Shown in pieces: positions 1 to 64,000 of a stretch of DNA of 64,000 bases; position 1 is the first letter of the stretch, and each line of letters starts with the position of its first letter. Source of the DNA: Polycladomyces abyssicola (GTDB lineage: Bacteria > Bacillota > Bacilli > Thermoactinomycetales > JIR-001). The stretch covers positions 608,001 through 672,000 of the forward strand of contig NZ_AP024601.1 of assembly GCF_018326425.1 (NCBI RefSeq). The letters run 5' to 3'. A program made the translations under genes and the position numbers. A model generated the notes under the pieces. The model searched no databases. It was not told where the DNA came from and saw only the letters and a program-made list of their open reading frames with translations.

Positions 1-2
1 AT

Positions 3-668
3 GCGGATTTGGAAAAGGCTGTGCCGGCCATCATCAACGCCGCATTCGGATCCGCCGGGGAGCGGTGCATGGCTTGCAGTGTCGTCGTGGCGGTAGGGGA
101 CATCGCTGATCAACTGGTGGATCAACTGGTGCAGGCGGCGAATGAAATCCGCATCGGTAACGGTCTGGAACCTGACGTGTTCCTCGGTCCGGTCATTCGC
201 GATGCGCACAAGGAGCGGACGGTCCAGTACATCGTCACGGGTGAAAAAGAAGGTGCCAAACTGGTCCGGGACGGACGGAACGACGCGGTGGACGAATCCG
301 GTTACTTCATCGGGCCGACGATTTTCGATGAGGTAAAACCCGGTATGAAGATCTGGCAGGATGAGATCTTCGCTCCCGTCCTGTCCGTGGTTCGGGTAAA
401 CACCTTGGATGAAGCGATCGAAGTGGCCAATCAATCTTCGTTCGCCAACGGTGCTTGCATTTTCACCGACAGTGCCAAAGCGATCCGCCAGTTCCGCGAA
501 GAGATCGATGCGGGGATGCTCGGTGTCAACGTCGGGGTACCGGCACCGATGGCCTTCTTCCCCTTCTCCGGATGGAAGAACAGCTTCTACGGCGACCTGC
601 ATGCTAACGGCCGCGACGGGGTGGAGTTCTATACCCGTAAAAAAATGATCACCCAACGGCATCAGTAA
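3..668 (+). CDS. mmsA: Methylmalonate-semialdehyde dehydrogenase, C-terminal part (5' end outside window)
   Basis: Aldehyde dehydrogenase that oxidises malonate or methylmalonate semialdehyde to an acyl-CoA, in myo-inositol, valine or propionate metabolism (iolA/mmsA family). The reading frame is already open at the left edge, so about 220 C-terminal residues are visible. The catalytic cysteine lies in GSAGERCMA near the visible start. The C-terminal block containing [19 protein letters not shown] is typical of this subfamily rather than of general aldehyde dehydrogenases. It ends just before an intrinsic terminator. The substrate cannot be fixed without the rest of the operon. Confidence 0.9.
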
Positions 669-675
669 ACAGCAA

Positions 676-701
676 CGCCCGCGATTGTGCGGGCGCTTTT
701 G
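676..701 (+). terminator. Intrinsic terminator after mmsA
   Basis: The stem CGCCCGC / GCGGGCG has a six-base loop and is followed by CTTTTG. It sits 7 bases after the mmsA stop codon and before the convergent nitrate reductase gene. Confidence 0.7.
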
Positions 702-717
702 TTTCCTGTCAAATCAG

Positions 718-2850
718 TTACGACACCAGTACGGGTTCTTGTTGTCGGGATTGCGGCTGTTCCTTTACCGGCTCGACCCGAACCCGGACGATTTTGAATG
801 CGGGCATCCGACTGGTCGGATCGAGCTTGGCCGGGATCAGGCGGTTGATAGATTGTTCCCCCTCCCAATGAAAGGGGGCAAAGACGGTGTCCGGGCGGAT
901 GCGCTCCGTTATTTTCACCGTCAGCACAATCGAACTGACAGGAGAGGTGACGCGGGCCGGTTGGCCATCTGACAGTCCCAGCTGCTGGGCCGTTTCGGGA
1001 TGCATTTCCAGATAAGGTACAGGTGATTTTTCCATCAGAGCAGGGGTTCGTCTTGTCAGTGTACCGCTCAAATAATGATGGATGATGCGCCCGGTTGTGA
1101 GTGTGAGCGGCCATTCGTCTTCTTCTCGCCAATTTGAGGTTGGGGCATGGACGGGAACGAGTCGTGCTTTCCCGTCGGGATGACCGAACCGGCCATCTTC
1201 AAACAATCGTGGTGTTCCTTCCGGGCGTTCATGGGTGCAAGGCCAAAACAACCCTTGCGATTGTTCGATCCGTCCGTAAGTCATGCCGGAGTAATCCGCT
1301 TTTCCGCCCCGGCTGGCTTCGGCCAACTCGCGAAAGATGTCTTCCGCCGATTGGTAACGAAACCATTCTCCTTTTCCCAATGCCCGTGCCATTTCCATGA
1401 TCGTTTCCCAATCCGGTTTGGCTTGCCCCGGTGCGGGACGGACCGCTCTACGCAACAGAACCCGTCCTTCCAGATTGGTGATCGTTCCTTCGTTTTCCAG
1501 ATACGATGCGGCGGGAAGCACCAAATCGGCCATCTGTGCCGTCTCGGTCAAAAAGAAATCGACGACGACCAGCCAATCCAATCGTCGCAATGCTGATTCC
1601 ACCCGCGCGGCGTTGGGGCTGGAGATGATCGGATTGGAACCGAAGACAATCATGCCGCGGATCTTATCGGCCAGGATTTTGTCAAACATTTCATAAGCAG
1701 AAACGCCGGATCGAGGAAGCGTGTCCGGTGACACTCCCCAGATGCGGGCGATCCGTTCGCGCGCTTCAGGATCATCCAACAAACGGTATCCGGGCAGTTG
1801 ATCCGCTTTCTGTCCGTGTTCCCGTCCTCCCTGTCCGTTTCCTTGACCGGTGATCGCACCGTACCCGCAACCCGGTTTGCCGATCTTCCCGGTCAACAGC
1901 ACCAGATTGAGGAAATTGCGGACGTTTTGCACACCCCAGGCATGTTGCTCCACTCCGCGGGCGGTCAGGACAAACCCGGTGGAGGCTTGTCCGTAAGCCA
2001 GAGCGGCGTGTTCAATCAACTCCCTCGGGATGTCGGTTTGTTCCACCACTTCCGACAGGTCAACCCGGCGAATGTGGTCGAGCAACGACTCCCAGCCTGA
2101 GGTATGACGGCGGACGAATGACCAATCGACCAGATCGTGCTCCACGATGATTTTGAGCATACCATTGACCAAAGCGGCATCGGTGCCCGGACGGATGGGA
2201 AGATGAAGGTCGGCGATGCGGGCTGTCGGTGTTTCCCGTGGGTCGATGACAATCAGGAATGCTCCCCGCTTTTTCGCTTCCAGCAGATAGGGCATCAGTG
2301 TTGGTTGTGCGTCCGCCACATTGGCGCCTGCCATGAGGATGCAGCGGGCAAGTGGCAGATCGGACAACGGATTGGTCAATCCCCGGTCCACACCCAGCGT
2401 GAGGTTGGCCCCCGCCGCTGCGGAAGACATGCAGTAGCGCCCATTGTAGTCTATATATCGTGTGCCCAAAGCGACTCGGGCAAATTTCCCCAGCAAATAG
2501 GACACCTCATTTGTTAGTGAACCCCCGCCGTAAACAGCGACCGCGTCTGGACCAAACTTGTCTTGCCACCGGTGAACCCGTTGGCTGAACCACGCCATCG
2601 CTTCTTCCCACGTAACGGGATGCCATGTCCCGTTACTTTTAAGCAACGGAGTGGTGATCCGTTCCGGGCTGTCGTTGGGAATATGGGCGAGACGTCCTTT
2701 GCCGCAACATTTACCCTGAGTGACCGGATCATCCGCGTTCGGAAGCATCTTGGTTCCTTCTTCGGTTTGTTGCCACCAAAATGTGCACTGCATGCTGCAA
2801 TAAGGGCATTGGGTTAAGTGATGAAGGGTTTCATGCATTCGGGTTGTCAT
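718..2850 (-). CDS. nasC: Assimilatory nitrate reductase catalytic subunit (molybdopterin oxidoreductase)
   Basis: Reduces nitrate to nitrite in the cytoplasm with a bis-MGD molybdenum cofactor and one [4Fe-4S] cluster. Cluster ligands are visible as CPYCSMQC (residues 15-22) plus a Cys near 48-49. Cys140 in NGRYCMSSA is the likely molybdenum ligand. The segment GQGNGQGGREHGQKADQLPG is characteristic of nitrate reductases. At 710 residues it has the length I recall for Bacillus NasC. No electron-transfer subunit (NasB), nitrite reductase or transporter gene is next to it in the window. ATG 2850 sits directly after AGGAG, so the ATG at 2838 is an alternative start. A formate-dehydrogenase-like function is less likely. 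Confidence 0.88.
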   Translation of the reverse strand: MTTRMHETLHHLTQCPYCSMQCTFWWQQTEEGTKMLPNADDPVTQGKCCGKGRLAHIPNDSPERITTPLLKSNGTWHPVTWEEAMAWFSQRVHRWQDKFGPDAVAVYGGGSLTNEVSYLLGKFARVALGTRYIDYNGRYCMSSAAAGANLTLGVDRGLTNPLSDLPLARCILMAGANVADAQPTLMPYLLEAKKRGAFLIVIDPRETPTARIADLHLPIRPGTDAALVNGMLKIIVEHDLVDWSFVRRHTSGWESLLDHIRRVDLSEVVEQTDIPRELIEHAALAYGQASTGFVLTARGVEQHAWGVQNVRNFLNLVLLTGKIGKPGCGYGAITGQGNGQGGREHGQKADQLPGYRLLDDPEARERIARIWGVSPDTLPRSGVSAYEMFDKILADKIRGMIVFGSNPIISSPNAARVESALRRLDWLVVVDFFLTETAQMADLVLPAASYLENEGTITNLEGRVLLRRAVRPAPGQAKPDWETIMEMARALGKGEWFRYQSAEDIFRELAEASRGGKADYSGMTYGRIEQSQGLFWPCTHERPEGTPRLFEDGRFGHPDGKARLVPVHAPTSNWREEDEWPLTLTTGRIIHHYLSGTLTRRTPALMEKSPVPYLEMHPETAQQLGLSDGQPARVTSPVSSIVLTVKITERIRPDTVFAPFHWEGEQSINRLIPAKLDPTSRMPAFKIVRVRVEPVKEQPQSRQQEPVLVS

Positions 2851-3040
2851 CTCCTGTGAAAATCAATCTGCGCGTGCCTGGTTATTCGTCGTATGCGGAC
2901 AGCAAGCGAAACTATGTATCGGGGGAATAACCAGACCATCTACACCGATTATGCCAAAGGTTCCAGAGTACGATCCAGAGTATTCTGCAGACGGACGTTT
3001 GCGGGATATCTTTATGGATAATTTGGCAAATATGCTGAAC

Positions 3041-3070
3041 TTGTCTTACTTAACCGTTTCCATTTATAAT
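3041..3070 (+). promoter_or_regulatory. Predicted sigma-A type promoter of the permease gene
   Basis: TTGTCT (3041-3046) and a perfect TATAAT (3065-3070) are separated by 18 bases. They lie about 40 bases upstream of the permease start, in the divergent intergenic region with nasC. Confidence 0.55.
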
Positions 3071-3107
3071 TTATAATATTCGAATAGAAGATGGATTGGA
3101 GGATAGT

Positions 3108-4535
3108 ATGGCACAAATCGGTATTCAGGACCAGCAATTACAACGCAGCATGAAAAGCAGGCACTTGTTTATGATCGCCTTGGGGGGCGTCATCGGAACC
3201 GGATTGTTCCAAGGGTCCGGTTACACCATCAACACCGCGGGACCGCTGGGTGCGGTACTTTCCTATCTTGTTGGCGGCTTCGTCATGTATTTGACGATGC
3301 TTTGTTTGGGTGAACTGGCCGTTGCCATGCCGGAAGCAGGGTCGTTCCAAAGCTATGCGACCAAGTTTATCAGTCCGGCTGTCGGCTTCACGATCGGGTG
3401 GGTCTATTGGCTCAACTGGGCGCTCACTGTTGGATTGGAATTGACCTCGATCGGGATGACATTAGGGCGTTGGTTGCCTGATGTCCCTGTATGGGTCTGG
3501 TGTGCACTATTTGCATTCTTACTTTTTTTGTTCAATGCGTTTTCGGCACGCAGTTATGCGGAGCTGGAGTTTTGGTTTTCCAGCATCAAGGTGATCACCA
3601 TCGTGTTGTTCATCATCTTGGGTGGAGCGGCCATGTTCGGCATGCTACACTTGAAGGGAACGCATTCGGCCCCGATGTTTACGCATTTTACCAAAGACGG
3701 CTTGCTGCCCAACGGAATCGTCGCGATCTTGATGACGATGATCACGGTCAACTTCTCCTTCCAGGGGACGGAACTGGTCGGGATCGCTTCCGGTGAGAGC
3801 GAAAAACCGGAAAAGACGATTCCCAAAGCGATCCGCAATACCGTGTGGCGCACGTTGGTCTTTTTCGTGTTGGCGATGACGGTGTTGGCGGCCTTGATTC
3901 CGTGGCAAAAAGCGGGTGTGATGGAAAGTCCCTTCGTCTACGTACTGGATCAGATGGGGATTCCGTACGCGGCCGACATCATGAACTTCGTCATTCTGAC
4001 AGCGTTGTTGTCGGTGGCCAACTCCGGTTTGTACGCTTCTTCCCGGATGTTGTGGTCCATGTCCAAAGACGGAATGGCGCCGTCATTTTTCTCCAAACTG
4101 ACCAGACGCGGCATTCCGATCCGTGCGCTGTTGGCCAGTTTGGCTGTGGCATTGCTGTCGCTGTTGACCAGCGTGTACGCCGCAGATACGGTGTATCTCT
4201 GGCTGATCTCCGCTGCGGGAATGGGAGCAGTCGTCGTCTGGATTTCGATCGCTGCGTCGCAGTTTTTCTTCCGTAAGCGCTTTCTCGCTGAAGGTGGCAA
4301 GTTGGAAGATTTGAAATACCGGACACCGTTTTATCCGGTCGTACCGATTCTGGCGTTTACGTTGAATACTATTGTCCTGTTCAGCATGGGACTGATCCCG
4401 GATCAACGGATCGCTTTGATCTGCGGTATTCCGCTGATTGTGATCATCTATCTTACCTATGTGTTGAAACAAAAATTTGGAAGCCCTGTGGTGAAAACGT
4501 CACAGGAGGCATCTGCTCGAACGGGCACCGAATGA
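3108..4535 (+). CDS. Amino-acid permease (APC superfamily, AAT family)
   Basis: A 475-residue polytopic membrane protein for proton-coupled amino-acid uptake. The N-terminal signature GGVIGTGLFQGSG on the first helix is the substrate-binding loop of APC transporters, and about twelve hydrophobic segments follow. It resembles the RocE / YbxG / aromatic and basic amino-acid permease group, but the substrate cannot be read from the sequence. ATG 3108 is preferred because GGAGG lies 5 bases before it (3098-3102); a TTG at 3096 is in frame upstream. It is monocistronic, with its own promoter and terminator. Confidence 0.9.
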   Translation: MAQIGIQDQQLQRSMKSRHLFMIALGGVIGTGLFQGSGYTINTAGPLGAVLSYLVGGFVMYLTMLCLGELAVAMPEAGSFQSYATKFISPAVGFTIGWVYWLNWALTVGLELTSIGMTLGRWLPDVPVWVWCALFAFLLFLFNAFSARSYAELEFWFSSIKVITIVLFIILGGAAMFGMLHLKGTHSAPMFTHFTKDGLLPNGIVAILMTMITVNFSFQGTELVGIASGESEKPEKTIPKAIRNTVWRTLVFFVLAMTVLAALIPWQKAGVMESPFVYVLDQMGIPYAADIMNFVILTALLSVANSGLYASSRMLWSMSKDGMAPSFFSKLTRRGIPIRALLASLAVALLSLLTSVYAADTVYLWLISAAGMGAVVVWISIAASQFFFRKRFLAEGGKLEDLKYRTPFYPVVPILAFTLNTIVLFSMGLIPDQRIALICGIPLIVIIYLTYVLKQKFGSPVVKTSQEASARTGTE

Positions 4536-4541
4536 GAAAAG

Positions 4542-4607
4542 CCCCGGTCATCACCGGGGACGCCGTCTCTCAGCCAATCATATAGGCGGGAGACGGTTTT
4601 TTCTTTT
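4542..4607 (+). terminator. Intrinsic terminator after the permease
   Basis: A first GC-rich hairpin (CCCCGGT..ACCGGGG, 4542-4559) is followed by stem CCGTCTC / GAGACGG (4563-4596). The second stem runs straight into TTTTTTCTTTT. Confidence 0.75.
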
Positions 4608-4801
4608 CACAGCATATAGCTTCAGCAATGGGGATATATACAAATTCCTGCAGAAATTAACCAACCGCTTATATTCCCTTCAAAAACACATGATAGACTT
4701 ACTCAAGAAAGCGTCTCCAAACGGTGGTAATAACACCCCACCAATGACTGGTGTTGGCTACGGCAGAAAAAGTAAGGAATAAGATGAGAGGAGAGAGTAT
4801 A

Positions 4802-5056
4802 ATGGCCTATCTCAGCATGCATTCGGGTCGAACTCCTTCGGAGATAATCGGCGAGTTAGAAAATGGTGAAGAACTCTACCTCCGCCGAGATAGCCATACA
4901 TTTGTAATCAAATCCTACGATGCTAGTCTTTACATTGGTTATTGTATCGACCCTAATTTGAGGTTTGCCGAAAGTGTTCCATATGGCCTACGTTGGTTAA
5001 CGAAGGATGAAGTTCTCGCTTTAATAGGCACTTCAGAAGTAAACGAGACGATATAA
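4802..5056 (+). CDS. Small hypothetical protein (84 aa)
   Basis: Not recognised. The ATG at 4802 follows a GAGGAGAG ribosome binding site, and an upstream in-frame TTG at 4751 lacks one. The product is small, soluble and mildly acidic, with alternating charged and hydrophobic residues, no signal peptide and no membrane segment. It ends with an Asn-Glu-Thr-Ile tail. It stands alone between the permease terminator and the metallo-beta-lactamase gene. Confidence 0.5.
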   Translation: MAYLSMHSGRTPSEIIGELENGEELYLRRDSHTFVIKSYDASLYIGYCIDPNLRFAESVPYGLRWLTKDEVLALIGTSEVNETI

Positions 5057-5399
5057 GGCCTGTAATAGGAGTACAGCCAGGCAACCGTGCTATCAAATTT
5101 GTATCAGGTCTGAGCGGAGCTGTAGAGGGTGCGTAGCCAACATGGAGACAAAACATTTCGTTAAAAGGAAATGAGCGATTGGGATGATATGTCCGCTAAA
5201 TCATAACATTTAATGGGCATAGCCTCTCCGGGGCTGGCGCCAGGCCCCGGGATAAGGCTATGGATAAATCCAGCGGTTTTTCCGCAGGTTTTTTTTTGGA
5301 TTGGAAGAAAGACGGGCAAGATCACGGAGAAAGGGCAGGCCTTTTCAGAGGGGTAACGGCAATAAGGAGGCATTACTCCGTTATTCTGACAAACAAGTA
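5057..5399. other. Intergenic stretch with a long hairpin
   Basis: No convincing gene. It contains a two-part hairpin: outer stem CATAGCC (5218-5224) with GGCTATG (5256-5262), and inner stem GGGGC / GCCCC around 5229-5249. This is followed by a small GCGG/CCGC stem and a run of nine T at about 5288. Together it can act as a terminator for rightward transcription. Confidence 0.45.
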
Positions 5400-6329
5400 C
5401 TACCGCAGACGGAATTCCATCCCCTGTTCCCGGAGGATGATCCGATTCTCGTCAGGCCCTGCCACCTGCAACAACCGTTGCATCGGCTCGTCCACCGGTT
5501 CGTACGACAGGACGAACGTACGCCAGTGGATGGGGGCCATCCAACGGGCACCTGTGTCCAAAAACATCTGCCATGCCTGCTCGGGTGTACAGTGATTGGC
5601 CTGAAACGCATCCGGTTTGTACGCACCGATCGGCATGAATGCCACATCGATAGAACCGTATTTCCGCAAATCGCGCAAACCAGGTGTATAGGCGGTGTCT
5701 CCGGCGAAAAAGAGGCGTACCCCATTTTTCTCGATCAAATAGCCTGTATACCCGTAATCGTTGTTCCATGGAAGCCGGTTTCCCCAATGTCTGACGGGGA
5801 CAGCCGTGATGCGTAATACTTCATCCAGTTCCACTGATTCCGTTCCGCCCAGCTCCCTTATGCTTTGAAACGGCAGGCCTTTCAACAGGCGAGACGTGTT
5901 ACGGGCCGTCACCAAATGTGTCCGGTCGGAAGCCAATCGCTTCAAGGTGGGGAGGTCAAAATGATCAAAATGGGCGTGGGAAAGAAGGATCAGATCCACC
6001 AGCCCGATTTCTTCCACGGTCAGCGCCGGAGGGACAAACCGTCGGGGGCCGATTCGGATCGGCCCCAAACTGATTCCGACCCGTTCTCCCAGTACGGGAT
6101 CGGTCAGGATTCGTGTACCGTACAGGTTGATCAGCAAAGTGGCATGTCCCACCCACGTGATGGTCACCTCATCAGATGACCACCGGTCCGGCCGGGGGTG
6201 ATACCGGAGCGGCCGTGTCGATGGTTGGGGGAGACGAGCCATATGATACCAGTACCGATAACCGATATAGATCAGCAACAGCAGAAGGATGCCAAACAAC
6301 AGCATCATGGACCACAAGATCCAACGCAA
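5400..6329 (-). CDS. MBL-fold hydrolase of the NAPE-PLD / UlaG-like type
   Basis: A predicted membrane-anchored metal-dependent hydrolase. One N-terminal transmembrane helix (about residues 3-22) precedes a metallo-beta-lactamase domain. The zinc motif is HAHFDHFD, with further ligands in the FAGDT and PIHWRTF regions. The block WVGHATLLI-NLYGTRILTDPVL is typical of the N-acyl-phosphatidylethanolamine phospholipase D-like group, so a lipid or phosphodiester substrate is possible but unproven. The start is TTG 6329 with AAGGAG 9 bases upstream. It lies just downstream of pncB on the same strand, with a gap of about 90 bases. Confidence 0.85.
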   Translation of the reverse strand: MRWILWSMMLLFGILLLLLIYIGYRYWYHMARLPQPSTRPLRYHPRPDRWSSDEVTITWVGHATLLINLYGTRILTDPVLGERVGISLGPIRIGPRRFVPPALTVEEIGLVDLILLSHAHFDHFDLPTLKRLASDRTHLVTARNTSRLLKGLPFQSIRELGGTESVELDEVLRITAVPVRHWGNRLPWNNDYGYTGYLIEKNGVRLFFAGDTAYTPGLRDLRKYGSIDVAFMPIGAYKPDAFQANHCTPEQAWQMFLDTGARWMAPIHWRTFVLSYEPVDEPMQRLLQVAGPDENRIILREQGMEFRLR

Positions 6330-6422
6330 CCGCCTTCTCTCCTTAATGAACGGGATCTGATTTCATGTAGGCTCCGAACCGGGAAGCGCACGACACACCC
6401 AAGCGTGCAACTCCTGTTTTTT

Positions 6423-7895
6423 TCAATCCTGTTTCTTTTTCGGTTCGACAAATGTCTGGTAAATCTGCTGAATCAACTCCTGTTTCATCTTCCACAACTT
6501 ATTGGACAGGTCAACGGGGTACTCCTCGGGATTCAGCAGTCGCAGATACTCTTCCCAGAACAGGGAGCGTTGTTCCCGATGATAACGGCGAATCTCCTCC
6601 AGTGACGGAAGTTCTACCGTAAGTTCCCCATTTCGCATCACGGGTTGCAACAGTTCAATTGCCTGGAAGTGGGTGACTCGTTTTTTCCGATAGGTGTGGA
6701 CGGGATCAAACAATACGAGCGGAGTCTTCTCGTCCACCCGTTCATCCACATGGGTGATCAGATCAGCCTGTGCTTTTCCGGTCACCTTGTCGATAATCCG
6801 GTACACGTTTTTCCGACCTGGTGTGGTCACTTTTTCCGGATTGGACGAGATTTTGATGGTAGGCACCCACTGACCCTGCTCCATTTTGGCTACCATTTTG
6901 TAAACGGCTCCCAGTGCGGGTTGATCATAGGCCGTGATCAGTTTGGTCCCAATCCCCCACGAATCGATGCGGGCACCTTGTGCTTTCAGGTTCAGGATCG
7001 TATCTTCGTCCAAGTCGCTGGACGCAATGATCCGGGTGTCTGTCAATCCGGCCTCGTCCAACATTTTGCGAGCTTGTTTGGACAAATAGGCCAAATCGCC
7101 ACTGTCCAACCGGATCCCGGCCAGTCGCTTGCCTTGCTGTTTCAGTTCCAAACCCACTTGAATCGCATGGGGGAGTCCGCTTCGCAATGTATCGTACGTA
7201 TCCACCAGCAGGACAGATTGTTCCGGAAACGCACGGGCAAATGCGCGAAAGGCTTCCAGTTCGTTTTCAAAATCCTGCACCCAGGAATGTGAATGGGTGC
7301 CGATGATGGGGATACCGAAACGCTCACCGGCCCGGACGTTGGAGGTGGCGTCAAACCCGGCGAGATACGCTGCTCTCGCTCCCCATATGGCGGCCGTACT
7401 TTCCTGTGCCCGACGTGTGCCGAACTCCATGACCAGGTCGTTGCCAGCCACGGTGCGGATGCGGGCCGCTTTGGTGGCGACCAGTGTCTGGTAGCCGATA
7501 AAGTTGAGCAGGGCGGTTTCCACCAATTGCAGCTCCATCACGTTACCTTCCAGTCGGAGTAACGGCTCGTTGGGAAATACGATCGTCCCCTCCGGTACGG
7601 CGTACACATCGCCTTGAAACCGAAACGTGCGGAGCATGTCCAAAAAATCGGGGTCGTATTGTTCCGGCTGTCGGGCGAGAAAGGCGATGTCCTCCTCGGT
7701 AAATCGGAGATTCTCCAAATATTGCAACGCACGTTCCAGCCCGGCAAACACGGCGTAACCATTGCCGAACGGAAGATGACGGAAATACAGGTCAAACGCT
7801 CTCTTTCTTTGGTGCGACCCGTTTTTCCAATGTGCATACATCATTGTGATCTGATATTTATCCGTGTGCAAAGCGTCACCGATTCGTTCCAACAA
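6423..7895 (-). CDS. pncB: Nicotinate phosphoribosyltransferase
   Basis: Converts nicotinate plus PRPP to nicotinate mononucleotide in NAD salvage. Family signatures visible are ALHTDKYQITM at the N-terminus, MEFGTRRAQ, GTHSHSW, and RLDSGDLAYLSKQARKMLD near the PRPP site. The frame is open far upstream, but the real start is TTG 7895. GGGAGG lies at 7904-7909, 8 bases before it, and this start gives 490 residues, the usual length, with the conserved ALHTDKYQ block at the expected place. It is 32 bases downstream of the JAMM peptidase gene and probably cotranscribed with it. Confidence 0.93.
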   Translation of the reverse strand: MLERIGDALHTDKYQITMMYAHWKNGSHQRKRAFDLYFRHLPFGNGYAVFAGLERALQYLENLRFTEEDIAFLARQPEQYDPDFLDMLRTFRFQGDVYAVPEGTIVFPNEPLLRLEGNVMELQLVETALLNFIGYQTLVATKAARIRTVAGNDLVMEFGTRRAQESTAAIWGARAAYLAGFDATSNVRAGERFGIPIIGTHSHSWVQDFENELEAFRAFARAFPEQSVLLVDTYDTLRSGLPHAIQVGLELKQQGKRLAGIRLDSGDLAYLSKQARKMLDEAGLTDTRIIASSDLDEDTILNLKAQGARIDSWGIGTKLITAYDQPALGAVYKMVAKMEQGQWVPTIKISSNPEKVTTPGRKNVYRIIDKVTGKAQADLITHVDERVDEKTPLVLFDPVHTYRKKRVTHFQAIELLQPVMRNGELTVELPSLEEIRRYHREQRSLFWEEYLRLLNPEEYPVDLSNKLWKMKQELIQQIYQTFVEPKKKQD

Positions 7896-7927
7896 CAGAA
7901 AAACCTCCCACGGGGCACCAACAGTGT

Positions 7928-8344
7928 TCAGCGATTCACAATGATTTGGTACATAACGGGAATCACTTGTTGGTGTCGAATATAGTAGGCTGACAGACGA
8001 CAGTGTCCTTGTTTGAGTGAACAGATCCAGTAGCTTTTTTCGGGGTAGTGCCAATTGGCAATGTCACGGGCGGACGGATAAGGTTCGGTGGTGGGATGGG
8101 AATGGACCACCCCGATCCACTCCAATTGCAGTTCCCGCAATTGCCTGATCGTCTCTAAATAGGCCTGAGGCTCAAATGAAAACGAATGCGGGCTGTCATC
8201 CAGGTTGGGGATTGGAAAAAAATGCGTGATCTCCTGGTCATGACCCGCCAATATGCCGCATCCTTCTTTGGGATATTGCTGCCGAAGGTAATGGTGGATC
8301 TGTTCGACAACGGGGCCCCAGATCGAAAGATAGGAAGAGGCCAT
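7928..8344 (-). CDS. M67 family (JAMM/MPN+) metallopeptidase
   Basis: A 138-residue zinc-dependent isopeptidase-like protein. The JAMM signature is complete: Glu27 in KEGCGILAG, and His81, His83, Ser91 and Asp94 in HSHPTTEPYPSARD. Bacterial relatives cleave ubiquitin-like sulfur-carrier fusions or process Cys adducts, but the substrate here is unknown. Start ATG 8344 is set by GGAGG 6 bases upstream; the longer open frame lacks coding character. It is the first gene of a probable two-gene unit with pncB. Confidence 0.85.
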   Translation of the reverse strand: MASSYLSIWGPVVEQIHHYLRQQYPKEGCGILAGHDQEITHFFPIPNLDDSPHSFSFEPQAYLETIRQLRELQLEWIGVVHSHPTTEPYPSARDIANWHYPEKSYWICSLKQGHCRLSAYYIRHQQVIPVMYQIIVNR

Positions 8345-8546
8345 AGAATTCCTCCTCACCGATTGATCCCATCTGTGCTTGGTTGGTACGGGCCGTGCTT
8401 GTTCAGGTTTTATTGTATATCGAATTTTGTTGAACGAAAAGATGAACGGATCGGGTTGTGTCTGGCGGAGGAAAACTTTGAGACGCCTCCTTGGCTTTTT
8501 TGCTACAATAAAGCTGAACTGACAAGCGGGAGAGGATTCGAGAGGC

Positions 8547-9419
8547 ATGACGGAGATCCGGGTGGGGGTTTGCGGTTGGGGTGATCATGATCTATATCCG
8601 CCCAAAACCCCGTCGAAAGAGAAGCTGGCGTTGTATGCACGTCATTTTGACGTCGTGGAGGTGGACAGTAGCTATCATGCGATTCAACCGCCCGAACGGT
8701 GGGAGCGTTGGGTGCAGGAGACGCCATCCGGGTTCCGCTTTGTTGTAAAAGCCTATCGGGAGATGACCGGTCACGGCCGCCCGCAACGGGCACCGGAGCG
8801 TACCCGGGAAGAGGTGTTTGATCTGTTCGAAGCTTCCATTCGGCCGGTAACGGTTTCCGGCAAGTTGTCCATGGTGCTGTTTCAGTTTCCCCCCTGGTAC
8901 GATTGTACGAGGGAACATGTCCGCTACATCCGTTGGTGCCGCGAACGATACCCGACGTTGCCACTTGCCGTTGAATTTCGGCATCGGAGTTGGTTTTCGC
9001 CTCGTTTTCAGGAAAAAACCCTGCAGTTTCTTAAGGATCATGAACTCATTCATGTGGTGTGTGATGAACCTCAGGCAGGAGAGGGTTCCGTTCCGATCGT
9101 GCCGGCGGTGACGCATTCTGAACTTTCCCTCATCCGGTTCCACGGACGGAACCGGGAGGGGTGGGAAGCTTCTCACCGACCCGATTGGCGAGAGATTCGC
9201 TACGCGTATCGTTATTCGGAAGAGGAATTGCGGGAATGGCTATCCTATCTCCATCACCTCAGAGAGCGATCGAAGCAGTTGATCCTGCTGTTCAACAACA
9301 ATTCGCAGGGCGATGCGGCAAACAACGCCAAACAGATGATTCGTCTATTGGCGGAAAAAGGCTGGATCGAACCATCCGCTGATCCGCTGCCTGTATTTCG
9401 GCAGGGAACATTGTTTTAG
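8547..9419 (+). CDS. yunF: DUF72 (UPF0759) family protein, YunF-like
   Basis: A 290-residue TIM-barrel-like protein. It has the family start RVGVCGWGDHDLYPP, followed by VEVDSSYHAIQPPERWERW, a VEFRHRSW block, and a NNNSQGDAANNA segment near the C-terminus. Its biochemical function is unknown. It begins a rightward series (this gene, the Cys/Gly-tailed protein, TauE-like YunE, YunD, YunC) that keeps the composition of the Bacillus yun cluster in reverse order. Confidence 0.85.
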   Translation: MTEIRVGVCGWGDHDLYPPKTPSKEKLALYARHFDVVEVDSSYHAIQPPERWERWVQETPSGFRFVVKAYREMTGHGRPQRAPERTREEVFDLFEASIRPVTVSGKLSMVLFQFPPWYDCTREHVRYIRWCRERYPTLPLAVEFRHRSWFSPRFQEKTLQFLKDHELIHVVCDEPQAGEGSVPIVPAVTHSELSLIRFHGRNREGWEASHRPDWREIRYAYRYSEEELREWLSYLHHLRERSKQLILLFNNNSQGDAANNAKQMIRLLAEKGWIEPSADPLPVFRQGTLF

Positions 9420-9446
9420 ATAAAAAAGAAAAAAGGAGTGGGCCGA

Positions 9447-10514
9447 ATGTGGGTGTGGTTGGTTGCGGGAGGATTAGCCTTGATCTGTTTGGTGTGGTGG
9501 ATACGGATGAGCCGCCGGGGGGTTCGGCAGGCCGCTATCCGCAAACAGTCATGGGTGCTGGAAGATCTGGGCCTGCAGTCGCATGATTCGCAATTGAACG
9601 GTGACCTGCGTCAATTGATCAACCGGCTCGTATGGTCTTATTCCCGGGAATACGTGGACCGGGTCAAGCGTCGGATGATGGAGATCCACGCCATCCGAGA
9701 GACGGAGTGGAACAACCGTTGGTTTGAATTGAAGCGTTTTTTTCTTATGACCGCATTGATGAAACAAGTGCCGATGTACAGTCGCGAAGTGGATCAAGTG
9801 TGGCACGAAATGCTCATGTTCACCCGGACGTATGAACAGTTTTCCAAACGCTTCCTGGGTGAATATCTTCACCACGAACCGCATGATGCCGCCGGTGCCG
9901 CAGCCGGCAGGACGATGCGGGGATGGTTTGATCTCATTTATTGTTGGTTGTTTCAACCCACACCCTACAGTATATTGACCTGGGGACCGTTTTTCCGTCA
10001 ACCTGTCCCCATGGAGATTTTGCGGGATTTCGAGGGAGAGGTCTCCGAAGAAGTTCTGGAGCGGTATTTTCGATGGCATGCAGGGGACGTCGTCGTTCGC
10101 CGGATCATCTATCGATTGGCGGAGCAGATCCATGAGGGAATCCGTTTCGTTCGCTCATTTGTCGAGGAGCGTGGCCGGGATGATGAGGCGTTTATCATCC
10201 GGTTGTTCGAACAGGTGGAAGATCCTGTTCGGCGATTGATGTATGGTGTGTTGTTTTACTCCCTGTACGATTCGCCGCGTTTCGATGTGAACCGGATTTT
10301 GAAGTGGGAAGAGATCAGTCGGACCCGATCGTCCAAATCTTCCGCCAAAAAGACAGCAGCGGCGAATGGCGCAACCTCCTCCAGCACCACTTTCTTCGGC
10401 TGTTTCTCGTTGGGTGGTAATGACGGAAGTAATCACTGCGGTGACGGAGGCAGCCATTGCAGTAGCGGAAGTTGCGGGGGAGGATGTGGCGGAGGTGGTT
10501 GCAGCAGTTCTTGA
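9447..10514 (+). CDS. Membrane-anchored protein with GRDP-like motif and Cys/Gly-rich tail
   Basis: A 355-residue protein with one N-terminal transmembrane helix (about residues 1-20). The central helical region holds REVDQVWHEMLMFTRTYEQF followed by LGEYLHHEPH. This resembles the VDxxWHxxxLxTxxYxxF...HH motif of glycine-rich-domain (GRDP/DUF1399-like) proteins. The last 35 residues are low complexity: Gly/Ser/Cys-rich, with six cysteines in GSHCSSGSCGGGCGGGGC-like spacing and one earlier NHCGDG. It starts at ATG 9447 with AAGGAG 8 bases upstream. The function is not known; the tail could bind metal or form disulfides. Confidence 0.75.
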   Translation: MWVWLVAGGLALICLVWWIRMSRRGVRQAAIRKQSWVLEDLGLQSHDSQLNGDLRQLINRLVWSYSREYVDRVKRRMMEIHAIRETEWNNRWFELKRFFLMTALMKQVPMYSREVDQVWHEMLMFTRTYEQFSKRFLGEYLHHEPHDAAGAAAGRTMRGWFDLIYCWLFQPTPYSILTWGPFFRQPVPMEILRDFEGEVSEEVLERYFRWHAGDVVVRRIIYRLAEQIHEGIRFVRSFVEERGRDDEAFIIRLFEQVEDPVRRLMYGVLFYSLYDSPRFDVNRILKWEEISRTRSSKSSAKKTAAANGATSSSTTFFGCFSLGGNDGSNHCGDGGSHCSSGSCGGGCGGGGCSSS

Positions 10515-10664
10515 GATTTCGTTTTCCATCTGCAACCTGTATAATGGTCCCGATAGAGAAACGATGTCATACTTGCGGGATGAATTTCGATTCCCCCCAC
10601 TGTATGCATTCCATCCGGCATTGACGTGTGTTTGGCGACGGATGGGAATAAGGAGTGACCTGCT

Positions 10665-11489
10665 GTGGAGTGGCTGGTGTTGTTTTTGATCGGATTGATC
10701 GGCGGTACGATTGGCAGTATCGTCGGATTGGGCGGCGGGATTATTACCGTGCCGGCATTGTTGTTTCTGGCGGAAGTAGATGGACGGTTTCACCATATTA
10801 CGCCTCCGGTGGCAGTGGGGACATCGTTGGCGTTGATCATTTTGACCGCCCTGTCTTCGACATTGTCCTACACCCGTCAGCGGCGCGTGGATTTTGCTAG
10901 CGGTTGGTTGTTTTTTGCCGCATGCGGACCGGGAGCGGCAATTGGGTCTTATCTGACTCATTTTTTTCGTTCCGGCGGATTTTTGGTGGGTTTTGGCCTG
11001 TTGATGCTGGGAGTGTCAGCAGTGATGTCGTTTCGGGATCGACTCAGGAGAATTTCGCTTCCCCAGTCGGTGACGCGTACGTTTGTGGACGCAGAAGGAA
11101 GAGAATATACGTACGGATATCATCGGACGACTGCCCTTTTCATTTCATTTGTCGTGGGTATCATTTCCGGATTGTTTGGGATCGGTGGCGGTTCGCTGTT
11201 GGTACCCATGATGGTGATGCTGTATCGCTTTCCCCCGCATGTGGCCACCGCTACCTCCATGTTTATCATCCTGCTCTCCGCCGCCATCGGCAGTGTTGCC
11301 CACGCCGTTCAGGGAAATATCGACTGGTTCGCCGCATTGTGGATGGCTCCTGGTGCTTGGATCGGTGGTCAGTTGGGGGCGGCCATCTCCGCGCGGATGA
11401 GCAGTCAATCCTTGTTGGTCACGTTTCGGATCGCGATTGTGTTGGTGGCCGTGAAAATGATCGCCGACGGCATGTCTTCATTGAGTTAG
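10665..11489 (+). CDS. yunE: TauE/SafE family sulfite/sulfonate exporter-like membrane protein (YunE-like)
   Basis: A 274-residue integral membrane protein with two homologous halves. Each starts with a glycine-rich helix: GLIGGTIGSIVGLGGGIITVPALLF near residue 10, and VVGIISGLFGIGGGSLLVPMMV near 165. These are the hallmark repeats of TauE/SafE anion exporters. A short loop of about 35 hydrophilic residues separates the halves. It starts at GTG 10665 with AAGGAG upstream. The yunD start lies 10 bases after its stop, so the two genes are likely cotranscribed. The substrate is unknown. Confidence 0.87.
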   Translation: MEWLVLFLIGLIGGTIGSIVGLGGGIITVPALLFLAEVDGRFHHITPPVAVGTSLALIILTALSSTLSYTRQRRVDFASGWLFFAACGPGAAIGSYLTHFFRSGGFLVGFGLLMLGVSAVMSFRDRLRRISLPQSVTRTFVDAEGREYTYGYHRTTALFISFVVGIISGLFGIGGGSLLVPMMVMLYRFPPHVATATSMFIILLSAAIGSVAHAVQGNIDWFAALWMAPGAWIGGQLGAAISARMSSQSLLVTFRIAIVLVAVKMIADGMSSLS

Positions 11490-11499
11490 GAGGATGTTT

Positions 11500-12951
11500 G
11501 TGCAAGAAGTGGTGCGACTTCATCTCATCCATACCAATGACATCCACAGCCGATTGGAAGCCGCGGCTGGTATTCATACGTTGACATCGCGACTGATCAA
11601 AGAGATCGAAGGGCGCGATGAAGGGTTTCTGCTGTTGGATATCGGAGATCACATGGATCGGGAACGGATGGAAACAGAAGGGACCGACGGGCGTGTCAAT
11701 GTTTCCGTGATGGCGGAGACCGGCTACCACGCGGTGACATTGGGAAACAACGAGTTGCTCACCTTTTCTCGTGCGTCGTTGGATAGGCTTTACGAAACGG
11801 CGCCATTTTTCGTCATTGCGACCAATGTTACGCCGATCGAAGGAGACCGGCCCGCTTGGCTCCGTCCGTGGGCGATTCTCCAGTGTCGGGGAGTGCGTGT
11901 GGGTCTGCTCGGTGCCACAATCCCTTATCCAATGGTATACGAAATGATGGGATGGCAGGTTCATGATCCGTTCCTGCGGGTGCGGGAAGCGGTCCAGCAA
12001 TTGCGTAACCAGGTGGATGTGTTGGTGCTGCTGTCCCATCTCGGGTTGCCCAATGATCGTCAGATGGCGGAGGAAGTGCCTCATTTGGATATCATTTTGG
12101 GCGGGCATACCCATCACTTGATGGAAAAGCCGGAGCGGATCGGACAAACGTGGATAATGGGAGCAGGCAAGTTCGGACAATATGTGGGGCATCTTACGCT
12201 GTCATGGGATGCACGGTACAAACGCGTGGCAGACGTGGAAGGAACATCCCTCCCCACTGAAGGGGTGCCTCTCTCGAAAGAGGTGTTGAGACGCATTGCC
12301 GAGGGACGGGAGGAAGCAGAACAGTTTCTGGCGGATACCGTCACCACACTGAACCAACCTCTTTCAATCGATTGGCACTCAGAATCGCCATTGGGCAATT
12401 TGTTAGCTGATGCTTTGCGCGACTGGGTGGGAACGGATATCGCCCTTGTCAATGCAGGGCAGGTTCTGGATAACTTGCCCGCCGGTCCGGTGACGCGGAG
12501 GTTGCTTCACCGGATTTTGCCTCATCCGATCAATCCGTGCCGCCTGTTACTGACCGGAAAACAACTTCGTCGCATATTGGAAGAATCATTGCTGGAAGAG
12601 TTTCAAACCAAAGTACTTCGAGGATTCGGATTTCGCGGGGAACAATTGGGTATCCTCAACGTATCGGGGATGGACATCGAATACTGCGCGGAAGCGCCTC
12701 CGTACCAAAAAATTCGTACCGTGCGGATTGGCGGGCGGGAGTTGGAAGCGGATCGTGACTATTCGGTGGCCACGATCGATATGTTTACGTTCGGGGTAGG
12801 ATACCCCACTTTCCAAGAAGCGAAAGAGGTTCGCTATTTGTTGCCGGAGTTTTTGCGGGACGTGCTGGCCCATTGGATTCGGCAACCTGGTGCAGTAAAT
12901 GCGTGCAAAAGCCAACGGTGGCACCAGGTGCAGGTTTGTCCCGCAAGATAA
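11500..12951 (+). CDS. yunD: Bifunctional metallophosphatase / 5'-nucleotidase, YunD family
   Basis: An N-terminal calcineurin-like phosphoesterase domain shows the metal motifs HTNDIHSR, DIGDHMD, GNNE, LLSHLG and GGHTHH. The C-terminal nucleotidase specificity domain begins about residue 275, with SPLGNLLADALRDW and VNAGQV. It has no signal peptide, so it is probably cytoplasmic like YunD. GTG 11500 is chosen because GGAGG (11489-11493) sits 6 bases before it; the ATG at 11494 abuts the Shine-Dalgarno. It overlaps the putative yunE operon. Confidence 0.88.
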   Translation: MQEVVRLHLIHTNDIHSRLEAAAGIHTLTSRLIKEIEGRDEGFLLLDIGDHMDRERMETEGTDGRVNVSVMAETGYHAVTLGNNELLTFSRASLDRLYETAPFFVIATNVTPIEGDRPAWLRPWAILQCRGVRVGLLGATIPYPMVYEMMGWQVHDPFLRVREAVQQLRNQVDVLVLLSHLGLPNDRQMAEEVPHLDIILGGHTHHLMEKPERIGQTWIMGAGKFGQYVGHLTLSWDARYKRVADVEGTSLPTEGVPLSKEVLRRIAEGREEAEQFLADTVTTLNQPLSIDWHSESPLGNLLADALRDWVGTDIALVNAGQVLDNLPAGPVTRRLLHRILPHPINPCRLLLTGKQLRRILEESLLEEFQTKVLRGFGFRGEQLGILNVSGMDIEYCAEAPPYQKIRTVRIGGRELEADRDYSVATIDMFTFGVGYPTFQEAKEVRYLLPEFLRDVLAHWIRQPGAVNACKSQRWHQVQVCPAR

Positions 12952-13024
12952 CCCAATGTTTCCAAGCCCACCCTTCCAGCAGGAGTTCAGTTGCGCTACA
13001 ATTAGGTCTGAAGGAGGGTATCCT

Positions 13025-13282
13025 ATGCGTTTTGTGGATGAAGTATATTCGTTGTACCGAGACCAATTAACCGACGATGAAGATGATGCGGTATCATTGG
13101 TTCTCCATTTGCTGGAAGATCACACGAGACAGGATGTTTTGAACCTGATCGAAGAAATGAGCGATGATGAAGTATTGCAAATGGTGGCCATTTATTTGGT
13201 GGAAATGCTGAAAGCCAAGATGGCGCAGGAAGGGAAACTGCCGATGTGGAAACCGTCCTTTCAGACGCCATACATTCATTGA
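13025..13282 (+). CDS. Small acidic protein, possibly DUF6154 family
   Basis: An 85-residue, strongly acidic, predicted all-helical protein. The N-terminal MRFVDEVYSLYRDQL and the central LIEEMSDDEVLQMV match what I recall of a small Bacillales family (DUF6154); that assignment is from memory. It has an excellent ribosome binding site, AAGGAGGG at 13011-13018, before ATG 13025. It sits between yunD and yunC. Function unknown. Confidence 0.7.
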   Translation: MRFVDEVYSLYRDQLTDDEDDAVSLVLHLLEDHTRQDVLNLIEEMSDDEVLQMVAIYLVEMLKAKMAQEGKLPMWKPSFQTPYIH

Positions 13283-13421
13283 GTGGCAGAAGAGTTCCTC
13301 TGATGGGGAGCTCGTTTTTTGTATGGGCTTTGATTTCGTAGAGAATAGAGGCCCATTGCCGTTCCGTTCCCGTTACGCTCACATACGGTATTAGGGGAAT
13401 CGTACCGTGGGAGGGATAAAC

Positions 13422-13724
13422 TTGGTTCAACTGAAACCGATCGAGGTGGCGGGGCGGACGGTGTTGGGCATTGAAGTGGCATTGCCCAAAACGCGTTTGC
13501 TTGCGATCGCCACGGAAAAGGGGTACATCATGTGTGGCGCTTTGGATGTGACTTTGTTGAATGAGAAGTTGGCCGACCGTGGCGTCATCGCCGGACGGGC
13601 GGTAGGGGTGCGGTCGCTGGATGATTTGTTGGCCGCCCCCCTGGAATCAGTCACCCATGCTGCCCGGGAGATGGGGATTTATCCGGGCATGATCGGCCGG
13701 GAAGCGCTGCTGAAGATGGTGTAA
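13422..13724 (+). CDS. yunC: YunC family protein (DUF1805)
   Basis: A 100-residue protein matching the DUF1805/YunC family in length and pattern: VQLKPIEVAGRTVLGIEVALPKT at the start, GYIMCGALDV, then RAVGVRSLDDLLAAP and an EMGIYPGMIGREAL C-terminus. The function is unknown. TTG 13422 is preferred (GGGAGGG 13409-13415, spacing 6) over an upstream GTG. It closes the yunF-E-D-C series; yunB lies 42 kb away in this window. Confidence 0.85.
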   Translation: MVQLKPIEVAGRTVLGIEVALPKTRLLAIATEKGYIMCGALDVTLLNEKLADRGVIAGRAVGVRSLDDLLAAPLESVTHAAREMGIYPGMIGREALLKMV

Positions 13725-14147
13725 AGAGAGAGGAGCATCTGCTCCTCGCGACTGGCTGACAAACGTAGCAGTTCAGCGGCCTCAAGTTACCCGAAATCGT
13801 AGTAGCTTGAGGCTCTTTCAGACAGGACATGCATCCTTACATAAGCAGAATCGCTTGGGTGGATTCCGCAGGCGATGGAGGCGTCGGGAGTGGGGCCTGC
13901 GGCCCGCCGCGAAACAAAAAACGGACAGTGAAGCTTCATTCACTGTCCGGTGTTTTTTCATTTTAGGAGAAAAATGGGGAATGGATGGTTTGTTCGGATT
14001 GAATTCAGCATTGATGTGTGATATCCTGAACTATACCTGATTATCAAGAATTTATCATTTAAATCAAAAATACCCAATTATATCTTATCACTTTCCGGTT
14101 CCGCTGTCAAGGTCTTTTCGAAAATCATCGGCAAGGGGGACGGATGC
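13725..14147. other. Intergenic region with hairpin repeat and stem-loops
   Basis: No gene seen. It holds a perfect 8-bp hairpin, GAGGAGCA / TGCTCCTC (13730-13747). About ten bases later comes a segment reading actggctgacaaacgtagca, which recurs in altered form near 31231 and, inverted, near 16660. A second stem GCCTCAAG / CTTGAGGC spans 13779-13813. Confidence 0.5.
13922..13964 (+). terminator. Strong intrinsic terminator
   Basis: The 11-bp stem CGGACAGTGAA / TTCACTGTCCG (13922-13949) is followed by GTGTTTTTTCATTTT. It probably ends yunC-region transcription ahead of helD. Confidence 0.75.
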
Positions 14148-16496
14148 ATGAGCGTGACACAGCAGGAATGGCAAAAAGAACAAGAGCGGGTGGGCCGGGT
14201 AACGGCTGAAATCGGCAAACGGATGGATGATCTGCAGCAGCGGGTCAGCGGGCTTAAGTCGGAAATCGTAAACATCCGTAAGAACTTCTGGGATGATGTG
14301 ACGGTCAACGTGGATGAGCCGCATGAAACGGTGGAAACTGCCGTGAGTGTCAAACAGCAGGCGGAAGTGTTGGCTGAAAGGGAACGCAGCTTCCGGCACG
14401 CGAACAAGGAGTTGTCTATTCTTTCGCGGATGAGGAAGTCTCCATGGTTCGGCCGGATCGATTTCAGGGAAGACGGAGAGCAGGAAACAGAGAAGATTTA
14501 TCTGGGAATCGCTTCATTCCGAGATGAAAACGATGAATTTCTCGTTTATGACTGGCGGGCGCCGATCTCCAGCCTGTATTACGACGGGACTCCCGGCACG
14601 GTGCGGTACGAAACGCCTGGCGGCACAGTGACGGGGACCCTGGAGCTGAAGCGGCAGTATATTATTCGGAACGGAAAAATCATCAGCCTATTTGATACGG
14701 GTGTCACCATCGGAGACGAGCTGCTTCAGGAAGTGCTCGGCAAGCATGCGGACGCGCAGATGAAGAGCATCGTGGCCACGATCCAGAAAGAGCAAAATCG
14801 CATTATCCGAAGTGAAGGGCCGCGTCTCTTGATCGTTCAGGGAGCGGCGGGAAGCGGCAAGACGTCGACTGCTCTTCAGCGAGTGGCATGGCTGTTGTAC
14901 CGGTACAGAGGTTCGCTGACCGCCGACCAGATCATGCTTTTTTCGCCCAACCCGATGTTTAACAGCTATGTTTCCACGGTTCTCCCCGAGCTGGGGGAAG
15001 AGAATATGCAGCAGACGACATTCCAAGAGCTGTTGGAAAAACGGATCGGGAACATGTATGAGCTGGAAGACCCGTTCACCCAGATGGAATATGTGCTGAC
15101 GTCCATGGATGACCCGGAATATTCGGCAAGAATTGAGGGAATCCAGTACAAGACGTCCACAAGCTTTATGAATCTGATCGACCAATACATTGCGTATCTC
15201 GGACAGGACGGGATGCTCTTCCATGATCTGAAGCTGGAAGATGAAGTTCTCATTCCCGCCGATTACATCCGGCACCAATTTTACTCGCTCCCTGCATCTC
15301 TGACTATTCATGACCGTATGAGCCTTCTCGCGGAACGGCTGCTGGAAGATTTAAAAGAACGGGCTCGTTTGGAGCGTTCGAAGCCGTGGGTGGAGGAGGA
15401 AATTCAGTATCTGGATCGCCATACGTTGGTTCGCGCCTATCAAACGCTGCAGAAACAAAAGCGTTTCACGATGACCACGTTTGACGACTTTGAGCGTGAA
15501 CGGGAATTTCTCGCCGCCTTTGTTGTTCACGAACGGTTCAGGCCGCTTCGTCAGTCTGTGAAGCGGTTGGAATTCGTGGACATCGCGGGGATCTACCGGC
15601 AACTGTTCGCTGATCCGGACTATGTGGCGCGATTTGCTCCCGAAATCCGGTTACCGGATAATTGGAAGACGATCTGCGCGCAGACGGTGGAGCGCCTGGA
15701 TCGCGGCAAGCTCTCCTGTGAAGACGCGACGCCGCTTCTGTATTTGAAAGAACAGATCGAAGGGTTGGAAACGGACAATACCATCCGGCACGTGTTTATC
15801 GATGAAGCGCAGGATTACTCCCCGTTCCAGTTTGCGTTTGTTAAACGGCTGTATCCTCGCGCCCGAATGACCGTTCTGGGCGACTTTAACCAGGCGATCT
15901 TCGCTCATGCCACTGACGGTGACGTTTTTCAGGCGCTGCCTGATCTGTTTGGAACCGACGAGGTCGAAACCTTTGTCCTGACGCGCAGTTACCGCTCTAC
16001 CCGGCAGATCGTCGAATTCACCCGGCAGCTGATCGCCGGCGGCGAGGCGATTGAACCGTTCAACCGGGAAGGCCCCAAACCGACCTTGACGCAGGTGGCG
16101 GACTGTAATGAGCTGGCGAAAAGAATCGCTGGCCGGATCCGCTCCCTTCAAGATGCCGGACACCAAACGATTGCCGTGATCTGCAAAACGGCTCGGGAGA
16201 GCCGAGAAGCGTATGAGGTGTTGAAAGAACAGGTTCCGATCCGGTTGATCGGGAAGGACTCTGTTTCCTTCGAAAAAGGGGCCCTGATCATCCCGGCGTA
16301 TCTCGCCAAAGGGATTGAGTTCGACGCGGTGATCATCTTCAATGCGTCGGAAGGCGTTTATGGAAAAGAGAGCGAACGAAAGTTGTTCTACACAGCCTGC
16401 ACAAGAGCGATGCACGAACTGCATATTTATTGGATCGGAAACCGAAGCCCGTTTCTGGCTCAAGTTTCCCCGGATTTGTATGTCATCGAAAAATGA
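14148..16496 (+). CDS. helD: RNA polymerase recycling motor ATPase HelD
   Basis: A 782-residue UvrD/Rep-like superfamily 1 NTPase that binds RNA polymerase and frees stalled or non-productive complexes. The N-terminal coiled-coil arm (about residues 1-90) is followed by Walker A GAAGSGKT near residue 231, the Walker B-like FIDEAQDYSPFQ near 550, and SF1 motifs LTRSYRST and the C-terminal YTACTRAMHEL. The length fits Bacillus HelD. ATG 14148 has a weak GGGGGA upstream. It is monocistronic. Confidence 0.9.
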   Translation: MSVTQQEWQKEQERVGRVTAEIGKRMDDLQQRVSGLKSEIVNIRKNFWDDVTVNVDEPHETVETAVSVKQQAEVLAERERSFRHANKELSILSRMRKSPWFGRIDFREDGEQETEKIYLGIASFRDENDEFLVYDWRAPISSLYYDGTPGTVRYETPGGTVTGTLELKRQYIIRNGKIISLFDTGVTIGDELLQEVLGKHADAQMKSIVATIQKEQNRIIRSEGPRLLIVQGAAGSGKTSTALQRVAWLLYRYRGSLTADQIMLFSPNPMFNSYVSTVLPELGEENMQQTTFQELLEKRIGNMYELEDPFTQMEYVLTSMDDPEYSARIEGIQYKTSTSFMNLIDQYIAYLGQDGMLFHDLKLEDEVLIPADYIRHQFYSLPASLTIHDRMSLLAERLLEDLKERARLERSKPWVEEEIQYLDRHTLVRAYQTLQKQKRFTMTTFDDFEREREFLAAFVVHERFRPLRQSVKRLEFVDIAGIYRQLFADPDYVARFAPEIRLPDNWKTICAQTVERLDRGKLSCEDATPLLYLKEQIEGLETDNTIRHVFIDEAQDYSPFQFAFVKRLYPRARMTVLGDFNQAIFAHATDGDVFQALPDLFGTDEVETFVLTRSYRSTRQIVEFTRQLIAGGEAIEPFNREGPKPTLTQVADCNELAKRIAGRIRSLQDAGHQTIAVICKTARESREAYEVLKEQVPIRLIGKDSVSFEKGALIIPAYLAKGIEFDAVIIFNASEGVYGKESERKLFYTACTRAMHELHIYWIGNRSPFLAQVSPDLYVIEK

Positions 16497-16574
16497 TAGA
16501 AACAATTCCGTGGACGCGATTTCCCGTCTCCGCTCCGTAACTCCAGCCAGAGTCGCTTGACGGGAATTCGGCCG

Positions 16575-16645
16575 CTACCTAAAAAGAGGGTGGCTGTTCT
16601 CCCATGAGCCTTGAGCTAGCGTATGAGAGGGAGAACGGCGCATCC
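16575..16645. repeat. Inverted-repeat stem-loop
   Basis: GTTCTCCC (about 16593) pairs with GGGAGAAC (about 16628) across about 30 bases. It lies in the intergenic region after helD. Role unknown. Confidence 0.35.
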
Positions 16646-16684
16646 GGAATCGGGAGTGGTTCAACACTTTGTCAGTTGTCTCAA

Positions 16685-16710
16685 GGAGGAGCATTTGCTC
16701 CTCCATTTTT
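16685..16710. terminator. Hairpin terminator, member of a local hairpin repeat
   Basis: The 9-bp stem GGAGGAGCA / TGCTCCTCC (16685-16704) has a TT loop and is followed by ATTTTT. It is preceded at a fixed distance by tttgtca. The same hairpin core occurs at 13730-13747. It lies between convergent helD and the VOC gene. Confidence 0.6.
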
Positions 16711-16723
16711 GGTTTGCGAATGT

Positions 16724-17092
16724 TCACTTGTACTCCAGAAACTCAATACGGTTGCCGAATGGATCGTGGGTGAAAAATCGCTCGCGGCCTTCAATCGGTG
16801 CATCTTCGATGATCTCTGCGCCGTATTCGGCCAATCGTTGTTTTAACAACGCAAGGGATGTGACCAAAAAAGCGGGATGCGCCTTGGTTGCCGGCACAAA
16901 CGGGTCCTGTACCCCGATGTGCACCTCTTGATTGCCTAAGCGAAACCAAACACCGCCCCGTTTTTGCAATTCGGCCGGCTTCGGCACCTCTTCCAACCCT
17001 AGGCATTCGCCGTAAAACCGTCGCGCTGCTTCCTCACAGTTCGGCGGTGCCGCCAGTTGTACATGGTCAATCCCCTGAAAGCGCCAATCCAT
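16724..17092 (-). CDS. VOC family (glyoxalase/bleomycin resistance-like) protein
   Basis: A 122-residue vicinal-oxygen-chelate protein. It begins WRFQGIDHVQLAAPPNCEEAARRFYGECLGL and ends with THDPFGNRIEFLEY, the two family signatures with likely metal ligands His and Glu. The substrate is unknown. ATG 17092 has GGAGG 9 bases upstream, inside the end of the pseudouridine synthase gene. The two genes overlap by 26 bases and are likely translationally linked. Confidence 0.85.
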   Translation of the reverse strand: MDWRFQGIDHVQLAAPPNCEEAARRFYGECLGLEEVPKPAELQKRGGVWFRLGNQEVHIGVQDPFVPATKAHPAFLVTSLALLKQRLAEYGAEIIEDAPIEGRERFFTHDPFGNRIEFLEYK

Positions 17093-18035
17093 CCGTCCAT
17101 TCCTCCCTGACAAAATGAAGTGATTCGGTCAACTGTAACCAATCCTCCGGCGGCATGGCCTTCAGAGTGAGATGTTTTCCCGTCAACGGATGGCGGAACG
17201 ACAGGAGCCAAGCATGCAAGGCCTGTCGCCCGATCCCCTCCATGGGTCCACCGTAAAGTTTATCCCCATACAGCGGATGACCAAGCGAAGAGAAATGCAC
17301 GCGAATTTGATGGGTCCGTCCTGTTTCCAATCGGACCCATATAATCGAGGCACGATCGTTTTGTGCCAGGACCCGGTAGTGTGTCACGGCCGGATCGCCT
17401 TCAGGGGAAACGCACCGTCGCAAAGGATGGTTGGGATCGCGGGCAATGGGCTCGCGGATGGTACCTTCGGGATTTTCCACCCGCCCGGCTACACACGCCA
17501 GATACTCCCGTCGTATATCGTGTTGTCGCAAATCTCGGTCCAGCAATTGATGCGCGTAGGCGTGTTTGGCGATCAGAATGAGGCCAGAAGTGTCCCGGTC
17601 CAGCCGGTGTACCGGCCGTACGCGTCCTTCTCTGCCCTGTGACAGCCAGTAATGGATGATCCCGTGGGCCAGCGTTCCTCCTTCACCGGGGCGTACGGGA
17701 TGAACATTGATCCCAGCGGGTTTGTCCACCACCATCAGATCAGCATCCTCATAGACTACGGAAAACGGTACCGGCTCCGGTGGCAGGTCGGCTCGTTCAA
17801 AGGGGCGTACTGCCACACGCAGACGGTCGCCCGCCTTCACCCGACGGTCCAGCCAAGGCATTTTACCATTGAGCTGAATTCCGCGCGACCTCGTAAGCCG
17901 GTTGATCATCCGATTGGACAGCAACAATGGTCCCTGCAGTACTTCCCGTACGGTATGTCCTTCCCACTCGGGTGTGACGCGGTAGGCGATCCATTTGCCG
18001 TGGTTTTTTTGTTTAAACGACATGAACATCACCAT
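17067..18035 (-). CDS. RluA/RluD-type RNA pseudouridine synthase
   Basis: Isomerises uridine to pseudouridine in RNA. A short S4-like N-terminal segment (LLLSNRMINRLTRSRGIQLNG) precedes the catalytic domain with HRLDRDTSG; the catalytic Asp is about residue 146 from the start used here. GRTHQIRVHF and HPLYGDKLYGG are also family motifs. Start choice is uncertain: ATG 18035 has AGGTG nine bases upstream, and the ATGs at 18029 and 18023 are alternatives. The target RNA position (rRNA or tRNA) cannot be told. Confidence 0.88.
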   Translation of the reverse strand: MVMFMSFKQKNHGKWIAYRVTPEWEGHTVREVLQGPLLLSNRMINRLTRSRGIQLNGKMPWLDRRVKAGDRLRVAVRPFERADLPPEPVPFSVVYEDADLMVVDKPAGINVHPVRPGEGGTLAHGIIHYWLSQGREGRVRPVHRLDRDTSGLILIAKHAYAHQLLDRDLRQHDIRREYLACVAGRVENPEGTIREPIARDPNHPLRRCVSPEGDPAVTHYRVLAQNDRASIIWVRLETGRTHQIRVHFSSLGHPLYGDKLYGGPMEGIGRQALHAWLLSFRHPLTGKHLTLKAMPPEDWLQLTESLHFVREEWTDGLALSGD

Positions 18036-18581
18036 CTCTATTTTCACCTGTGTGTCATCACCATTCAAGAAATCGTGTAAAAAATTTTTTTGCAATATTC
18101 GTTGACAAATGGGAGTGCCTCCCGCAACCCAACCGTTGCGATGACGAACCCAAACCGGATCCGCGGTACCGAGAGAGCGAAACCCCGCTTACCGGTTCCA
18201 CCGGACGGAAACCCATCCGACGGACCCATGATTTTCAACAAGCCGGTGAACGGTTGGCCGAAGGGTTGGGCATCGACATCCCTGCTTATGTGGAATCAAC
18301 GTTGGAGTCAGAGACGGATGTACTGTCTTCAGGATGGTGACAAAGACGTGGGATCCGTTAAAGTCCGCGCTCGACGGGAAATTTGGACCCGCTTCCGAAA
18401 TCACGAGTGGCAAGATCACTTTGTCAGCAGTCTCCCTCGCCGGTTATCGACGGGGGATCGATACAGTTTCATCAATCACTTGCGAAAAGTCTCGTCGGCT
18501 TAGGTCTGCCGAGCCTTTTTGTATGGTTGGAAACATGTTCGGGATGAGTCCGCCATGTGAATGATATAATGGAGTAAAAAC
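18036..18581. other. Intergenic region, 546 bases, no confident gene
   Basis: Open frames exist on both strands, but none has a ribosome binding site or recognisable family. One plus-strand frame (about 18150-18340) has protein-like composition and could be decayed coding sequence. I see no terminator or repeat of note. Confidence 0.4.
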
Positions 18582-19577
18582 ATGGAAAGGACAGGGAGAA
18601 TGGAGACCATCACCTATGACTGTATACGGGAGGCGGCCGCCCGGTTGAAAGGTGCCGCCCACCGGACTCCTGTGATGACATCGCGGACATTGAATAAACA
18701 AAGTGGTCGGGAAATCTACCTCAAATGTGAGCAGTTCCAACGTGGGGGCGCGTTCAAGTTCCGCGGTGCCTACAACACGATCTCCCGAATGACCGAGGAG
18801 GAAAAACAGCGCGGGGTACTCGCCTACTCATCGGGTAACCATGCCCAAGGGGTGGCGCTGGCCGCCCGGTTGTCCGGTGTTCCGGCCGTCATTTGCATAC
18901 CGACTGATGCACCGCCCGTCAAATTGGCGGCTACACGGGAGACCTACGGCGCAGAGGTGCTGACGTTTGACCGTCTGACGACGGATCGGGAAGCATTCGG
19001 ACGACAAGTGGCGGAGGAGCGGGGACTCACCATCGTTCCACCGTTTGATCATCCGCATATCATTGCGGGAGCGGGAACGGTGGCACTGGAGTTGTTGGAG
19101 GAAGTACCGGATTTGGATGCGGTGATCACGCCGATCGGTGGTGGTGGATTACTGTCGGGGACTTCGATTGCAGCCCACGGTTGGAATCCGAAGATCCGCG
19201 TATTCGGTGCAGAACCGAAACTGGCGGCAGATACATACCGTTCCCTCCAGGAGGGTAAAAGGGTGTCCATCGATCCCCCGTCGACGGTGGCAGACGGTCT
19301 TCGAGCGACAACACCCGGCGTGTTGACATTCCCCATCTTGCAATCGCATGTGGAGAACGTCGTACTGGTGACGGAGGAAGAGATTGAAGATGCGATCCGT
19401 TTTGCCCTGCTGCGATTGAAAACGGTGATAGAACCGTCAGCTGCTGTGGCGCTGGCGGCCGTGCGGAAGGGAGCTTTGCCCCGGGATTGCCGGAAAGTAG
19501 GCGTCATCCTGAGCGGAGGCAATATCGACCCGTCGTTGCTTGCGCAGTTGTGGGAGAGGGAGGCAACGAAGATTTGA
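18582..19577 (+). CDS. Threonine/serine dehydratase (PLP-dependent, TdcB/IlvA type)
   Basis: A fold-type II PLP enzyme that deaminates threonine or serine. Lys59 in GGAFKFRGAYN is the Schiff-base lysine. SSGNHAQGVALAA and GGGGLLSG (phosphate loop) are present. The roughly 330-residue length lacks the C-terminal ACT-like regulatory domain of biosynthetic IlvA, so a catabolic threonine dehydratase or serine racemase-like enzyme is likely. ATG 18582 has GGAG 7 bases upstream; ATG 18600 behind AAAGGA is an alternative. A second member of the family lies at 25537-26523. Confidence 0.88.
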   Translation: MERTGRMETITYDCIREAAARLKGAAHRTPVMTSRTLNKQSGREIYLKCEQFQRGGAFKFRGAYNTISRMTEEEKQRGVLAYSSGNHAQGVALAARLSGVPAVICIPTDAPPVKLAATRETYGAEVLTFDRLTTDREAFGRQVAEERGLTIVPPFDHPHIIAGAGTVALELLEEVPDLDAVITPIGGGGLLSGTSIAAHGWNPKIRVFGAEPKLAADTYRSLQEGKRVSIDPPSTVADGLRATTPGVLTFPILQSHVENVVLVTEEEIEDAIRFALLRLKTVIEPSAAVALAAVRKGALPRDCRKVGVILSGGNIDPSLLAQLWEREATKI

Positions 19578-19641
19578 CGCCGGTTGTTGGGGAGGAGTAT
19601 ACTCTCATTCGTGCGCATTCTGGAGAATCGAGGGGATCAAG

Positions 19642-20787
19642 ATGATGAAAACCGTGACGTCTAAAACGGACCGACGGCCGATCACACCGGATTGGGACCC
19701 TTGGGACCCTTGGTATACACGCAGCGAAAAAGGACAATACGAACTGACCAGCGTGGAATTCACCGTCACCCAACTTTGCAATTTGCGGTGTGAGCATTGC
19801 GCTGTGGGGGAAATGCTGGTCGAACGGGAGGGGATCCCCATCCCTGTCGATCAGCTGATCCGCAAGCTGGACGAAGTGGAAACCCTGAGGACGATCAGCA
19901 TCACCGGCGGCGAACCGATCCTCAACCCGCAAGTGGTAAAGGAGACGATCCGTCCCTTATTGCGCTATGCCCGTTCGCGGGGGATCTACACCCAGCTCAA
20001 CTCCAACCTGACCCTGCCCCTGTCGCGGTACGAAGACTGGATCGAAGACCTGGACGTGTTACATATCTCTTACAACTACCGGGGGCCGGAGGACTTTCAC
20101 CGCATTGTGTTTGCCCATTCCAAACAGGATGTCCCATTCAAAACGGCGGAAATGCTGTACAACCGGATGGTGGATAACGCGCGGGCATTATCCAAAGCGG
20201 GCGTGTTCGTCTCTGCGGAATCGTTGATCAGCCCGTTTACCGCGCCCCATCTCCCGCTGATGCACCGGCACATCGCCGAGATGGGATGTGTGCGCCACGA
20301 GGTGCATCCGCTGTACCCGAGCGATTTCGCCAAGAATATGGAACTGCTCAGTTTGGATCAACTGCGGGAGACCATTCTCCATTTGGTCGATCAGCGTGAT
20401 CCCGATGTGTGGATCTTGTTCGGTACCCTGCCGTTCTATCCGTGCAGCGACCGGCCGGAGGATCGCGAACTGTGGTTGAGGCTTCATCGTGAGCCCAACA
20501 TCACCGTCCGCCACGACCCCGACGGACGCAACCGGCTCAACATCAACGTCTTCACCGGAGACATCATCGTAACCGACTTCGGTGATGTTCCACCCTTGGG
20601 CAACATCCATACGGATCGTCTGATCGACGTTTTCAACCGCTGGCTGTCCCATCCGGTTGCCCGGAAACATCACTGCTACTGCCCGTCTGCCCGTTGCACC
20701 GGCCCCAACATTCTTGTGGCACAGATGTATTACAGCGACTGGAATTTCAGGAAGAGGAAAGCGGAATTGTCGGTGGTGGAGCATTGA
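19642..20787 (+). CDS. yfkAB: Radical SAM / CxCxxxxC motif protein, YfkAB type
   Basis: A 381-residue radical SAM enzyme. The [4Fe-4S]/SAM motif is CNLRCEHC (Cys46, 50, 53), followed by SITGGEPILNP. The C-terminus carries HCYCPSARC, the CxCxxxxC signature that defines the YfkAB family and suggests an auxiliary cluster. The reaction is unknown. ATG 19642 follows GAGGGG; a second ATG at 19645 is possible. It is a single gene with its own terminator. Confidence 0.9.
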   Translation: MMKTVTSKTDRRPITPDWDPWDPWYTRSEKGQYELTSVEFTVTQLCNLRCEHCAVGEMLVEREGIPIPVDQLIRKLDEVETLRTISITGGEPILNPQVVKETIRPLLRYARSRGIYTQLNSNLTLPLSRYEDWIEDLDVLHISYNYRGPEDFHRIVFAHSKQDVPFKTAEMLYNRMVDNARALSKAGVFVSAESLISPFTAPHLPLMHRHIAEMGCVRHEVHPLYPSDFAKNMELLSLDQLRETILHLVDQRDPDVWILFGTLPFYPCSDRPEDRELWLRLHREPNITVRHDPDGRNRLNINVFTGDIIVTDFGDVPPLGNIHTDRLIDVFNRWLSHPVARKHHCYCPSARCTGPNILVAQMYYSDWNFRKRKAELSVVEH

Positions 20788-20800
20788 TGTTTGGATCAGA

Positions 20801-20834
20801 CCCTCCGGTGGAAACTTCGCTGGAGGGTTTTTCA
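20801..20834 (+). terminator. Intrinsic terminator after yfkAB
   Basis: The stem CCCTCC / GGAGGG (20801-20827) is followed by TTTTTCATTTACTTTTT. Confidence 0.65.
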
Positions 20835-20997
20835 TTTACTTTTTCGGACAGGAACAAACCGTTTAGGGAAGTAGGTCATGGCACAGGACACGGGCAAAGT
20901 GTGCTTTGCTTATAGAAAGATGCCCGCGATTTAATTCCTGCGCTTTCCAAGTCCAAGGAGCCGGATTTTAAAAAGAAAACGCCGGACTTTTCGGGCG

Positions 20998-21125
20998 TTA
21001 AAATTCGAGTTCTTTCTTTAGGTGTTTGAGTGAGGCAGGTTCTCCTTCGTTCCACTTTTCCCATTGTTCCCGTTCTTCATCGTTCATCGGTACGGGATCT
21101 GCTCTTTCCTTAGTATTAGAGAGAT
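20998..21125 (-). pseudogene. Truncated copy of the small gene at 22682-22918
   Basis: The last 38 or so codons match the C-terminal half of the 78-residue protein encoded at 22682-22918, including PMNDEEREQWE and the LKKEL tail. The DNA match continues past the coding end. It also resumes with the sequence upstream of that gene (cttagtattagagag) after a jump between short GGATC repeats. About 160 bases, including the start codon, are therefore missing here. Remaining frames upstream are accidental. Confidence 0.75.
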
Positions 21126-21139
21126 TCGATTCAATCCCC

Positions 21140-21868
21140 TCACCCTTGGGTGGAGGGAGCATTGACCGATTTTGTCGCCAATTGATCAAGAAATGGAAAA
21201 TGACTCAGGTTACCCTGACAAAATACTTTCTTAGCAAAATAATGAATCGCTCCGCTCTCCATTAAGATATATCCACCAAGGAAAATGAGCACGAATGGCA
21301 CGATAATATGTCCATACCCCTTTAAAGTCTTGACTACAAGCGGATGACTTACAAGTTGATATCCAATGAAGCACCAAACAGCTACTAAGACGAGAAAAAT
21401 GGTGATGATGATAATCAATCGGGCTATGCTTTGGCTTGAAAAGAAGGGTATGTAGATCCCGATATTATCTCCACCATTAGCGAAGGTGATGGTCGCGACT
21501 TTATAAATATTGGGATGAAGGAATCTTTGAAGCCAATTCTTTTTTGCTCCTTCTTCATGAGATGACTCCTTGTTATCGTTGTCTTCAGTATCATCTTGAT
21601 TCCTAAACCTTTCCCATAGAGCCTTGATCCCCAGATAGATAGGAAAGATCCCTAATAAGCCAATCCATTCTTTCGGAATAACGAGTGCACCAAAAGCACC
21701 GATAAGACTTAGTAAAACCAACGTGATAAAGCCCAAGTATTGACCAATAATAACGTGTTGTTTTGTTAATGATCCGTTTGTTTGTGAAAACCAAGCCATT
21801 AGGAGAAATATATCATCTACATTGGTAGATGCAAAAAAAACGATCGATAATAAAACAGTAGATATCAA
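21140..21868 (-). CDS. CadD family cadmium resistance / cation exporter-like membrane protein
   Basis: A 242-residue membrane protein of the CadD (LysE-like) superfamily, thought to export Cd2+ or related cations. The N-terminal STVLLSIVFFASTNVDDIFLLM carries the family NxDD motif, and a second motif, FANGGDNIGIYIPFF, follows a central hydrophilic linker rich in Asp/Glu/Lys. TTG 21868 is preferred (AAGGGG 7 bases upstream); ATG 21889 lacks a site. The protein extends about 30 residues past the last helix, longer than typical CadD. It is AT-richer than the core genes. Confidence 0.82.
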   Translation of the reverse strand: MISTVLLSIVFFASTNVDDIFLLMAWFSQTNGSLTKQHVIIGQYLGFITLVLLSLIGAFGALVIPKEWIGLLGIFPIYLGIKALWERFRNQDDTEDNDNKESSHEEGAKKNWLQRFLHPNIYKVATITFANGGDNIGIYIPFFSSQSIARLIIIITIFLVLVAVWCFIGYQLVSHPLVVKTLKGYGHIIVPFVLIFLGGYILMESGAIHYFAKKVFCQGNLSHFPFLDQLATKSVNAPSTQG

Positions 21869-22047
21869 CTTAAAACCCCTTTCATACAAGTTCCGGATTT
21901 ACCCAGCAATAAAAGCTGGGCAGGGGGTGTGGAGGTTTTCCTTCGTTTCCCATCTTTAAGACGGATGGGTTACGACAACGATTCACGAATAGAAAAAGTG
22001 TGGTTTCTTTTGTCTTAAAACTGAAGGTATTTTCCCGCCAGAATTTA

Positions 22048-22530
22048 TTATTGTGGAGTGAGTCCCTCAGGAAAACGATCCGATACGAGATTTAAGATGA
22101 TATTGTGCTCTAGATATGCCTTTAGCCCAGCGAGTAAAAACGAGAATCCTTCTGTTGATCCGATCGCTTGTTCTACAACCTCATCCCCATTTCCGCTAAA
22201 TCCGGTGTTTGTAATACTGACGAAAGTCGTGTTATCTGCTAATGGAGTAAAAATCCACTCTACTGTTGTGGGCTTGTCATAGCCCGTCCATTCAATGAGT
22301 ATGCGCCTGTTTTGTTCAATTGCTTCTACACTAACCTGTACAGAAAAATTATACATTTCCCAATCCCACTGGATTTGCTTATTTGGTTCGAGCCTTCCAC
22401 TGCTTTTGGTAAACCAGAACTTGGTCGTGATGGCGGGATTGATAAAAGCCTCAAATACTGCGTCAACTGGTTTACGAATAAGCATTTCTGCTTTTGCAAC
22501 TGGGGGATTTGTTAGTTGAAGACCTTTCAT
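22048..22530 (-). CDS. SRPBCC / AHSA1 domain protein
   Basis: A 160-residue protein of the START-like SRPBCC superfamily (activator of Hsp90 ATPase homology domain). The pattern RKPVDAVFEAFINPAITTKFWFTKSSGRLE near the N-terminus and the following WDWEMY and VEWIF strands fit this family. The role is unknown. The start at 22530 has AAGGAC 8 bases upstream. It lies in the AT-rich accessory region between CadD and the small antitoxin-like gene. Confidence 0.85.
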   Translation of the reverse strand: MKGLQLTNPPVAKAEMLIRKPVDAVFEAFINPAITTKFWFTKSSGRLEPNKQIQWDWEMYNFSVQVSVEAIEQNRRILIEWTGYDKPTTVEWIFTPLADNTTFVSITNTGFSGNGDEVVEQAIGSTEGFSFLLAGLKAYLEHNIILNLVSDRFPEGLTPQ

Positions 22531-22681
22531 TTAGATCAGTCCTTCGTCTTATACTAAAATAAAGGAAAGTACCGACAAACCCAAGGTTTCTCATGTCACA
22601 AAAACGATCGTTTTTGAGACTATGGCAGAACCCTTTGAGTTGCCGACAAAAAGGCTTTATTTCGGTTTGTCGTTTCGGGCG

Positions 22682-22918
22682 TTAAAGTCCGAGTTCTTTC
22701 TTTAGGCGTTTGAGTGAGGTAAGTTCTCCTTCGTTCTTCTTTTCCCATTGTTCCCGTTCTTCATCGTTCATAGGCAAGGGATCAGCCGGCATGTTTTCGT
22801 ATACTTTGAAGGGGTTATCTTGTTGAATGAGGTATTTCAGGAAATCGTACGCGAAGGGGATTTTGGCCTCATTCAACTGATCGATTAATTTATACAAGTC
22901 TTCTTTTGTGATTGCCAT
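22682..22918 (-). CDS. Small antitoxin-like protein (78 aa)
   Basis: A 78-residue charged helical protein starting MAITKEDLYKLIDQLNEAKI. A hydrophobic YDFLKYLIQQD helix follows, then a Pro-rich hinge and an acidic/basic C-terminal helix. The layout (N-terminal K-x-x-L-x-x-L-I helix, short linker, C-terminal tail) resembles small antitoxins of Firmicutes, but no toxin partner is seen. AGAGGA lies 7 bases before ATG. A deleted copy of the gene is found at 20998-21125. Confidence 0.65.
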   Translation of the reverse strand: MAITKEDLYKLIDQLNEAKIPFAYDFLKYLIQQDNPFKVYENMPADPLPMNDEEREQWEKKNEGELTSLKRLKKELGL

Positions 22919-22977
22919 CGTGGAATCCTCTTCAGTGAGGATCTGACCCTTTCTTAGTATTAGAGAGGGCCCCGTGC

Positions 22978-23230
22978 TTAATAGCGAGCAGTTGTCTGAA
23001 TTGCCGGTACTCCTTTATAATATATGGCCCAAGTAATATTTCTTCCAATGTCCATCCAGTTTCCCGACACCGGTGAGCAAAATCATGTCACAGATCGTGA
23101 ATGGTGATGTCCTTAATCAGTTCCCATTCACCCACCGTGGTTTGTTTTTTCAGTTTTCGCCATCAGTGATGAATCCCCGCCTCGGTCAGCCGATCAGACC
23201 GCTGCAAAACTCACTGTTTCGGTTTCTCAT
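22978..23230 (-). pseudogene. Tyrosine recombinase relic (C-terminal catalytic region)
   Basis: Reading leftward, fragments in shifting frames give RSDRLTEAGI..., VGEWELIKDITIHDL*HDFAHR and KGVPAIQTTARY. These match the end of a XerC-like integrase: the HDLRHDFAHR box, then the segment before the catalytic tyrosine. The catalytic Arg codon of HxLRH is a TGA stop, and frames are broken elsewhere. The gene is dead and its N-terminal part is not detectable. Confidence 0.6.
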
Positions 23231-23474
23231 CTTTCATTCGTTCTTGTAAACTCAAAAAGTGCTTTTCGGGTCTGGTTCAACAAAGCCTTTGTGCCCAACG
23301 CGCAACCATCCAGACTTAACCGTCACATGTGTATCAGATTCCCTTAGCCAAGACACACACATTTACCCGACAGCCCGCTCAATAACCCAATACAAAAATG
23401 GCTTGCGAGCGTAGATCCCCTTTTTTCTCTATCCCTACGAAAGAGTGGTTTTTTTTCGTCTCCAAAACGATTGA

Positions 23475-23618
23475 GGATTAAATTTGTTGGTTAAGCAAAC
23501 CGCTCAGAGCACAAGTTTGCCTATCGAAGTTGACGAACTTGATGAAACTGACCGAGGTACAAAAGGCTTCGGTTTGACATTTAATCTTAATGAGGACTTA
23601 GATCGGATGAAACTTTGA
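23475..23618 (+). pseudogene. Possible dUTPase C-terminal relic
   Basis: A 47-codon open frame with no good start encodes ...LPIEVDELDETDRGTKGFGLT... The ETDRGTKGFG segment resembles motif V (RGxxGFGST) of trimeric dUTPases of phages. No other dUTPase motif precedes it. Chance similarity cannot be excluded. Confidence 0.35.
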
Positions 23619-23638
23619 AGCAACAATCAGGAATCAAA

Positions 23639-23770
23639 ATGGAATTGGTGCTAAAGGTTGATGACCTAGAAGTACTGGGTGTCGTCCATCAATATGAAAG
23701 TCATAGCGATGAATTGGAACTTGGCATGATTGTCGAAATGGCTTACCAAATTGTTGACAGACTCAGTTAG
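23639..23770 (+). CDS. Very small hypothetical ORF (43 aa)
   Basis: An acidic 43-residue ORF, MELVLKVDDLEVLGVVHQYE... It ends a few bases before the ribosome binding site of the next gene. It has amphipathic, protein-like composition but only a weak Shine-Dalgarno. It may be the 3' part of an older gene, since the frame is open upstream. Confidence 0.35.
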   Translation: MELVLKVDDLEVLGVVHQYESHSDELELGMIVEMAYQIVDRLS

Positions 23771-23783
23771 AGGAGGATGAATA

Positions 23784-24026
23784 ATGACCAACCTCTACCT
23801 TGATAAAATTAAGCAGGACATTCGGGAAGCACTTGACCGTCATAAATTAGCAAATAGGGGTTGGCATGCTTGGAAAACGTGTATGTACGGATTGAGGAAT
23901 TCTCGTGTCACCTTTCCCCTTAACCGCCAAATTGCCATTTACGATGGTCTTTACGGATACGCGGAAGCTGAAATCAATGATGGTGAAATTTGTGCTATTC
24001 GAATTCTCGAAAAAATAGGCAGTTAA
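23784..24026 (+). CDS. Hypothetical protein (80 aa)
   Basis: Not recognised. An 80-residue soluble protein with a clear AGAGGAGG ribosome binding site 8 bases before ATG. A charged N-terminal helix (YLDKIKQDIREALDRHK) is followed by a beta-rich C-terminal half. It sits in the accessory region 18 bases before the next gene, with which it may be cotranscribed. Phage or mobile origin is plausible from the context only. Confidence 0.55.
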   Translation: MTNLYLDKIKQDIREALDRHKLANRGWHAWKTCMYGLRNSRVTFPLNRQIAIYDGLYGYAEAEINDGEICAIRILEKIGS

Positions 24027-24044
24027 CACGACAGGAGAGAAAAA

Positions 24045-24326
24045 ATGTTTATGGCACTAGGTATCTTTGCCTTACAGGTGGGGTACGTTGCTTACTCCAC
24101 CTTTCGTTTTTTGTTGATGGTTCAGGGGAAAAAGCTTGCTGCCTCTTCCCTGTCCTTCATTGAAATCCTTATTTATACGATTGTCCTGAAATTTATTCTT
24201 GAAAACATAGGTGACATACTCAACTTGTTTGCCTACTGCTTAGGCTTTTCTGTAGGTATTTACACTGGAATGGTCATCTCAGAAAAATACAATGCACGAT
24301 TGGAGAGGAGAAAACAAATAACATGA
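24045..24326 (+). CDS. DUF5698-type membrane protein (UPF0316 N-terminal domain only)
   Basis: A 93-residue protein with three predicted transmembrane helices. It matches the membrane half of UPF0316 proteins (family pattern: LQVGYVAYSTFRFLLMVQGKK, then FIEILIYTIVLKFILENIGDILN, then YCLGFSVGIYTGMVISEK). Typical UPF0316 proteins continue with a cytoplasmic DUF2179 domain, which is absent here; the frame stops after ERRKQIT. AGGAGA lies before the ATG. Confidence 0.65.
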   Translation: MFMALGIFALQVGYVAYSTFRFLLMVQGKKLAASSLSFIEILIYTIVLKFILENIGDILNLFAYCLGFSVGIYTGMVISEKYNARLERRKQIT

Positions 24327-24387
24327 AAACATACGACTTCCATGAATAGACGTAGGGGACCGGGATAAAAGGTCCTCGACGCTTTTT

Positions 24388-25249
24388 TTATTGCCCGAAA
24401 ACGTCGTGTAATCTCTCTGCGAATTCTTGTGGATAAATTCTATACCCTCCATGATGTCCAGGAAACTCCACTACCTCTGTTTCCAGCTTTTCCGCTAATG
24501 CCACTTCACAACGGTAAGGAAAATCTCCCCGTGAAGCGTTGCCGCCGGCTGGAAGGACCCGCATCGACGAAGATTTCAACGCAATCTTCAACGTATCGAG
24601 ATCCCATGTGTGGCGGCGTATTCCCGGTACTTCAAATGTGATGAAATACGTGAGATTGGCGACGATCCCTCCATTAGGTCCTCAATCGGTTGAGCAGATC
24701 GATAGCCGGAGTTCATGCCTAGTTTTGACGAAAACTTCATGAAAGCGGAAAGAACACCCTCACGGCGAATATTCTCTTCCAGATCCTTCAACTCACGGCG
24801 AATATTTTCTTTCAGGTCCTTCAAGCTTTGTCTGGCCTGTGCTTGCTCATCGCCGAATAAAAGTTGCAATAAGATCGGCTCGTGTGGGATCAGAACTCGT
24901 ACCTGCTCGGGATGGCGGATGGACAGATCGAGTCCGATGCATGCGCCGGAGCTGCTTCCGAATACGTACGCCGGTTCATCGGTCAGTTTTGCCAACAGAC
25001 GTGAGCGTCTTCACTGTGTGTCTTCACTTGGTAATCCTCAGTCGGTTTGGCAAGATTACTGCGCGAGTGACCCCGACGGTCATAGGTAACAACTGTGTAC
25101 CGGTTAGCAAGATGGTTAGCGACATGGAGGAGCTTGTCGGCGTCACCACCTCCGCCATGGATCATAAGAAGGACGGGACCGGTTCCGCGCACCTCATAGT
25201 AGAGGTTGGCTCCAGGCACTTGCAATGTTCCTTTCTTTGTTACACTCAT
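24388..25249 (-). pseudogene. Alpha/beta hydrolase pseudogene (frameshifted)
   Basis: Three consecutive frames together make one hydrolase. The N-terminus from ATG 25249 has LMIHGGGGDADKLLHVANHL and VVTYDRRGHSRS. The middle (24588-24995) has the nucleophile elbow VFGSSSGACIG. The C-terminus (24388-24591) has the catalytic-His region FPGHHGGYRIYPQEFAERL. Frameshifts occur near 24990 and 24590. A 33-bp tandem duplication (24759-24791 and 24792-24824) repeats ENIRRELKDL in the lid region. The gene is not expected to be functional. Confidence 0.8.
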
Positions 25250-25536
25250 ATTTATCAACTCACCTTTCTGCTTATCCAAAAAAAATCGTTTTCGATCCGC
25301 TATTATTTTCTATGACAATCGGCACATAACAATGATCCCATAGTAACCTAAATAAAATGACTTGGGACAAGTGGGTTTACAAGTCACATTTCTATTTATT
25401 GGGGGGTGGCCCCAAAATCCTTCTTCGTTCCCTCCAGCCCCTATGGATGCAATTTACCACAAAATTAACCGACCCCTTACCACACAGGGAGTCGGTTTCA
25501 CATTAATCAAAACTCATGTTCCATTCTTTAGATAAA

Positions 25537-26523
25537 TTATCTCTGGCCGTAGCGATGCTCTATAGATGGGTTACTTAATAGGTTTTGCAGTCTATTCCAA
25601 GAAATGTTACGTCCAGTAACAGTGATCACTATTTTGCGATCCCTAAGTTCATCCGAATATCGTTGTAGGGCGGCTATGCCTGCTGCCCCTGACGGTTCAA
25701 CAATATATCGATGTTCGTTTATCATGGCTTTCATTGCATCGATAATTTCGGCATCTGTAACAGTTAATATACGATCAACACATTTTTGTATGATGGGGAA
25801 TGTCATCGTATCAGGATCAATGGGACCGCTTAATCCTTCCGCGATCGAGGGTTTAAGATCCACAGGTGTAACTTTTCTTTGTTTAAACCAAACAGCTAGT
25901 GTAGGACTATTGGCTGTTTGCACTCCCCAAACTTCAATCGAAGGGTTAACGGCTTTGAGAACCGTTCCTATTCCGGAAGCAAGTCCTCCGCCACCAACAC
26001 AGACAATGACTGTATCTACATCAGATAAGTCCTCTAATATTTCTAATGCGATTGTTCCATTAGCCGCTATCACTGAACGATCATTATAAGCAGATAAGAA
26101 GATGTATCCCTCTTCTTCGGCATCCTTAATAGCTGCTTGTCTCGCCGATTCAATTGAATCGAAAAACTTAATAGAAACACCGTATTGATTCAAGGTTTTT
26201 ATTTTTCCTCTATCAGTATCTTCCGGTAGATAAACATAGGCCGGTATTCCTAATTTGGACGAGGCATAAGCCAACCCAATCCCATGGTTACCAGCTGAGG
26301 GTGCGATAACACCACGTGTTTGTTGTGTTTGATCTAAGGTAAGGAGTTTGTTCAGTGATCCGCGTGGTTTGAAACTTCCCGTAACCTGCAGGTTCTCTAG
26401 TTTAAGATAAATATCTGCATTATAAAGTTGACTTAACGTTTTGGTGTACTCCAGCGGGGTATGCCGTATATAGGAACTAATACGAGAACGAGCTTGCATT
26501 ACTTCTTGAAGTGTAATGGACAT
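25537..26523 (-). CDS. PLP-dependent threonine/serine dehydratase, EutB-like
   Basis: A 328-residue fold-type II PLP enzyme. Lys52 in TGSFKPRGSLN is the cofactor lysine. SAGNHGIGLAYASS and VGGGGLASGIG are present. It is distinct from the enzyme at 18582 and AT-richer. Annotators often call similar proteins hydroxyectoine-utilisation dehydratase EutB; here no ectoine genes are adjacent, so the substrate is open. An ornithine-cyclodeaminase-like gene, the usual EutC-type partner, occurs 19 kb away. RBS AAAGGTG lies before ATG 26523. Confidence 0.82.
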   Translation of the reverse strand: MSITLQEVMQARSRISSYIRHTPLEYTKTLSQLYNADIYLKLENLQVTGSFKPRGSLNKLLTLDQTQQTRGVIAPSAGNHGIGLAYASSKLGIPAYVYLPEDTDRGKIKTLNQYGVSIKFFDSIESARQAAIKDAEEEGYIFLSAYNDRSVIAANGTIALEILEDLSDVDTVIVCVGGGGLASGIGTVLKAVNPSIEVWGVQTANSPTLAVWFKQRKVTPVDLKPSIAEGLSGPIDPDTMTFPIIQKCVDRILTVTDAEIIDAMKAMINEHRYIVEPSGAAGIAALQRYSDELRDRKIVITVTGRNISWNRLQNLLSNPSIEHRYGQR

Positions 26524-26960
26524 TTAAATCACCTTTTTAAGTGTATGTCTATCTTTAATTGATTTTGATAGGAGGTTATTGATGATTTCCAGTATAACAT
26601 AAATAAAATTTATTTAGTTTATAAATAAAAATTGTAAATTTTATATATTCGTTCGATAATATCACCGTGAAGCAAGTCTATACGGGTTTACCCTGTTGGG
26701 ATTGTCTACCATACCAACCACACCGAAACCATTCTACAAAAAGTCAAATCCAAAAAATGGCGGTGATATACCTAGAAACAGCATGAAAAACGATTCATCA
26801 TCTTCCAATTCATATGTTACTGAACACCGACGGCGGTTACTACTGGCGGACAGTCCGATCGAGAAATAGCCTTCAAGCACATGAAGGTCAGGGTGGCGTC
26901 AAAAGGGGCCACCCTGGGGATCATGCACGAAGAGAAAATACCTTTTTTCACATTCAATAT
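26524..26960. other. Intergenic region with AT-rich palindrome and hairpin
   Basis: The palindrome TAAATAAA/TTTATTTA near 26600-26617 and a minus-strand TATACT just downstream suggest promoter and operator sequence for the dehydratase gene. A stem AGGGTGGC / GCCACCCT lies at about 26887-26912. A plus-strand frame at 26840-26960 (…AFKHMKVRVASKGATLG…) looks like decayed coding sequence of unknown family. Confidence 0.4.
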
Positions 26961-28274
26961 TTAAGACGAAATCGATTTTGTTACAGTCAGCTTTTCTGAC
27001 ACCTCATTTTGATAAGTTTCGGAAGTCCAGTAGACTGAGATGAGCGTAACCAGACACATAAAGATCAAATAAACAGCCACTGCCCAAGGTTTTCCGCCCG
27101 CCCAGGCCATGAGTGAGGTGGCGATCAGCGGTGCGAGCCCTCCGGCGAATACCGATGCTAACTGATAACCGATGGAGACCCCACTATAGCGTACTCGTGT
27201 GCCAAACAGTTCAGAGAGGAAAGCGGCTTGCGGACCATACATCGCTGCATGACCGAGCGCCAGCGCGATGACGATTGCCAGCCATGTAAAAAAGGTACTT
27301 TTCGTGTCAAGTAGCCAAAAGAAGGGGAAAGCAAACAAAGCAGTAAACGCGGCTCCAGCCATGTATACCGGACGACGGCCGATTCGGTCTGAGAGAGCAC
27401 CAAACAGCGGCACAGCGATAAACTCCAGAGCGGTGGCAATGGTCACTCCATTTAAGACCATGCTTTTGGGCATTCCCAATTGTTCAGTCGCATAGGTGAG
27501 CACAAACACACTAAAGATATAGAAAGTGCCGTTCTCGGCAAAACGCGCCCCCATCGCCTGAAGCACCTGTTTCGGCTGAGCTTTGAGCACTTCCAAGATC
27601 GGCAGACGAGCTTCTGTTCCCGTCTCCTTCACTTTTTGGAAGGCGGGTGTTTCCATCACGCGCAAGCGAATAAATAGGCCCACTCCGATGAGAAGAAAAC
27701 TGACCAGGAAGGGGATTCGCCACCCCCATGTTAAAAATTGCTCCTCCGGCAGAGACGAAAACATGGTGAATACAGCGGTCGAGAGCAACAGCCCTCCCGG
27801 TACTCCCATCTGTGTCCAACTTCCATAAAAACCTCTTTTCCCTTTTGGCGCGTGCTCTACTGACATTAAGGCAGCCCCTCCCCATTCTCCCCCTACACCG
27901 ATCCCTTGCAGCAAACGCAAGACGATGAGCAGGATGGGCGCCCAAACGCCGATACTCTCATATGTGGGTAACAGCCCGATCAAAGCGGTGGCGATCCCCA
28001 TGATCATCAGGGTCACGATCAGCATGGATTTACGGCCAATCTTGTCGCCGTAATGACCAAAAATAATTCCTCCAAACGGACGAGCGACAAAACCCAACGT
28101 AAAGGTGGCAAAAGCTTGCAACGTCCCAGTCAGCGGATCAGACTCTGGAAAGAAGAGTTGAGGAAAGACCAGGGCCGCTGCTGTTCCATACAAAAAGAAG
28201 TCATACCACTCGATCGCTGTTCCTATGAAACTGGATAGAGCAGATTTAACGGCTTCGCTGTTTTTCTGACCCAT
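26961..28274 (-). CDS. MFS transporter, metabolite:H+ symporter (MHS) family
   Basis: A 437-residue, twelve-helix transporter. MHS signatures are IGTAIEWYDFFLYGTAAALVF at helix 1, FGHYGDKIGRKSMLIVTLM between helices 2 and 3, and GIGVGGEWGGAAL on helix 4. Relatives carry organic acids, betaines or shikimate; the substrate here is unknown. It lies 30 bases downstream of the iron alcohol dehydrogenase gene on the same strand, so the two probably form one catabolic unit. A paralogue is at 46620-47912. Confidence 0.9.
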   Translation of the reverse strand: MGQKNSEAVKSALSSFIGTAIEWYDFFLYGTAAALVFPQLFFPESDPLTGTLQAFATFTLGFVARPFGGIIFGHYGDKIGRKSMLIVTLMIMGIATALIGLLPTYESIGVWAPILLIVLRLLQGIGVGGEWGGAALMSVEHAPKGKRGFYGSWTQMGVPGGLLLSTAVFTMFSSLPEEQFLTWGWRIPFLVSFLLIGVGLFIRLRVMETPAFQKVKETGTEARLPILEVLKAQPKQVLQAMGARFAENGTFYIFSVFVLTYATEQLGMPKSMVLNGVTIATALEFIAVPLFGALSDRIGRRPVYMAGAAFTALFAFPFFWLLDTKSTFFTWLAIVIALALGHAAMYGPQAAFLSELFGTRVRYSGVSIGYQLASVFAGGLAPLIATSLMAWAGGKPWAVAVYLIFMCLVTLISVYWTSETYQNEVSEKLTVTKSISS

Positions 28275-28303
28275 CTAAGTTCACCTCTTTTTCGTTTTGT
28301 TTT

Positions 28304-29479
28304 TCAAATATTTACAAAATGATAATCATAACAGCGATGATACAACTCGACGATTTCCGCATGAGTCGGGATGCGTGGATTCAATCCCGGACTGCCGCTT
28401 TCCAAGGCATCGGCAGCCATTTTGTCGACTACTTGTTCAAATTCGGTTCTATCGATGCCCTGTTGTTTCATATTGGGAATGTCAAGATCCAGGCAGAGTT
28501 GCTTGATCATGGAGATGACACCATCAGCTGCCTCTATATCAGAAACCGCTTTCAAATCTTCGCAAAATACGCGCCCAATACTTGCCAATCGCTCGATACA
28601 TGCCTCTTTGCTGAACTCTAACACAGCCGGCAACAGCATCGCATTGGAAATGCCATGAGGAACGTGGAAAATGGCGCCAATCGGGCGGGACATACCATGA
28701 ACCAGGCAAACGGAGGTATTTGAAAAAGCCATCCCCGCTTGCATCGCTGCTAAAGCCATATTTTCTCTGGCCACAATATGATCTCCATTTTCATAAACCG
28801 TTCTTATATTCTGACCAATTAGCTGAATCGCAGACAAGGCCAACGTATCCGTGATGGGTTGAGCCCGTCGGGACAGGTACGCTTCAATCGCATGACACAA
28901 AGCGTCGATTCCGGTGGCAGCGGTAACATGGGGCGGTGATGTAAGGGTTAAGATGGGATCGACAATAGCTACAGCGGGAATCAAGGCGGGATGCTTGATC
29001 ATCATCTTTACATCGTTTGTTGTGTTGGTGATCACAGTCACACTGGTCACTTCCGAACCTGTCCCGGCAGTCGTCGGGACGGCGATCAATGGGACCGGTT
29101 GGTGGGCAATCTCTTTTTTCCCTCCAATGTAGTCACCGATATACCCACCGTTTACCGCGACGATAGAAACGGCTTTGGCAGCGTCCAGACAACTCCCTCC
29201 GCCGATGGCGATGAGCAGATCGCAGTCTTCTTTTTGAAAAAGCTCCAGCGCTGTGGCGACATGCTGATCGGTGGGTTCTGAATTGACATCCAGATAGGAA
29301 ACAGAAGCAACTCCGGCCCGATCGAGCATTTGCTTACACCGTGTTACATAATCGAGTTTTTCCATGATCCGGTCGCTGACGATCAGTGCTTTGCTCCCTA
29401 AACGTGCAGCATGGACACCCACTTGCGAGAAAGAATCGCGGCCATAAAGAACAACGGGCGGTACGCGAAACTCGTTCAT
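28304..29479 (-). CDS. Iron-containing alcohol dehydrogenase
   Basis: A 391-residue group III (Fe-ADH) oxidoreductase. The NAD-binding region has AIGGGSCLDAAKAVS. The metal-binding stretch has HAIEAYLSRRAQP and, further on, CLVHGMSRPIGAIFHVPHGISNAMLLP with conserved His ligands. It acts on an alcohol or hydroxy-acid substrate not deducible from sequence. GGGAGGA lies before ATG 29479. It is first in a probable operon with the MHS transporter, next to the EutB-like dehydratase. Confidence 0.92.
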   Translation of the reverse strand: MNEFRVPPVVLYGRDSFSQVGVHAARLGSKALIVSDRIMEKLDYVTRCKQMLDRAGVASVSYLDVNSEPTDQHVATALELFQKEDCDLLIAIGGGSCLDAAKAVSIVAVNGGYIGDYIGGKKEIAHQPVPLIAVPTTAGTGSEVTSVTVITNTTNDVKMMIKHPALIPAVAIVDPILTLTSPPHVTAATGIDALCHAIEAYLSRRAQPITDTLALSAIQLIGQNIRTVYENGDHIVARENMALAAMQAGMAFSNTSVCLVHGMSRPIGAIFHVPHGISNAMLLPAVLEFSKEACIERLASIGRVFCEDLKAVSDIEAADGVISMIKQLCLDLDIPNMKQQGIDRTEFEQVVDKMAADALESGSPGLNPRIPTHAEIVELYHRCYDYHFVNI

Positions 29480-29942
29480 TATACTCCTCCCTACTCTGCT
29501 GTTGGACTTGCATATATAATGAATATGTAAATAAATAAAGCTGGATTCATACCAAGCGCAATTTATTGACAGAAATATTTGATTATTATACTAAATGAAG
29601 CAATTGTGTTTGGTCAAGAAGAAAAACAGATAAGATGACCGATATTCCGCACTCTCTCAATGGTTTGGCGAGTGGTTAGACGAAAAGTACCTGGGATTGG
29701 ATGTGGAGGTAAATCACCGGAAGGTACCGGGAGGAGTGTTTGAGCAGCCAAGATTGCCTAACCCGGGGCGGACTTTTTGTTCTCCGAGGTACGGGACAAG
29801 ACGTGGCAAGACTTGTTGGAAGGCCGTTATCCATTACAAACAGGAATATTATCAAAAGAGCGGGCACCTTTTGGTACCCGCTCTATCTTATATCAACTGG
29901 GAACTTAAGTCTTTTGAATCAGCCTGAGGCATAATCAAGCGG
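29480..29942. other. Intergenic region with unassigned open frame and hairpin
   Basis: An AT-rich promoter-like stretch lies upstream of the Fe-ADH gene. Next comes a plus-strand frame (about 29640-29926) encoding QWFGEWLDEKYLGLDVEV... that has protein-like composition, but I cannot place it. The hairpin AGAGCGGGCACC / GGTACCCGCTCT (29857-29884) lies near the end of the polyamine synthase gene and may terminate it. Confidence 0.4.
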
Positions 29943-30998
29943 CTATTCTTGCAGGGTAACGCAGGCTTCTTCGTCGTAGTAGAGGTCCTTCCCAAGCTCC
30001 ACCCGGCCGGAGAAGAGGGGTTGCGGCTTCTCGACCAGCTCCAGGCGATAGACGGTGCTGACGTAGAAGGGAATATCGGGCTCCTTGACCGGAACTGGAG
30101 CCATGCGTGCCACCGGGTAACCCCGAGCCACAATGTCCTCCAACAGGTAGTCCTGGAATGCTCCCAGCATGTCCGTGATGGCAAAGCCCATGTCGAGAAT
30201 GCCCCGCTGGATCTGCCGCCACTTCCGCCAGGAGGCTTCCAGGTATGAGAGACCAAAGTAACCGGCGGAACCGGGCTCCCGCAGCCCCTCTGTGCAGCGG
30301 CTCAGGAAGAGCAGGAGGCCATTGACGGTCTCAACCGGGTCCGTGAAGAACACATCAAACTGGCCACGGAGGTGGGACGGCAGCCCATCCCGCGCGTCGT
30401 AGACCTCGGCGTGAACGTGGTCCCAACCACGATCCCGGGCTACATCGTGGATGAAGCTGACAATACGCTCGTCCACATCCAAGATGCAGATGCGCCGCGG
30501 CAGCCCCGAGAGCGCGGCCGCAATGCCCGTGAGGTCGTCGTCCCCCAGCAACAGCAGGTCACGGCCCACCAGATCACCCTGTTGAGCCATCAGGGCCAAC
30601 CGTAGTACGGTGGTCTCTGGCGTCACGTATCCCTGGTCAAAGTCAGGCGTTGCTTTGGGACGCATGGCCACGATCTTCTGGAAATCCGCAAGAATACGGT
30701 CGAAAGGCGGCCGCAGAACAATACCGCGCCCCGAGCAGGCTTCACAGCGCTGTTCGGCCACTCGTTCCAGTCTCAGCGTTTCCGCCTGCTGACGTCCCGT
30801 CTCGGTGAGCACGAAGCGGTTGCCGTTGTAGGCCACCAGCTTGCTTTCCAAGAGCGACTGAAGGGAGTTCAGCACCTGATGAGTCTGGGCTTGCCCTGCC
30901 CGCATCAGCTCCCAGTAGGTTTTGGGTCCGGAGTAGAGTGCACGGAGCAGAAGTGCGTCAATCCGACGGGTTTCCGCAGCAATACCAATGGTTGACAT
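29943..30998 (-). CDS. bpsA: N4-bis(aminopropyl)spermidine synthase family protein (branched-chain polyamine synthase)
   Basis: Predicted to add aminopropyl groups from decarboxylated SAM to the internal nitrogen of spermidine, making a branched polyamine typical of thermophiles. An N-terminal winged-helix-like domain (residues 10-70) is followed by CEACSGRG (85-92). The Rossmann-like catalytic domain carries LLGDDDLTG, whose GDDD (152-155) corresponds to the catalytic acidic motif of the archaeal enzyme. ILDVDER and FTDPVET follow. ATG 30998 (AAAGGAG, spacing about 8) gives 351 residues, the length I recall for the Thermococcus enzyme. It is visibly GC-richer than the flanking DNA and may be horizontally acquired. 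Confidence 0.85.
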   Translation of the reverse strand: MSTIGIAAETRRIDALLLRALYSGPKTYWELMRAGQAQTHQVLNSLQSLLESKLVAYNGNRFVLTETGRQQAETLRLERVAEQRCEACSGRGIVLRPPFDRILADFQKIVAMRPKATPDFDQGYVTPETTVLRLALMAQQGDLVGRDLLLLGDDDLTGIAAALSGLPRRICILDVDERIVSFIHDVARDRGWDHVHAEVYDARDGLPSHLRGQFDVFFTDPVETVNGLLLFLSRCTEGLREPGSAGYFGLSYLEASWRKWRQIQRGILDMGFAITDMLGAFQDYLLEDIVARGYPVARMAPVPVKEPDIPFYVSTVYRLELVEKPQPLFSGRVELGKDLYYDEEACVTLQE

Positions 30999-31505
30999 AG
31001 GTACCACTCCTTTCGCCCTGAGAGTAGAGACGACACATTCGCTCCGGCTTCCTTCGTTTCAGTGAAGGAAGCGACAGAAAAGCATAATACAGTTTTTTCT
31101 TTTGCCTCCGGTCAACCCGTACAGGCGACCGTGGTAACAAAACTTTGTGGTTCGCATTGGTGGGCATCGGCTTGGCCATCAACTCCCCACCAATTGCGGA
31201 TGCGAGGTAAACAAAAGATTCCTGCTCTGAGACTGGTGACAAAGGTAGCAGGTCAGCAGTCTGTTTTTGACGAAATAAGTCGACATCATCAAGTGTAAAG
31301 GACAGAATCGTAAGTTTCAAACCCACTCCCATCGATAGGGAAGGATTGAATGGTTCAATCGTCGAGGATTTGGTGCTGCAGGATCACTTGTTACACAAAA
31401 AATTACGTCGCCTTCTACTTTTCATTCACCGCGGAAAAGATCCGACGGATTCCGGGTTGAAAAGCAGTAGAGTCCCTGATCAATGGCCGTAAGGGGGTAC
31501 AATTA
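30999..31505. other. Intergenic region, relics and repeat copy
   Basis: No intact gene. A minus-strand frame from about 31332 (MGVGLKLTILSFTLDDVDLF...) has coding-like sequence that fades out after 40 residues; its family was not identified. The stretch actggtgacaaaggtagcaggtcag (31231-31255) is closely related to 13751-13776. A hairpin of TCCGACGGATTCCGG-like bases lies near 31440. Confidence 0.45.
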
Positions 31506-32120
31506 ATGGCGAATGATTTGGCCCATTTGGTCAATATGGCGAAAAAAAGTAAACAACAACTCGTAGATAGTTACCATAAGATCAAAACTGATCCTACAAC
31601 ATATTGGGATTATCCTAGAGCGATAGCAAATAGGTTGGAGACTGTTTCTTTCAAGGATCTGTTGGTGGACAAAAATGTACCGGAGTTTAAAAAGAAAGCT
31701 TATCTTTTCGGCAAATGCTGGGAAGCGGTGATTTTAGTAGAACCATACAATCATCCCGAAAGTCCTCGGTATTCCAAAACTTTTCGGGGAGTCAAGATTT
31801 CCGTTCACCGGTACGCTTTTTATTGGGCATTAGCCAGTGAACATCAAGGCTTGATTGAATCACTCGCCCACTTGATGGGATATCGGGGAGAAGCATGGGA
31901 AAAAGAGAACGGTGGACTGGAACATGTGATGATGGGGTTTGTGATTAAATACCTGCTATTGCGGGATGACAGTCGGGCAGAGTCCTATCTGGTAGAACTG
32001 GAAAAAGAGACCCAGCGAAAAAAACAACCGCAATATTGGTACACCTATGTCCGGTTGCTCAGAGGTATTTGGGAAGGAGATCAAGATCGTGTACAGGAGT
32101 TGGCGTGCAAACTGAAATGA
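31506..32120 (+). CDS. Hypothetical helical protein (204 aa)
   Basis: Not recognised with confidence. The predicted structure is nearly all alpha-helical and soluble: WYTYVRLLRGIWEGDQDRVQELACKLK ends the protein in a TPR-like helix pair, and the middle has YAFYWALASEHQGLIESLAHLMGYR. The helical-repeat layout is reminiscent of Imm49-type immunity proteins, a weak suggestion only. AGGGGG lies before ATG 31506. It is 74 bases upstream of the Yip1-like gene. Confidence 0.6.
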   Translation: MANDLAHLVNMAKKSKQQLVDSYHKIKTDPTTYWDYPRAIANRLETVSFKDLLVDKNVPEFKKKAYLFGKCWEAVILVEPYNHPESPRYSKTFRGVKISVHRYAFYWALASEHQGLIESLAHLMGYRGEAWEKENGGLEHVMMGFVIKYLLLRDDSRAESYLVELEKETQRKKQPQYWYTYVRLLRGIWEGDQDRVQELACKLK

Positions 32121-32194
32121 GGTCATCCCCCGCGTGGTATAGCGGGAGATGATCCTTCATCCTTCAATATATACAGAAAAAGGGGAGAAACACA

Positions 32195-32833
32195 TTGGAG
32201 AACTATCAGGAAATCAACCCGTGGAAACACATCTGGACCCGTCCTCGTCAGACGATGGCGTATTTGCTGCAGTCGGATTATTCGGGGTGGAAATGGATCA
32301 TCCCTCTAGCTTGGCTTGCTGGGGTTTATGACATCCTCTTTGTTTTCATGGACAAGTCTGTCGGATTGTTTGGCGCTTTGGTGTACGGAATTATTCTCGG
32401 ATTGATCGGCGGCATCGTCTCCTTGTTAGTAGAGAGCCTGCTTGTCTGGTTGTCGGGAAAAATGCTGGGCGGTACGGGAGAGTGGCGGGATGTACTTTCC
32501 GCGGTCACCTGGGGTAAGGTGCCGATTGTCACCGCGCTATTTGTTTACTGGGTGCCGATGCTGTTGATGTTCGGAGGCCGGTTGTTTCAAAAGGGGGACC
32601 TGTTTGAGGGGAAACCATTCGTCTTTGTACCGATCGCCATTCTCTTGTTTTTGCTTTTGTTGGTCATCTGGGTATGGTATCTCTATGTCATCAGCAACAC
32701 CGTCGCTAAAGTGCATCAAGTATCCGGATGGAAAGGGTTTGGCATCTTTCTGCTCGGCAAATTGTTCTATCTGATTGCGGCAGGGATTTTAGGGGTATTG
32801 GTAATGGTGGTTCTCATCAGCGCCTTGATTTAA
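32195..32833 (+). CDS. Yip1 domain membrane protein
   Basis: A 212-residue protein with an N-terminal cytoplasmic stretch (NPWKHIWTRPRQTMAYLLQSD). About five transmembrane helices follow, as in bacterial Yip1-domain (PF04893-like) proteins. The family start pattern NPWxxIWxxPRxT is clear. Function unknown. It uses TTG 32195 with GGGGAG 7 bases upstream and is followed after 21 bases by the signal peptidase gene. Confidence 0.8.
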   Translation: MENYQEINPWKHIWTRPRQTMAYLLQSDYSGWKWIIPLAWLAGVYDILFVFMDKSVGLFGALVYGIILGLIGGIVSLLVESLLVWLSGKMLGGTGEWRDVLSAVTWGKVPIVTALFVYWVPMLLMFGGRLFQKGDLFEGKPFVFVPIAILLFLLLLVIWVWYLYVISNTVAKVHQVSGWKGFGIFLLGKLFYLIAAGILGVLVMVVLISALI

Positions 32834-32854
32834 CGAAACACAGAGGGAAGAACG

Positions 32855-33346
32855 ATGAAAAAGATCTTGCTATGGATCGGGATTTCTTTTCTGGTTTTGG
32901 TCGGTTTGGGTGTGTGGGGGTATTTCTACTTCCACACACACTATTATTTTGTCAAAGGCGAGGGGATCAGCATGTCCCCCACCCTGCCCGACGGCACGAT
33001 CGTACTGATTCAAAAGGACGGTTACGAACTGCATCGGGGGGACATCATTTCGTATACCGTTCCCGGGAAAAAGCTGGGGCGTATCAAACGCATTGTGGGC
33101 ATGCCAGGCGAGACGATACAGGGAAGCGACAACCGTATCTTGATCAACGGGAAACCATTGAAAGAACCGTATCTGAAGACGCAGCAGGAATTCTACAACT
33201 TCATGCCCGTCAAAATTCCGCCGAAGCATGTGTTTGTGCTGGGAGACTTCCGGAAAGCCAGCATTGACAGCCGGATCACCGGGCCCGTTCCTTTCAGTCG
33301 GATTAATGGAAAAGTGGTGTGGGTGATCAAGCCGGATGAAAAATGA
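32855..33346 (+). CDS. sipS: Signal peptidase I
   Basis: A 163-residue type I signal peptidase with one N-terminal membrane anchor (residues 5-26). Catalytic Ser39 is in GEGISMSPTLPDG and the Lys general base in GRIKRIVGMPGE (about residue 78). The box D region reads LGDFRKASIDSR where GDNR/GDNxxxSxDSR is usual, an Asn-to-Phe variation. It cleaves signal peptides outside the membrane. It probably forms an operon with the Yip1-like gene and ends in a bidirectional terminator. Confidence 0.9.
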   Translation: MKKILLWIGISFLVLVGLGVWGYFYFHTHYYFVKGEGISMSPTLPDGTIVLIQKDGYELHRGDIISYTVPGKKLGRIKRIVGMPGETIQGSDNRILINGKPLKEPYLKTQQEFYNFMPVKIPPKHVFVLGDFRKASIDSRITGPVPFSRINGKVVWVIKPDEK

Positions 33347-33348
33347 AG

Positions 33349-33386
33349 AAAAGCCGGTCCCCTTCTGCCGGGGATCGGCTTTTGAT
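33349..33386. terminator. Bidirectional terminator between signal peptidase and fabH genes
   Basis: The stem AAAGCCGGTCCCC / GGGGATCGGCTTT has a seven-base loop, with A-tract on the left and T-tract on the right. It lies between two convergent genes. Confidence 0.8.
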
Positions 33387-33396
33387 CTATTCTTGC

Positions 33397-34401
33397 TTAC
33401 ACCGTCCAACGGATTAACGTGCTGGAGTGAACAAAACCGCCACCGAAGCCGGATAACAACAGGATATCCCCTTTTTGGATCTTGTTTTGTTCCATTCCCA
33501 TCTTCAAGGCTAACGGAATGGTGGCGGCTGAAGTGTTACCGTAGTACTCCCCGCTGAACAACACCCGCTCCATCGGGAAATGCAATCTGTTACAAGCGGC
33601 TTCGAGGATGCGGATATTGGCACTGTGGGGGACAAACCAATTGACATCTGACAGGGACATGCCTGCGTTCTCCATCAGTTTGGGTATTTCATTCACCAGC
33701 GTGTTGACGGCCATTTTGAAAATTTCTCTTCCGTTTTGTACGATTTTCCCCTTGGTGATGATGTCTTCGTCGAGAAGTTTGTTGGCTATGCCGGAGTAAT
33801 ACAGGTGAATGGCCGCTTTTCCTTCCGTTGTGTTAGTAGAGCAGATAAAGCTTGGATTGGTCTCATCGTATTCTACCAGGACAGCTCCGGCTCCGTCTCC
33901 AAACAAGATGCAAGTGGTGCGATCCGTGTAGTCAATCACTTTGGAAAAGGTGTCCGCTCCAATCACCAGTACTTTCCGATGCAATCCGGAGGTAATCAGC
34001 GCATTGGCAAGATGCAACCCCTGTACAAAACCGGCGCATGCAGCACTGATATCGATAGCACCCAGGGAAGAGGGTAAGTTCAATTTCGCCTGTAGTTGGC
34101 TGGCCACACTGGGAAGCGGAGTGTCGGGTGTCGTTGTGGCCACGATCAGATAATCCACATCGTCCAAATTCACGTCATGATGCTGGATCATGTCTTTGAC
34201 CGCTTCCACACAAAGGTCACTCGTAAATTCATTTTCATCGGCAATCCGTCTTTCCCGGATGCCGGTTCTTTGCACAATCCACTCATCAGAGGTATCTACC
34301 ATTTTTTCGAGGTCGAAGTTGGTCAGTTTCTTTGACGGTGTATAGGTACCGATTGCTGTGATTCGCGCCTTTGACCCGATCTTGGTGTTTGAGAAATTCA
34401 T
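33397..34401 (-). CDS. fabH: Beta-ketoacyl-ACP synthase III
   Basis: Starts fatty acid synthesis by condensing acyl-CoA with malonyl-ACP. Catalytic Cys122 is in DISAACAGFVQGL, His in FVPHSANIRI, and Asn in GEYYGNTSAAT. The N-terminal VDTSDEWIVQRTGIRERR block is also typical. The length of 334 residues is normal. ATG 34401 has AAGGGG 7 bases upstream; ATG 34407 is too close. It stands alone rather than in a fabHF operon, and a FapR-type operator lies 24 bases upstream. Confidence 0.93.
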   Translation of the reverse strand: MNFSNTKIGSKARITAIGTYTPSKKLTNFDLEKMVDTSDEWIVQRTGIRERRIADENEFTSDLCVEAVKDMIQHHDVNLDDVDYLIVATTTPDTPLPSVASQLQAKLNLPSSLGAIDISAACAGFVQGLHLANALITSGLHRKVLVIGADTFSKVIDYTDRTTCILFGDGAGAVLVEYDETNPSFICSTNTTEGKAAIHLYYSGIANKLLDEDIITKGKIVQNGREIFKMAVNTLVNEIPKLMENAGMSLSDVNWFVPHSANIRILEAACNRLHFPMERVLFSGEYYGNTSAATIPLALKMGMEQNKIQKGDILLLSGFGGGFVHSSTLIRWTV

Positions 34402-34424
34402 TCCCATTCCCCTTCAAATCAAAA

Positions 34425-34441
34425 TTAGTACCTGATACTAA
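34425..34441. promoter_or_regulatory. FapR operator
   Basis: TTAGTACCTGATACTAA is an inverted repeat that matches the known FapR (fatty-acid and phospholipid synthesis repressor) operator. It lies between the fabH start and its presumed promoter. FapR is released by malonyl-CoA, so fabH here is expected to be induced when malonyl-CoA rises. Confidence 0.85.
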
Positions 34442-34593
34442 TCATTACTCATCATGTTAGCCATAAAACCATCGTTGTCAAGGGAGAACCAGATTCTTTT
34501 CACACGATGGACAGGATCGGACATATGGGCAGGGACATTCTCCAAGATGTAGAATGAAAATAACCGATTTGGAAGTTTTGGTATGGAGGTCCC

Positions 34594-34827
34594 ATGATGT
34601 CCTACAACATTTTCATCGTGGAAGAAGATCCGATCATTGCCGGTTCCGTCCGAGACTTTTTGACTCGTTACGGATATCGGGTGATGAAAGGGCTGGCGCC
34701 AGCAACTCGGGCCATTGGCGGTCATTTTTCACCTCCGGACTGGAGCGGAACAGCAGACGGCTATGTTTTCCCAACGGTAAGCCTGCAGGTATTACTGATA
34801 TCTTTTGACGCATACAAATCCATCTGA
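34594..34827 (+). pseudogene. Truncated response-regulator receiver domain
   Basis: The first 30 residues, MSYNIFIVEEDPIIAGSVRD through GYRV, are a good receiver-domain start with the acidic pair EED. The ORF then leaves the family after about residue 32 and stops at 77 residues, without the phospho-acceptor Asp or an output domain. A good GGAGG precedes the ATG. It looks like a 5' gene fragment. Confidence 0.6.
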
Positions 34828-34829
34828 TA

Positions 34830-34976
34830 CGATGCCAATATCAACCGGTTACGGAGTTGGACGTGTTTGTCAATCAGCTGAACCGTTGGCGCGATCCGTC
34901 TCATGTTTGCGAAAGTTCCCTGTCTGAGTGGCGAGATCTGTTGACCCAACAAGGTATGTTCTATCGAGAATCGTGA
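34830..34976 (+). pseudogene. 3' fragment of a SAM methyltransferase-like gene
   Basis: An open frame without a start encodes TELDVFVNQLNRWRDPSHV then LSEWRDLLTQQGMF and a stop. The RDPSHV...SEWRDLL pattern is common at the end of class I methyltransferases of Bacillales. Nothing of the SAM-binding part remains, so this is probably a gene remnant. Confidence 0.45.
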
Positions 34977-35125
34977 AATGGGATTTGCCGATTTAGAATC
35001 AAAGATAGGTGGAGCGTTCAGGTAGTTCGTTTTACCTGAAGGCTGTTTTGTTGCACGGGGTTAAATGACAGATCTGGAGTCAAGCGGTTTCTGATTCGTT
35101 CGACCACCGATAAGGAGAGATCAAC

Positions 35126-35599
35126 ATGAAAAAACCGATTTTATATAATGTGATTTTTCCGATTTGGTTGTCGATTTTCATCCCGCCGTTTACCTTGATC
35201 CCTTTGCTGGGGAACTTGCTGATTGACAGCAGTGTCATTTATTTGACGTTGAAACGCAACAGCGTGAGATTGGAAGGTCGAAAGCTGAGAACGCTTATTT
35301 TCCAGGCTTGGTTGATGGGGTTTGTCGTTGATCTGATCGGGATCACTATTTTCTTTTTATTGGAATGGTTGTTCTCCGGGAAAATTGATTTTGGATACAT
35401 CTGGAACGATCCGTTATCGGCGATCATGTCGTCATTGATCGTCGTTGTTTGCGGTACGCTCATCTTTACGGTGAATCGTAGGTTGGCCCGGCGAGCGGGA
35501 GTGGAGGAACCGGCAGCATTTCGGGTAGGACTGGCGATGGGGATCATCACGGCACCGTATCTCTTTTTGGTACCGACGGCGTGGTTCTACTCTTTTTGA
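35126..35599 (+). CDS. Hypothetical integral membrane protein (157 aa)
   Basis: A 157-residue protein with about four predicted transmembrane helices (residues 8-40, 60-80, 95-113, 130-153) and short basic loops. I do not recognise the family. AAGGAGAG 6 bases before ATG makes the start secure. It has its own terminator downstream and no clear operon partner. Confidence 0.65.
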   Translation: MKKPILYNVIFPIWLSIFIPPFTLIPLLGNLLIDSSVIYLTLKRNSVRLEGRKLRTLIFQAWLMGFVVDLIGITIFFLLEWLFSGKIDFGYIWNDPLSAIMSSLIVVVCGTLIFTVNRRLARRAGVEEPAAFRVGLAMGIITAPYLFLVPTAWFYSF

Positions 35600-35610
35600 A
35601 TGCAGTGTTT

Positions 35611-35645
35611 ACCCCGCAGGAGCTTTGCTATGCGGGGTGTTTCCC
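35611..35645. terminator. Intrinsic terminator
   Basis: The stem ACCCCGCA / TGCGGGGT (35611-35638) is followed by GTTTCCCTT. It lies between the membrane protein gene and the convergent dipeptidase gene. Confidence 0.6.
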
Positions 35646-37037
35646 TTACCAACTCTTCTTTTTCCACACGTCGGGCAAGTGCCTCCAATAGTAGACCAGC
35701 GTTCGCAGTCCCTTGTCAAAGTTGTCCAGCGAGAAATACTCGTTGGGACCGTGAACATTGGCATCGGGCAGACCGAATCCCATCAGGACGACCGGTACCT
35801 GTAACAGTCGGGAGAGTGTTTCCACTACTGGGATGGATCCTCCGGCCCGGATAAAGTAACACCGTGTGCCGTATGCCGACTCATAGGCTGAGGCCGCCAA
35901 CTGTATGGCGGGATGATCGATCGGGGTGACGTACGGCCGTGCAGCTTCCCGCTCAGTGATGGTGACGGTGACACCAGGCGGCGTGTGGGTTCGGATGTGG
36001 TCTTCGATCTGTTGCATGATTTTATAGGGATCTTGATTGGGCACGAGGCGGCACGTAACGTTGGCGCAGGCAGTGGCCGGAATGATCGTTTTGCCGCTTT
36101 CTCCATAGTAACCGCCGACGATGCCGTTGATCTCCAGCGTGGGACGGACCCATGCCCGCTCCAACGCGGTGAAACCCTTTTCACCAAACAGTTCCTTCAC
36201 CTGAAGGCGAGCTTTCATCGCTTCCTCATCGAAGGGCAGGGCGGCCAACGCCGCTTTTTCCTGCGGTGTCGGCGGTATGACATCCGCATAAAATCCGTCG
36301 ACGGTGATGCGTCCGTGTTCGTCCCGCATACTTGCTAACAATTGAACTAGTGCGTGGATCGGATTTTGTACGGCACCACCGTAAACGCCGCCGGAGGGTA
36401 GATCGGTAGATGGACCTCTCACTTCAATCCGGAACCCGACCAAACCGCGTAAACCGTAACACACCGCCGGTTGGTTTTCCCCTAGCATGGCGGTGTCGGA
36501 GATAACCACCAAATCGGCCTGAAACCGGGTAAGATGGGTTTCCAGATATGGGAGCAGACGAGGACTGCCGATCTCCTCCTCCCCTTCGATGAGAAATTTC
36601 ACATTGACGGGGAGGTGGCCCGTCGTTTTCAACCATGCTTCCAGCGAGCGAATGTGCAGATAGATTTGCCCTTTATTATCGCTAGCTCCCCTGCCGTACA
36701 GTTTACCGTCGCGGATAATCGGCTCAAACGGCGGGTGATGCCAGGCTTCCAGCGGCTCAGGAGGCTGTACGTCATAATGACCGTAGATTAGTACGGTTGG
36801 ACTTTCGGGCGCGTGCAACCAGTCCCCGTAGATGATGGGATGGCCTCCCGTCTCCAGCACAGTGACGTGTTCCATCCCTGCATGATGCAACAGGTCTGCC
36901 GTGTAATGGGCACATTGAATGAGCGAATCCTTGTATGCAGGTTGCGAGCTGATGCTGGGAATGGCGATAAACCGTTGAAGTTCCGCCAGATGAGTTTCAC
37001 GTTGGCTTTGAAAATAGGTTTCCAGTCGCTCGGTCAA
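35646..37037 (-). CDS. M20 family dipeptidase
   Basis: A zinc-dependent exopeptidase of the M20 / CNDP-like group. Metal-site signatures are IYGHYDVQPPEPLEAWHHPPF, RGASDNKGQIY and LIEGEEEIGS; the dimerisation domain is in the middle. MGFGLPDANVHGPNEYF supplies the last His ligand. TTG 37037 (GAGG about 7 bases upstream) matches the usual N-terminus TERLETYFQSQRETHL. An ATG at 37067, overlapping the upstream stop as ATGA, is an alternative. It likely forms an operon with the upstream threonine-synthase-like gene. Confidence 0.88.
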   Translation of the reverse strand: MTERLETYFQSQRETHLAELQRFIAIPSISSQPAYKDSLIQCAHYTADLLHHAGMEHVTVLETGGHPIIYGDWLHAPESPTVLIYGHYDVQPPEPLEAWHHPPFEPIIRDGKLYGRGASDNKGQIYLHIRSLEAWLKTTGHLPVNVKFLIEGEEEIGSPRLLPYLETHLTRFQADLVVISDTAMLGENQPAVCYGLRGLVGFRIEVRGPSTDLPSGGVYGGAVQNPIHALVQLLASMRDEHGRITVDGFYADVIPPTPQEKAALAALPFDEEAMKARLQVKELFGEKGFTALERAWVRPTLEINGIVGGYYGESGKTIIPATACANVTCRLVPNQDPYKIMQQIEDHIRTHTPPGVTVTITEREAARPYVTPIDHPAIQLAASAYESAYGTRCYFIRAGGSIPVVETLSRLLQVPVVLMGFGLPDANVHGPNEYFSLDNFDKGLRTLVYYWRHLPDVWKKKSW

Positions 37038-37063
37038 AGTGCTCCCTCGCTTTTCAAGGAAGA

Positions 37064-38212
37064 TCATTTCGTTTCTTTGTATCCATGTGAAGTACCGATC
37101 AACAGCACCCGTTCCTTTTCCGTAATTTCACCCGTACGCAACAGGTGACGCAATCCGGCCAGCGGTGCTGCCCCGGAATTTTCCAAATAAACACCGCAAC
37201 GGGCCAATTGGTGTTGTGCCTCTTCCGCTTCAGCTGAAGAGACGGTCACGGCTCCTCCACCGGAATGTTTTACGGCCAACACGGTTTGATATGTGACGGT
37301 GTCGCCCCCGATGGAGCGGAGCAGGGTATCCCCCGGAAAAAGGCTGCGATAGTCCTCCCCTGCCAACACCCTTGTCAGGCGGGGGAACGGCTCAACCGCA
37401 TACAAGCGGGGAATCTCCTTCACCCAGCCCCACTTCGCGGCTTCCCGAAAACCTTCCCAGATCCCCCACCACAAGTCTCCGCGCGAGCAGGGAACGAGCA
37501 GCACGTCGGGCATATGATTCCGCATGGATTCGACGATTTCGTAGGCAACCGTTTTGTAGCCCTGCACGCCAAAAGGGTTGCTTCCAACGGGGGGGTGTGT
37601 GTAGTTGGTCGCGGGATACCATCCTTCGTTTTTCACTTTGTCCTCGATATATTGCCAACGTTGATGGGGAGAGGATTGTATCACTAATTCCGCTCCCGCC
37701 ATTTTGATCGCTTTTTTCCATGGATGGGGAAGATCCGGCGTGGTGACGATGACACAGCGGAGTCCCACAAGGGCAGCGTAGGCCGCCAATGAAGCACCCG
37801 CATTGCCGCTGGAAGCGGCCGTCACTACCATACGGCCTGTAGCGACAGCACGGGCAACGACCAATGGACTCATCCGGTCTTTGTGTGAACCGGTGGGATT
37901 TTGACCTTCCATTTTCACGCCCAGCCACGTCAGTCCCATTTGCCGTGCCAGTATCTCCAGTTCCACGATGGGAGTGCATCCCTCTCCAAGAGAGGGGAAG
38001 GACGCATACGGGAGGAGCGGAGCATAACGCCGCATACCGCTTTTCGATGGGTTGATGGTGACATTCTGGGTGGTATCATACAGCACTTTGACATTGGCGG
38101 CATGCCCTTCTTTGCGACATGCGGGACATCCTTCCAGTAAATCGTCCAGTTTGTAATCGGTTTCGCAACGCAGACAGGAAAGTCCGGCCACCCGGGGGTT
38201 CAAAAGTATCAT
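37064..38212 (-). CDS. Threonine-synthase-like PLP-dependent enzyme with zinc ribbon
   Basis: A 382-residue fold-type II PLP protein. The N-terminal zinc ribbon has LSCLRCE and GCPACRK pairs. The PLP lysine is in NPTGSHKDRMSPLV, with SSGNAGASLAAYAA following. ThrC-like proteins convert O-phosphohomoserine to threonine, but this protein has divergent C-terminal motifs (VPCSRGDLWWGIWEGF in place of a standard Gly-rich loop), so another substrate is possible. ATG 38212 is chosen over the longer frame. It precedes the dipeptidase gene with overlap. Confidence 0.8.
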   Translation of the reverse strand: MILLNPRVAGLSCLRCETDYKLDDLLEGCPACRKEGHAANVKVLYDTTQNVTINPSKSGMRRYAPLLPYASFPSLGEGCTPIVELEILARQMGLTWLGVKMEGQNPTGSHKDRMSPLVVARAVATGRMVVTAASSGNAGASLAAYAALVGLRCVIVTTPDLPHPWKKAIKMAGAELVIQSSPHQRWQYIEDKVKNEGWYPATNYTHPPVGSNPFGVQGYKTVAYEIVESMRNHMPDVLLVPCSRGDLWWGIWEGFREAAKWGWVKEIPRLYAVEPFPRLTRVLAGEDYRSLFPGDTLLRSIGGDTVTYQTVLAVKHSGGGAVTVSSAEAEEAQHQLARCGVYLENSGAAPLAGLRHLLRTGEITEKERVLLIGTSHGYKETK

Positions 38213-38393
38213 TTCATCACCGTCCAGGATGATTTTTATCGCATAGAATATTCTACCAAAGGAGAAGTATCTAAAAAAGAAGGGATTGGACAGCGTTATC
38301 ACGAAATGCCGTCACGAATGAAAAACAACGGGGAAGCATCCTCGTTATTCATGATGAAAACCATGAATCCCAATCATGAAAGGAGATCTGGCA

Positions 38394-39074
38394 ATGCATC
38401 CTTCTTATACCCAGCAAGAAAAGGAAATTATTTACCGTGTGATCAGGGAACGACGAGATATCCGACACTTTTTGCCCGATCCCGTTCCCGAATCGGTGCT
38501 GGCGCGTATTTTGGAAGCGGCGCATTATGCTCCCTCGGTTGGTTTTATGCAACCGTGGAATTTCATTTTGATCACGTCCAGGGAATTGCGTCGGCAGGTG
38601 AAGGCTTCATTTGAACGAGTGAATCAAAACGAATGGGCGAAGTTGTCCGACGACGAACGGCAGGCATTATACAGCCGGCTGAAGCTGGAAGGAATCATGG
38701 AAGCACCGATCAATCTGGCGGTGACATGCGATCACCGGCGGGACGCGCCATTTGTGTTGGGACGTGCCCCCATGCCGGAGACGGATGTATACAGCACCTG
38801 TCTGGCTGTGCAGAACTTATGGTTGGCCGCTCGTGCCGAAGGGATTGGAGTGGGTTGGGTGAGCCTGCTGGAGAAGCGGGAAGTGGAAAAACTGCTCGGT
38901 TTGCCGGACGGAGTGGAGTTGGTCGCCTATCTGTGCGTGGGATACCCTGTCGAATTTCGGCCCAAACCGATGTTGGAGGAGAAGGGGTGGAAATCACGTA
39001 TGGATTGGCGACAGCTAGTGTATGAGAACGGTTGGGGAGATCCGGTTGTCTCCTATTCACTCACTACGCCGTGA
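38394..39074 (+). CDS. bluB: 5,6-dimethylbenzimidazole synthase BluB
   Basis: A 226-residue nitroreductase-fold enzyme that breaks down FMN to make the lower ligand of cobalamin. Family blocks RERRDIRHFLPDPVP, AAHYAPSVGFMQPWNF, LKLEGIMEAPINLAVTCD and LAVQNLWLAARAEGIGVGWVS fit BluB better than ordinary nitroreductases. ATG 38394 follows AAAGGAGAT. No other cobalamin genes are near, so it probably serves corrinoid remodelling or biosynthesis encoded elsewhere. Confidence 0.88.
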   Translation: MHPSYTQQEKEIIYRVIRERRDIRHFLPDPVPESVLARILEAAHYAPSVGFMQPWNFILITSRELRRQVKASFERVNQNEWAKLSDDERQALYSRLKLEGIMEAPINLAVTCDHRRDAPFVLGRAPMPETDVYSTCLAVQNLWLAARAEGIGVGWVSLLEKREVEKLLGLPDGVELVAYLCVGYPVEFRPKPMLEEKGWKSRMDWRQLVYENGWGDPVVSYSLTTP

Positions 39075-39107
39075 TATGGTGTGAGAACAAGAGGGAGGCT
39101 GCCTCAT

Positions 39108-39133
39108 GAAAGAGCATTTTGCTCTTTCTATTT
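39108..39133 (+). terminator. Terminator hairpin after bluB
   Basis: The 9-bp stem GAAAGAGCA / TGCTCTTTC (39108-39128) is followed by TATTTCC. It is similar in design to the AGGAGCA hairpins at 13730 and 16685. Confidence 0.55.
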
Positions 39134-39328
39134 CCTATTATTTTTGGAATAATAGAATTCAAAAATCTTATTGGCATGGGCGGAGAACGGGAAATCAGAG
39201 GATGAAGTGGTTGTCGTCATGAATCACCGTTTGACCACGTACGTTGATAGAACCGATAGGGTGTAATTGATCATTGGCTCTCTAGGACGTGTCCAATCAT
39301 TCGTAGGCCTAAGGAAGGGGTGACCCCG

Positions 39329-40024
39329 ATGATTGTCCGTCGTCAGGGGGAAGCGTTTGTTTTGATCCGACAACATGATCATGCACGGATTTCCGGCTTG
39401 ATGGCCCGCCATTGGCGAAATCGCCCCGAACCGTATCCATCCGTTGTTTACGCGATTGAATACCACGATGTAGGCTGGCAGACGCTGGATCATACGATCC
39501 ATTGGAACGAAACAGCAGATGCTCCGTATTCGTTCGAAAATTTTCCGCTGGAACCCAAACTGATCGCGTATCGGGAAGGAATTGACCGGGTGGAAAAGAG
39601 AGACGGGTATGCCGCTTGTTTGTGCAGTATGCATTACGCTTCCTTTTTTGTCGACAGCGATGAACCGCAGGCCGTGGCATTCCGGGATCGGGAGCTCGAA
39701 CGTCAGAAGGCGTTGATGCGTCATTTTTCGGATGAAGACCGAAGCCGACTGAAGGAAAACCTCCACCTGTTGCAAGTGTGCGATAACCTTTCACTGTTTC
39801 TCTGTTTTAACCGACCGGGTGAGAATACACATCCATGGTATCGGGACGGTGTCAAGTTGGGATCTTCCCATTATCGTCCTGTTTGGGAGAGTTCACATGT
39901 GATACGGTTGGAGCCCAATCCCTTTGACAGTTCATTCGTTGCGGAAATCCCGTACCAAGTAGTGGGCAGGGACCGGCGACCGTTGAGTAAAGGAAGCCTC
40001 CGGGTTCAGATCCACGGGGAATAG
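39329..40024 (+). CDS. DUF3891 family protein
   Basis: A 231-residue protein with the family start MIVRRQGEAFVLIRQHDHARISGLMA, YHDVGW and a SMHYASFF segment. Conserved His and Asp residues (QHDH, EYHDVGW, SMHY) suggest an HD-like metal site, which is inference. The function is unknown. ATG 39329 follows AAGGGG with spacing 8. It heads a rightward series of small genes, 17 bases before the HAD phosphatase. Confidence 0.82.
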   Translation: MIVRRQGEAFVLIRQHDHARISGLMARHWRNRPEPYPSVVYAIEYHDVGWQTLDHTIHWNETADAPYSFENFPLEPKLIAYREGIDRVEKRDGYAACLCSMHYASFFVDSDEPQAVAFRDRELERQKALMRHFSDEDRSRLKENLHLLQVCDNLSLFLCFNRPGENTHPWYRDGVKLGSSHYRPVWESSHVIRLEPNPFDSSFVAEIPYQVVGRDRRPLSKGSLRVQIHGE

Positions 40025-40041
40025 AGAAAAGGAGTGGGGAT

Positions 40042-40728
40042 ATGATTCGTGCGGTGATATTTGATTTTGACGGTACCATTTTGGATACGGAAACACCGGC
40101 CTATCTCACCCTGAAGGAAATCTATCAGAAGTACGGTATTGAGCTGCCGCTGGACGAGTGGTGCAAGTGCATCGGAACACGAGGGGGTGAATTTGATCCG
40201 CTCGGTTACTTGGAAACGTGTGTCGGCCGCCCGCTGGACAAGGAAGCCATCCTGCAAAGATGGCGGGCACGACATCAGAAGATGGTGGAGCAACAGCGCC
40301 CTCTCCCCGGAGTGGAACGCCTTTTGCAGGAGGCAAAAGCAAAAGGATTGAAGGTGGGGCTGGCATCCAGTTCTGACCGGGAAGTGATCCTGCATCGTCT
40401 GAACATGTTGGACCTGCTGTCCGATTTTGATTGTGTATGTACAGCCGATGATGTGGAGCATGTCAAACCCGATCCCGCATTGTACCTGCTGGCGGTATCC
40501 CGATTGGGTGTACGCCCGGAAGAAGCGGTGGCAGTGGAAGATTCACCGAACGGGGCGTTGGCGGCCAAACGGGCGGGAATGCGTTGTGTGGTGGTGCCCA
40601 ATCCGATGACGGAGGGACTCGATTTTGGTGAGTACGATCTGCGATTGGATTCGCTGGAGGAGCTGACCGTAGACGGTTTGCTGGATGGCAGTGCATTCTC
40701 CGTTTCCGTGAAAGGGGAGCGAAGATGA
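40042..40728 (+). CDS. HAD-superfamily hydrolase (beta-phosphoglucomutase-like)
   Basis: A 228-residue HAD-IA phosphatase or mutase. Motif I FDFDGTILDTE holds the nucleophile Asp, motif II is ASSSD, motif III has the Lys in VKPDP, and motif IV is VEDSPNG. A four-helix cap occupies residues 15-85. The closest type is YhcW/PGMB; the substrate is unknown. It overlaps the following VOC gene by four bases (ATGA), implying translational coupling. Confidence 0.88.
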   Translation: MIRAVIFDFDGTILDTETPAYLTLKEIYQKYGIELPLDEWCKCIGTRGGEFDPLGYLETCVGRPLDKEAILQRWRARHQKMVEQQRPLPGVERLLQEAKAKGLKVGLASSSDREVILHRLNMLDLLSDFDCVCTADDVEHVKPDPALYLLAVSRLGVRPEEAVAVEDSPNGALAAKRAGMRCVVVPNPMTEGLDFGEYDLRLDSLEELTVDGLLDGSAFSVSVKGERR

Positions 40729-41114
40729 AACTGGCCGGTTTCAACCATGTGACGATCCGGGTGAGGGATCTGCGGCGTTCATTGGCATTTTACCGGGATG
40801 TATTGGGGATGACGTTGGTTCATCTCGGTCGGACCGACGCCTACCTGGACGGTGGCGGTGCCTGGGTGTGTCTGGTGGAGAAAGCGGAGTCCGATGCACA
40901 GGAGAAGGCGGCAGGAGTGGATCACGTGGCGTTTTCGATTGCCGAATCGGATTTCGATGCAGCCGTTCAACAATTAAAACAGCACGGTGTGACTATCGTG
41001 CGCGGTCCCGTTCTTCGCGGGCAAGGATGGACCGTCAATTTTCTCGATCCCGACGGAACGCAATTGGAACTGCATACAGGCAATCTGGCGAAGCGGATGG
41101 AAGTGTGGCGCTAA
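40725..41114 (+). CDS. VOC family protein (glyoxalase-like)
   Basis: A 129-residue protein starting AGFNHVTIRVRDLRRSLAFYRDVLGM, with VDHVAFSI and VNFLDPDGTQLELHTG further on; these give the His and Glu metal ligands of VOC proteins. It resembles fosfomycin-resistance or glyoxalase-I-like members but is not assignable. Its start overlaps the HAD gene stop. It is distinct from the VOC protein at 16724-17092. Confidence 0.87.
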   Translation: MKLAGFNHVTIRVRDLRRSLAFYRDVLGMTLVHLGRTDAYLDGGGAWVCLVEKAESDAQEKAAGVDHVAFSIAESDFDAAVQQLKQHGVTIVRGPVLRGQGWTVNFLDPDGTQLELHTGNLAKRMEVWR

Positions 41115-41172
41115 GGCAGTTGGTATTTACAGATCCGAGCTGATTACAGATTGAATTGGGAGGATCATACCG

Positions 41173-41763
41173 ATGCGTTTGGCCGTTGACCGAATCGGGG
41201 TCGAACTGCGATGGTTGGAAAAAACCGATGCTGAGAAGCTGTTCCGCCTGGTTGTTGCCAACCGGGAGCATCTCGCGCCGTGGCTGTCATTTGCCCCAAC
41301 CACCCGCAAGGTGGAGGACACGATGCGCTTTTTGGAAGAAGTTCAAGAGCGGCATGAAAAAGGTTTAGGCATGCATTTCGGCATCTGGTTGGGAGAGAAG
41401 TTGATCGGCACGCTCGGGGCGATTCCTGACCGCTACGGATATGGCACCTACGAGATCGGTTACTGGATCGCGAAAGCGTATGAAGGAAGGGGGATCGTAA
41501 CACGCTGCGTGGTGCGGTTGTTGGATTATCTCTTTGAGGAGGAACAGATCCACCGGGCCGAGATTCGGTGTCACGCGGACAATGCACGAAGTCGCGCCAT
41601 TCCCGACCGATTGGGATTCCGGTTGGAAGGATGCTTGAAACGAGCGTCTCGTACAACTGACGGGGAGTACGGCGACCAGCTGATTTACGGCCTGCTGCGG
41701 ACGGAATGGGCAGCCGCACGAGCCCATTACACGGTAGCGGTCGGAACGAAACTGTCGAAGTGA
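41173..41763 (+). CDS. GNAT N-acetyltransferase, RimJ/RimL-like
   Basis: A 196-residue acetyltransferase. It has the RimL-type start RLAVDRIGVELRWLEKTDAEKLFRLV, IGYWIAKAYEGRGIVTRCV (acetyl-CoA-binding Q/RxxGxG/A-like segment), and CHADNARSRAIPDRLGF. The last region has Ile-Pro where Ala-Asn-x-Ser/Tyr-Lys is common. The target may be ribosomal-protein N-termini or small amines. GGGAGG lies before the ATG. It is followed 13 bases later by a second GNAT gene. Confidence 0.88.
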   Translation: MRLAVDRIGVELRWLEKTDAEKLFRLVVANREHLAPWLSFAPTTRKVEDTMRFLEEVQERHEKGLGMHFGIWLGEKLIGTLGAIPDRYGYGTYEIGYWIAKAYEGRGIVTRCVVRLLDYLFEEEQIHRAEIRCHADNARSRAIPDRLGFRLEGCLKRASRTTDGEYGDQLIYGLLRTEWAAARAHYTVAVGTKLSK

Positions 41764-41776
41764 AAGGGGGAGCGGA

Positions 41777-42331
41777 ATGATTACATTACAGCCCTTTACC
41801 AAAGAGGATTATACCCAATTAATCGAGTGGGTCAATTCCCCCGCGTTACTCCTTCAATGGGGCGGGCCACGTTTCACTTTCCCGCTGGATGAGCGACAAC
41901 TGGACGACTACTTGTCCTGGCACAGCCCGGGCCGGCAAGTGTGGAAAGCGGTGGAAACAGCAAGTGGCCGAACGGTGGGTCATATCGAATTGGGCAACAT
42001 CGACTCCAAAAATCGCATCGGCACGATCACCCGAGTCATGATCAGCCCCGACGTCCGCGGGAGGGGCTGGGGAGAACGGATAATGCGGGAAGCGGTTCGG
42101 TACGGATTTGAAACGCTGCAACTGCACCGGATTGAACTGCGCGTCTTTGATTTCAACCATGCAGCCATCCGTTGTTACGAGAAAGTGGGCTTTCAAAAAG
42201 AGGGTTTGTTGCGTCAATGCAGGCGGTTCGGAGATGAATATTGGAGTTTGTGGATCATGAGCCTGCTGCGACCGGAGTGGTTGAAGCAAAAACAAGAGGG
42301 AGGCGAATGCAAAACAACCGTGGACAGGTAG
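41777..42331 (+). CDS. GNAT N-acetyltransferase
   Basis: A 184-residue GNAT protein with the CoA-binding region VMISPDVRGRGWGERIMREAVRYGFE and the family tail HRIELRVFDFNHAAIRCYEKVGFQKEGLLRQ. AGGGGGAG precedes ATG 41777. The sequence is only distantly like its neighbour, so the pair is not a recent duplication. It ends the five-gene series before a bidirectional terminator. Confidence 0.9.
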   Translation: MITLQPFTKEDYTQLIEWVNSPALLLQWGGPRFTFPLDERQLDDYLSWHSPGRQVWKAVETASGRTVGHIELGNIDSKNRIGTITRVMISPDVRGRGWGERIMREAVRYGFETLQLHRIELRVFDFNHAAIRCYEKVGFQKEGLLRQCRRFGDEYWSLWIMSLLRPEWLKQKQEGGECKTTVDR

Positions 42332-42355
42332 CCGATATAGTCTGACTTCACATCA

Positions 42356-42392
42356 AAAAGGAGCCACGATACGGACTGTGGCTCCCTTTCTT
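42356..42392. terminator. Bidirectional terminator
   Basis: The stem GGAGCCAC / GTGGCTCC (42360-42385) is flanked by AAAAA on the left and CTTTCTTTT on the right. It lies between the convergent GNAT and DUF6454-like genes. Confidence 0.75.
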
Positions 42393-42408
42393 TTGGGTAC
42401 CCTTCACG

Positions 42409-43347
42409 TTAGTTCGCTTCATATACCAGCAAGGATGCGTGATCATCATCCGGTACGGCGTAAAGCCGCAACCCTTGGTCGGAATTCTCCAGATACACCG
42501 GGTTACGAGTAATGACATGCCCTTGCGGCGAAAATTCGGTTACCGGTACTTCGTGTATCATATCCAGCGTTTTCGTGTCAAGCAAGGCCAATCCGCCCAA
42601 CTCAAAGGGTTTGGAATTGTTCGTTGCAGGGTTGGGCAGCTCCGAAATGCCGCTGCAGACGATTTTTTCTTGACCCACACCTTCACAATCCTGGTAATCG
42701 ACGAAGTGACTGGGGTTGTTTTCTACATGAAGTTGTTTCCCTTGTTCATTCCACTCATAAAACTTGCGTGAACCCCAACTGACACCGATTAGTTTTCCGG
42801 TTCGATCGTCGTGGACCAGCCCGCCGATATGGTCATTCACCCGGAACACTTCTTCTGCCTTCATGGTCTTGGGATCTACTTTGTAGATAATGGAATGGCT
42901 ATTGGGGCGGTATTCGGCCACAGGTACCCAAATAAATTTCCCGTCAAATGCGATGCCGCCGGGGTGATATATGATTCCCTCACCCAGCTGGATGTCTTTC
43001 ACCAGTTTCCCTTGTTTGTCAAAAGCAAACAGGTGACCGACCCCTTTTCCTGGCGTGCGGTCATATCCGTCCCGGGGTTGGTCATATTTCACCGGTTTTT
43101 CGATGATTTCCACCGAGGACATGTAATAAAGGTCCCCAATCCGCGTCATACCTTGTGGATGATAGACATTGAATTGGAGATCGATCTTTTCTTTTTGCTG
43201 CCACTTTGTGCTGCGGGAAAGTTGTTGGAACCGGTCAGTCAATTGGGGATCTTTCGTTTTGGCATGATCCGCTTGAGCCATGGTGACAGCCGTGAATACG
43301 GTGCTGATCAAAAAAATGGCAGTGACAATGGATACGATTTTTCGCAT
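42409..43347 (-). CDS. Secreted beta-propeller-like protein, DUF6454 type
   Basis: A 312-residue exported protein with a typical signal peptide (RKIVSIVTAIFLISTVFTAVTMAQA, cleavage after AQA). The mature part is rich in repeated beta-strand units, such as HPQGMTRIGDLYYMSS, HPGGIAFDGKFIWVPVAEY and HIGGLVHDDRTGKLIGVSWG, spaced like propeller blades. I recall such proteins as DUF6454. Extracellular binding or lyase roles are possible but unproven. GAGGAGG lies before ATG 43347. Confidence 0.78.
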   Translation of the reverse strand: MRKIVSIVTAIFLISTVFTAVTMAQADHAKTKDPQLTDRFQQLSRSTKWQQKEKIDLQFNVYHPQGMTRIGDLYYMSSVEIIEKPVKYDQPRDGYDRTPGKGVGHLFAFDKQGKLVKDIQLGEGIIYHPGGIAFDGKFIWVPVAEYRPNSHSIIYKVDPKTMKAEEVFRVNDHIGGLVHDDRTGKLIGVSWGSRKFYEWNEQGKQLHVENNPSHFVDYQDCEGVGQEKIVCSGISELPNPATNNSKPFELGGLALLDTKTLDMIHEVPVTEFSPQGHVITRNPVYLENSDQGLRLYAVPDDDHASLLVYEAN

Positions 43348-43609
43348 CATCACTCCTCCTCCTCGGTAACCTGGCTTCCATTAACCAGTTACATCTTAGC
43401 TGTTTTGGAAGAAGGGAAAAAAGGCCTTCAACAGAACTTTAAAGGAAGATTTAATCGGGATTTACAGGAATCCTCGAAGGATAGCACAACATACGACGGA
43501 AGCAGTTATACCCCGGACCAAGTCAAACCGGTCAAAATGAAGGGTTTGACTCCTTTGAATCGAAAAGTACTAATGGACAGCGCCGGACAACCAAAGGAGG
43601 AGTGGTACG

Positions 43610-44218
43610 ATGGACTGGGAAAAGATGTATGAGACGGGTGAGTTCGCCCATTGGGACTTTGTGGCCCCTTCATCGGAATTGGTGGCGACCATCGCCGTTT
43701 TGGGACTCCCGCAACCGGGGGAGGTCGCGCTGGATATCGGATGCGGTGCAGGACGGGAGGCCATTTTCTTGTCCCAATGCGGTTATCGCACCATCGGCGT
43801 GGACATGACGGCCAAGGCACTGGAAATCGCAAGGGAACGCGCACGCGAGGCAGGTGTATCGGTCGATTTCCGGCAAGGCAATGCTCTGGATCTTCCGATT
43901 GAAGATGAATCCGTCGACTTCGTGAATGATCGGGGTTGTTTCCATCTCATACCCGAAGCCGACCGGTCGCGCTACGCGAGTGAGGTGCTACGCGTGATGA
44001 AGTCGGGAGCCCGCTTTCTGTTGCGTGGTTGCCGAGATGCCAATGCTGTACCAAAAGCCGTGGAGGAACATGATGTCCATTTCGAACCGATCACGGAGGA
44101 TGTCGTCCAACATTTTTTCCCGACCGAGTATTTTGTACACGGACCCGTCCTGCCCCTGCAATTGATCGGGAATCAAAAAGCGCTTCCTGGAAATGTCGTG
44201 CTGTTGCGAAAAAAATAA
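43610..44218 (+). CDS. Class I SAM-dependent methyltransferase
   Basis: A 202-residue methyltransferase. Motif I is ALDIGCGAGREAIFLSQCG, the acidic loop GVDMTAKALEIA, then GNALDLPIEDESVDFVNDRGCFHLIP. The DRGCFHLI motif is typical of the thiopurine/tellurite-type small methyltransferases. The substrate is unknown. AAAGGAGGA lies before ATG 43610. It is a single gene with a terminator shared with the minus-strand module. Confidence 0.9.
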   Translation: MDWEKMYETGEFAHWDFVAPSSELVATIAVLGLPQPGEVALDIGCGAGREAIFLSQCGYRTIGVDMTAKALEIARERAREAGVSVDFRQGNALDLPIEDESVDFVNDRGCFHLIPEADRSRYASEVLRVMKSGARFLLRGCRDANAVPKAVEEHDVHFEPITEDVVQHFFPTEYFVHGPVLPLQLIGNQKALPGNVVLLRKK

Positions 44219-44255
44219 ACGGAAAAGGGGATTAAGGCGATATCCAACAAATAAT

Positions 44256-44290
44256 AAAGCCTAGCAGGAATCAACCCGCCAGGCTTTTTT
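44256..44290. terminator. Terminator, left end of duplicated module copy 1
   Basis: The stem AAGCCTAGC / GCCAGGCTT is followed by TTTTTTT on the plus strand and preceded by AATAATAAA. It terminates the methyltransferase gene and the leftward module. A close copy is at 45378-45415. Confidence 0.75.
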
Positions 44291-44319
44291 TACAAAAAAC
44301 CAAGCTGCTCTTCGCTTAG

Positions 44320-44493
44320 TTACAAAATTTTTTTCCCAAAGTATTTCTCATGCCTTTCCGCCACTTTCCGCCTTTTTTCCCGAAAAAGACCTTCGGTTGC
44401 ATGGTCCAAAAATTCACGACGGGACATTTTTCCTTGTTCAAACCTTTCATATATCTTCTGCTCTTTTGGACCCAACTTTTTCACGGTGTGCAC
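44320..44493 (-). CDS. Small basic protein (57 aa)
   Basis: A 57-residue, highly charged helical protein starting HTVKKLGPKEQKIYERFEQG, with a C-terminus rich in Arg/Lys (GLFREKRRKVAERHEKYFGKKIL). GTG 44493 has GGGTG 6 bases upstream; the longer frame adds unlikely sequence. It overlaps the end of the GAF gene by 47 bases. A remnant of its 3' end is present in the second module copy at about 45440-45500. Function unknown. Confidence 0.6.
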   Translation of the reverse strand: MHTVKKLGPKEQKIYERFEQGKMSRREFLDHATEGLFREKRRKVAERHEKYFGKKIL

Positions 44494-45304
44494 GATAGAC
44501 ACCCTTTCTGCCTGATAAATAATAAGAAACCAAAGGGGAAAGTGCGTTTGCAAAAGCCCTCAAATAAGGAATGTCTTCTGATTCATTGTACGAATTTTTT
44601 TCTTCACCTGTCACGCTTAGAACGCCTATTACATCTTTTCCGCATTTTACGGGAACCGTAACCAACGAATAAAAGGAGTTGTCAGAATGATCATTATGTT
44701 CGAAACGTGAGCCGGGGGCGTTTACGTCAGGCAAGTAATAAGGTTCGCCGGTCATATATGTGAATCCTGCTGAGTTTTCTTGACTGATTGCGGGAGTGAA
44801 TTTTTGGATTTGCGTCGAGTGACTTGCCCAACCACATGGTTCTAAGTGGGTCTCTTCCTCATTAGGAATGAATAGTACCACTTTGGGGTCCTTGGATTTT
44901 TTATTAATCATAAAGGCTCGAATCATCCAACAAATATGATTAAAAGTGTAAAGATGATTGGTCTTTGAAAAAGGTTCTCGTAAACATTTGGCAATTAGAT
45001 TGCCGATTGTACTCAAAATATCGATAGCGTCAGTATTTTTGACTATTTCTTCATTTATTTCTGAAAACTCTTCGGTGAAATTCAAGGACCTTGCTGTTCT
45101 CTTGTAACTCCACCACAAAAGAATACCGACAAAGAAAGATAATATGGTAACAATCACAATAACCTCTATAGGAATGTTTTGAAGGTTTTCCCAATCCAAC
45201 TGAGAAAGAGTGTACCATACCAATCCTAATATCGAAATAAACGCTAATACATAGGGGAACCACAGGAAACGCTTAAACAACTTGTCTAAAAGATCCCCGA
45301 ACAC
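44447..45304 (-). CDS. Membrane-anchored GAF-domain protein
   Basis: A 285-residue protein. Two transmembrane helices near the N-terminus (about residues 13-36 and 41-65) precede a helical linker and a C-terminal GAF-like domain (about 95-260) with FYSLVTVPVKCGKDVIGVLSVTGEEK. It is probably a sensor. GTG 45304 behind AAGGGGG (spacing 6) is preferred over a TTG at 45376. A copy of its 5' end and leader is found at 47985-48062. Confidence 0.75.
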   Translation of the reverse strand: MFGDLLDKLFKRFLWFPYVLAFISILGLVWYTLSQLDWENLQNIPIEVIVIVTILSFFVGILLWWSYKRTARSLNFTEEFSEINEEIVKNTDAIDILSTIGNLIAKCLREPFSKTNHLYTFNHICWMIRAFMINKKSKDPKVVLFIPNEEETHLEPCGWASHSTQIQKFTPAISQENSAGFTYMTGEPYYLPDVNAPGSRFEHNDHSDNSFYSLVTVPVKCGKDVIGVLSVTGEEKNSYNESEDIPYLRAFANALSPLVSYYLSGRKGVYRAHREKVGSKRAEDI

Positions 45305-45369
45305 GCTTATCCCCCTTCCTGATAAAAAGGTATTCAATCTATCGTCTTTCAATTCCTTTCTTACATTTT

Positions 45370-45500
45370 CCAACAAATAAAAAGCCCAGCAGGGATCAAC
45401 CCGCTAAGCTTTTTGATCAAAAGAAATACGACGCTGTCTTCGATTAAGTATTTTTCATTCCTTTCCGTCATTTTCCTTAAAGAGCTCCTCGGTTGCTGTG
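45370..45500. repeat. Duplicate of 44243-44420 (terminator plus 3' end of small gene)
   Basis: ccaacaaataaaaagcccagcagg resembles 44243 onward. The match continues through the hairpin (45378-45415, T-run for leftward transcription), then the gct(g)tcttcg and catgcctttccg / cattcctttccg stretches. The last part includes the end of the 57-residue gene and now forms the 3' end of the ornithine-cyclodeaminase-like gene. Confidence 0.75.
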
Positions 45501-46535
45501 TGCTTCATTCATTTGATTGTTCACCTTTTCGTTTCGTATCAGAGGCCGGAAGTTGACTTCCGTTCCTATTCCCAGTTGTTTTGCTTTTTGGTAGATCCGG
45601 CTGGCGACCATCGTATCCAAAAAAGCGCTGCCAACGGATTTGCAGAAAGTAATTTCATTCGGATGTTCCCGTCCTTTCTTTTTACCCGTTACGATTTCTC
45701 CGAGTTCCCCGTACAGTCGGTCAAAACTCCATGTTCCTTCCCGGACCGGGATCAGGAAATCGCCGGCTTCGTGAAGTACCCCTTCTTTTGTATCGGCCAC
45801 GATTTTGTCCGACCGCTTTAAGGTAGTAAGATCTACTTCCTGCATGTGAGGCTGATAAGAACCAATCCCGTTGATATGCGTTCCTTTTTTTAGATATGAA
45901 CCATCAAAGACAGGAGTGGACGAGCGGGTGCTGCAAATGACGATGTCTGCGGCATGAACGGCGGAATTGGCATCGGGGGCAATTTCAATGGTTCCTTTCC
46001 AGTTTGGGTACATCTTTCGAATGGTCTTCTGCAACTCTTCTGCTTTACTCGGTGTCCGGTTATATAGAAGGATGGCGGATAGAGAGCGTACCTCCATCAT
46101 CGCCTGGATTTGGCCTACCGCCTGGGCACCGCATCCGATGACCGTACAGATTTCACTATCTTTCCTGGCCAGATATTTCGTGGCGACTCCGCTGACGGCA
46201 CCCGTCCGCAAAACGGTTAGATAGGACGCATCCATCACTGCCACATGTTCTCCTGACGAGGCCTCCGTTAACAAAAGGATCCCCTGCAGAACATTTTTGC
46301 CTTTCTCCGCATTTTGCGGGAATATGCTGACCACTTTTACGGCCGTGTAATGAATGGGTTCTATGTAAGCCGGCATATAAAGCGTATTGGCTCCCATAAG
46401 GGGATGGTCGATGGAAGTGCGCATGGGGGTTACGGTTTTTCCTTCTTCGTAAAAACGGAAAGCTTGTTCTACATCTTCCAGGCAATCTTTCATCGTATAT
46501 ATGCGACGAATCTCATCTGCCGATAAAATCAGCAT
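45477..46535 (-). CDS. Ornithine cyclodeaminase / mu-crystallin family protein
   Basis: A 352-residue NAD(P)-binding enzyme. Family features are TSIDHPLMGANTLYMPAYI, LTEASSGEHVAVMDASYLTVLRTGAVSGVATKYLA, the Rossmann segment TVIGCGAQAVGQIQAM, and VDLTTLKRSDKIVADT. It may be an amino-acid dehydrogenase, ornithine cyclodeaminase or EutC-like. GGAGGG lies before ATG 46535. The last eight or so codons (AHSNRGAL) derive from the duplicated 3' end of the small gene, so the original C-terminus may have been lost. It follows an MHS transporter gene on the same strand. Confidence 0.88.
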   Translation of the reverse strand: MLILSADEIRRIYTMKDCLEDVEQAFRFYEEGKTVTPMRTSIDHPLMGANTLYMPAYIEPIHYTAVKVVSIFPQNAEKGKNVLQGILLLTEASSGEHVAVMDASYLTVLRTGAVSGVATKYLARKDSEICTVIGCGAQAVGQIQAMMEVRSLSAILLYNRTPSKAEELQKTIRKMYPNWKGTIEIAPDANSAVHAADIVICSTRSSTPVFDGSYLKKGTHINGIGSYQPHMQEVDLTTLKRSDKIVADTKEGVLHEAGDFLIPVREGTWSFDRLYGELGEIVTGKKKGREHPNEITFCKSVGSAFLDTMVASRIYQKAKQLGIGTEVNFRPLIRNEKVNNQMNEAHSNRGAL

Positions 46536-46566
46536 GCAAATCCCTCCACTACTGAATGTACAAGAA

Positions 46567-46621
46567 GGAATCAGAGACGCTCGGGTCCTTGTTCCCGGTG
46601 CCTCTGATTCCCGTTTTTTTT
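46567..46621 (+). terminator. Hairpin with T-run only in the plus-strand direction
   Basis: GGAATCAGAG (46567-46576) pairs with CTCTGATTCC (46602-46611) and is followed by CGTTTTTTTT. It lies between the two minus-strand genes, so it would stop antisense transcription entering the MHS gene. It may also act as an RNA structure in the leftward mRNA. Confidence 0.55.
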
Positions 46622-47912
46622 ACTTCGCAACTTGTTGTGACTGTTGGACATCGCTCATTTTCTGGTTGGGAACAAAAGAGATGGCGATCAGAGAAATGAT
46701 TCCGGTAAGAACAATATATAGAGCCACCGGTACCCATGAATTGTTGTATGTCTCCAGAAGGGCAGTGGCGATGAGCGGAGCGGTTCCACCCGCGATCGCA
46801 GCACCGAGCTGATAGCCGAGCGTGACCCCCGTGTAACGAACATGAGTGGTAAAAATCTCCGAAAACAGTGTGCCCAGAACAGCGGTGACGGGTGCCCACA
46901 GAATTCCGAGTCCGATGACGGTAGCAACGATGAGCAAAAAAGGCGATTTTGACGACAACAGATAGAAGTAAGGAAACGCATATAAAATGATCGCTACCGT
47001 TCCCCAAACATAGAGGGGCTTGCGGCCGATCCGGTCGGACCATTTGCCCATAAACGGGATGGTAATGGTCGTGATCAGTGTGGCAATGGTCACCGCATTT
47101 AATACGGTTGTTTTGGGAAAGCCGAGGTGGCCGGTTCCGTAAGAGATGATAAACGTCGAGAAAATATAGAACGGACCTGTTTCCACCACTTTTGCACCCA
47201 CTGCCAGCAAGACGGATTTCCATTGATAACGCAGTGTATCAAAGAGAGGGACCTTTGCGATCTTGCCGCTTTTTTGCGTCTCTTTAAACTCGGGCGTTTC
47301 ATCAATCCCGTTCCGGATCCACAATCCGATGAATACCAGAATGGCGCTCAAAATAAAGGGAATTCGCCAACCCCACGACATAAATTGGCTGTCCGGAAGC
47401 AGAGTCATCAGGCTGATGGACAGAGTTCCGAGCAACATTCCGATGGTGACGCCCATCTGCGGCACGCTGCCAAAAAAGCCTTTCCTATCTTTGGAGGAGT
47501 ATTCAACGGCCAGCAGCAAGGCGCCGCCCCATTCACCGCCGATGCCCAGTCCCTGAATCAGGCGCAGTACCGTGAGCAGGATGGGGGCCCAGATCCCGAT
47601 TGTTTTGTAATCAGGGAGGAGACCGATGAAAACGGTTGCAATCCCCATCAAAGAAAGAGTGAGAACCAATGTTTTCTTGCGGCCGATTTTATCGCCGATA
47701 TGGCTGAAGATAATTCCGCCGAGCGGCCGGATAAAAAAAGGAATTCCGAATGAAGCATAAGATAAGAGCAATCCCACAACCGGATCAAAATTGGGGAAAA
47801 AGAGCTGGTTAAATACGAGAGAGGCCATCGTTCCATATAAGAAAAAGTCAAACCATTCGATGGAACTACCGATCAAACTGGCCACTAGGGCTTTGGTTTC
47901 CCGTTTTTTCAT
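46620..47912 (-). CDS. MFS transporter, metabolite:H+ symporter (MHS) family
   Basis: A 430-residue twelve-helix transporter with MHS hallmarks SSIEWFDFFLYGTMASLVF, FSHIGDKIGRKKTLVLTLS and GLGIGGEWGGALLL. It is paralogous to the protein at 26961-28274 in the same signature positions. The substrate is unknown; pairing with the cyclodeaminase-like enzyme suggests uptake of an amino-acid derivative. GAGGAGG is 14 bases before ATG 47912. It lies inside the second copy of the duplicated module. Confidence 0.88.
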   Translation of the reverse strand: MKKRETKALVASLIGSSIEWFDFFLYGTMASLVFNQLFFPNFDPVVGLLLSYASFGIPFFIRPLGGIIFSHIGDKIGRKKTLVLTLSLMGIATVFIGLLPDYKTIGIWAPILLTVLRLIQGLGIGGEWGGALLLAVEYSSKDRKGFFGSVPQMGVTIGMLLGTLSISLMTLLPDSQFMSWGWRIPFILSAILVFIGLWIRNGIDETPEFKETQKSGKIAKVPLFDTLRYQWKSVLLAVGAKVVETGPFYIFSTFIISYGTGHLGFPKTTVLNAVTIATLITTITIPFMGKWSDRIGRKPLYVWGTVAIILYAFPYFYLLSSKSPFLLIVATVIGLGILWAPVTAVLGTLFSEIFTTHVRYTGVTLGYQLGAAIAGGTAPLIATALLETYNNSWVPVALYIVLTGIISLIAISFVPNQKMSDVQQSQQVAK

Positions 47913-47984
47913 AATTCTTTAAAATCCTCCTCTTTCCAATGATGAAAATAGAATATAAGATATAGTATGTATTCGGGATCAGGC

Positions 47985-48064
47985 CTAAAAGATCCTCGAA
48001 CACGCTTATCCCCATCCTGGTAAAAAGGTATTCAATCTACGGTCTTTCATTCCTTTCTTTCATT
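47985..48064. repeat. Duplicate of 45286-45366 (leader and 5' end of GAF gene)
   Basis: taaaagatcctcgaacacgc and aaaaaggtattcaatcta, ending tctttc...ttcctttctt, follow 45286-45366 with a few changes, including the GTG start and its GGGG Shine-Dalgarno. This marks the right end of the second module copy and may supply the promoter for the MHS gene. Confidence 0.8.
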
Positions 48065-48073
48065 TTGATGATT

Positions 48074-48109
48074 AAAAAGAGCCGGGGCATAGAGATCCCG
48101 ACTCTTTTT
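48074..48109. terminator. Bidirectional terminator
   Basis: The stem AAAAAGAGCCGGG / CCCGACTCTTTTT has a nine-base loop. It lies between the lipoprotein gene and the MHS module. Confidence 0.75.
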
Positions 48110-48195
48110 ACATCCGTGAGGAAACACCCGGGCATATGGATCAAGGCGACCCAGATGCTTGGGAAACCGGATTTTATATCGCTGTCAAAAAGCGT

Positions 48196-48675
48196 TCACT
48201 TGGTGTTCAATTTCTTGCCTTCCTCGGAAACGATGAGAAACTTTTTATACTTCAACACACCGCGCGCCACGGAGATGAACACGCGCGCCGGGCGTGACTG
48301 ATCATCACCGAACGTGGAGTTGTTATGGTTCAGGTCCAACGTGATTTTGACCGTTTCCGGTCCCACGATTTCCACGGAGATGGGGTCCAGTGTGTATCCG
48401 TAATACTTTTTATCCGAAAGCTGGATCAAGAGAATGTCGTCGTTGTCCCAATCCCCGTGTGTATCGAGATTGCCGGGATGTTTTTCTTTCGTAAAATACC
48501 AGATACCGCCTTTGGCAGGCCAAGGAACATCCGACCAATCGTTGTATTCGAACGGCACTTTGAAAGGCGGATTTTTCGGAGCTGACGCTTCTTTGTCCGC
48601 TTTCAAATTGCATCCGCTCAATAATATCAATGTTCCCATCAGTACGAGAAAACAACGGATGATGGCTTTGTTCAC
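48196..48675 (-). CDS. Lipoprotein, paralogue of the next gene
   Basis: A 159-residue lipoprotein with lipobox LLSGC (Cys22) at the end of a hydrophobic signal peptide. The mature domain shares a clear pattern with the 193-residue protein at 48731-49312: GGIWYFTKEKHPGNLD against GGVWYYTQAKHPNNLD, then DxLLIQLSDKKYYGY against DVLYIQLGDNRYRGY, and a common RPARVF/EPARTY and KFLIVSEEGKKL/SFLVMDESGRKL tail. Function unknown. GTG start 48675 with GGGAGG upstream. Confidence 0.8.
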   Translation of the reverse strand: MNKAIIRCFLVLMGTLILLSGCNLKADKEASAPKNPPFKVPFEYNDWSDVPWPAKGGIWYFTKEKHPGNLDTHGDWDNDDILLIQLSDKKYYGYTLDPISVEIVGPETVKITLDLNHNNSTFGDDQSRPARVFISVARGVLKYKKFLIVSEEGKKLNTK

Positions 48676-48730
48676 GTGCGTATGCTTCCTCCCTCACGCG
48701 TGATTCCCGGCTGATACTTTCATGGTCAGG

Positions 48731-49312
48731 CTATCGGGTTTTCAATTTGCGGCCACTCTCGTCCATGACCAAAAAACTTTTTCCTTTGAGTGTGCCTTTG
48801 TTCACTTTAATATAAGTGCGGGCGGGTTCCGGCTGGTCTGAGGAAAAGGTGTCATCCTTTTTCTCCAGATGCAGGGTGACGCGGGCGACCTGGTTGTTGA
48901 TCAATTCCAGCGCCACCGGTTTGGCGTCGTATCCTCTGTATCGGTTGTCCCCCAGCTGGATGTAGAGAACGTCCATTTCATCCCAGATAAAATCGTCATC
49001 CAAATTGTTGGGATGTTTGGCTTGGGTATAATACCATACCCCGCCGTGGATCATCGGCGGTTCGTTGATGAAATCGACCGCTTCAAACCAAGGCTGATCA
49101 TAGAAAGTAGAGGCCGCTTGTGCTCCCTCCGGATCCGCACCTGAACCGTTGTTGACGGCTTCGATAAATTCCCCACTCGGTTCTTCCTGTGGTTGCTCGG
49201 ACGCTAGTGAATGCCACTTCCCGGTTCCGGGGAGCGGAACCAAACCGCAGCCTGTCAACGATACGGATAGGAGGAGCATCAAAACGGCAAACCTTCTGCT
49301 GTTGCAGGACAT
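48731..49312 (-). CDS. Lipoprotein, paralogue of the previous gene
   Basis: A 193-residue lipoprotein with signal peptide and lipobox SLTGC (Cys22). A linker rich in Gln, Glu, Ser and Gly (about residues 35-75) precedes the conserved domain shared with 48196-48675. The two genes are 55 bases apart on one strand and arose by tandem duplication. The role is unknown; surface exposure is likely. GGAGG is 7 bases before ATG 49312. Confidence 0.8.
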   Translation of the reverse strand: MSCNSRRFAVLMLLLSVSLTGCGLVPLPGTGKWHSLASEQPQEEPSGEFIEAVNNGSGADPEGAQAASTFYDQPWFEAVDFINEPPMIHGGVWYYTQAKHPNNLDDDFIWDEMDVLYIQLGDNRYRGYDAKPVALELINNQVARVTLHLEKKDDTFSSDQPEPARTYIKVNKGTLKGKSFLVMDESGRKLKTR

Positions 49313-49517
49313 CGTGCACCTCCGCTTTTTTCAAAACATCAATGGATTCCTTCCCTACTTTACTGTTCCCCTTGGATAGTGTCAAGGACGAGTCGGAATT
49401 GTAAGAAAAGAGTTACCCGCAGACTTTGCTATCAACTGACCTCCAATTCGTCAGGGATGGATTTCTTGTTTTTGGAAAACTATATAGAGAGGATGTGTCG
49501 TCAAAGGAGAGAATGAC

Positions 49518-50588
49518 GTGGGAACGATTGTATCAGTGGGAACGGCGGTTCCGCCCCATAGCATTCATCAACAGGAAGTACGCGAGTTTGCTCGGCACTT
49601 ATTTCGGGATTCCTTTTCCGATGTGGACCGCTTACTCGGTATTTTTGATCGTACAGCCATTCAGACACGCTGGTTTAGCCGGCCGCGGGAGTGGTTTGAA
49701 CAAGACCATTCGTTTTCTGACCGGAATGAAGCCTACATCGAAGCAGCGTGCCGGTTGGGGGAAGCAGCGGTGCGTCGTTGCTTGGATCGGGTTGGTCTCG
49801 AGCCGTACGAGGTGGATGTGTTTCTCTTCGTCTCCACTACCGGCTTGGCCACTCCCAGCATTGATGCCCACTTGATCAATCGGTTGGGTATGAACCCGCA
49901 CGTCAGGCGAACGCCGATCTGGGGTCTGGGATGTGCAGGGGGTGCCGTCGGATTGTCGCGGGCGATGGAGACGGCCAGGGCGTATCCGGAGGCGCGGGTG
50001 TTGTTGTTGACCGTGGAGTTGTGCGGGTTAACGTTTCGCCGGGAGGATCGCAGCAAAAGCAATCTGGTCGCTTCCTCCCTTTTCGCCGACGGAGCGGCGG
50101 CGGTGTTGCTGGTGGGGGATCGCGCGACAGTGCCCCGGCCAACAAGCGGACCCCGATTGTTGGATGCGATGAGTACCACCTGGCGGGATTCGTTGGAGAT
50201 CATGGGATGGGAAGTGTGTGACGACGGGTTGCAGGTGGTGTTCTCCAAGGACATCCCGTCCATCGTTCGCCGGGAGGTACGTCCCAACGTGGATCGTTTT
50301 TTGGCGCGCAGAAAGTTGGTATGCAGTGATATCCACCGTTGGATTACTCATCCGGGTGGTTTGAAAGTGTTGCAGGCTTATCGGGAGGCGATGGATTTGC
50401 CGGCGGAAAAATTGCATCATGCACAGGAAGTGTTGCGGAATTATGGCAACATGTCATCGGCCACCGTATTGTTCGTGCTGGAGCGTGAAATGCGGGAATC
50501 GCATGAACCCGGGGAGTATGGATTGGTGACGGCATTGGGACCCGGTTTCAGCTCCGAATTGGTGCTCTTGCAATGGGAGGAAAGGTGA
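49518..50588 (+). CDS. bpsA: Type III polyketide synthase (alkylpyrone synthase type)
   Basis: A chalcone-synthase-like enzyme that condenses acyl-CoA with malonyl-CoA, in Bacillus giving triketide alkylpyrones. Catalytic Cys139 is in WGLGCAGGAVG, His in WITHPGGLKV, and Asn in NYGNMSSATVLFVLE. The 356-residue length is normal. GTG 49518 has AAAGGAGA 7 bases upstream. The methyltransferase gene follows directly, the same pair as Bacillus bpsA-bpsB (ypbQ). This symbol is unrelated to the polyamine synthase at 29943. Confidence 0.9.
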   Translation: MGTIVSVGTAVPPHSIHQQEVREFARHLFRDSFSDVDRLLGIFDRTAIQTRWFSRPREWFEQDHSFSDRNEAYIEAACRLGEAAVRRCLDRVGLEPYEVDVFLFVSTTGLATPSIDAHLINRLGMNPHVRRTPIWGLGCAGGAVGLSRAMETARAYPEARVLLLTVELCGLTFRREDRSKSNLVASSLFADGAAAVLLVGDRATVPRPTSGPRLLDAMSTTWRDSLEIMGWEVCDDGLQVVFSKDIPSIVRREVRPNVDRFLARRKLVCSDIHRWITHPGGLKVLQAYREAMDLPAEKLHHAQEVLRNYGNMSSATVLFVLEREMRESHEPGEYGLVTALGPGFSSELVLLQWEER

Positions 50589-50589
50589 G

Positions 50590-51183
50590 ATGTCTGTCAA
50601 TGATTGGTTTTGGTTGACCGTTTCGGTGGTATTGATGCAACGATTGGCGGAATGGACTTGGTCCCATCGCAACAGTCGACTGTTACGATCTTGGGGAGCG
50701 GTGGAAGCCGGACGGGAACATTTTCCCCTGATTGCAGGGATGCACGGGTTGTTTTTTCTCTCCTTAATCGTAGAAAAGGTGCTTTTTTCAGCCGAACCGC
50801 CGATTTGGTGGCCTATTCCACTCATTTTCTTTCTGGCTGCTCAAGTGTGCCGGATTTGGGTTCTCCGCGCATTGGGGCCGTTTTGGAATGTCCGCATTTG
50901 GGTGGTACCGGGTATGCGGCCGGTGATGAAGGGACCGTACCGTTTTCTGCGGCATCCCAACTATGTGGTGGTTATGATGGAATTGTTGGCATTGCCGCTT
51001 CTGTTCGGTGCGTATCGAACGGCCCTTCTTTTTTCGGTGCTCAACTGGTGGATCTTGACCCGGGTCCGCATTCCGGCGGAGGAACGTGCTTGGGCGGAGC
51101 TGACCGACTATGAACGGGAGATGGCGGAACATCATCGGCTCATTCCCGGATGGACGGGTTCGAACGGGCGATCGCGAACGTAA
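50590..51183 (+). CDS. bpsB: Isoprenylcysteine carboxyl methyltransferase family protein (alkylpyrone O-methyltransferase)
   Basis: A 197-residue membrane methyltransferase of the ICMT fold. The helical N-terminal half is followed by GPFWNVRIWVVPGMRPVMKGPYRFLRHPNYVVVMMELLALPLLF, the conserved RHPNY SAM/substrate region, and a C-terminal RIPAEERAWAE. In Bacillus, YpbQ methylates the products of the adjacent PKS. The start lies one base after the PKS stop codon, so coupling is expected. Confidence 0.88.
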   Translation: MSVNDWFWLTVSVVLMQRLAEWTWSHRNSRLLRSWGAVEAGREHFPLIAGMHGLFFLSLIVEKVLFSAEPPIWWPIPLIFFLAAQVCRIWVLRALGPFWNVRIWVVPGMRPVMKGPYRFLRHPNYVVVMMELLALPLLFGAYRTALLFSVLNWWILTRVRIPAEERAWAELTDYEREMAEHHRLIPGWTGSNGRSRT

Positions 51184-51298
51184 AGTGGCACTGCCGGGTG
51201 ATCAAGAATGAGGGGACGGGCTGTGAAGCGGAAGAGTGCGGATGATGTTTGGGAGAAAGAGAAAAAACACGGTACAATTGTATCGTAAAAGGGAAAAT

Positions 51299-51322
51299 AA
51301 CGATCCGAGAAAGGATCGTTTT
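51299..51322 (+). terminator. Small hairpin between bpsB and the SDR gene
   Basis: AACGATCC / GGATCGTT with a six-base loop is followed by TTC. It is a weak terminator candidate. Confidence 0.4.
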
Positions 51323-51454
51323 CTCCAGCGAATTGTGGGGCGTGTCCGCTTATTCACTGAACCGGGAGAGGGGTGGCCTGTTATCCAAACGGGCTGACCT
51401 GGATCAACGTGCGTGTATCGGGCACGCCTCAATCATCGAAAAGGAGGCGGGCCG

Positions 51455-52222
51455 ATGGATTGGAATGATCGTGTGGTGATCGTGACAGGTGGTGGACAGG
51501 GAATCGGACGTGTCTTGTCCCATGCCTTTGCCAAAAAAGGCGCCATCGTGTACATCGCCGAAGTGGATGAGGAAGCGGGGGAAGAATGCCGGCGTTGGAT
51601 CGAAGCGGAAGGAGGACGAGCGTTTTTCGTTCCCATCGACGTATCGCGGGAAGAAGAGGTTCAATCGCTGATGGCGCGGGTTGAACGGGAGCAAGGCAAG
51701 TTAAACGTTTTGGTCAACAATGCGGCAATCATGAGAAACGGTCCGATCGAGACGCTGTCGTTGGAGGATTGGAACCGGGTAATCGGGGTGAACCTAACAG
51801 GGGCTTTCTTGTGCGCCAAATACGGGGTACCCTTGCTGCGAAAAGGAGAAGACCCGGCCATCATCCAAATCGCTTCCACCCGGGCACTGATGTCGGAGCC
51901 CCATACCGAGGCGTATTCCGCCAGCAAAGGCGGCATTTTGGCGTTGACTCATGCGTTGGCCGTCAGTCTGGGACCCGAGATCCGTGTCAATGCGGTAAGT
52001 CCGGGCTGGATCGACGTCTCCCCTTGGCAAAAAAGCAGTCAACGCCAACCCGAGAAACTAAGGGAAATTGACCATGCCCAGCATCCGGTCGGCCGCGTGG
52101 GCAGGCCGGACGACATCGCACAAGCGGTACTGTTTTTGGCTTCCAAAGAGGCGGGATTCATGACGGGAGCCAACATCGTAGTCGATGGCGGCATGACGGT
52201 GAAGATGATTTATGCGGAATAA
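51455..52222 (+). CDS. Short-chain dehydrogenase/reductase (SDR)
   Basis: A 255-residue classical SDR. Cofactor loop TGGGQGIGR, NNAAI strand, catalytic Ser in IASTRAL, and YSASKGG (Tyr-x-x-x-Lys) are all present; MTGANIVVDGGMTV is the conserved C-terminal block. Asp/Glu at the end of beta-2 (AEVDEEAG) suggests NAD preference. ATG 51455 has AAAGGAGG 7 bases upstream. It might act on a pyrone or fatty intermediate if linked to the PKS pair, which is speculation. Confidence 0.9.
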   Translation: MDWNDRVVIVTGGGQGIGRVLSHAFAKKGAIVYIAEVDEEAGEECRRWIEAEGGRAFFVPIDVSREEEVQSLMARVEREQGKLNVLVNNAAIMRNGPIETLSLEDWNRVIGVNLTGAFLCAKYGVPLLRKGEDPAIIQIASTRALMSEPHTEAYSASKGGILALTHALAVSLGPEIRVNAVSPGWIDVSPWQKSSQRQPEKLREIDHAQHPVGRVGRPDDIAQAVLFLASKEAGFMTGANIVVDGGMTVKMIYAE

Positions 52223-52357
52223 AGCGTACGCCCCGATTTTCTTTTGGCACATGTTCGACAAGCGCCAAAAACGCTTAGATCCAAAAGAAACTAGCCGCGT
52301 CTTGTGACTGACCTTTTAGTGTGGAGTGGATACCTCACAAGTAATGCAGAAAGAAAC

Positions 52358-52388
52358 GGGATGCCCGATTGAGCATCCCTTGTTTTAT
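52358..52388 (+). terminator. Intrinsic terminator
   Basis: The stem GGGATGC / GCATCCC (52358-52379) is followed by TTGTTTTAT. It closes the PKS-SDR region before the riboswitch. Confidence 0.65.
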
Positions 52389-52627
52389 CTGATCTTTAGT
52401 GGTATCAGAAAATGAATGATAGCGAATCCTTGCCTTGGCTCCGTTCAGTGCTAAGTCCGAATAGTCATTCGCTGTTCAGCAAACAAAAGCTCTCTATTCG
52501 GGAAAGTTCTCTTTCAGCACATAGTCCATACCTTTCGTTGGCACGGTTGATTCCGCGCCTGTTTATTATACTTTACAACATGTGATTAGAGGGGGTATGA
52601 TGAGCTCAATTCATAATCAATATATCC

Positions 52628-52802
52628 TCGTAAATCGCTGAGTCCTGCGATACGCGGGAGCGGGGGAACCAACTGCAGACTGTGGTGATCTGTCACGGAC
52701 TGCATGGGGTGAATCCCGGGGTGGATTTTTTCCATGCCTGGGTAGGGTGACTCTCAGCCACCCGAATCCGTCAGCTAACCTCGTAAGCGTTTTGAGAGGG
52801 GG
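52628..52802 (+). ncRNA. Cyclic di-AMP riboswitch (ydaO/yuaA leader)
   Basis: Conserved ydaO-yuaA blocks appear in order: ATCGCTGAGTCCTGCG, GCGGGGGAACC, TGGGGTGAATCCC, GGTAGGGTGACTCTCA, CCGAATCCGTCAGCTAACCT and CGTAAGCGTTTTGAGAGG. Outer pairing CGCT / AGCG closes the fold as in the Bacillus leader. This class senses c-di-AMP, normally lowering expression of potassium-transport or cell-wall genes by termination. An intrinsic terminator follows 40 bases later and the next gene begins at 52984. Confidence 0.93.
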
Positions 52803-52840
52803 AGTGAACGCGCGGGAGCACGCTATTTTTGCTGTGCCAA

Positions 52841-52878
52841 AAAAAGCCACGTGAAGATACCCTTCTCGTGGCTTTTTC
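52841..52878 (+). terminator. Riboswitch expression-platform terminator
   Basis: The long stem AAAAAGCCACG..GAAG / CTTC..CGTGGCTTTTT (52841-52877) ends in TTTTT. It lies between the aptamer and the methyltransferase gene, where c-di-AMP binding is expected to favour termination. Confidence 0.8.
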
Positions 52879-52983
52879 TGTTGTTGCTGGTAATCACTTT
52901 CGTGCGAGTAGGCTGGAAATAACCCTAACTTTGTAATGGGTTTCTGCCATCCATCACGAAAAGATGTTGAGGGAGGACAAAGT

Positions 52984-53562
52984 ATGTTCAAAATCATCTA
53001 TTTTACGGGTCTGGTAACAATGTCCATTATTCGCGCTCCATTTAGTAGGCAGACTAAAACGAATCAGATCGTTGACAGCCGTAAAACGATTTTAGAGATA
53101 TTCCTACTCTCTCTGATGTCCGTCGGGATGTTAGTCATTCCACTCATCTATGTCTTCACTCCGTTATTGAGTTTTGCCGATTATCAGCTTCCATCATGGG
53201 CGGGATGGATTGGAGTAGTATTCTCCGTTGTAGCCCTCTGGCTATTTTGGCGTTCCCACGCTGATTTAGGACGAAACTGGTCTCCTACTCTTGAATTGAG
53301 GAAAGGACATCAACTCATTACCAGTGGAGTATACAAATATGTGAGGCACCCTATGTATGCAGCTAGTTTGATGTGGGGAGTCGCCCAAGTTTTGTTATTG
53401 CATAACTGGATAGCAGGGTGGTCCCCTTTTTTGTCGTTGATGATAATGTATTTCTTGCGTGTACCGCGAGAAGAACAAATGATGCTCGATCAGTTTGGAG
53501 AAGAGTATCAATCTTACATGAGTAGAACGGGTAGAATTATACCACGCCGGTTTTGGAAATAA
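52984..53562 (+). CDS. Isoprenylcysteine carboxyl methyltransferase-like membrane protein
   Basis: A 192-residue membrane protein of the ICMT/PEMT fold. Four to five hydrophobic helices are present, with GVYKYVRHPMYAASLMWGV as the conserved RHPxY region and a C-terminal RVPREEQMMLDQFGEEYQSYMSRTGRIIP, typical of the protein-S-isoprenylcysteine methyltransferase family. The substrate is not known. GGGAGG is 7 bases before ATG. It is the only gene between the c-di-AMP riboswitch and the next convergent gene. It is divergent from bpsB (50590). Confidence 0.85.
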   Translation: MFKIIYFTGLVTMSIIRAPFSRQTKTNQIVDSRKTILEIFLLSLMSVGMLVIPLIYVFTPLLSFADYQLPSWAGWIGVVFSVVALWLFWRSHADLGRNWSPTLELRKGHQLITSGVYKYVRHPMYAASLMWGVAQVLLLHNWIAGWSPFLSLMIMYFLRVPREEQMMLDQFGEEYQSYMSRTGRIIPRRFWK

Positions 53563-53664
53563 TAGGGCTTTTCCTTAGAGTGTCTTGCTACAGAGACAAA
53601 AAAGCCATTGAAACATACGAAGGAGTACTTCATAGACCCAATGGCTTTTTGATTGATCTTACAA

Positions 53665-54408
53665 CTAGTGGAATTTGGCCACTTGTTTACTGTAATCGGG
53701 CATGGCGTAAGTTGCGACCAAAATCCCCGCTTTCTTGATATCATCATGCGATTTGAGTTTTCTTGTGGTGGCATAAACCCAATAATTTATGGTTACGTCG
53801 TGATGAATCACTGCGTAAAAGTACACTGTTGGATCAGGATGTACGCCCGGTGTGATAAAACGCAATTCTGCAATATGATGATGTCTGGCATGCCGTAACC
53901 CTAACAGTCTCGTGAAGATTCCTCTCAGGCGTGCTGCTGCTCTTCGAGGGATGTGAGAAGTCTCCGACATCATGGTACTCGGATTCAAACAATGGCTATG
54001 TAGTGTCACTTTGTAGGTATTACCCATTCCGAGTAAGCTTTTCGGATCGTTTACTCGATGATAGGGATTGATATACCCTTTTCTCAGTAGTTGCTGGCGT
54101 CCAATCGTGATCACTCTGCCTGATTGATCAAAATAACGCAACATAAAGGTCTTCACAAAAACAGGAAGACTTTTCACATTGGTCAGGATAATATCAATCG
54201 AGTGTCTTCGTCGGTCTTCTGCTATAAAGATCGCTACCTCAGGTTGTGCGTCCTTCCTTGCCTGGTTGATCTGACTGTAAGCAAAAAAGACTGTGACCAA
54301 AGTCAAAACCGCACTGAGTACTTGCCCTACAGAACTGACTATCTGTGCAGCATCCACCCAGTCCTGTTGTGTCCATAACGTCCAATCTTGTTTGAGTGAT
54401 AGAAGCAA
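53665..54408 (-). CDS. Hypothetical membrane-anchored protein (247 aa)
   Basis: Not recognised. One N-terminal transmembrane helix (about residues 17-40, IVSSVGQVLSAVLTLVTVFFAYS) is followed by a basic soluble domain with beta-rich pattern (PEVAIFIAEDRRRHSIDIILTNVKSLP) and a His-rich stretch. TTG 54408 with GGAGGG 7 bases upstream is preferred over upstream ATGs. Topology resembles small membrane-tethered effectors found with restriction or abortive-infection genes, but no such partner is present. Confidence 0.55.
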   Translation of the reverse strand: MLLSLKQDWTLWTQQDWVDAAQIVSSVGQVLSAVLTLVTVFFAYSQINQARKDAQPEVAIFIAEDRRRHSIDIILTNVKSLPVFVKTFMLRYFDQSGRVITIGRQQLLRKGYINPYHRVNDPKSLLGMGNTYKVTLHSHCLNPSTMMSETSHIPRRAAARLRGIFTRLLGLRHARHHHIAELRFITPGVHPDPTVYFYAVIHHDVTINYWVYATTRKLKSHDDIKKAGILVATYAMPDYSKQVAKFH

Positions 54409-54533
54409 TGCCGTTCCCTCCACGCTACACCATATTGTCATGGGTTCGTTCTGCGAATTCCAAAATCGGCGCTTTTTCTGGCTCAGGCAATGACATATCG
54501 GAATGGAAGGCGCATCTTTTTTATCAAGCTGTC

Positions 54534-54558
54534 CGCCCCCGAAGATCGGGGGCGTTTT
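54534..54558 (+). terminator. GC-rich hairpin near the thyX-like gene end
   Basis: CGCCCCCGA / TCGGGGGCG with a three-base loop is followed by TTTT on the plus strand. It lies between the hypothetical gene and the end of the ThyX-like gene. Confidence 0.5.
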
Positions 54559-54563
54559 CAATT

Positions 54564-56054
54564 TCAGCCCAATCGTCGTTGTGCATAGCGGGCAAACACA
54601 GGATGTTTCTCTTGCAGCTCCCGATGCAATGTCTCAAATGTAAGGCGGATGTCCCACTGTGCTTCCGGTGAGGTGCGCAGGTTGATGAGATGGTACAGCT
54701 CCCACAGCGAAGCGGTGGCGGTAACGGGACGATGGTGCGCGTTGCTCACGCAATAGGCGGCTGATTCGGGAAAACGGGCGGCGATGCGCTCATATGTTTC
54801 CGTTGCCAATAACACCGCTTCCTCATAAATTGAGGTCAGCCCGGCCGCTTCCACATGCGGCGGGATGGTGTATCCAAGTTTGACCGTCGGTTCACCGTAG
54901 GAGAAATGCGTCCGCCGGTTGTGACGGAGCAGTTGGTGCCAGTTGGCCTCCGAGATCAACAGTTCCATGATGTAGGTCACATGCTGGAATTCGTCCCGGG
55001 GGTTGTCAAAGAAGCGCAGGTGTCGGAGCGCAGTATCGACGATTCGCTCCTTTTCCTCGAGAGAGAGTCCTTCAGCCACAGCCAACGCCTGCGCGTAAGT
55101 CATCGATCGTTCGCTCACCATCAAGTGGGCCACCGTTTGCGTCAAGGCCTTGTTGTAGTCTGGCATCTGAACGAACCGGGCGAACGGTTTCTTCCTCCCC
55201 GTATCCTCCGTCTGATGAGGAGATTCCGGCAACAGGTCGGTGAGGTCATTCCGCGTCTGCAACAGATAGTCATTGGGTTGGACGTGTTTGAGCAATGTCG
55301 GGATGACCCGGCTGATTTCCCGCTCCATCTCCTCGGCCAATCGGCGGCATTCAGCGTGGCGGCTGGAGAGAAGCCGGACGATCGTGTCGCGGAGGGCTCG
55401 TCCGTTACCGGTCATGCCGAGGTTGGTCAATGTAGCCAGTGTCAATACGTATCGGGCGTCTTCAAACGCCGTTTTTTCCACACGAACCGAGAACCGTTTG
55501 TCGGATTCGCCTTCTTGACGGGGGAGGTTGCGACTCAGATAGTCGATCAGTCCGCTGAGCAACCGTTCATAGATGTCGAAGGCTGTTTCGTTAAGGCGGA
55601 TGAATGCTTGTTTCGCTTCGGTGTCCTGTTCCAGTTCCTCCGGGATGAAGTAGTCGCCACGTCGGGGCCGTTGATATCGCTGACTGTACTCGGTAAAGCT
55701 GTTGAAACTGTTGGCCAGTTCCAATTCGGCCGATGCCAGTCGACTGATCTTTTCGATTCCCACATGGGCGACTGCATGTTCCGCCACACTGCTGTGACCG
55801 TAGCCCACCACCCATTTTTCGTGGAAGCGGGCAGCCTTTTCCGAGTAAAAACCGGTCATGCCGCCGGACGTCTCGTCCATCGCCAACTCCCCATCAGCCA
55901 GCAGTTTTTTCAGATTGTCACGGAAACTGGCCGGACTGCGGCTGACATATGCAAAAATGACCGCGATCACTTCTTCGGGCAAATTGAAGATGGTATATAC
56001 ATTTTTATCCAGATTGGACACGTATCGGGACAAGTCGATGTTTTGCGTTGTCAT
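54564..56054 (-). CDS. ThyX-like protein with two thymidylate synthase-type domains
   Basis: A 496-residue protein. The first half has HSSVAEHAVAHVGIEKISR and NSFNSFTEYSQRYQRPRRGDYFIP. The second half has EFQHVTYIMELLISEANWHQLLRHNRRTHFSYGEPTVKLGYTIP. Both resemble flavin-dependent thymidylate synthase (ThyX) elements. Neither half carries the canonical RHRxxSxNExSxRY motif intact, so the activity is uncertain. ATG 56054 is fixed by GGAGG with spacing 7; the frame is open far upstream but without coding character. About 100 bases separate it from divergent yunB. Confidence 0.75.
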   Translation of the reverse strand: MTTQNIDLSRYVSNLDKNVYTIFNLPEEVIAVIFAYVSRSPASFRDNLKKLLADGELAMDETSGGMTGFYSEKAARFHEKWVVGYGHSSVAEHAVAHVGIEKISRLASAELELANSFNSFTEYSQRYQRPRRGDYFIPEELEQDTEAKQAFIRLNETAFDIYERLLSGLIDYLSRNLPRQEGESDKRFSVRVEKTAFEDARYVLTLATLTNLGMTGNGRALRDTIVRLLSSRHAECRRLAEEMEREISRVIPTLLKHVQPNDYLLQTRNDLTDLLPESPHQTEDTGRKKPFARFVQMPDYNKALTQTVAHLMVSERSMTYAQALAVAEGLSLEEKERIVDTALRHLRFFDNPRDEFQHVTYIMELLISEANWHQLLRHNRRTHFSYGEPTVKLGYTIPPHVEAAGLTSIYEEAVLLATETYERIAARFPESAAYCVSNAHHRPVTATASLWELYHLINLRTSPEAQWDIRLTFETLHRELQEKHPVFARYAQRRLG

Positions 56055-56156
56055 GTTCATTCCTCCGTCACTAACGATCATCTTTTTCATTCTATCAAAC
56101 AACCCCGGCAAGTGGACGGGGTTTTTTGCATAGAAGTGGGGCGAGGAGGGATAACG

Positions 56157-56900
56157 ATGCGGTTTCGAAGGTGGCGATTGCGGCTGCGCCTCAGACCTCA
56201 GGGATTGAGGCGGCGCAGAAAATCGGGAGCATGGTTTCTGGCGTTGGTCATCCTGTTTGCCGTGTTGTACCAGACATTGTGGTTGTTGGAGAAACACCTG
56301 CATCCCACCTTGGTCACGATCGCCCAGACCGAAGTGAAAAAGATCGCTTCGGAGGCGATTTTGGAAGGGGTACAACAACAATTGAAAATGGGCGGTGACC
56401 TTGACCGCATCATGAAAGTGGAAAAAGCCGCGGACGGGCAAGTGGCGTGGATCACGATCAATCAGCAGGTGCAACAGCGGGTATATACACAGACCACTTC
56501 TGAGGTGACGCGGACTCTGCATCATCTCGAAAACAAACCGATCAGCCTTAGTTTGGGGCAAGTGTTGCAAAGCAACATCCTGGCTGATTACGGACCACGG
56601 ATTCCGGTGGAAATTTGGCCCAAAGGGGATGTGATCGTCGATTTCGAACCGAAGATGGAGTCGGCAGGAGTCAATACGGTAATGGTAACGATGATGTTGA
56701 AAGTGCACGCCGAGATGAGCGTGGTCGTTCCGTTTTCAACCGAACCCACCGTCGTTGAGGCCAAGATTCCGATTGCGACGGCGTGGATGATGGGGGACGT
56801 GCCGCAATTTTACTATTACAACGGCGCATTGAAAAAAGCCGAGAGCGGCTCATCACCCCAGGTGCCGATGCCGCAGATCAAAATGAAGGGGAATAATTAG
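56157..56900 (+). CDS. yunB: Sporulation protein YunB
   Basis: A 247-residue protein with a strongly basic N-terminus (Arg-rich, residues 1-22), one transmembrane helix (about 25-43) and an exposed domain rich in beta strands. The LHPTLVTIAQTEVKKIASEAI and MLKVHAEMSVVVPFSTEPTVVEAKIPIAT blocks match YunB, a SigE-dependent sporulation protein in Bacillus. This points to an endospore former. GAGGAGGG is 6 bases before ATG 56157. Confidence 0.87.
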   Translation: MRFRRWRLRLRLRPQGLRRRRKSGAWFLALVILFAVLYQTLWLLEKHLHPTLVTIAQTEVKKIASEAILEGVQQQLKMGGDLDRIMKVEKAADGQVAWITINQQVQQRVYTQTTSEVTRTLHHLENKPISLSLGQVLQSNILADYGPRIPVEIWPKGDVIVDFEPKMESAGVNTVMVTMMLKVHAEMSVVVPFSTEPTVVEAKIPIATAWMMGDVPQFYYYNGALKKAESGSSPQVPMPQIKMKGNN

Positions 56901-56902
56901 GG

Positions 56903-57132
56903 GGTGTCTGGTCATTTCGTAAGGGAGCAATGTTTTCCCAGACGAGCGACTGACCAAGCACCGACTGAGCGAAGACTCGGGAAGCGCAGGATTGAAATCG
57001 CGGGCAATTTCCTCAAAGCGAAGCGTACCTGCCCGCGACCTGTGCTGACCGGGTCGGAGCGGTCATCATCTGCCTCCCTGTAGGGCGCAGGTGGAGCGAG
57101 CTGGGAAAGCACTGTGGACAACACCAGACACA
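56903..57132. repeat. About 230-bp imperfect palindrome (MITE-like or structured element)
   Basis: Outer arms GTGTCTGGT (about 56903) and ACCAGACAC (about 57124) enclose TTCCCAG / CTGGGAA and GAGCG / CGAGC pairs. A central stem CGCGGGCA / TGCCCGCG pairs near 57000 and 57030. Long open frames are lacking. It could be a non-autonomous transposon or a large hairpin RNA. Confidence 0.5.
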
Positions 57133-57190
57133 CTCTAAAGCCCGGTTGGATCGGACGGATCAGGTAGAATTTTGCGCGAGACAGAAAAAA

Positions 57191-57220
57191 GCGTATCCGG
57201 ATAAGTCCGGATACGCCCTC
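57191..57220 (-). terminator. Terminator of the UbiD gene
   Basis: The 11-bp stem GCGTATCCGGA / TCCGGATACGC (57191-57216) is followed on the minus strand by TTTTTTC. It lies downstream of the UbiD stop. Confidence 0.75.
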
Positions 57221-57272
57221 CATTTGCGACGGGAAATTCTGGCCCACTATTTCCAGAATGGCAGGTGTCCAT

Positions 57273-59048
57273 TCAATGGGATCGTAATCCTTGTGGAAAA
57301 TATTCTTTCCACCGTCGATCAACCAACTGCACGATCTCCGGGTCCGGCTCCAGTTCATCGGGATAACCCGGCTTCATGCGGGCATCGATTACGATCGGCG
57401 GGCGGTAGTTCGGATGGTGTCGCACCAGCTCCGCTCGGGCATAGATGTCGTTAGCCGGATCGAACCGGGTGAAGACCGTCCACAGGAACGGTGTTTGCCC
57501 CTCTGCCGCACGGATGTCATCCACCAAAAAGACAAAGGGCCATTCACTCAGCGCATCACCGTACGATTCGGCCAAGCGGCGGGCCAACTCCGGATCTTGT
57601 TCGAACGGCTCACCTTCAACCACCAGTGCCCCTTTGCAATACGGACGGATCTGACGAATCCCGGGCAGTTCCGGGCCGCGATACTCGGCAGGCAGCGTAC
57701 GTACCGGTTCGCCGACGCCGACCAGGACTGCTTTACTTCCATGATTGAACCGCCGGCCCGTATAATCCAGCGTATCCATCGAGGTATTCCCGAAGATGAG
57801 CAGATCAACCGCGGGATCAAACCGCTCCAACACGGTTTCGAATAACCGGGGGAAATCGTCCAGCGGCAGAACCTGATCGGTGACGATCAAAAACTTGGTC
57901 AGCGTCAACTGGCCTTCGCCCAGGATACGGAAGGCGTGAGCCAATGCTTCCCGCCGATAACTTTCTCGGACGACGGCGGCAGCCAGGGGATGGAACCCGG
58001 TTTCCGCATAGGTCCACAAATCCTTGACTCCCGGCATGGCCAACGGGAAGGCGGGCGAGAGCAGACGTTGCAGGAATTCGCCGAGATAGTAGTCCTCCTG
58101 TTTGGGTTTGCCCACCACGGTCGCCGGGTAAATCGCGTCCTTTCGGTGATGTACCGATTGGACGTGGAAAACGGGAAAGTCATGTTTAAGCGAGTAATAC
58201 CCGTAGTGATCACCAAACGGGCCTTCCGGACGACGCTCGTGCGGCGGCACATAACCGGAGAGGACGAATTCGGCTTCCGCGATGATCGGGTATCCGTTGG
58301 TGCCCGGCCGAACGACGGGCAGTTTTTCTCCCAAAATGAGGGAAGCCAGCATCAACTCCGGCAACGATTCCGGTACGGGTGCGATGGCGGAAGCGATCAA
58401 TGCAGGCGGCCCGCCCAGAAACACCCGCACCGGCAGGGATTGGTTCCGCTTCTCCGCTTCGTGGTGGTGAAAACCGCCCCCTTTGTGAATCTGCCAGTGC
58501 ATCCCGGTGGTTCGGCGGTCGAAGATCTGCATCCGGTACATGCCGAGATTGTGTTGGCCGGTTTCCGGATGTTGCGTATAGACCAGTGGCAGTGTGATAA
58601 ACGGACCGCCGTCCTCCTGCCAGGAGGTGATCACAGGCAATTGGCTCAAATCCACTTCCGGCTGCTCCGCTTCCAGCACGGGAGCCCGGTTGGAAGAAAC
58701 GGTTTTGGTCCCCACCCTGAGCAGGTCGAACAGCAGTTTTCGTTGTTTCCACAAGGTTTGTGGCTTGGGTGGAAGCAATTCGTGCAACAGTGCCACCGTT
58801 TGCTTCATCAATTGTTCCGGTCGCGGACCGAACGCGAGGTCCACCCGCCTGGTGGTGCCGAACAAATTGGTCACGACAGGAAAGGACGAACCTTTTACTT
58901 GGCTAAACAATAATGCCGGTCCTTCTTCGGCTATGACCCGTCGATGAATTTCCGCCAATTCCAAATAGGGATCGACGGGAACGGAAATTTCGACAAGATC
59001 ATTTTCCTTTCGCAGTGTATTCAAGAATGATCGTAAATTTTTGTGCAA
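57273..59048 (-). CDS. UbiD family decarboxylase
   Basis: A 591-residue prenylated-FMN-dependent decarboxylase. Features include LPVITSWQEDGGPFITLPLVYT, MYRMQIFDRRTTGMHWQIHKGGGFHH, and EGPFGDHYGYYSLKHDFPVFHV, which carries the conserved E-x-P-F-G-x-H active-site region. UbiD relatives decarboxylate hydroxybenzoate, phenolic acids or menaquinone precursors; the substrate here is unknown. No UbiX gene is adjacent. TTG 59048 (GGGGCGAT upstream) is preferred over the longer frame. Confidence 0.9.
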   Translation of the reverse strand: MHKNLRSFLNTLRKENDLVEISVPVDPYLELAEIHRRVIAEEGPALLFSQVKGSSFPVVTNLFGTTRRVDLAFGPRPEQLMKQTVALLHELLPPKPQTLWKQRKLLFDLLRVGTKTVSSNRAPVLEAEQPEVDLSQLPVITSWQEDGGPFITLPLVYTQHPETGQHNLGMYRMQIFDRRTTGMHWQIHKGGGFHHHEAEKRNQSLPVRVFLGGPPALIASAIAPVPESLPELMLASLILGEKLPVVRPGTNGYPIIAEAEFVLSGYVPPHERRPEGPFGDHYGYYSLKHDFPVFHVQSVHHRKDAIYPATVVGKPKQEDYYLGEFLQRLLSPAFPLAMPGVKDLWTYAETGFHPLAAAVVRESYRREALAHAFRILGEGQLTLTKFLIVTDQVLPLDDFPRLFETVLERFDPAVDLLIFGNTSMDTLDYTGRRFNHGSKAVLVGVGEPVRTLPAEYRGPELPGIRQIRPYCKGALVVEGEPFEQDPELARRLAESYGDALSEWPFVFLVDDIRAAEGQTPFLWTVFTRFDPANDIYARAELVRHHPNYRPPIVIDARMKPGYPDELEPDPEIVQLVDRRWKEYFPQGLRSH

Positions 59049-59246
59049 TGAAATCGCCCCTATGATCAGTCTATCGATATTATACAGTTTCTCGCGTGTG
59101 ATGGCAGACCTTCGACGAAGCCGTTTGCTGTGATATAGTGGGAGGAAAAGAAAGTGATTCACAGTCTGTGGTGATCGAAGACCTGAGCTCGAGCGAGCAT
59201 CGCGCTATTCATCAGAGGCGTCCGGTGCTCGAAAGGAGGAACCAAA

Positions 59247-59480
59247 ATGCAAGTAGTGGTGTATTCCAAGCCGCATTGCATTGAATGTAATGTATTGAAA
59301 CGCTTTTTGCACGATTATGGCATTGCATATGAAGTGCGGGATTGTGCCGCCCATCCCGAATATCTGGAGGAAGTGAAAGCGATGGGATTCTTGGGCGTCC
59401 CGGTCACGGTGGTAAATGATACGGCTGTCCAAGGACTTCAGCCAGACGAGATCTTGAGATTGTTGGGGCGTAGCGGGTGA
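59247..59480 (+). CDS. Glutaredoxin-like protein
   Basis: A 77-residue thioredoxin-fold protein with redox motif CIEC (residues 11-14) after VVVYSKPH, and the cis-proline in GVPVTVVND. It is close to NrdH or monothiol/dithiol glutaredoxins of Bacillales. It may reduce ribonucleotide reductase or bacillithiol disulfides. GAAAGGAGG is 7 bases before ATG. Confidence 0.88.
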   Translation: MQVVVYSKPHCIECNVLKRFLHDYGIAYEVRDCAAHPEYLEEVKAMGFLGVPVTVVNDTAVQGLQPDEILRLLGRSG

Positions 59481-59513
59481 GGCTGTTTCTCACTTCCCGA
59501 CTCAATAGAATTT

Positions 59514-59547
59514 GCGGGTTCCGATTGTTTACAATCGGAACCCGCAC
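59514..59547. terminator. Strong stem-loop between glutaredoxin and peptidase genes
   Basis: The 15-bp perfect stem TGCGGGTTCCGATTG / CAATCGGAACCCGCA has a TTTA loop. No T-run follows. It lies between convergent genes. Confidence 0.6.
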
Positions 59548-59564
59548 GAGGATTTGATGCAGTC

Positions 59565-60605
59565 TCACTGTCTCTTTTTTCGTTTCATTTTTTGCTTCAT
59601 TTTTTGTTTCATTTCCCGCAATTGTTTACGGGTTTGCCGTTCCCACGCTTTGAGGTGGGGATAGGGGTCAAAAGAATAAATGGTTCGACCGTTGAATTTG
59701 TACAAGCCGTAATGCAAATGGGGCGGAAACTTACCCGAGGTGCCCGGCGGACCATAACCGGAAGAGCCAACGTATCCGACCACATCGCCCGGTTTGACGA
59801 TGTCACCTTGTTTCAATTTTTTGCGGAACCCATTCAGGTGGGCGTAATAGTGGTAATTGTTGTATACGTCGCGGATGCCCAGACGCCAGCCGCCGTATTT
59901 GTTCCATCCCATCAATTCGATATAGCCGTAACAGGTACTGAGAACGGGGGTGCCGTAATTGGCAAAGATGTCCGTCCCTTCATGGATGCGAAGACCTCCC
60001 CACCCTCGTCTGTCTCCCCAGGTGCTGTGGTAGGTATAGTTGTATTGCAGCGGGATGGGAAAAACATGTGCATCCAATTTCAATGTGTCGAATTTGGCAA
60101 AGATCTTGGCGATATGCGTAATGGTATCTACTGCGATGGGTTGGTGGTAGTACCGCCACAATCCAGTACGGATCGCATCTTCATCCGTTCCGAGTTGAGA
60201 CAGGAAACGGGCCACGGTGTACAGAACATCGACAGGATCGTGACGATTCGCTTTTCCGTCACCATTGCCGTCACGTCCGATGCCCCCGAAATAGTGAATG
60301 GAGACTTCCATGTTATCCTCTTGGTCCGGGTTGATCACACCGGCCCAGCTTTCGGCGGGAATGTGGATGGCCAGCCATCCTTTTTTTCGGGGAAGATCAC
60401 GACGCACTTTTTGCAAGTTGCGTTCGTATTGATCCATGGCCGCCAGATAATACCAGGGGAGTCCGGTTAACATTTCCACATTTTTAAATACTTGTTTCCG
60501 CCAATCTGTTTCCGCGTGGGGGTTTTTTGCCGCCGCGGATGGGAATGTCAACGCGAGCGTTAGGGACATTACCATGCAGAACGCCAGGAACCTTCGCATC
60601 TGCAT
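59565..60605 (-). CDS. M23 family peptidoglycan endopeptidase
   Basis: A 346-residue exported protein. The signal peptide is residues 1-26 (LAFCMVMSLTLALTFPSAAA). A middle domain with GGIGRDGNGDGKANRHDPVDVLY follows, a Ca-loop and lytic-transglycosylase-like segment. The C-terminal M23 (LytM) domain has HEGTD and PHLHYGLY zinc ligands. A Lys/Arg/Met-rich tail (about 18 residues) may bind wall polymers. A role in wall or cortex remodelling is likely. ATG 60605 with AGGAA upstream. Confidence 0.85.
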   Translation of the reverse strand: MQMRRFLAFCMVMSLTLALTFPSAAAKNPHAETDWRKQVFKNVEMLTGLPWYYLAAMDQYERNLQKVRRDLPRKKGWLAIHIPAESWAGVINPDQEDNMEVSIHYFGGIGRDGNGDGKANRHDPVDVLYTVARFLSQLGTDEDAIRTGLWRYYHQPIAVDTITHIAKIFAKFDTLKLDAHVFPIPLQYNYTYHSTWGDRRGWGGLRIHEGTDIFANYGTPVLSTCYGYIELMGWNKYGGWRLGIRDVYNNYHYYAHLNGFRKKLKQGDIVKPGDVVGYVGSSGYGPPGTSGKFPPHLHYGLYKFNGRTIYSFDPYPHLKAWERQTRKQLREMKQKMKQKMKRKKRQ

Positions 60606-60702
60606 CACCATTTCCTGCTTGATTGATCATTTGATAGTGTGAGTGTTTTCGAGCGGAATCATGGTGGTATTTTCTGGTTTTTGTTTCGGGGGAGGGATTA
60701 TG

Positions 60703-61770
60703 ATGCACGAAACGGATGCTGAACACCTGGATCCGGAAATGGTGGAGATCGCATGCAATCTGGACGACATGAGCCCTGAGTGGTGCGAACATGTAATGAA
60801 TCGATTGTTTGCGTCCGGAGCCCGTGACGTGTGGATAGTTCCGATCATCATGAAGCGGGGGCGGCCCGGTGTGACATTGCATGTTTTGGTAAGTGAGGAA
60901 CACCTGAACGAGGTCAAACGTGTGTTGTTCTTGGAAACCACCACATTGGGAATACGGTGGCATCCGGTAACCGTGCACCGATTGGAACGGACGTTTCACT
61001 CGGTGAAAACCCCTTGGGGGACGGTACGGGTAAAAGTCGCAACCCATCAAGGGGAAATCGTACAGTTTGCTCCGGAATACCGGGATTGCCGCGCAATTGC
61101 CGAAACTGGCGGGGTACCCCTGAAACAAGTGATGAAAGCGGCAGAAATGGCTTGGATCGCTTCGTTGCCTGATGAGCAACGAAAGAAATGGATCGGTGAT
61201 CATCCAACAGGGAAAGGGGAAGTTGCAATGGGAGGGGAAGGGATGAATACGGATTTGCGGTATCCCATCGGTCAATTTGAAAAACCGGACACCATTACAA
61301 CAACGCATGTGCAACAGTGGATCGACGAATTGGACAGTTCAGCCGAGCAGCTTCGTCATGCGGTGTCGGGATTGACGCCCCAGCAGTGGGATACGCCTTA
61401 TCGACCGGGTGGATGGACTGTCCGGCAAGTGGTGCATCATGTGGCGGATGCTCAGATGCACAACTATATCCGATTCAAACGGGCTTTGACCGAAGAAGAA
61501 CCGGAAGTATATGTATGGGAGCATGACGGGTGGGCCGAGATGGCGGACTCACGCACCGAATCGCCGGAGGTTTCCTTGCAATTGATCGAGGCACTTAACC
61601 GTCGTTGGGTAGTGATGTTGCGCTCACTGAAAGCGGCTGACTTCAAGCGTACGTTTTTCCATCCAGTGATGGGGCGCATGAGTCTGGATGAAGCATTGGG
61701 GTTGTTTGTCTGGCATATTCGACATCATGTGGCTCAGATCACGCATTTGCGTCAACGGATGGGATGGTGA
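60703..61770 (+). CDS. LarC2 domain fused in frame to YfiT/BstA-like DinB protein
   Basis: A 355-residue frame. Residues 1-145 are the C-terminal half of LarC (DPEMVEIACNLDDMSPEWCEHVMNRLF, then GARDVWIVPIIMKRGRPGVTL), a nickel-inserting cyclometallase domain. From about residue 181 the frame is YfiT (bacillithiol-transferase family, DinB fold), with TVRQVVHHVADAQMHNYIRFK and WHIRHHVAQI His ligands. A strong GGAGGGG precedes an internal ATG at 61243, so YfiT may also be made separately. ATG 60703 follows GGAGGG with spacing 6. Cognate LarC1 is at 62363, on the opposite strand. Confidence 0.8.
   Translation: MHETDAEHLDPEMVEIACNLDDMSPEWCEHVMNRLFASGARDVWIVPIIMKRGRPGVTLHVLVSEEHLNEVKRVLFLETTTLGIRWHPVTVHRLERTFHSVKTPWGTVRVKVATHQGEIVQFAPEYRDCRAIAETGGVPLKQVMKAAEMAWIASLPDEQRKKWIGDHPTGKGEVAMGGEGMNTDLRYPIGQFEKPDTITTTHVQQWIDELDSSAEQLRHAVSGLTPQQWDTPYRPGGWTVRQVVHHVADAQMHNYIRFKRALTEEEPEVYVWEHDGWAEMADSRTESPEVSLQLIEALNRRWVVMLRSLKAADFKRTFFHPVMGRMSLDEALGLFVWHIRHHVAQITHLRQRMGW
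61243..61770 (+). CDS. YfiT-like protein from internal start (alternative product)
   Basis: This internal ATG has GGAGGGG at 61231-61237, 5 bases upstream, and gives the standard YfiT start NTDLRYPIGQFEKPD and length (175 residues). The predicted metal-dependent DinB-fold enzyme transfers bacillithiol. It is in frame with the LarC2 reading frame and is listed as a probable second translation product. Confidence 0.6.
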   Translation: MNTDLRYPIGQFEKPDTITTTHVQQWIDELDSSAEQLRHAVSGLTPQQWDTPYRPGGWTVRQVVHHVADAQMHNYIRFKRALTEEEPEVYVWEHDGWAEMADSRTESPEVSLQLIEALNRRWVVMLRSLKAADFKRTFFHPVMGRMSLDEALGLFVWHIRHHVAQITHLRQRMGW

Positions 61771-61825
61771 GCGTCGGCGGAATTACAGGCTCAGGAACCC
61801 ATAATGGAAGTAAAGGGGTGACGTT

Positions 61826-62227
61826 TCAGCGATGCTCTGGCGCGCGAAAAGAGCCACCCGATTCGTGGTGAGAGATCTGCTTTCTGTAAACGAGGTCAGT
61901 CCGTTTGTTCCGACTGGCTGATTTTTTTACTAGCCGGTCGTATTGCATGCGAAACAGACGGATGACGCGATCCACGTCTTCCTCTTTGCGGATCCAGACA
62001 CTGACCCAACCGGAATCGGGATAGATATGATGAGGTTCCGCTTCCCCGTTCGCCACCAGCTGATCGTGAACGGACCGAGAAAACGGAAGGTCAGCCAACC
62101 GGTCTTCATGCAAATGGCCCAATTCCTTTCCCCCATAGCGAAATTCAATTCCCCCGAAGCGGTGCGGCGCTTCACTGACTCCCGGCCAAGCGGACAACGT
62201 CTGGCGGATGCGATTAGCGACATTCAT
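61826..62227 (-). CDS. DUF5519 (luciferase-like domain) protein
   Basis: A 133-residue protein whose core HRFGGIEFRYGGKELGHLHEDRLADLPFS and SGWVSVWIRKEEDVDRVIRLF match DUF5519 proteins called luciferase-family in databases. The HLHED and EPHHIYPDSGWV segments hold conserved His. The function is unknown. ATG 62227 is used, with GGAGGGG about 10 bases upstream. It lies between the two LarC pieces. Confidence 0.75.
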   Translation of the reverse strand: MNVANRIRQTLSAWPGVSEAPHRFGGIEFRYGGKELGHLHEDRLADLPFSRSVHDQLVANGEAEPHHIYPDSGWVSVWIRKEEDVDRVIRLFRMQYDRLVKKSASRNKRTDLVYRKQISHHESGGSFRAPEHR

Positions 62228-62362
62228 CCTGCACAAGCCCCTCCTCAATGGATTGTTGTTGGTACAGTACCCAAGTCAAAAAACAACGGTTGATCATCAG
62301 CAAAGCTTGTGCGCCGGTACGAAGTTCATACCGGTATGTGTAGTGGTGGCATGTAGAAAGGT

Positions 62363-63091
62363 TTAGCGGTTCCCGAGTATCACGCGCAATACATTGGGTC
62401 GGTCCGGCAGGTCGCGCATGCCTGCCCCGTAACCGATCCGTTCGACGGTCATGTCGGGAACGGGGCCCCATTGTTCCGTCAGTGCCGTCAAAATGCCCGC
62501 TCCCGTAGGCGTGGTCAATTCAAAGGGCAAAGAGGTGGAACGGATGGGATATCCTTTCATCAGTTCCAGCGTGGCCGGGGCTGGAAGCGGATAAACCCCA
62601 TGAGCCATGGCAGCTTCGCCATTCCCCAGTGGCGAAGGCGACGAAGAGATCCTGTCCGGATTGAGTTGATCCAATGCCAAAGCAGTTCCGACAATATCGA
62701 CAATCGAGTCGATGGCGCCTACTTCATGGAAATGGACCTCATCGAGCGCAATTCCATGAATGCGGGCTTCCGCCTGCCCGATCCGTTTAAAGATCTGAAG
62801 GCTCCATAAAACGGCCTTTTCCGGCAAATCAGCTGATTTCAGCATGTCGACAATCTCCCGGTACCGACGATGGGGATGTCCCGTTTGTTCGGACTCTGTG
62901 ATGATTCGAACGGCTCGGGCGGAAATGCCTTTTTTCACTGTGTGGGTCCATTGCAGTTGAAACGGTTCCAGCGGAAGAGTTTGCAACTGTTGCTCGATCA
63001 ACAAGGGATCGGCACCGGCGTCCACCAATGCAGCCAGCGCCATGTCGCCGGCGATTCCGGAGAACGGGTCAAAGTGCAGGATTTTTCCCAT
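62363..63091 (-). CDS. larC: Nickel-pincer cofactor biosynthesis protein LarC1
   Basis: A 242-residue protein equal to the N-terminal (LarC1) half of LarC. It begins GKILHFDPFSGIAGDMALAALVDAGAD, has VHFHEVGAIDSIVDIVGTALAL, and ends RPNVLRVILGNR followed by a stop exactly at the usual domain boundary. LarC inserts nickel into the pincer cofactor of lactate racemase LarA. The matching LarC2 half is not downstream but on the other strand at 60703. GAGGGA lies 8 bases before ATG; it overlaps larB by 23 bases. Confidence 0.88.
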   Translation of the reverse strand: MGKILHFDPFSGIAGDMALAALVDAGADPLLIEQQLQTLPLEPFQLQWTHTVKKGISARAVRIITESEQTGHPHRRYREIVDMLKSADLPEKAVLWSLQIFKRIGQAEARIHGIALDEVHFHEVGAIDSIVDIVGTALALDQLNPDRISSSPSPLGNGEAAMAHGVYPLPAPATLELMKGYPIRSTSLPFELTTPTGAGILTALTEQWGPVPDMTVERIGYGAGMRDLPDRPNVLRVILGNR

Positions 63092-63869
63092 GAGCGATGT
63101 CCCTCATTTCTGTCGACTCAACTTGACTGCGGTGGATCAGTGCGGCGTAATAGCCGGCGCCGAAACCATTGTCAATATTGACGACGGCCACCCCTGCCGC
63201 ACAGGAGTTGAGCATGGTCAATAGTGGAGCCAAACCGTTCAAATGTGCACCGTATCCCACACTGGTCGGAACGGCCACGACGGGAGCAGAGACCAATCCC
63301 CCCACCACGCTGGGAAGCGCTCCTTCCATACCTGCAACCACAATGATGGCGTTGGCTTTACGCAGGACAGACAGTTGATCGATCAGCCGATGCAATCCTG
63401 CCACGCCTACATCGTAGACGCGTTCGACCGGGCTACCGAGAAACTCTGCCGTACCTGCCGCTTCTTCCGCCACCGGCAGATCGGCTGTTCCCGCACAGAC
63501 GACGGCGACAAAGCCAGGTCGCATGGTTTGCGGACGTTCCGGCGGCCACCAGCGAAGCAACCGGGCGACGTCGTCATACTCCACATCGGGTGTGACGTTT
63601 TGTACCGCATCCGCTTGTTCACGTGTGACACGTGTGGCCAACACAGGCTTTCCCGATGCCTGCAGTCGACGAAAAATGGCCGCAGTCTGGACTGGTGTCT
63701 TACCTTGGGCGAAGATGATCTCCGGAAAACCGGTTCGCCGGGATCGGTGGAGGTCGACGCGAGCGAAGCCCAGTTCATCAAACGTGGCCAATTGTTGACG
63801 GGCTTGGTCCACCGAACATCTTCCCTCTGCGACCGCATGCAAAATCTCGGTCAACCTGTCCATGGTCAC
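63069..63869 (-). CDS. larB: Nickel-pincer cofactor biosynthesis protein LarB
   Basis: A 266-residue carboxylase/hydrolase of the LarB (PurE-like) family that carboxylates nicotinic acid adenine dinucleotide. Visible features: GFARVDLHRSRRTGFPEIIFAQGKT, TADLPVAEEAAGTAEFLG, and VAGMEGALPSVVGGLVSAPVVAVPTSVGYG, with VNIDNGFGAG near the end. GTG 63869 overlaps the larE stop (GTGA), implying coupling; ATG 63863 is an alternative. It is followed by larC1 in the same operon. Confidence 0.92.
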   Translation of the reverse strand: MTMDRLTEILHAVAEGRCSVDQARQQLATFDELGFARVDLHRSRRTGFPEIIFAQGKTPVQTAAIFRRLQASGKPVLATRVTREQADAVQNVTPDVEYDDVARLLRWWPPERPQTMRPGFVAVVCAGTADLPVAEEAAGTAEFLGSPVERVYDVGVAGLHRLIDQLSVLRKANAIIVVAGMEGALPSVVGGLVSAPVVAVPTSVGYGAHLNGLAPLLTMLNSCAAGVAVVNIDNGFGAGYYAALIHRSQVESTEMRDIAHGKNPAL

Positions 63870-64000
63870 AGGGTTTCACCCGCCTGATTCCGTGCGATAT
63901 TCATACTGCCGCTTCTGTATCCGGCCAAATCCAACGTGGTATACACAAAACCCAGCGAGCGGAAGAAGTCGGTGATGGCAGCAGTGTGGTGAAGTACAAG
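63866..64000 (-). CDS. larE: LarE C-terminal end (gene continues beyond window)
   Basis: The last 44 codons, ending in DLAGYRSGSMN and a short tail, match the C-terminus of LarE, the ATP-dependent sulfur transferase of nickel-pincer cofactor synthesis. The frame is open to the right edge. It overlaps larB by four bases. It shows that larE-larB-larC1 form one operon. Confidence 0.8.
   Translation of the reverse strand, partial: LVLHHTAAITDFFRSLGFVYTTLDLAGYRSGSMNIARNQAGETL

Follow-up and report, generated by a model that had tools for sequence, protein, structure and literature searches.

A reading frame that joins LarC2 to a YfiT-type bacillithiol transferase in Polycladomyces abyssicola

The DNA considered here, hereafter the window, is a stretch of 64,000 nucleotides (contig NZ_AP024601.1, positions 608,001 to 672,000 of the forward strand) from Polycladomyces abyssicola JIR-001, a thermophilic bacterium of deep-sea sediment whose genome is a hybrid assembly of Nanopore and Illumina reads (PMC8210696). 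That genome (G000) comprises 3,197,230 bases in one contig. Near the end of the window, the frame that encodes LarC2, the C-terminal part of the nickel-insertion protein LarC, runs on into a YfiT-type bacillithiol transferase, and the question that the locus raises is whether this is one gene and, if so, whether its two halves have anything to do with each other. In this study, we show that a two-domain protein is encoded and that the joint is retained in a second species of the genus. On balance we think it probable, if well short of assured, that the gene is a stop-loss fusion confined to the genus, with domains that work independently, the joint being tolerated rather than selected.

The fused frame and its two domains

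The frame is free of stops from 60643 to 61770 on the plus strand and, by the frame listing and its translation, yields 375 amino acids from GTG 60643 and 355 from ATG 60703. The latter is likely the start of the fusion gene, behind the Shine-Dalgarno-like GGGGGAGGG, which pairs with what we take to be the 16S tail (anti-Shine-Dalgarno) at -11.8 kcal/mol. This energy was equalled by 0.8% of 261 internal ATGs, drawn from the window's mechanical open frames of at least 250 codons on both strands; in the congener G002 it is -12.2 to -12.7. The features of the gene are these:

60688..60696, plus strand: Shine-Dalgarno-like GGGGGAGGG, preceding ATG 60700/60703
60703..61770, plus strand: LarC2-YfiT fusion gene, 355 codons plus stop; open frame, also fused in G002
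60715..61134, plus strand: LarC2 domain (C-terminal part of nickel-insertion protein LarC); PF01969 positions 237-375 of 375, NF052512, Foldseek 6bwo
61198..61248, plus strand: linker, residues 166-182 of 355 (about 17), predicted disordered, pLDDT <50
61213..61221, plus strand: internal Shine-Dalgarno-like AAAGGGGAA, preceding ATG 61228
61231..61237, plus strand: internal Shine-Dalgarno-like GGAGGGG, preceding ATG 61243
61243..61770, plus strand: YfiT (BstA-type bacillithiol transferase) part, NF009807 full length; 175 amino acids if read from ATG 61243

The sequence-only reading of this locus had stated that no stop separates LarC2 from YfiT, and this holds, since the frame is uninterrupted and both domains score above curated cut-offs. 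LarC2 matches NF052512 at 154.6 bits (cut-off 50) over positions 2-118 of 118 (residues 15-131, numbered from 60700), and YfiT matches NF009807 at 221.3 bits (cut-off 160) over positions 1-172 of 172 (residues 186-356 in the same numbering). The product sizes that had been predicted, 355 and 175 residues, are correct on translation, and the tryptic peptide GEVAMGGEGMNTDLR spans the joint. In the AlphaFold2 model, 284 of the 355 residues reach a pLDDT of at least 90 and form two well-predicted domains on either side of the low-scoring linker; the pTM is 0.54, so that the model does not predict how the two domains sit relative to each other. The top two PDB sequence matches of the fusion are 1rxq (B. 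subtilis YfiT) and 6bwo (LarC2), and the five best fold matches of the model are chains of 1rxq, 6bwo and 6bwq.

The YfiT half is 47-48% identical to 1rxq, with a TM score by target of 0.95-0.96 (Foldseek, predicted model). According to excerpts of PMC5815605, B. subtilis YfiT is BstA, a metal-dependent bacillithiol transferase with H67, H160 and H164 at its metal site; these align with H246, H338 and H342 of the 355-residue protein, so that the window's protein shares with this family a full-length match and all three metal-site histidines. The other YfiT rows examined are mostly free proteins of about 175 amino acids, whereas here YfiT is the C-terminal half of a fusion.

The LarC2 half aligns full length with LarC, which according to excerpts of PMC11796402 carries out CTP-dependent nickel insertion into P2TMN (nickel-inserting cyclometallase, PF01969), and has the same fold (TM by target 0.88-0.89 against 6bwo/6bwq; Foldseek, predicted model). 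Unlike LarC, it is encoded on the strand opposite to a separate larC1 gene, it carries YfiT at its C-terminus, and it has MKR for MKK. Residue 52 (window 60856-60858) is Arg, not Lys, in both fusions, which read MKRGRP where the motif is MKK.RP elsewhere, the lysine pair being a regularity observed on relatives in this analysis rather than a curated criterion. Of the 77 different LarC2 stretches compared, some of them cut pieces, 69 carry KK and two KR, and six fall outside the pattern (two cut pieces of the fusions, two short pieces, and two that retain KK). The change in both fusions could indicate an altered LarC2 function.

A sequencing or assembly error that deleted a stop codon would give the same picture, and Nanopore reads did go into the assembly. 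However, Illumina reads were used as well (PMC8210696), and the genome of another species, G002, whose protein is 90% identical, shows the same open joint. We regard such an error as scarcely credible, and an artefact was ruled out on the second genome. The comparison of the junction in relatives, which had been proposed as a check, was therewith run: G002 retains the fused frame, and the notion that homologues all keep two separate genes fails there. With two full-length domains and its retention in G002, the fusion is more than a chance open frame. A scan of 60400-62400 for promoters and terminators returned sites no more numerous than in shuffled sequences.

Distribution of the joint

At E 0.001, a search with the fused protein matched 24 of 41 genomes, and both halves were spanned only in G000 and in G002, where the frame runs for 376 amino acids with no stop. 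The third congener (G001) gave no match to LarC2 or to YfiT. For the peptidase gene that adjoins the fusion, G001 offered two weak matches (E 1.9e-4 and 4.8e-4); for the lipoyl synthase gene, which lies beyond larE, it offered none in a search run without a positive control. As neither of these two flanking genes is matched convincingly, G001 seems to be without the whole region and is therefore not informative on the joint.

LarC2 is present in 6 of 42 genomes of the order. Across 398 genomes of the class it scored above cut-off in 103 and YfiT in 139, and among the matches listed the two lay in one frame only in G000 and G002. In the phylum, 398 genomes were searched, G000 included; the fused protein matched 233 of them at 1e-8, with G002 absent from the matches, and G000 alone covers both halves, again among the matches listed. 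When 32 genomes were paired from listed matches, larC2 and yfiT adjoined in G000 and G002 alone; in the closest of the other pairs they are 85 kb apart. We also scanned genome_contigs, in which records near the window's genome were possibly left out: the fused protein gave 17 pattern matches and no true relative, and the best 80 of 589 YfiT relatives, taken with 2 kb flanks, had no LarC1, LarC2 or LarB by single-sequence phmmer.

Among the matches listed, then, a YfiT tail on LarC2 is found only in two of the three genomes of the genus. The earlier remark that no LarC2-YfiT fusion is known is borne out to the extent that none was seen outside the genus in the searched genomes, among the matches listed. 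A literature search returned no paper on such a fusion, most subscription papers lying outside its reach; two papers that mention both LarC and YfiT appear to concern other subjects, and the excerpts of PMC11796402, PMC7583248 and PMC9283937 make no mention of a split or fused LarC.

Linker, internal starts and the two halves at work

Between G000 and G002 (NG86), dN/dS is 0.18 for LarC2, 0.12 for YfiT and 0.21 for residues 151-184, and it rises to 0.47 in codons 168-183 (numbered from 60700), where there are 2 synonymous and 4 other changes; the linker also holds an in-frame indel of one codon (3 nt). The linker thus appears to evolve almost freely and the joint to be without clear selection, a neutrality that has to be read from 6 substitutions in 15 codons because there are only two genomes. 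We rejected the conservation of the open frame as a sign of selection. Stop codons arise from 4 of the 162 single changes in 18 linker codons, and an unselected linker would remain open with a probability of 0.63 at 0.35 substitutions per site (0.51-0.77 by chance alone for 0.5-0.2 per site). The open frame therefore means that the fusion predates the split of the two species and is not proof of its usefulness.

The strong internal ribosome site that had been noticed at 61231-61237 before ATG 61243 is present and credible, and a stronger one precedes ATG 61228. For GGAGGGG and ATG 61243 the pairing energy is -10.9 kcal/mol, equalled by 1.5% of the 261 internal ATGs; for AAAGGGGAA and ATG 61228 it is -12.6 kcal/mol, equalled by 0.8%. 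At the matching places in G002 the values are -7.3 and -8.4. By comparison with 1rxq, ATG 61243 yields the N-terminus usual for the YfiT family. A free YfiT of 175 residues is likely made in the window's species and would be less clearly so in G002. One could go further and suppose that the arrangement is a translational one, in which the internal ribosome sites supply most of the YfiT and the long product is a minor one or undergoes cleavage in the linker. The rarity of such pairing energies among internal ATGs, the N-terminus of the product from ATG 61243 and the predicted disorder of the linker would all suit this, but the sites are weaker in G002 and LarC2, having no stop, cannot be made without reading on; we consider it rather unlikely. 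A second LarC2 was sought in G000 and none was found, the match being single genome-wide. Since LarC2 lacks a stop codon and a second copy did not turn up, any LarC2 made must read through into YfiT. The species is thereby a natural test case for the action of LarC1 and LarC2 in trans and for the tolerance of LarC2 towards a folded domain at its C-terminus.

Between the gene and the end of the window lie the following:

61826..62248, minus strand: luciferase-domain protein (PF17648), between the fusion gene and larC1
62363..63091, minus strand: larC1, convergent with the fusion gene; TIGR00299 209 bits, PF01969 positions 1-234 of 375
63069..63869, minus strand: larB, NF033503 293.8 bits
63866..64000, minus strand: 3' end of larE, continuing outside the window (L040:4367-5248, TIGR00268 337 bits)

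In L. plantarum, LarC1 and LarC2 are joined by a -1 frameshift. This is impossible in the window, where the two lie on opposite strands, and no full-length LarC is found there, either as one chain or frameshift-joined (larC1 at 62363-63091, minus; larC2 from 60703, plus). As LarC1 is encoded opposite to LarC2, LarC must work as two chains. Two LarA relatives in the genome score above the cut-off for NPN-dependent isomerase group 22, so that a user of the nickel-pincer cofactor exists, and a gene for BshC (bacillithiol synthase) is present, so that bacillithiol is probably made. A frame resembling the luciferase-domain protein lies at the same place in G002 (L042:6195-6650, minus), the PF17648 scan itself having covered the window, and a small glutaredoxin-like protein is encoded at 59247-59480 (plus), nearest to NrdH at 72 bits (below the cut-off of 86).

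The pathway in G001 has a different look. In this genome the larC1 frame carries a long tail and LarC2 is absent (L041:9420-10609 and L122), LarB matches fall in two short frames only, and of the LarA copies one is intact and one shortened; judged from these genes, its nickel-pincer pathway looks decayed. It might be supposed that the lar pathway is decaying in the genus as a whole, that LarC2 is on its way out and that the fusion is a symptom; the state of these genes in G001 and the change of MKK to MKR in both fusions would be in agreement with it. Yet LarC2 retains a dN/dS of 0.18, and LarB, LarC1, LarE and both LarA copies are intact and above cut-offs in the window's genome, which makes this explanation highly improbable.

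The sequence-only reading had called the gene a possible bifunctional fusion that could link cofactor maturation to thiol chemistry. The first part stands insofar as a protein with two intact domains is encoded; the proposed link finds no support, given the disordered linker, the lack of clear selection and the YfiT tails on unrelated proteins. Were there functional coupling, the tethered bacillithiol transferase would serve nickel-pincer synthesis, for instance through the protection or repair of thiocarboxylates or through nickel shared by LarC2 and YfiT at its three-histidine site. That the only LarC2 match of the genome bears the YfiT tail, that the fusion is retained in two species and that genes of both pathways are present would favor such a role. 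Two-domain DinB-fold thiol transferases are also known: in excerpts of PMC5815605, LmbV and EgtB have a second domain thought to set substrate specificity, and the window's protein, likened to them by description alone, is likewise a two-domain chain with a DinB-fold transferase. Against coupling are the disordered linker with its pTM of 0.54, its nearly free evolution, the fusion of YfiT to unrelated enzymes as well, and the 30 other genomes with both families in which, among the matches listed, the genes do not adjoin. We consider coupling improbable, and its most specific form, in which YfiT is a bacillithiol module dedicated to a split nickel-pincer cyclometallase and bacillithiol helps to make, protect or repair the NPN cofactor, somewhat more so.

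Other YfiT tails bear directly on this point. In two genomes of the class, G256 and G176 (loci L117 and L118), a GNAT AAC(6')-like protein is joined in frame to the start usual for YfiT, the GNAT parts scoring 188 and 190 bits against a best-model cut-off of 400 and so not being that named allele. An upstream open stretch of at least 100 codons was seen at five of the best 80 of 589 YfiT loci in genome_contigs. By Pfam, the part upstream of YfiT is DJ-1/PfpI in L139, from a Bryobacterales MAG, and GrpB in L211, from Cohnella endophytica; L141 and L194 gave no domain there, and the remaining stretch, L138, counts just 71 codons from a start codon onward. As in the window, the upstream domains of L117, L118, L139 and L211 are in frame with the usual YfiT start, and all four are unrelated to LarC2. 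It seems that YfiT is captured by whatever gene lies upstream, and its occurrence as a tail on unrelated proteins more than once weakens the case for a meaningful partnership with LarC2.

For a stop-loss fusion of independent domains, which we prefer, speak the complete domains, the G002 frame, the single LarC2, the dN/dS contrast, the disordered linker, the genes for LarB, LarC1, LarE, two group 22 isomerases and BshC, the recurrence of separately encoded LarC2 in Bacilli, the YfiT tails elsewhere and the 30 other genomes, paired from listed matches, with non-adjoining genes; against it are the survival of the fusion beyond the split of two species, MKR for MKK in both, and the fact that there are two genomes only. 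A yfiT gene would have arrived directly behind a stand-alone larC2, whose stop codon would then have been lost in frame, leaving a gene in which a short flexible linker ties LarC2 to YfiT. By homology, LarC2 and LarC1 would act in trans to place nickel into the pincer nucleotide used by the two LarA-type isomerases, and YfiT would be an independent metal-dependent bacillithiol transferase in a cell with a bacillithiol synthase gene. Free YfiT would probably be made as well, from 61228 or 61243.

LarC2 in other Bacilli

Among the matches listed, the combination of domains was found in one genus only, and LarC2 in this pathway is more often joined to LarC1. The wider pattern, with split convergent larC1 and larC2, extended LarC2 and YfiT tails, may serve the field more than the single fusion. 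The class search gave 105 LarC2 places above cut-off, in frames of at least 387 amino acids (64), of 216-386 (24) and of at most 215 (17), and DNA was examined for all mid-length and short frames and part of the long ones. The mid-length frames comprise the two fusions, 20 N-terminally extended LarC2, a LarC1-LarC2 at a contig end (L093), and L087. The last (L087:1909-2919, genome G056) is a 337-residue frame in which a LarB part leads directly into LarC2 with no LarC1 between.

In the extended LarC2, the N-terminal region is very roughly 145-235 amino acids long. A separate convergent larC1 lies within the fetched stretch in 16 of the 20, and none was found there for L088, L089, L090 and L092. 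Seven further places from the longer frames are three of the extended kind, each with a convergent larC1, and four full LarC; over the extended set as a whole (L073-L086, L088-L092, L094, L128-L130), a separate convergent larC1 is present in 19 of 23. Pfam scans of nine of the 20 gave PF01969 alone above cut-off. In two of the nine the match also takes in some of the LarC1 portion of the profile, beginning at position 145 for L078 and at 171 for L074, and inspection by eye likewise suggested a relation to LarC1. The alignment of the N-terminal region with LarC1 by hhalign reached just E 0.14, and structure comparison listed rows for the LarC2 part only. From these traces, the N-terminal region may be the degenerate remnant of a LarC1.

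In the 17 short frames LarC2 occurs with no LarC1 in frame, L096 being cut by a contig end; those of L095, L101 and L110 overlap a larC1 frame that is read from the same strand. Stand-alone LarC2 of Bacilli (such as L097, L103, L105 and L111) have a frame of their own and the same N-terminal start region as the window's LarC2; unlike it, they stop soon after the LarC2 core and have no YfiT. Three of the 17 (L103, L105 and L111) are convergent with larC1 as in the window, LarC1 being spread over two frames in L105. Since larC2 facing larC1 recurs in Bacilli, the window fits this pattern, and the YfiT tail is its peculiarity.
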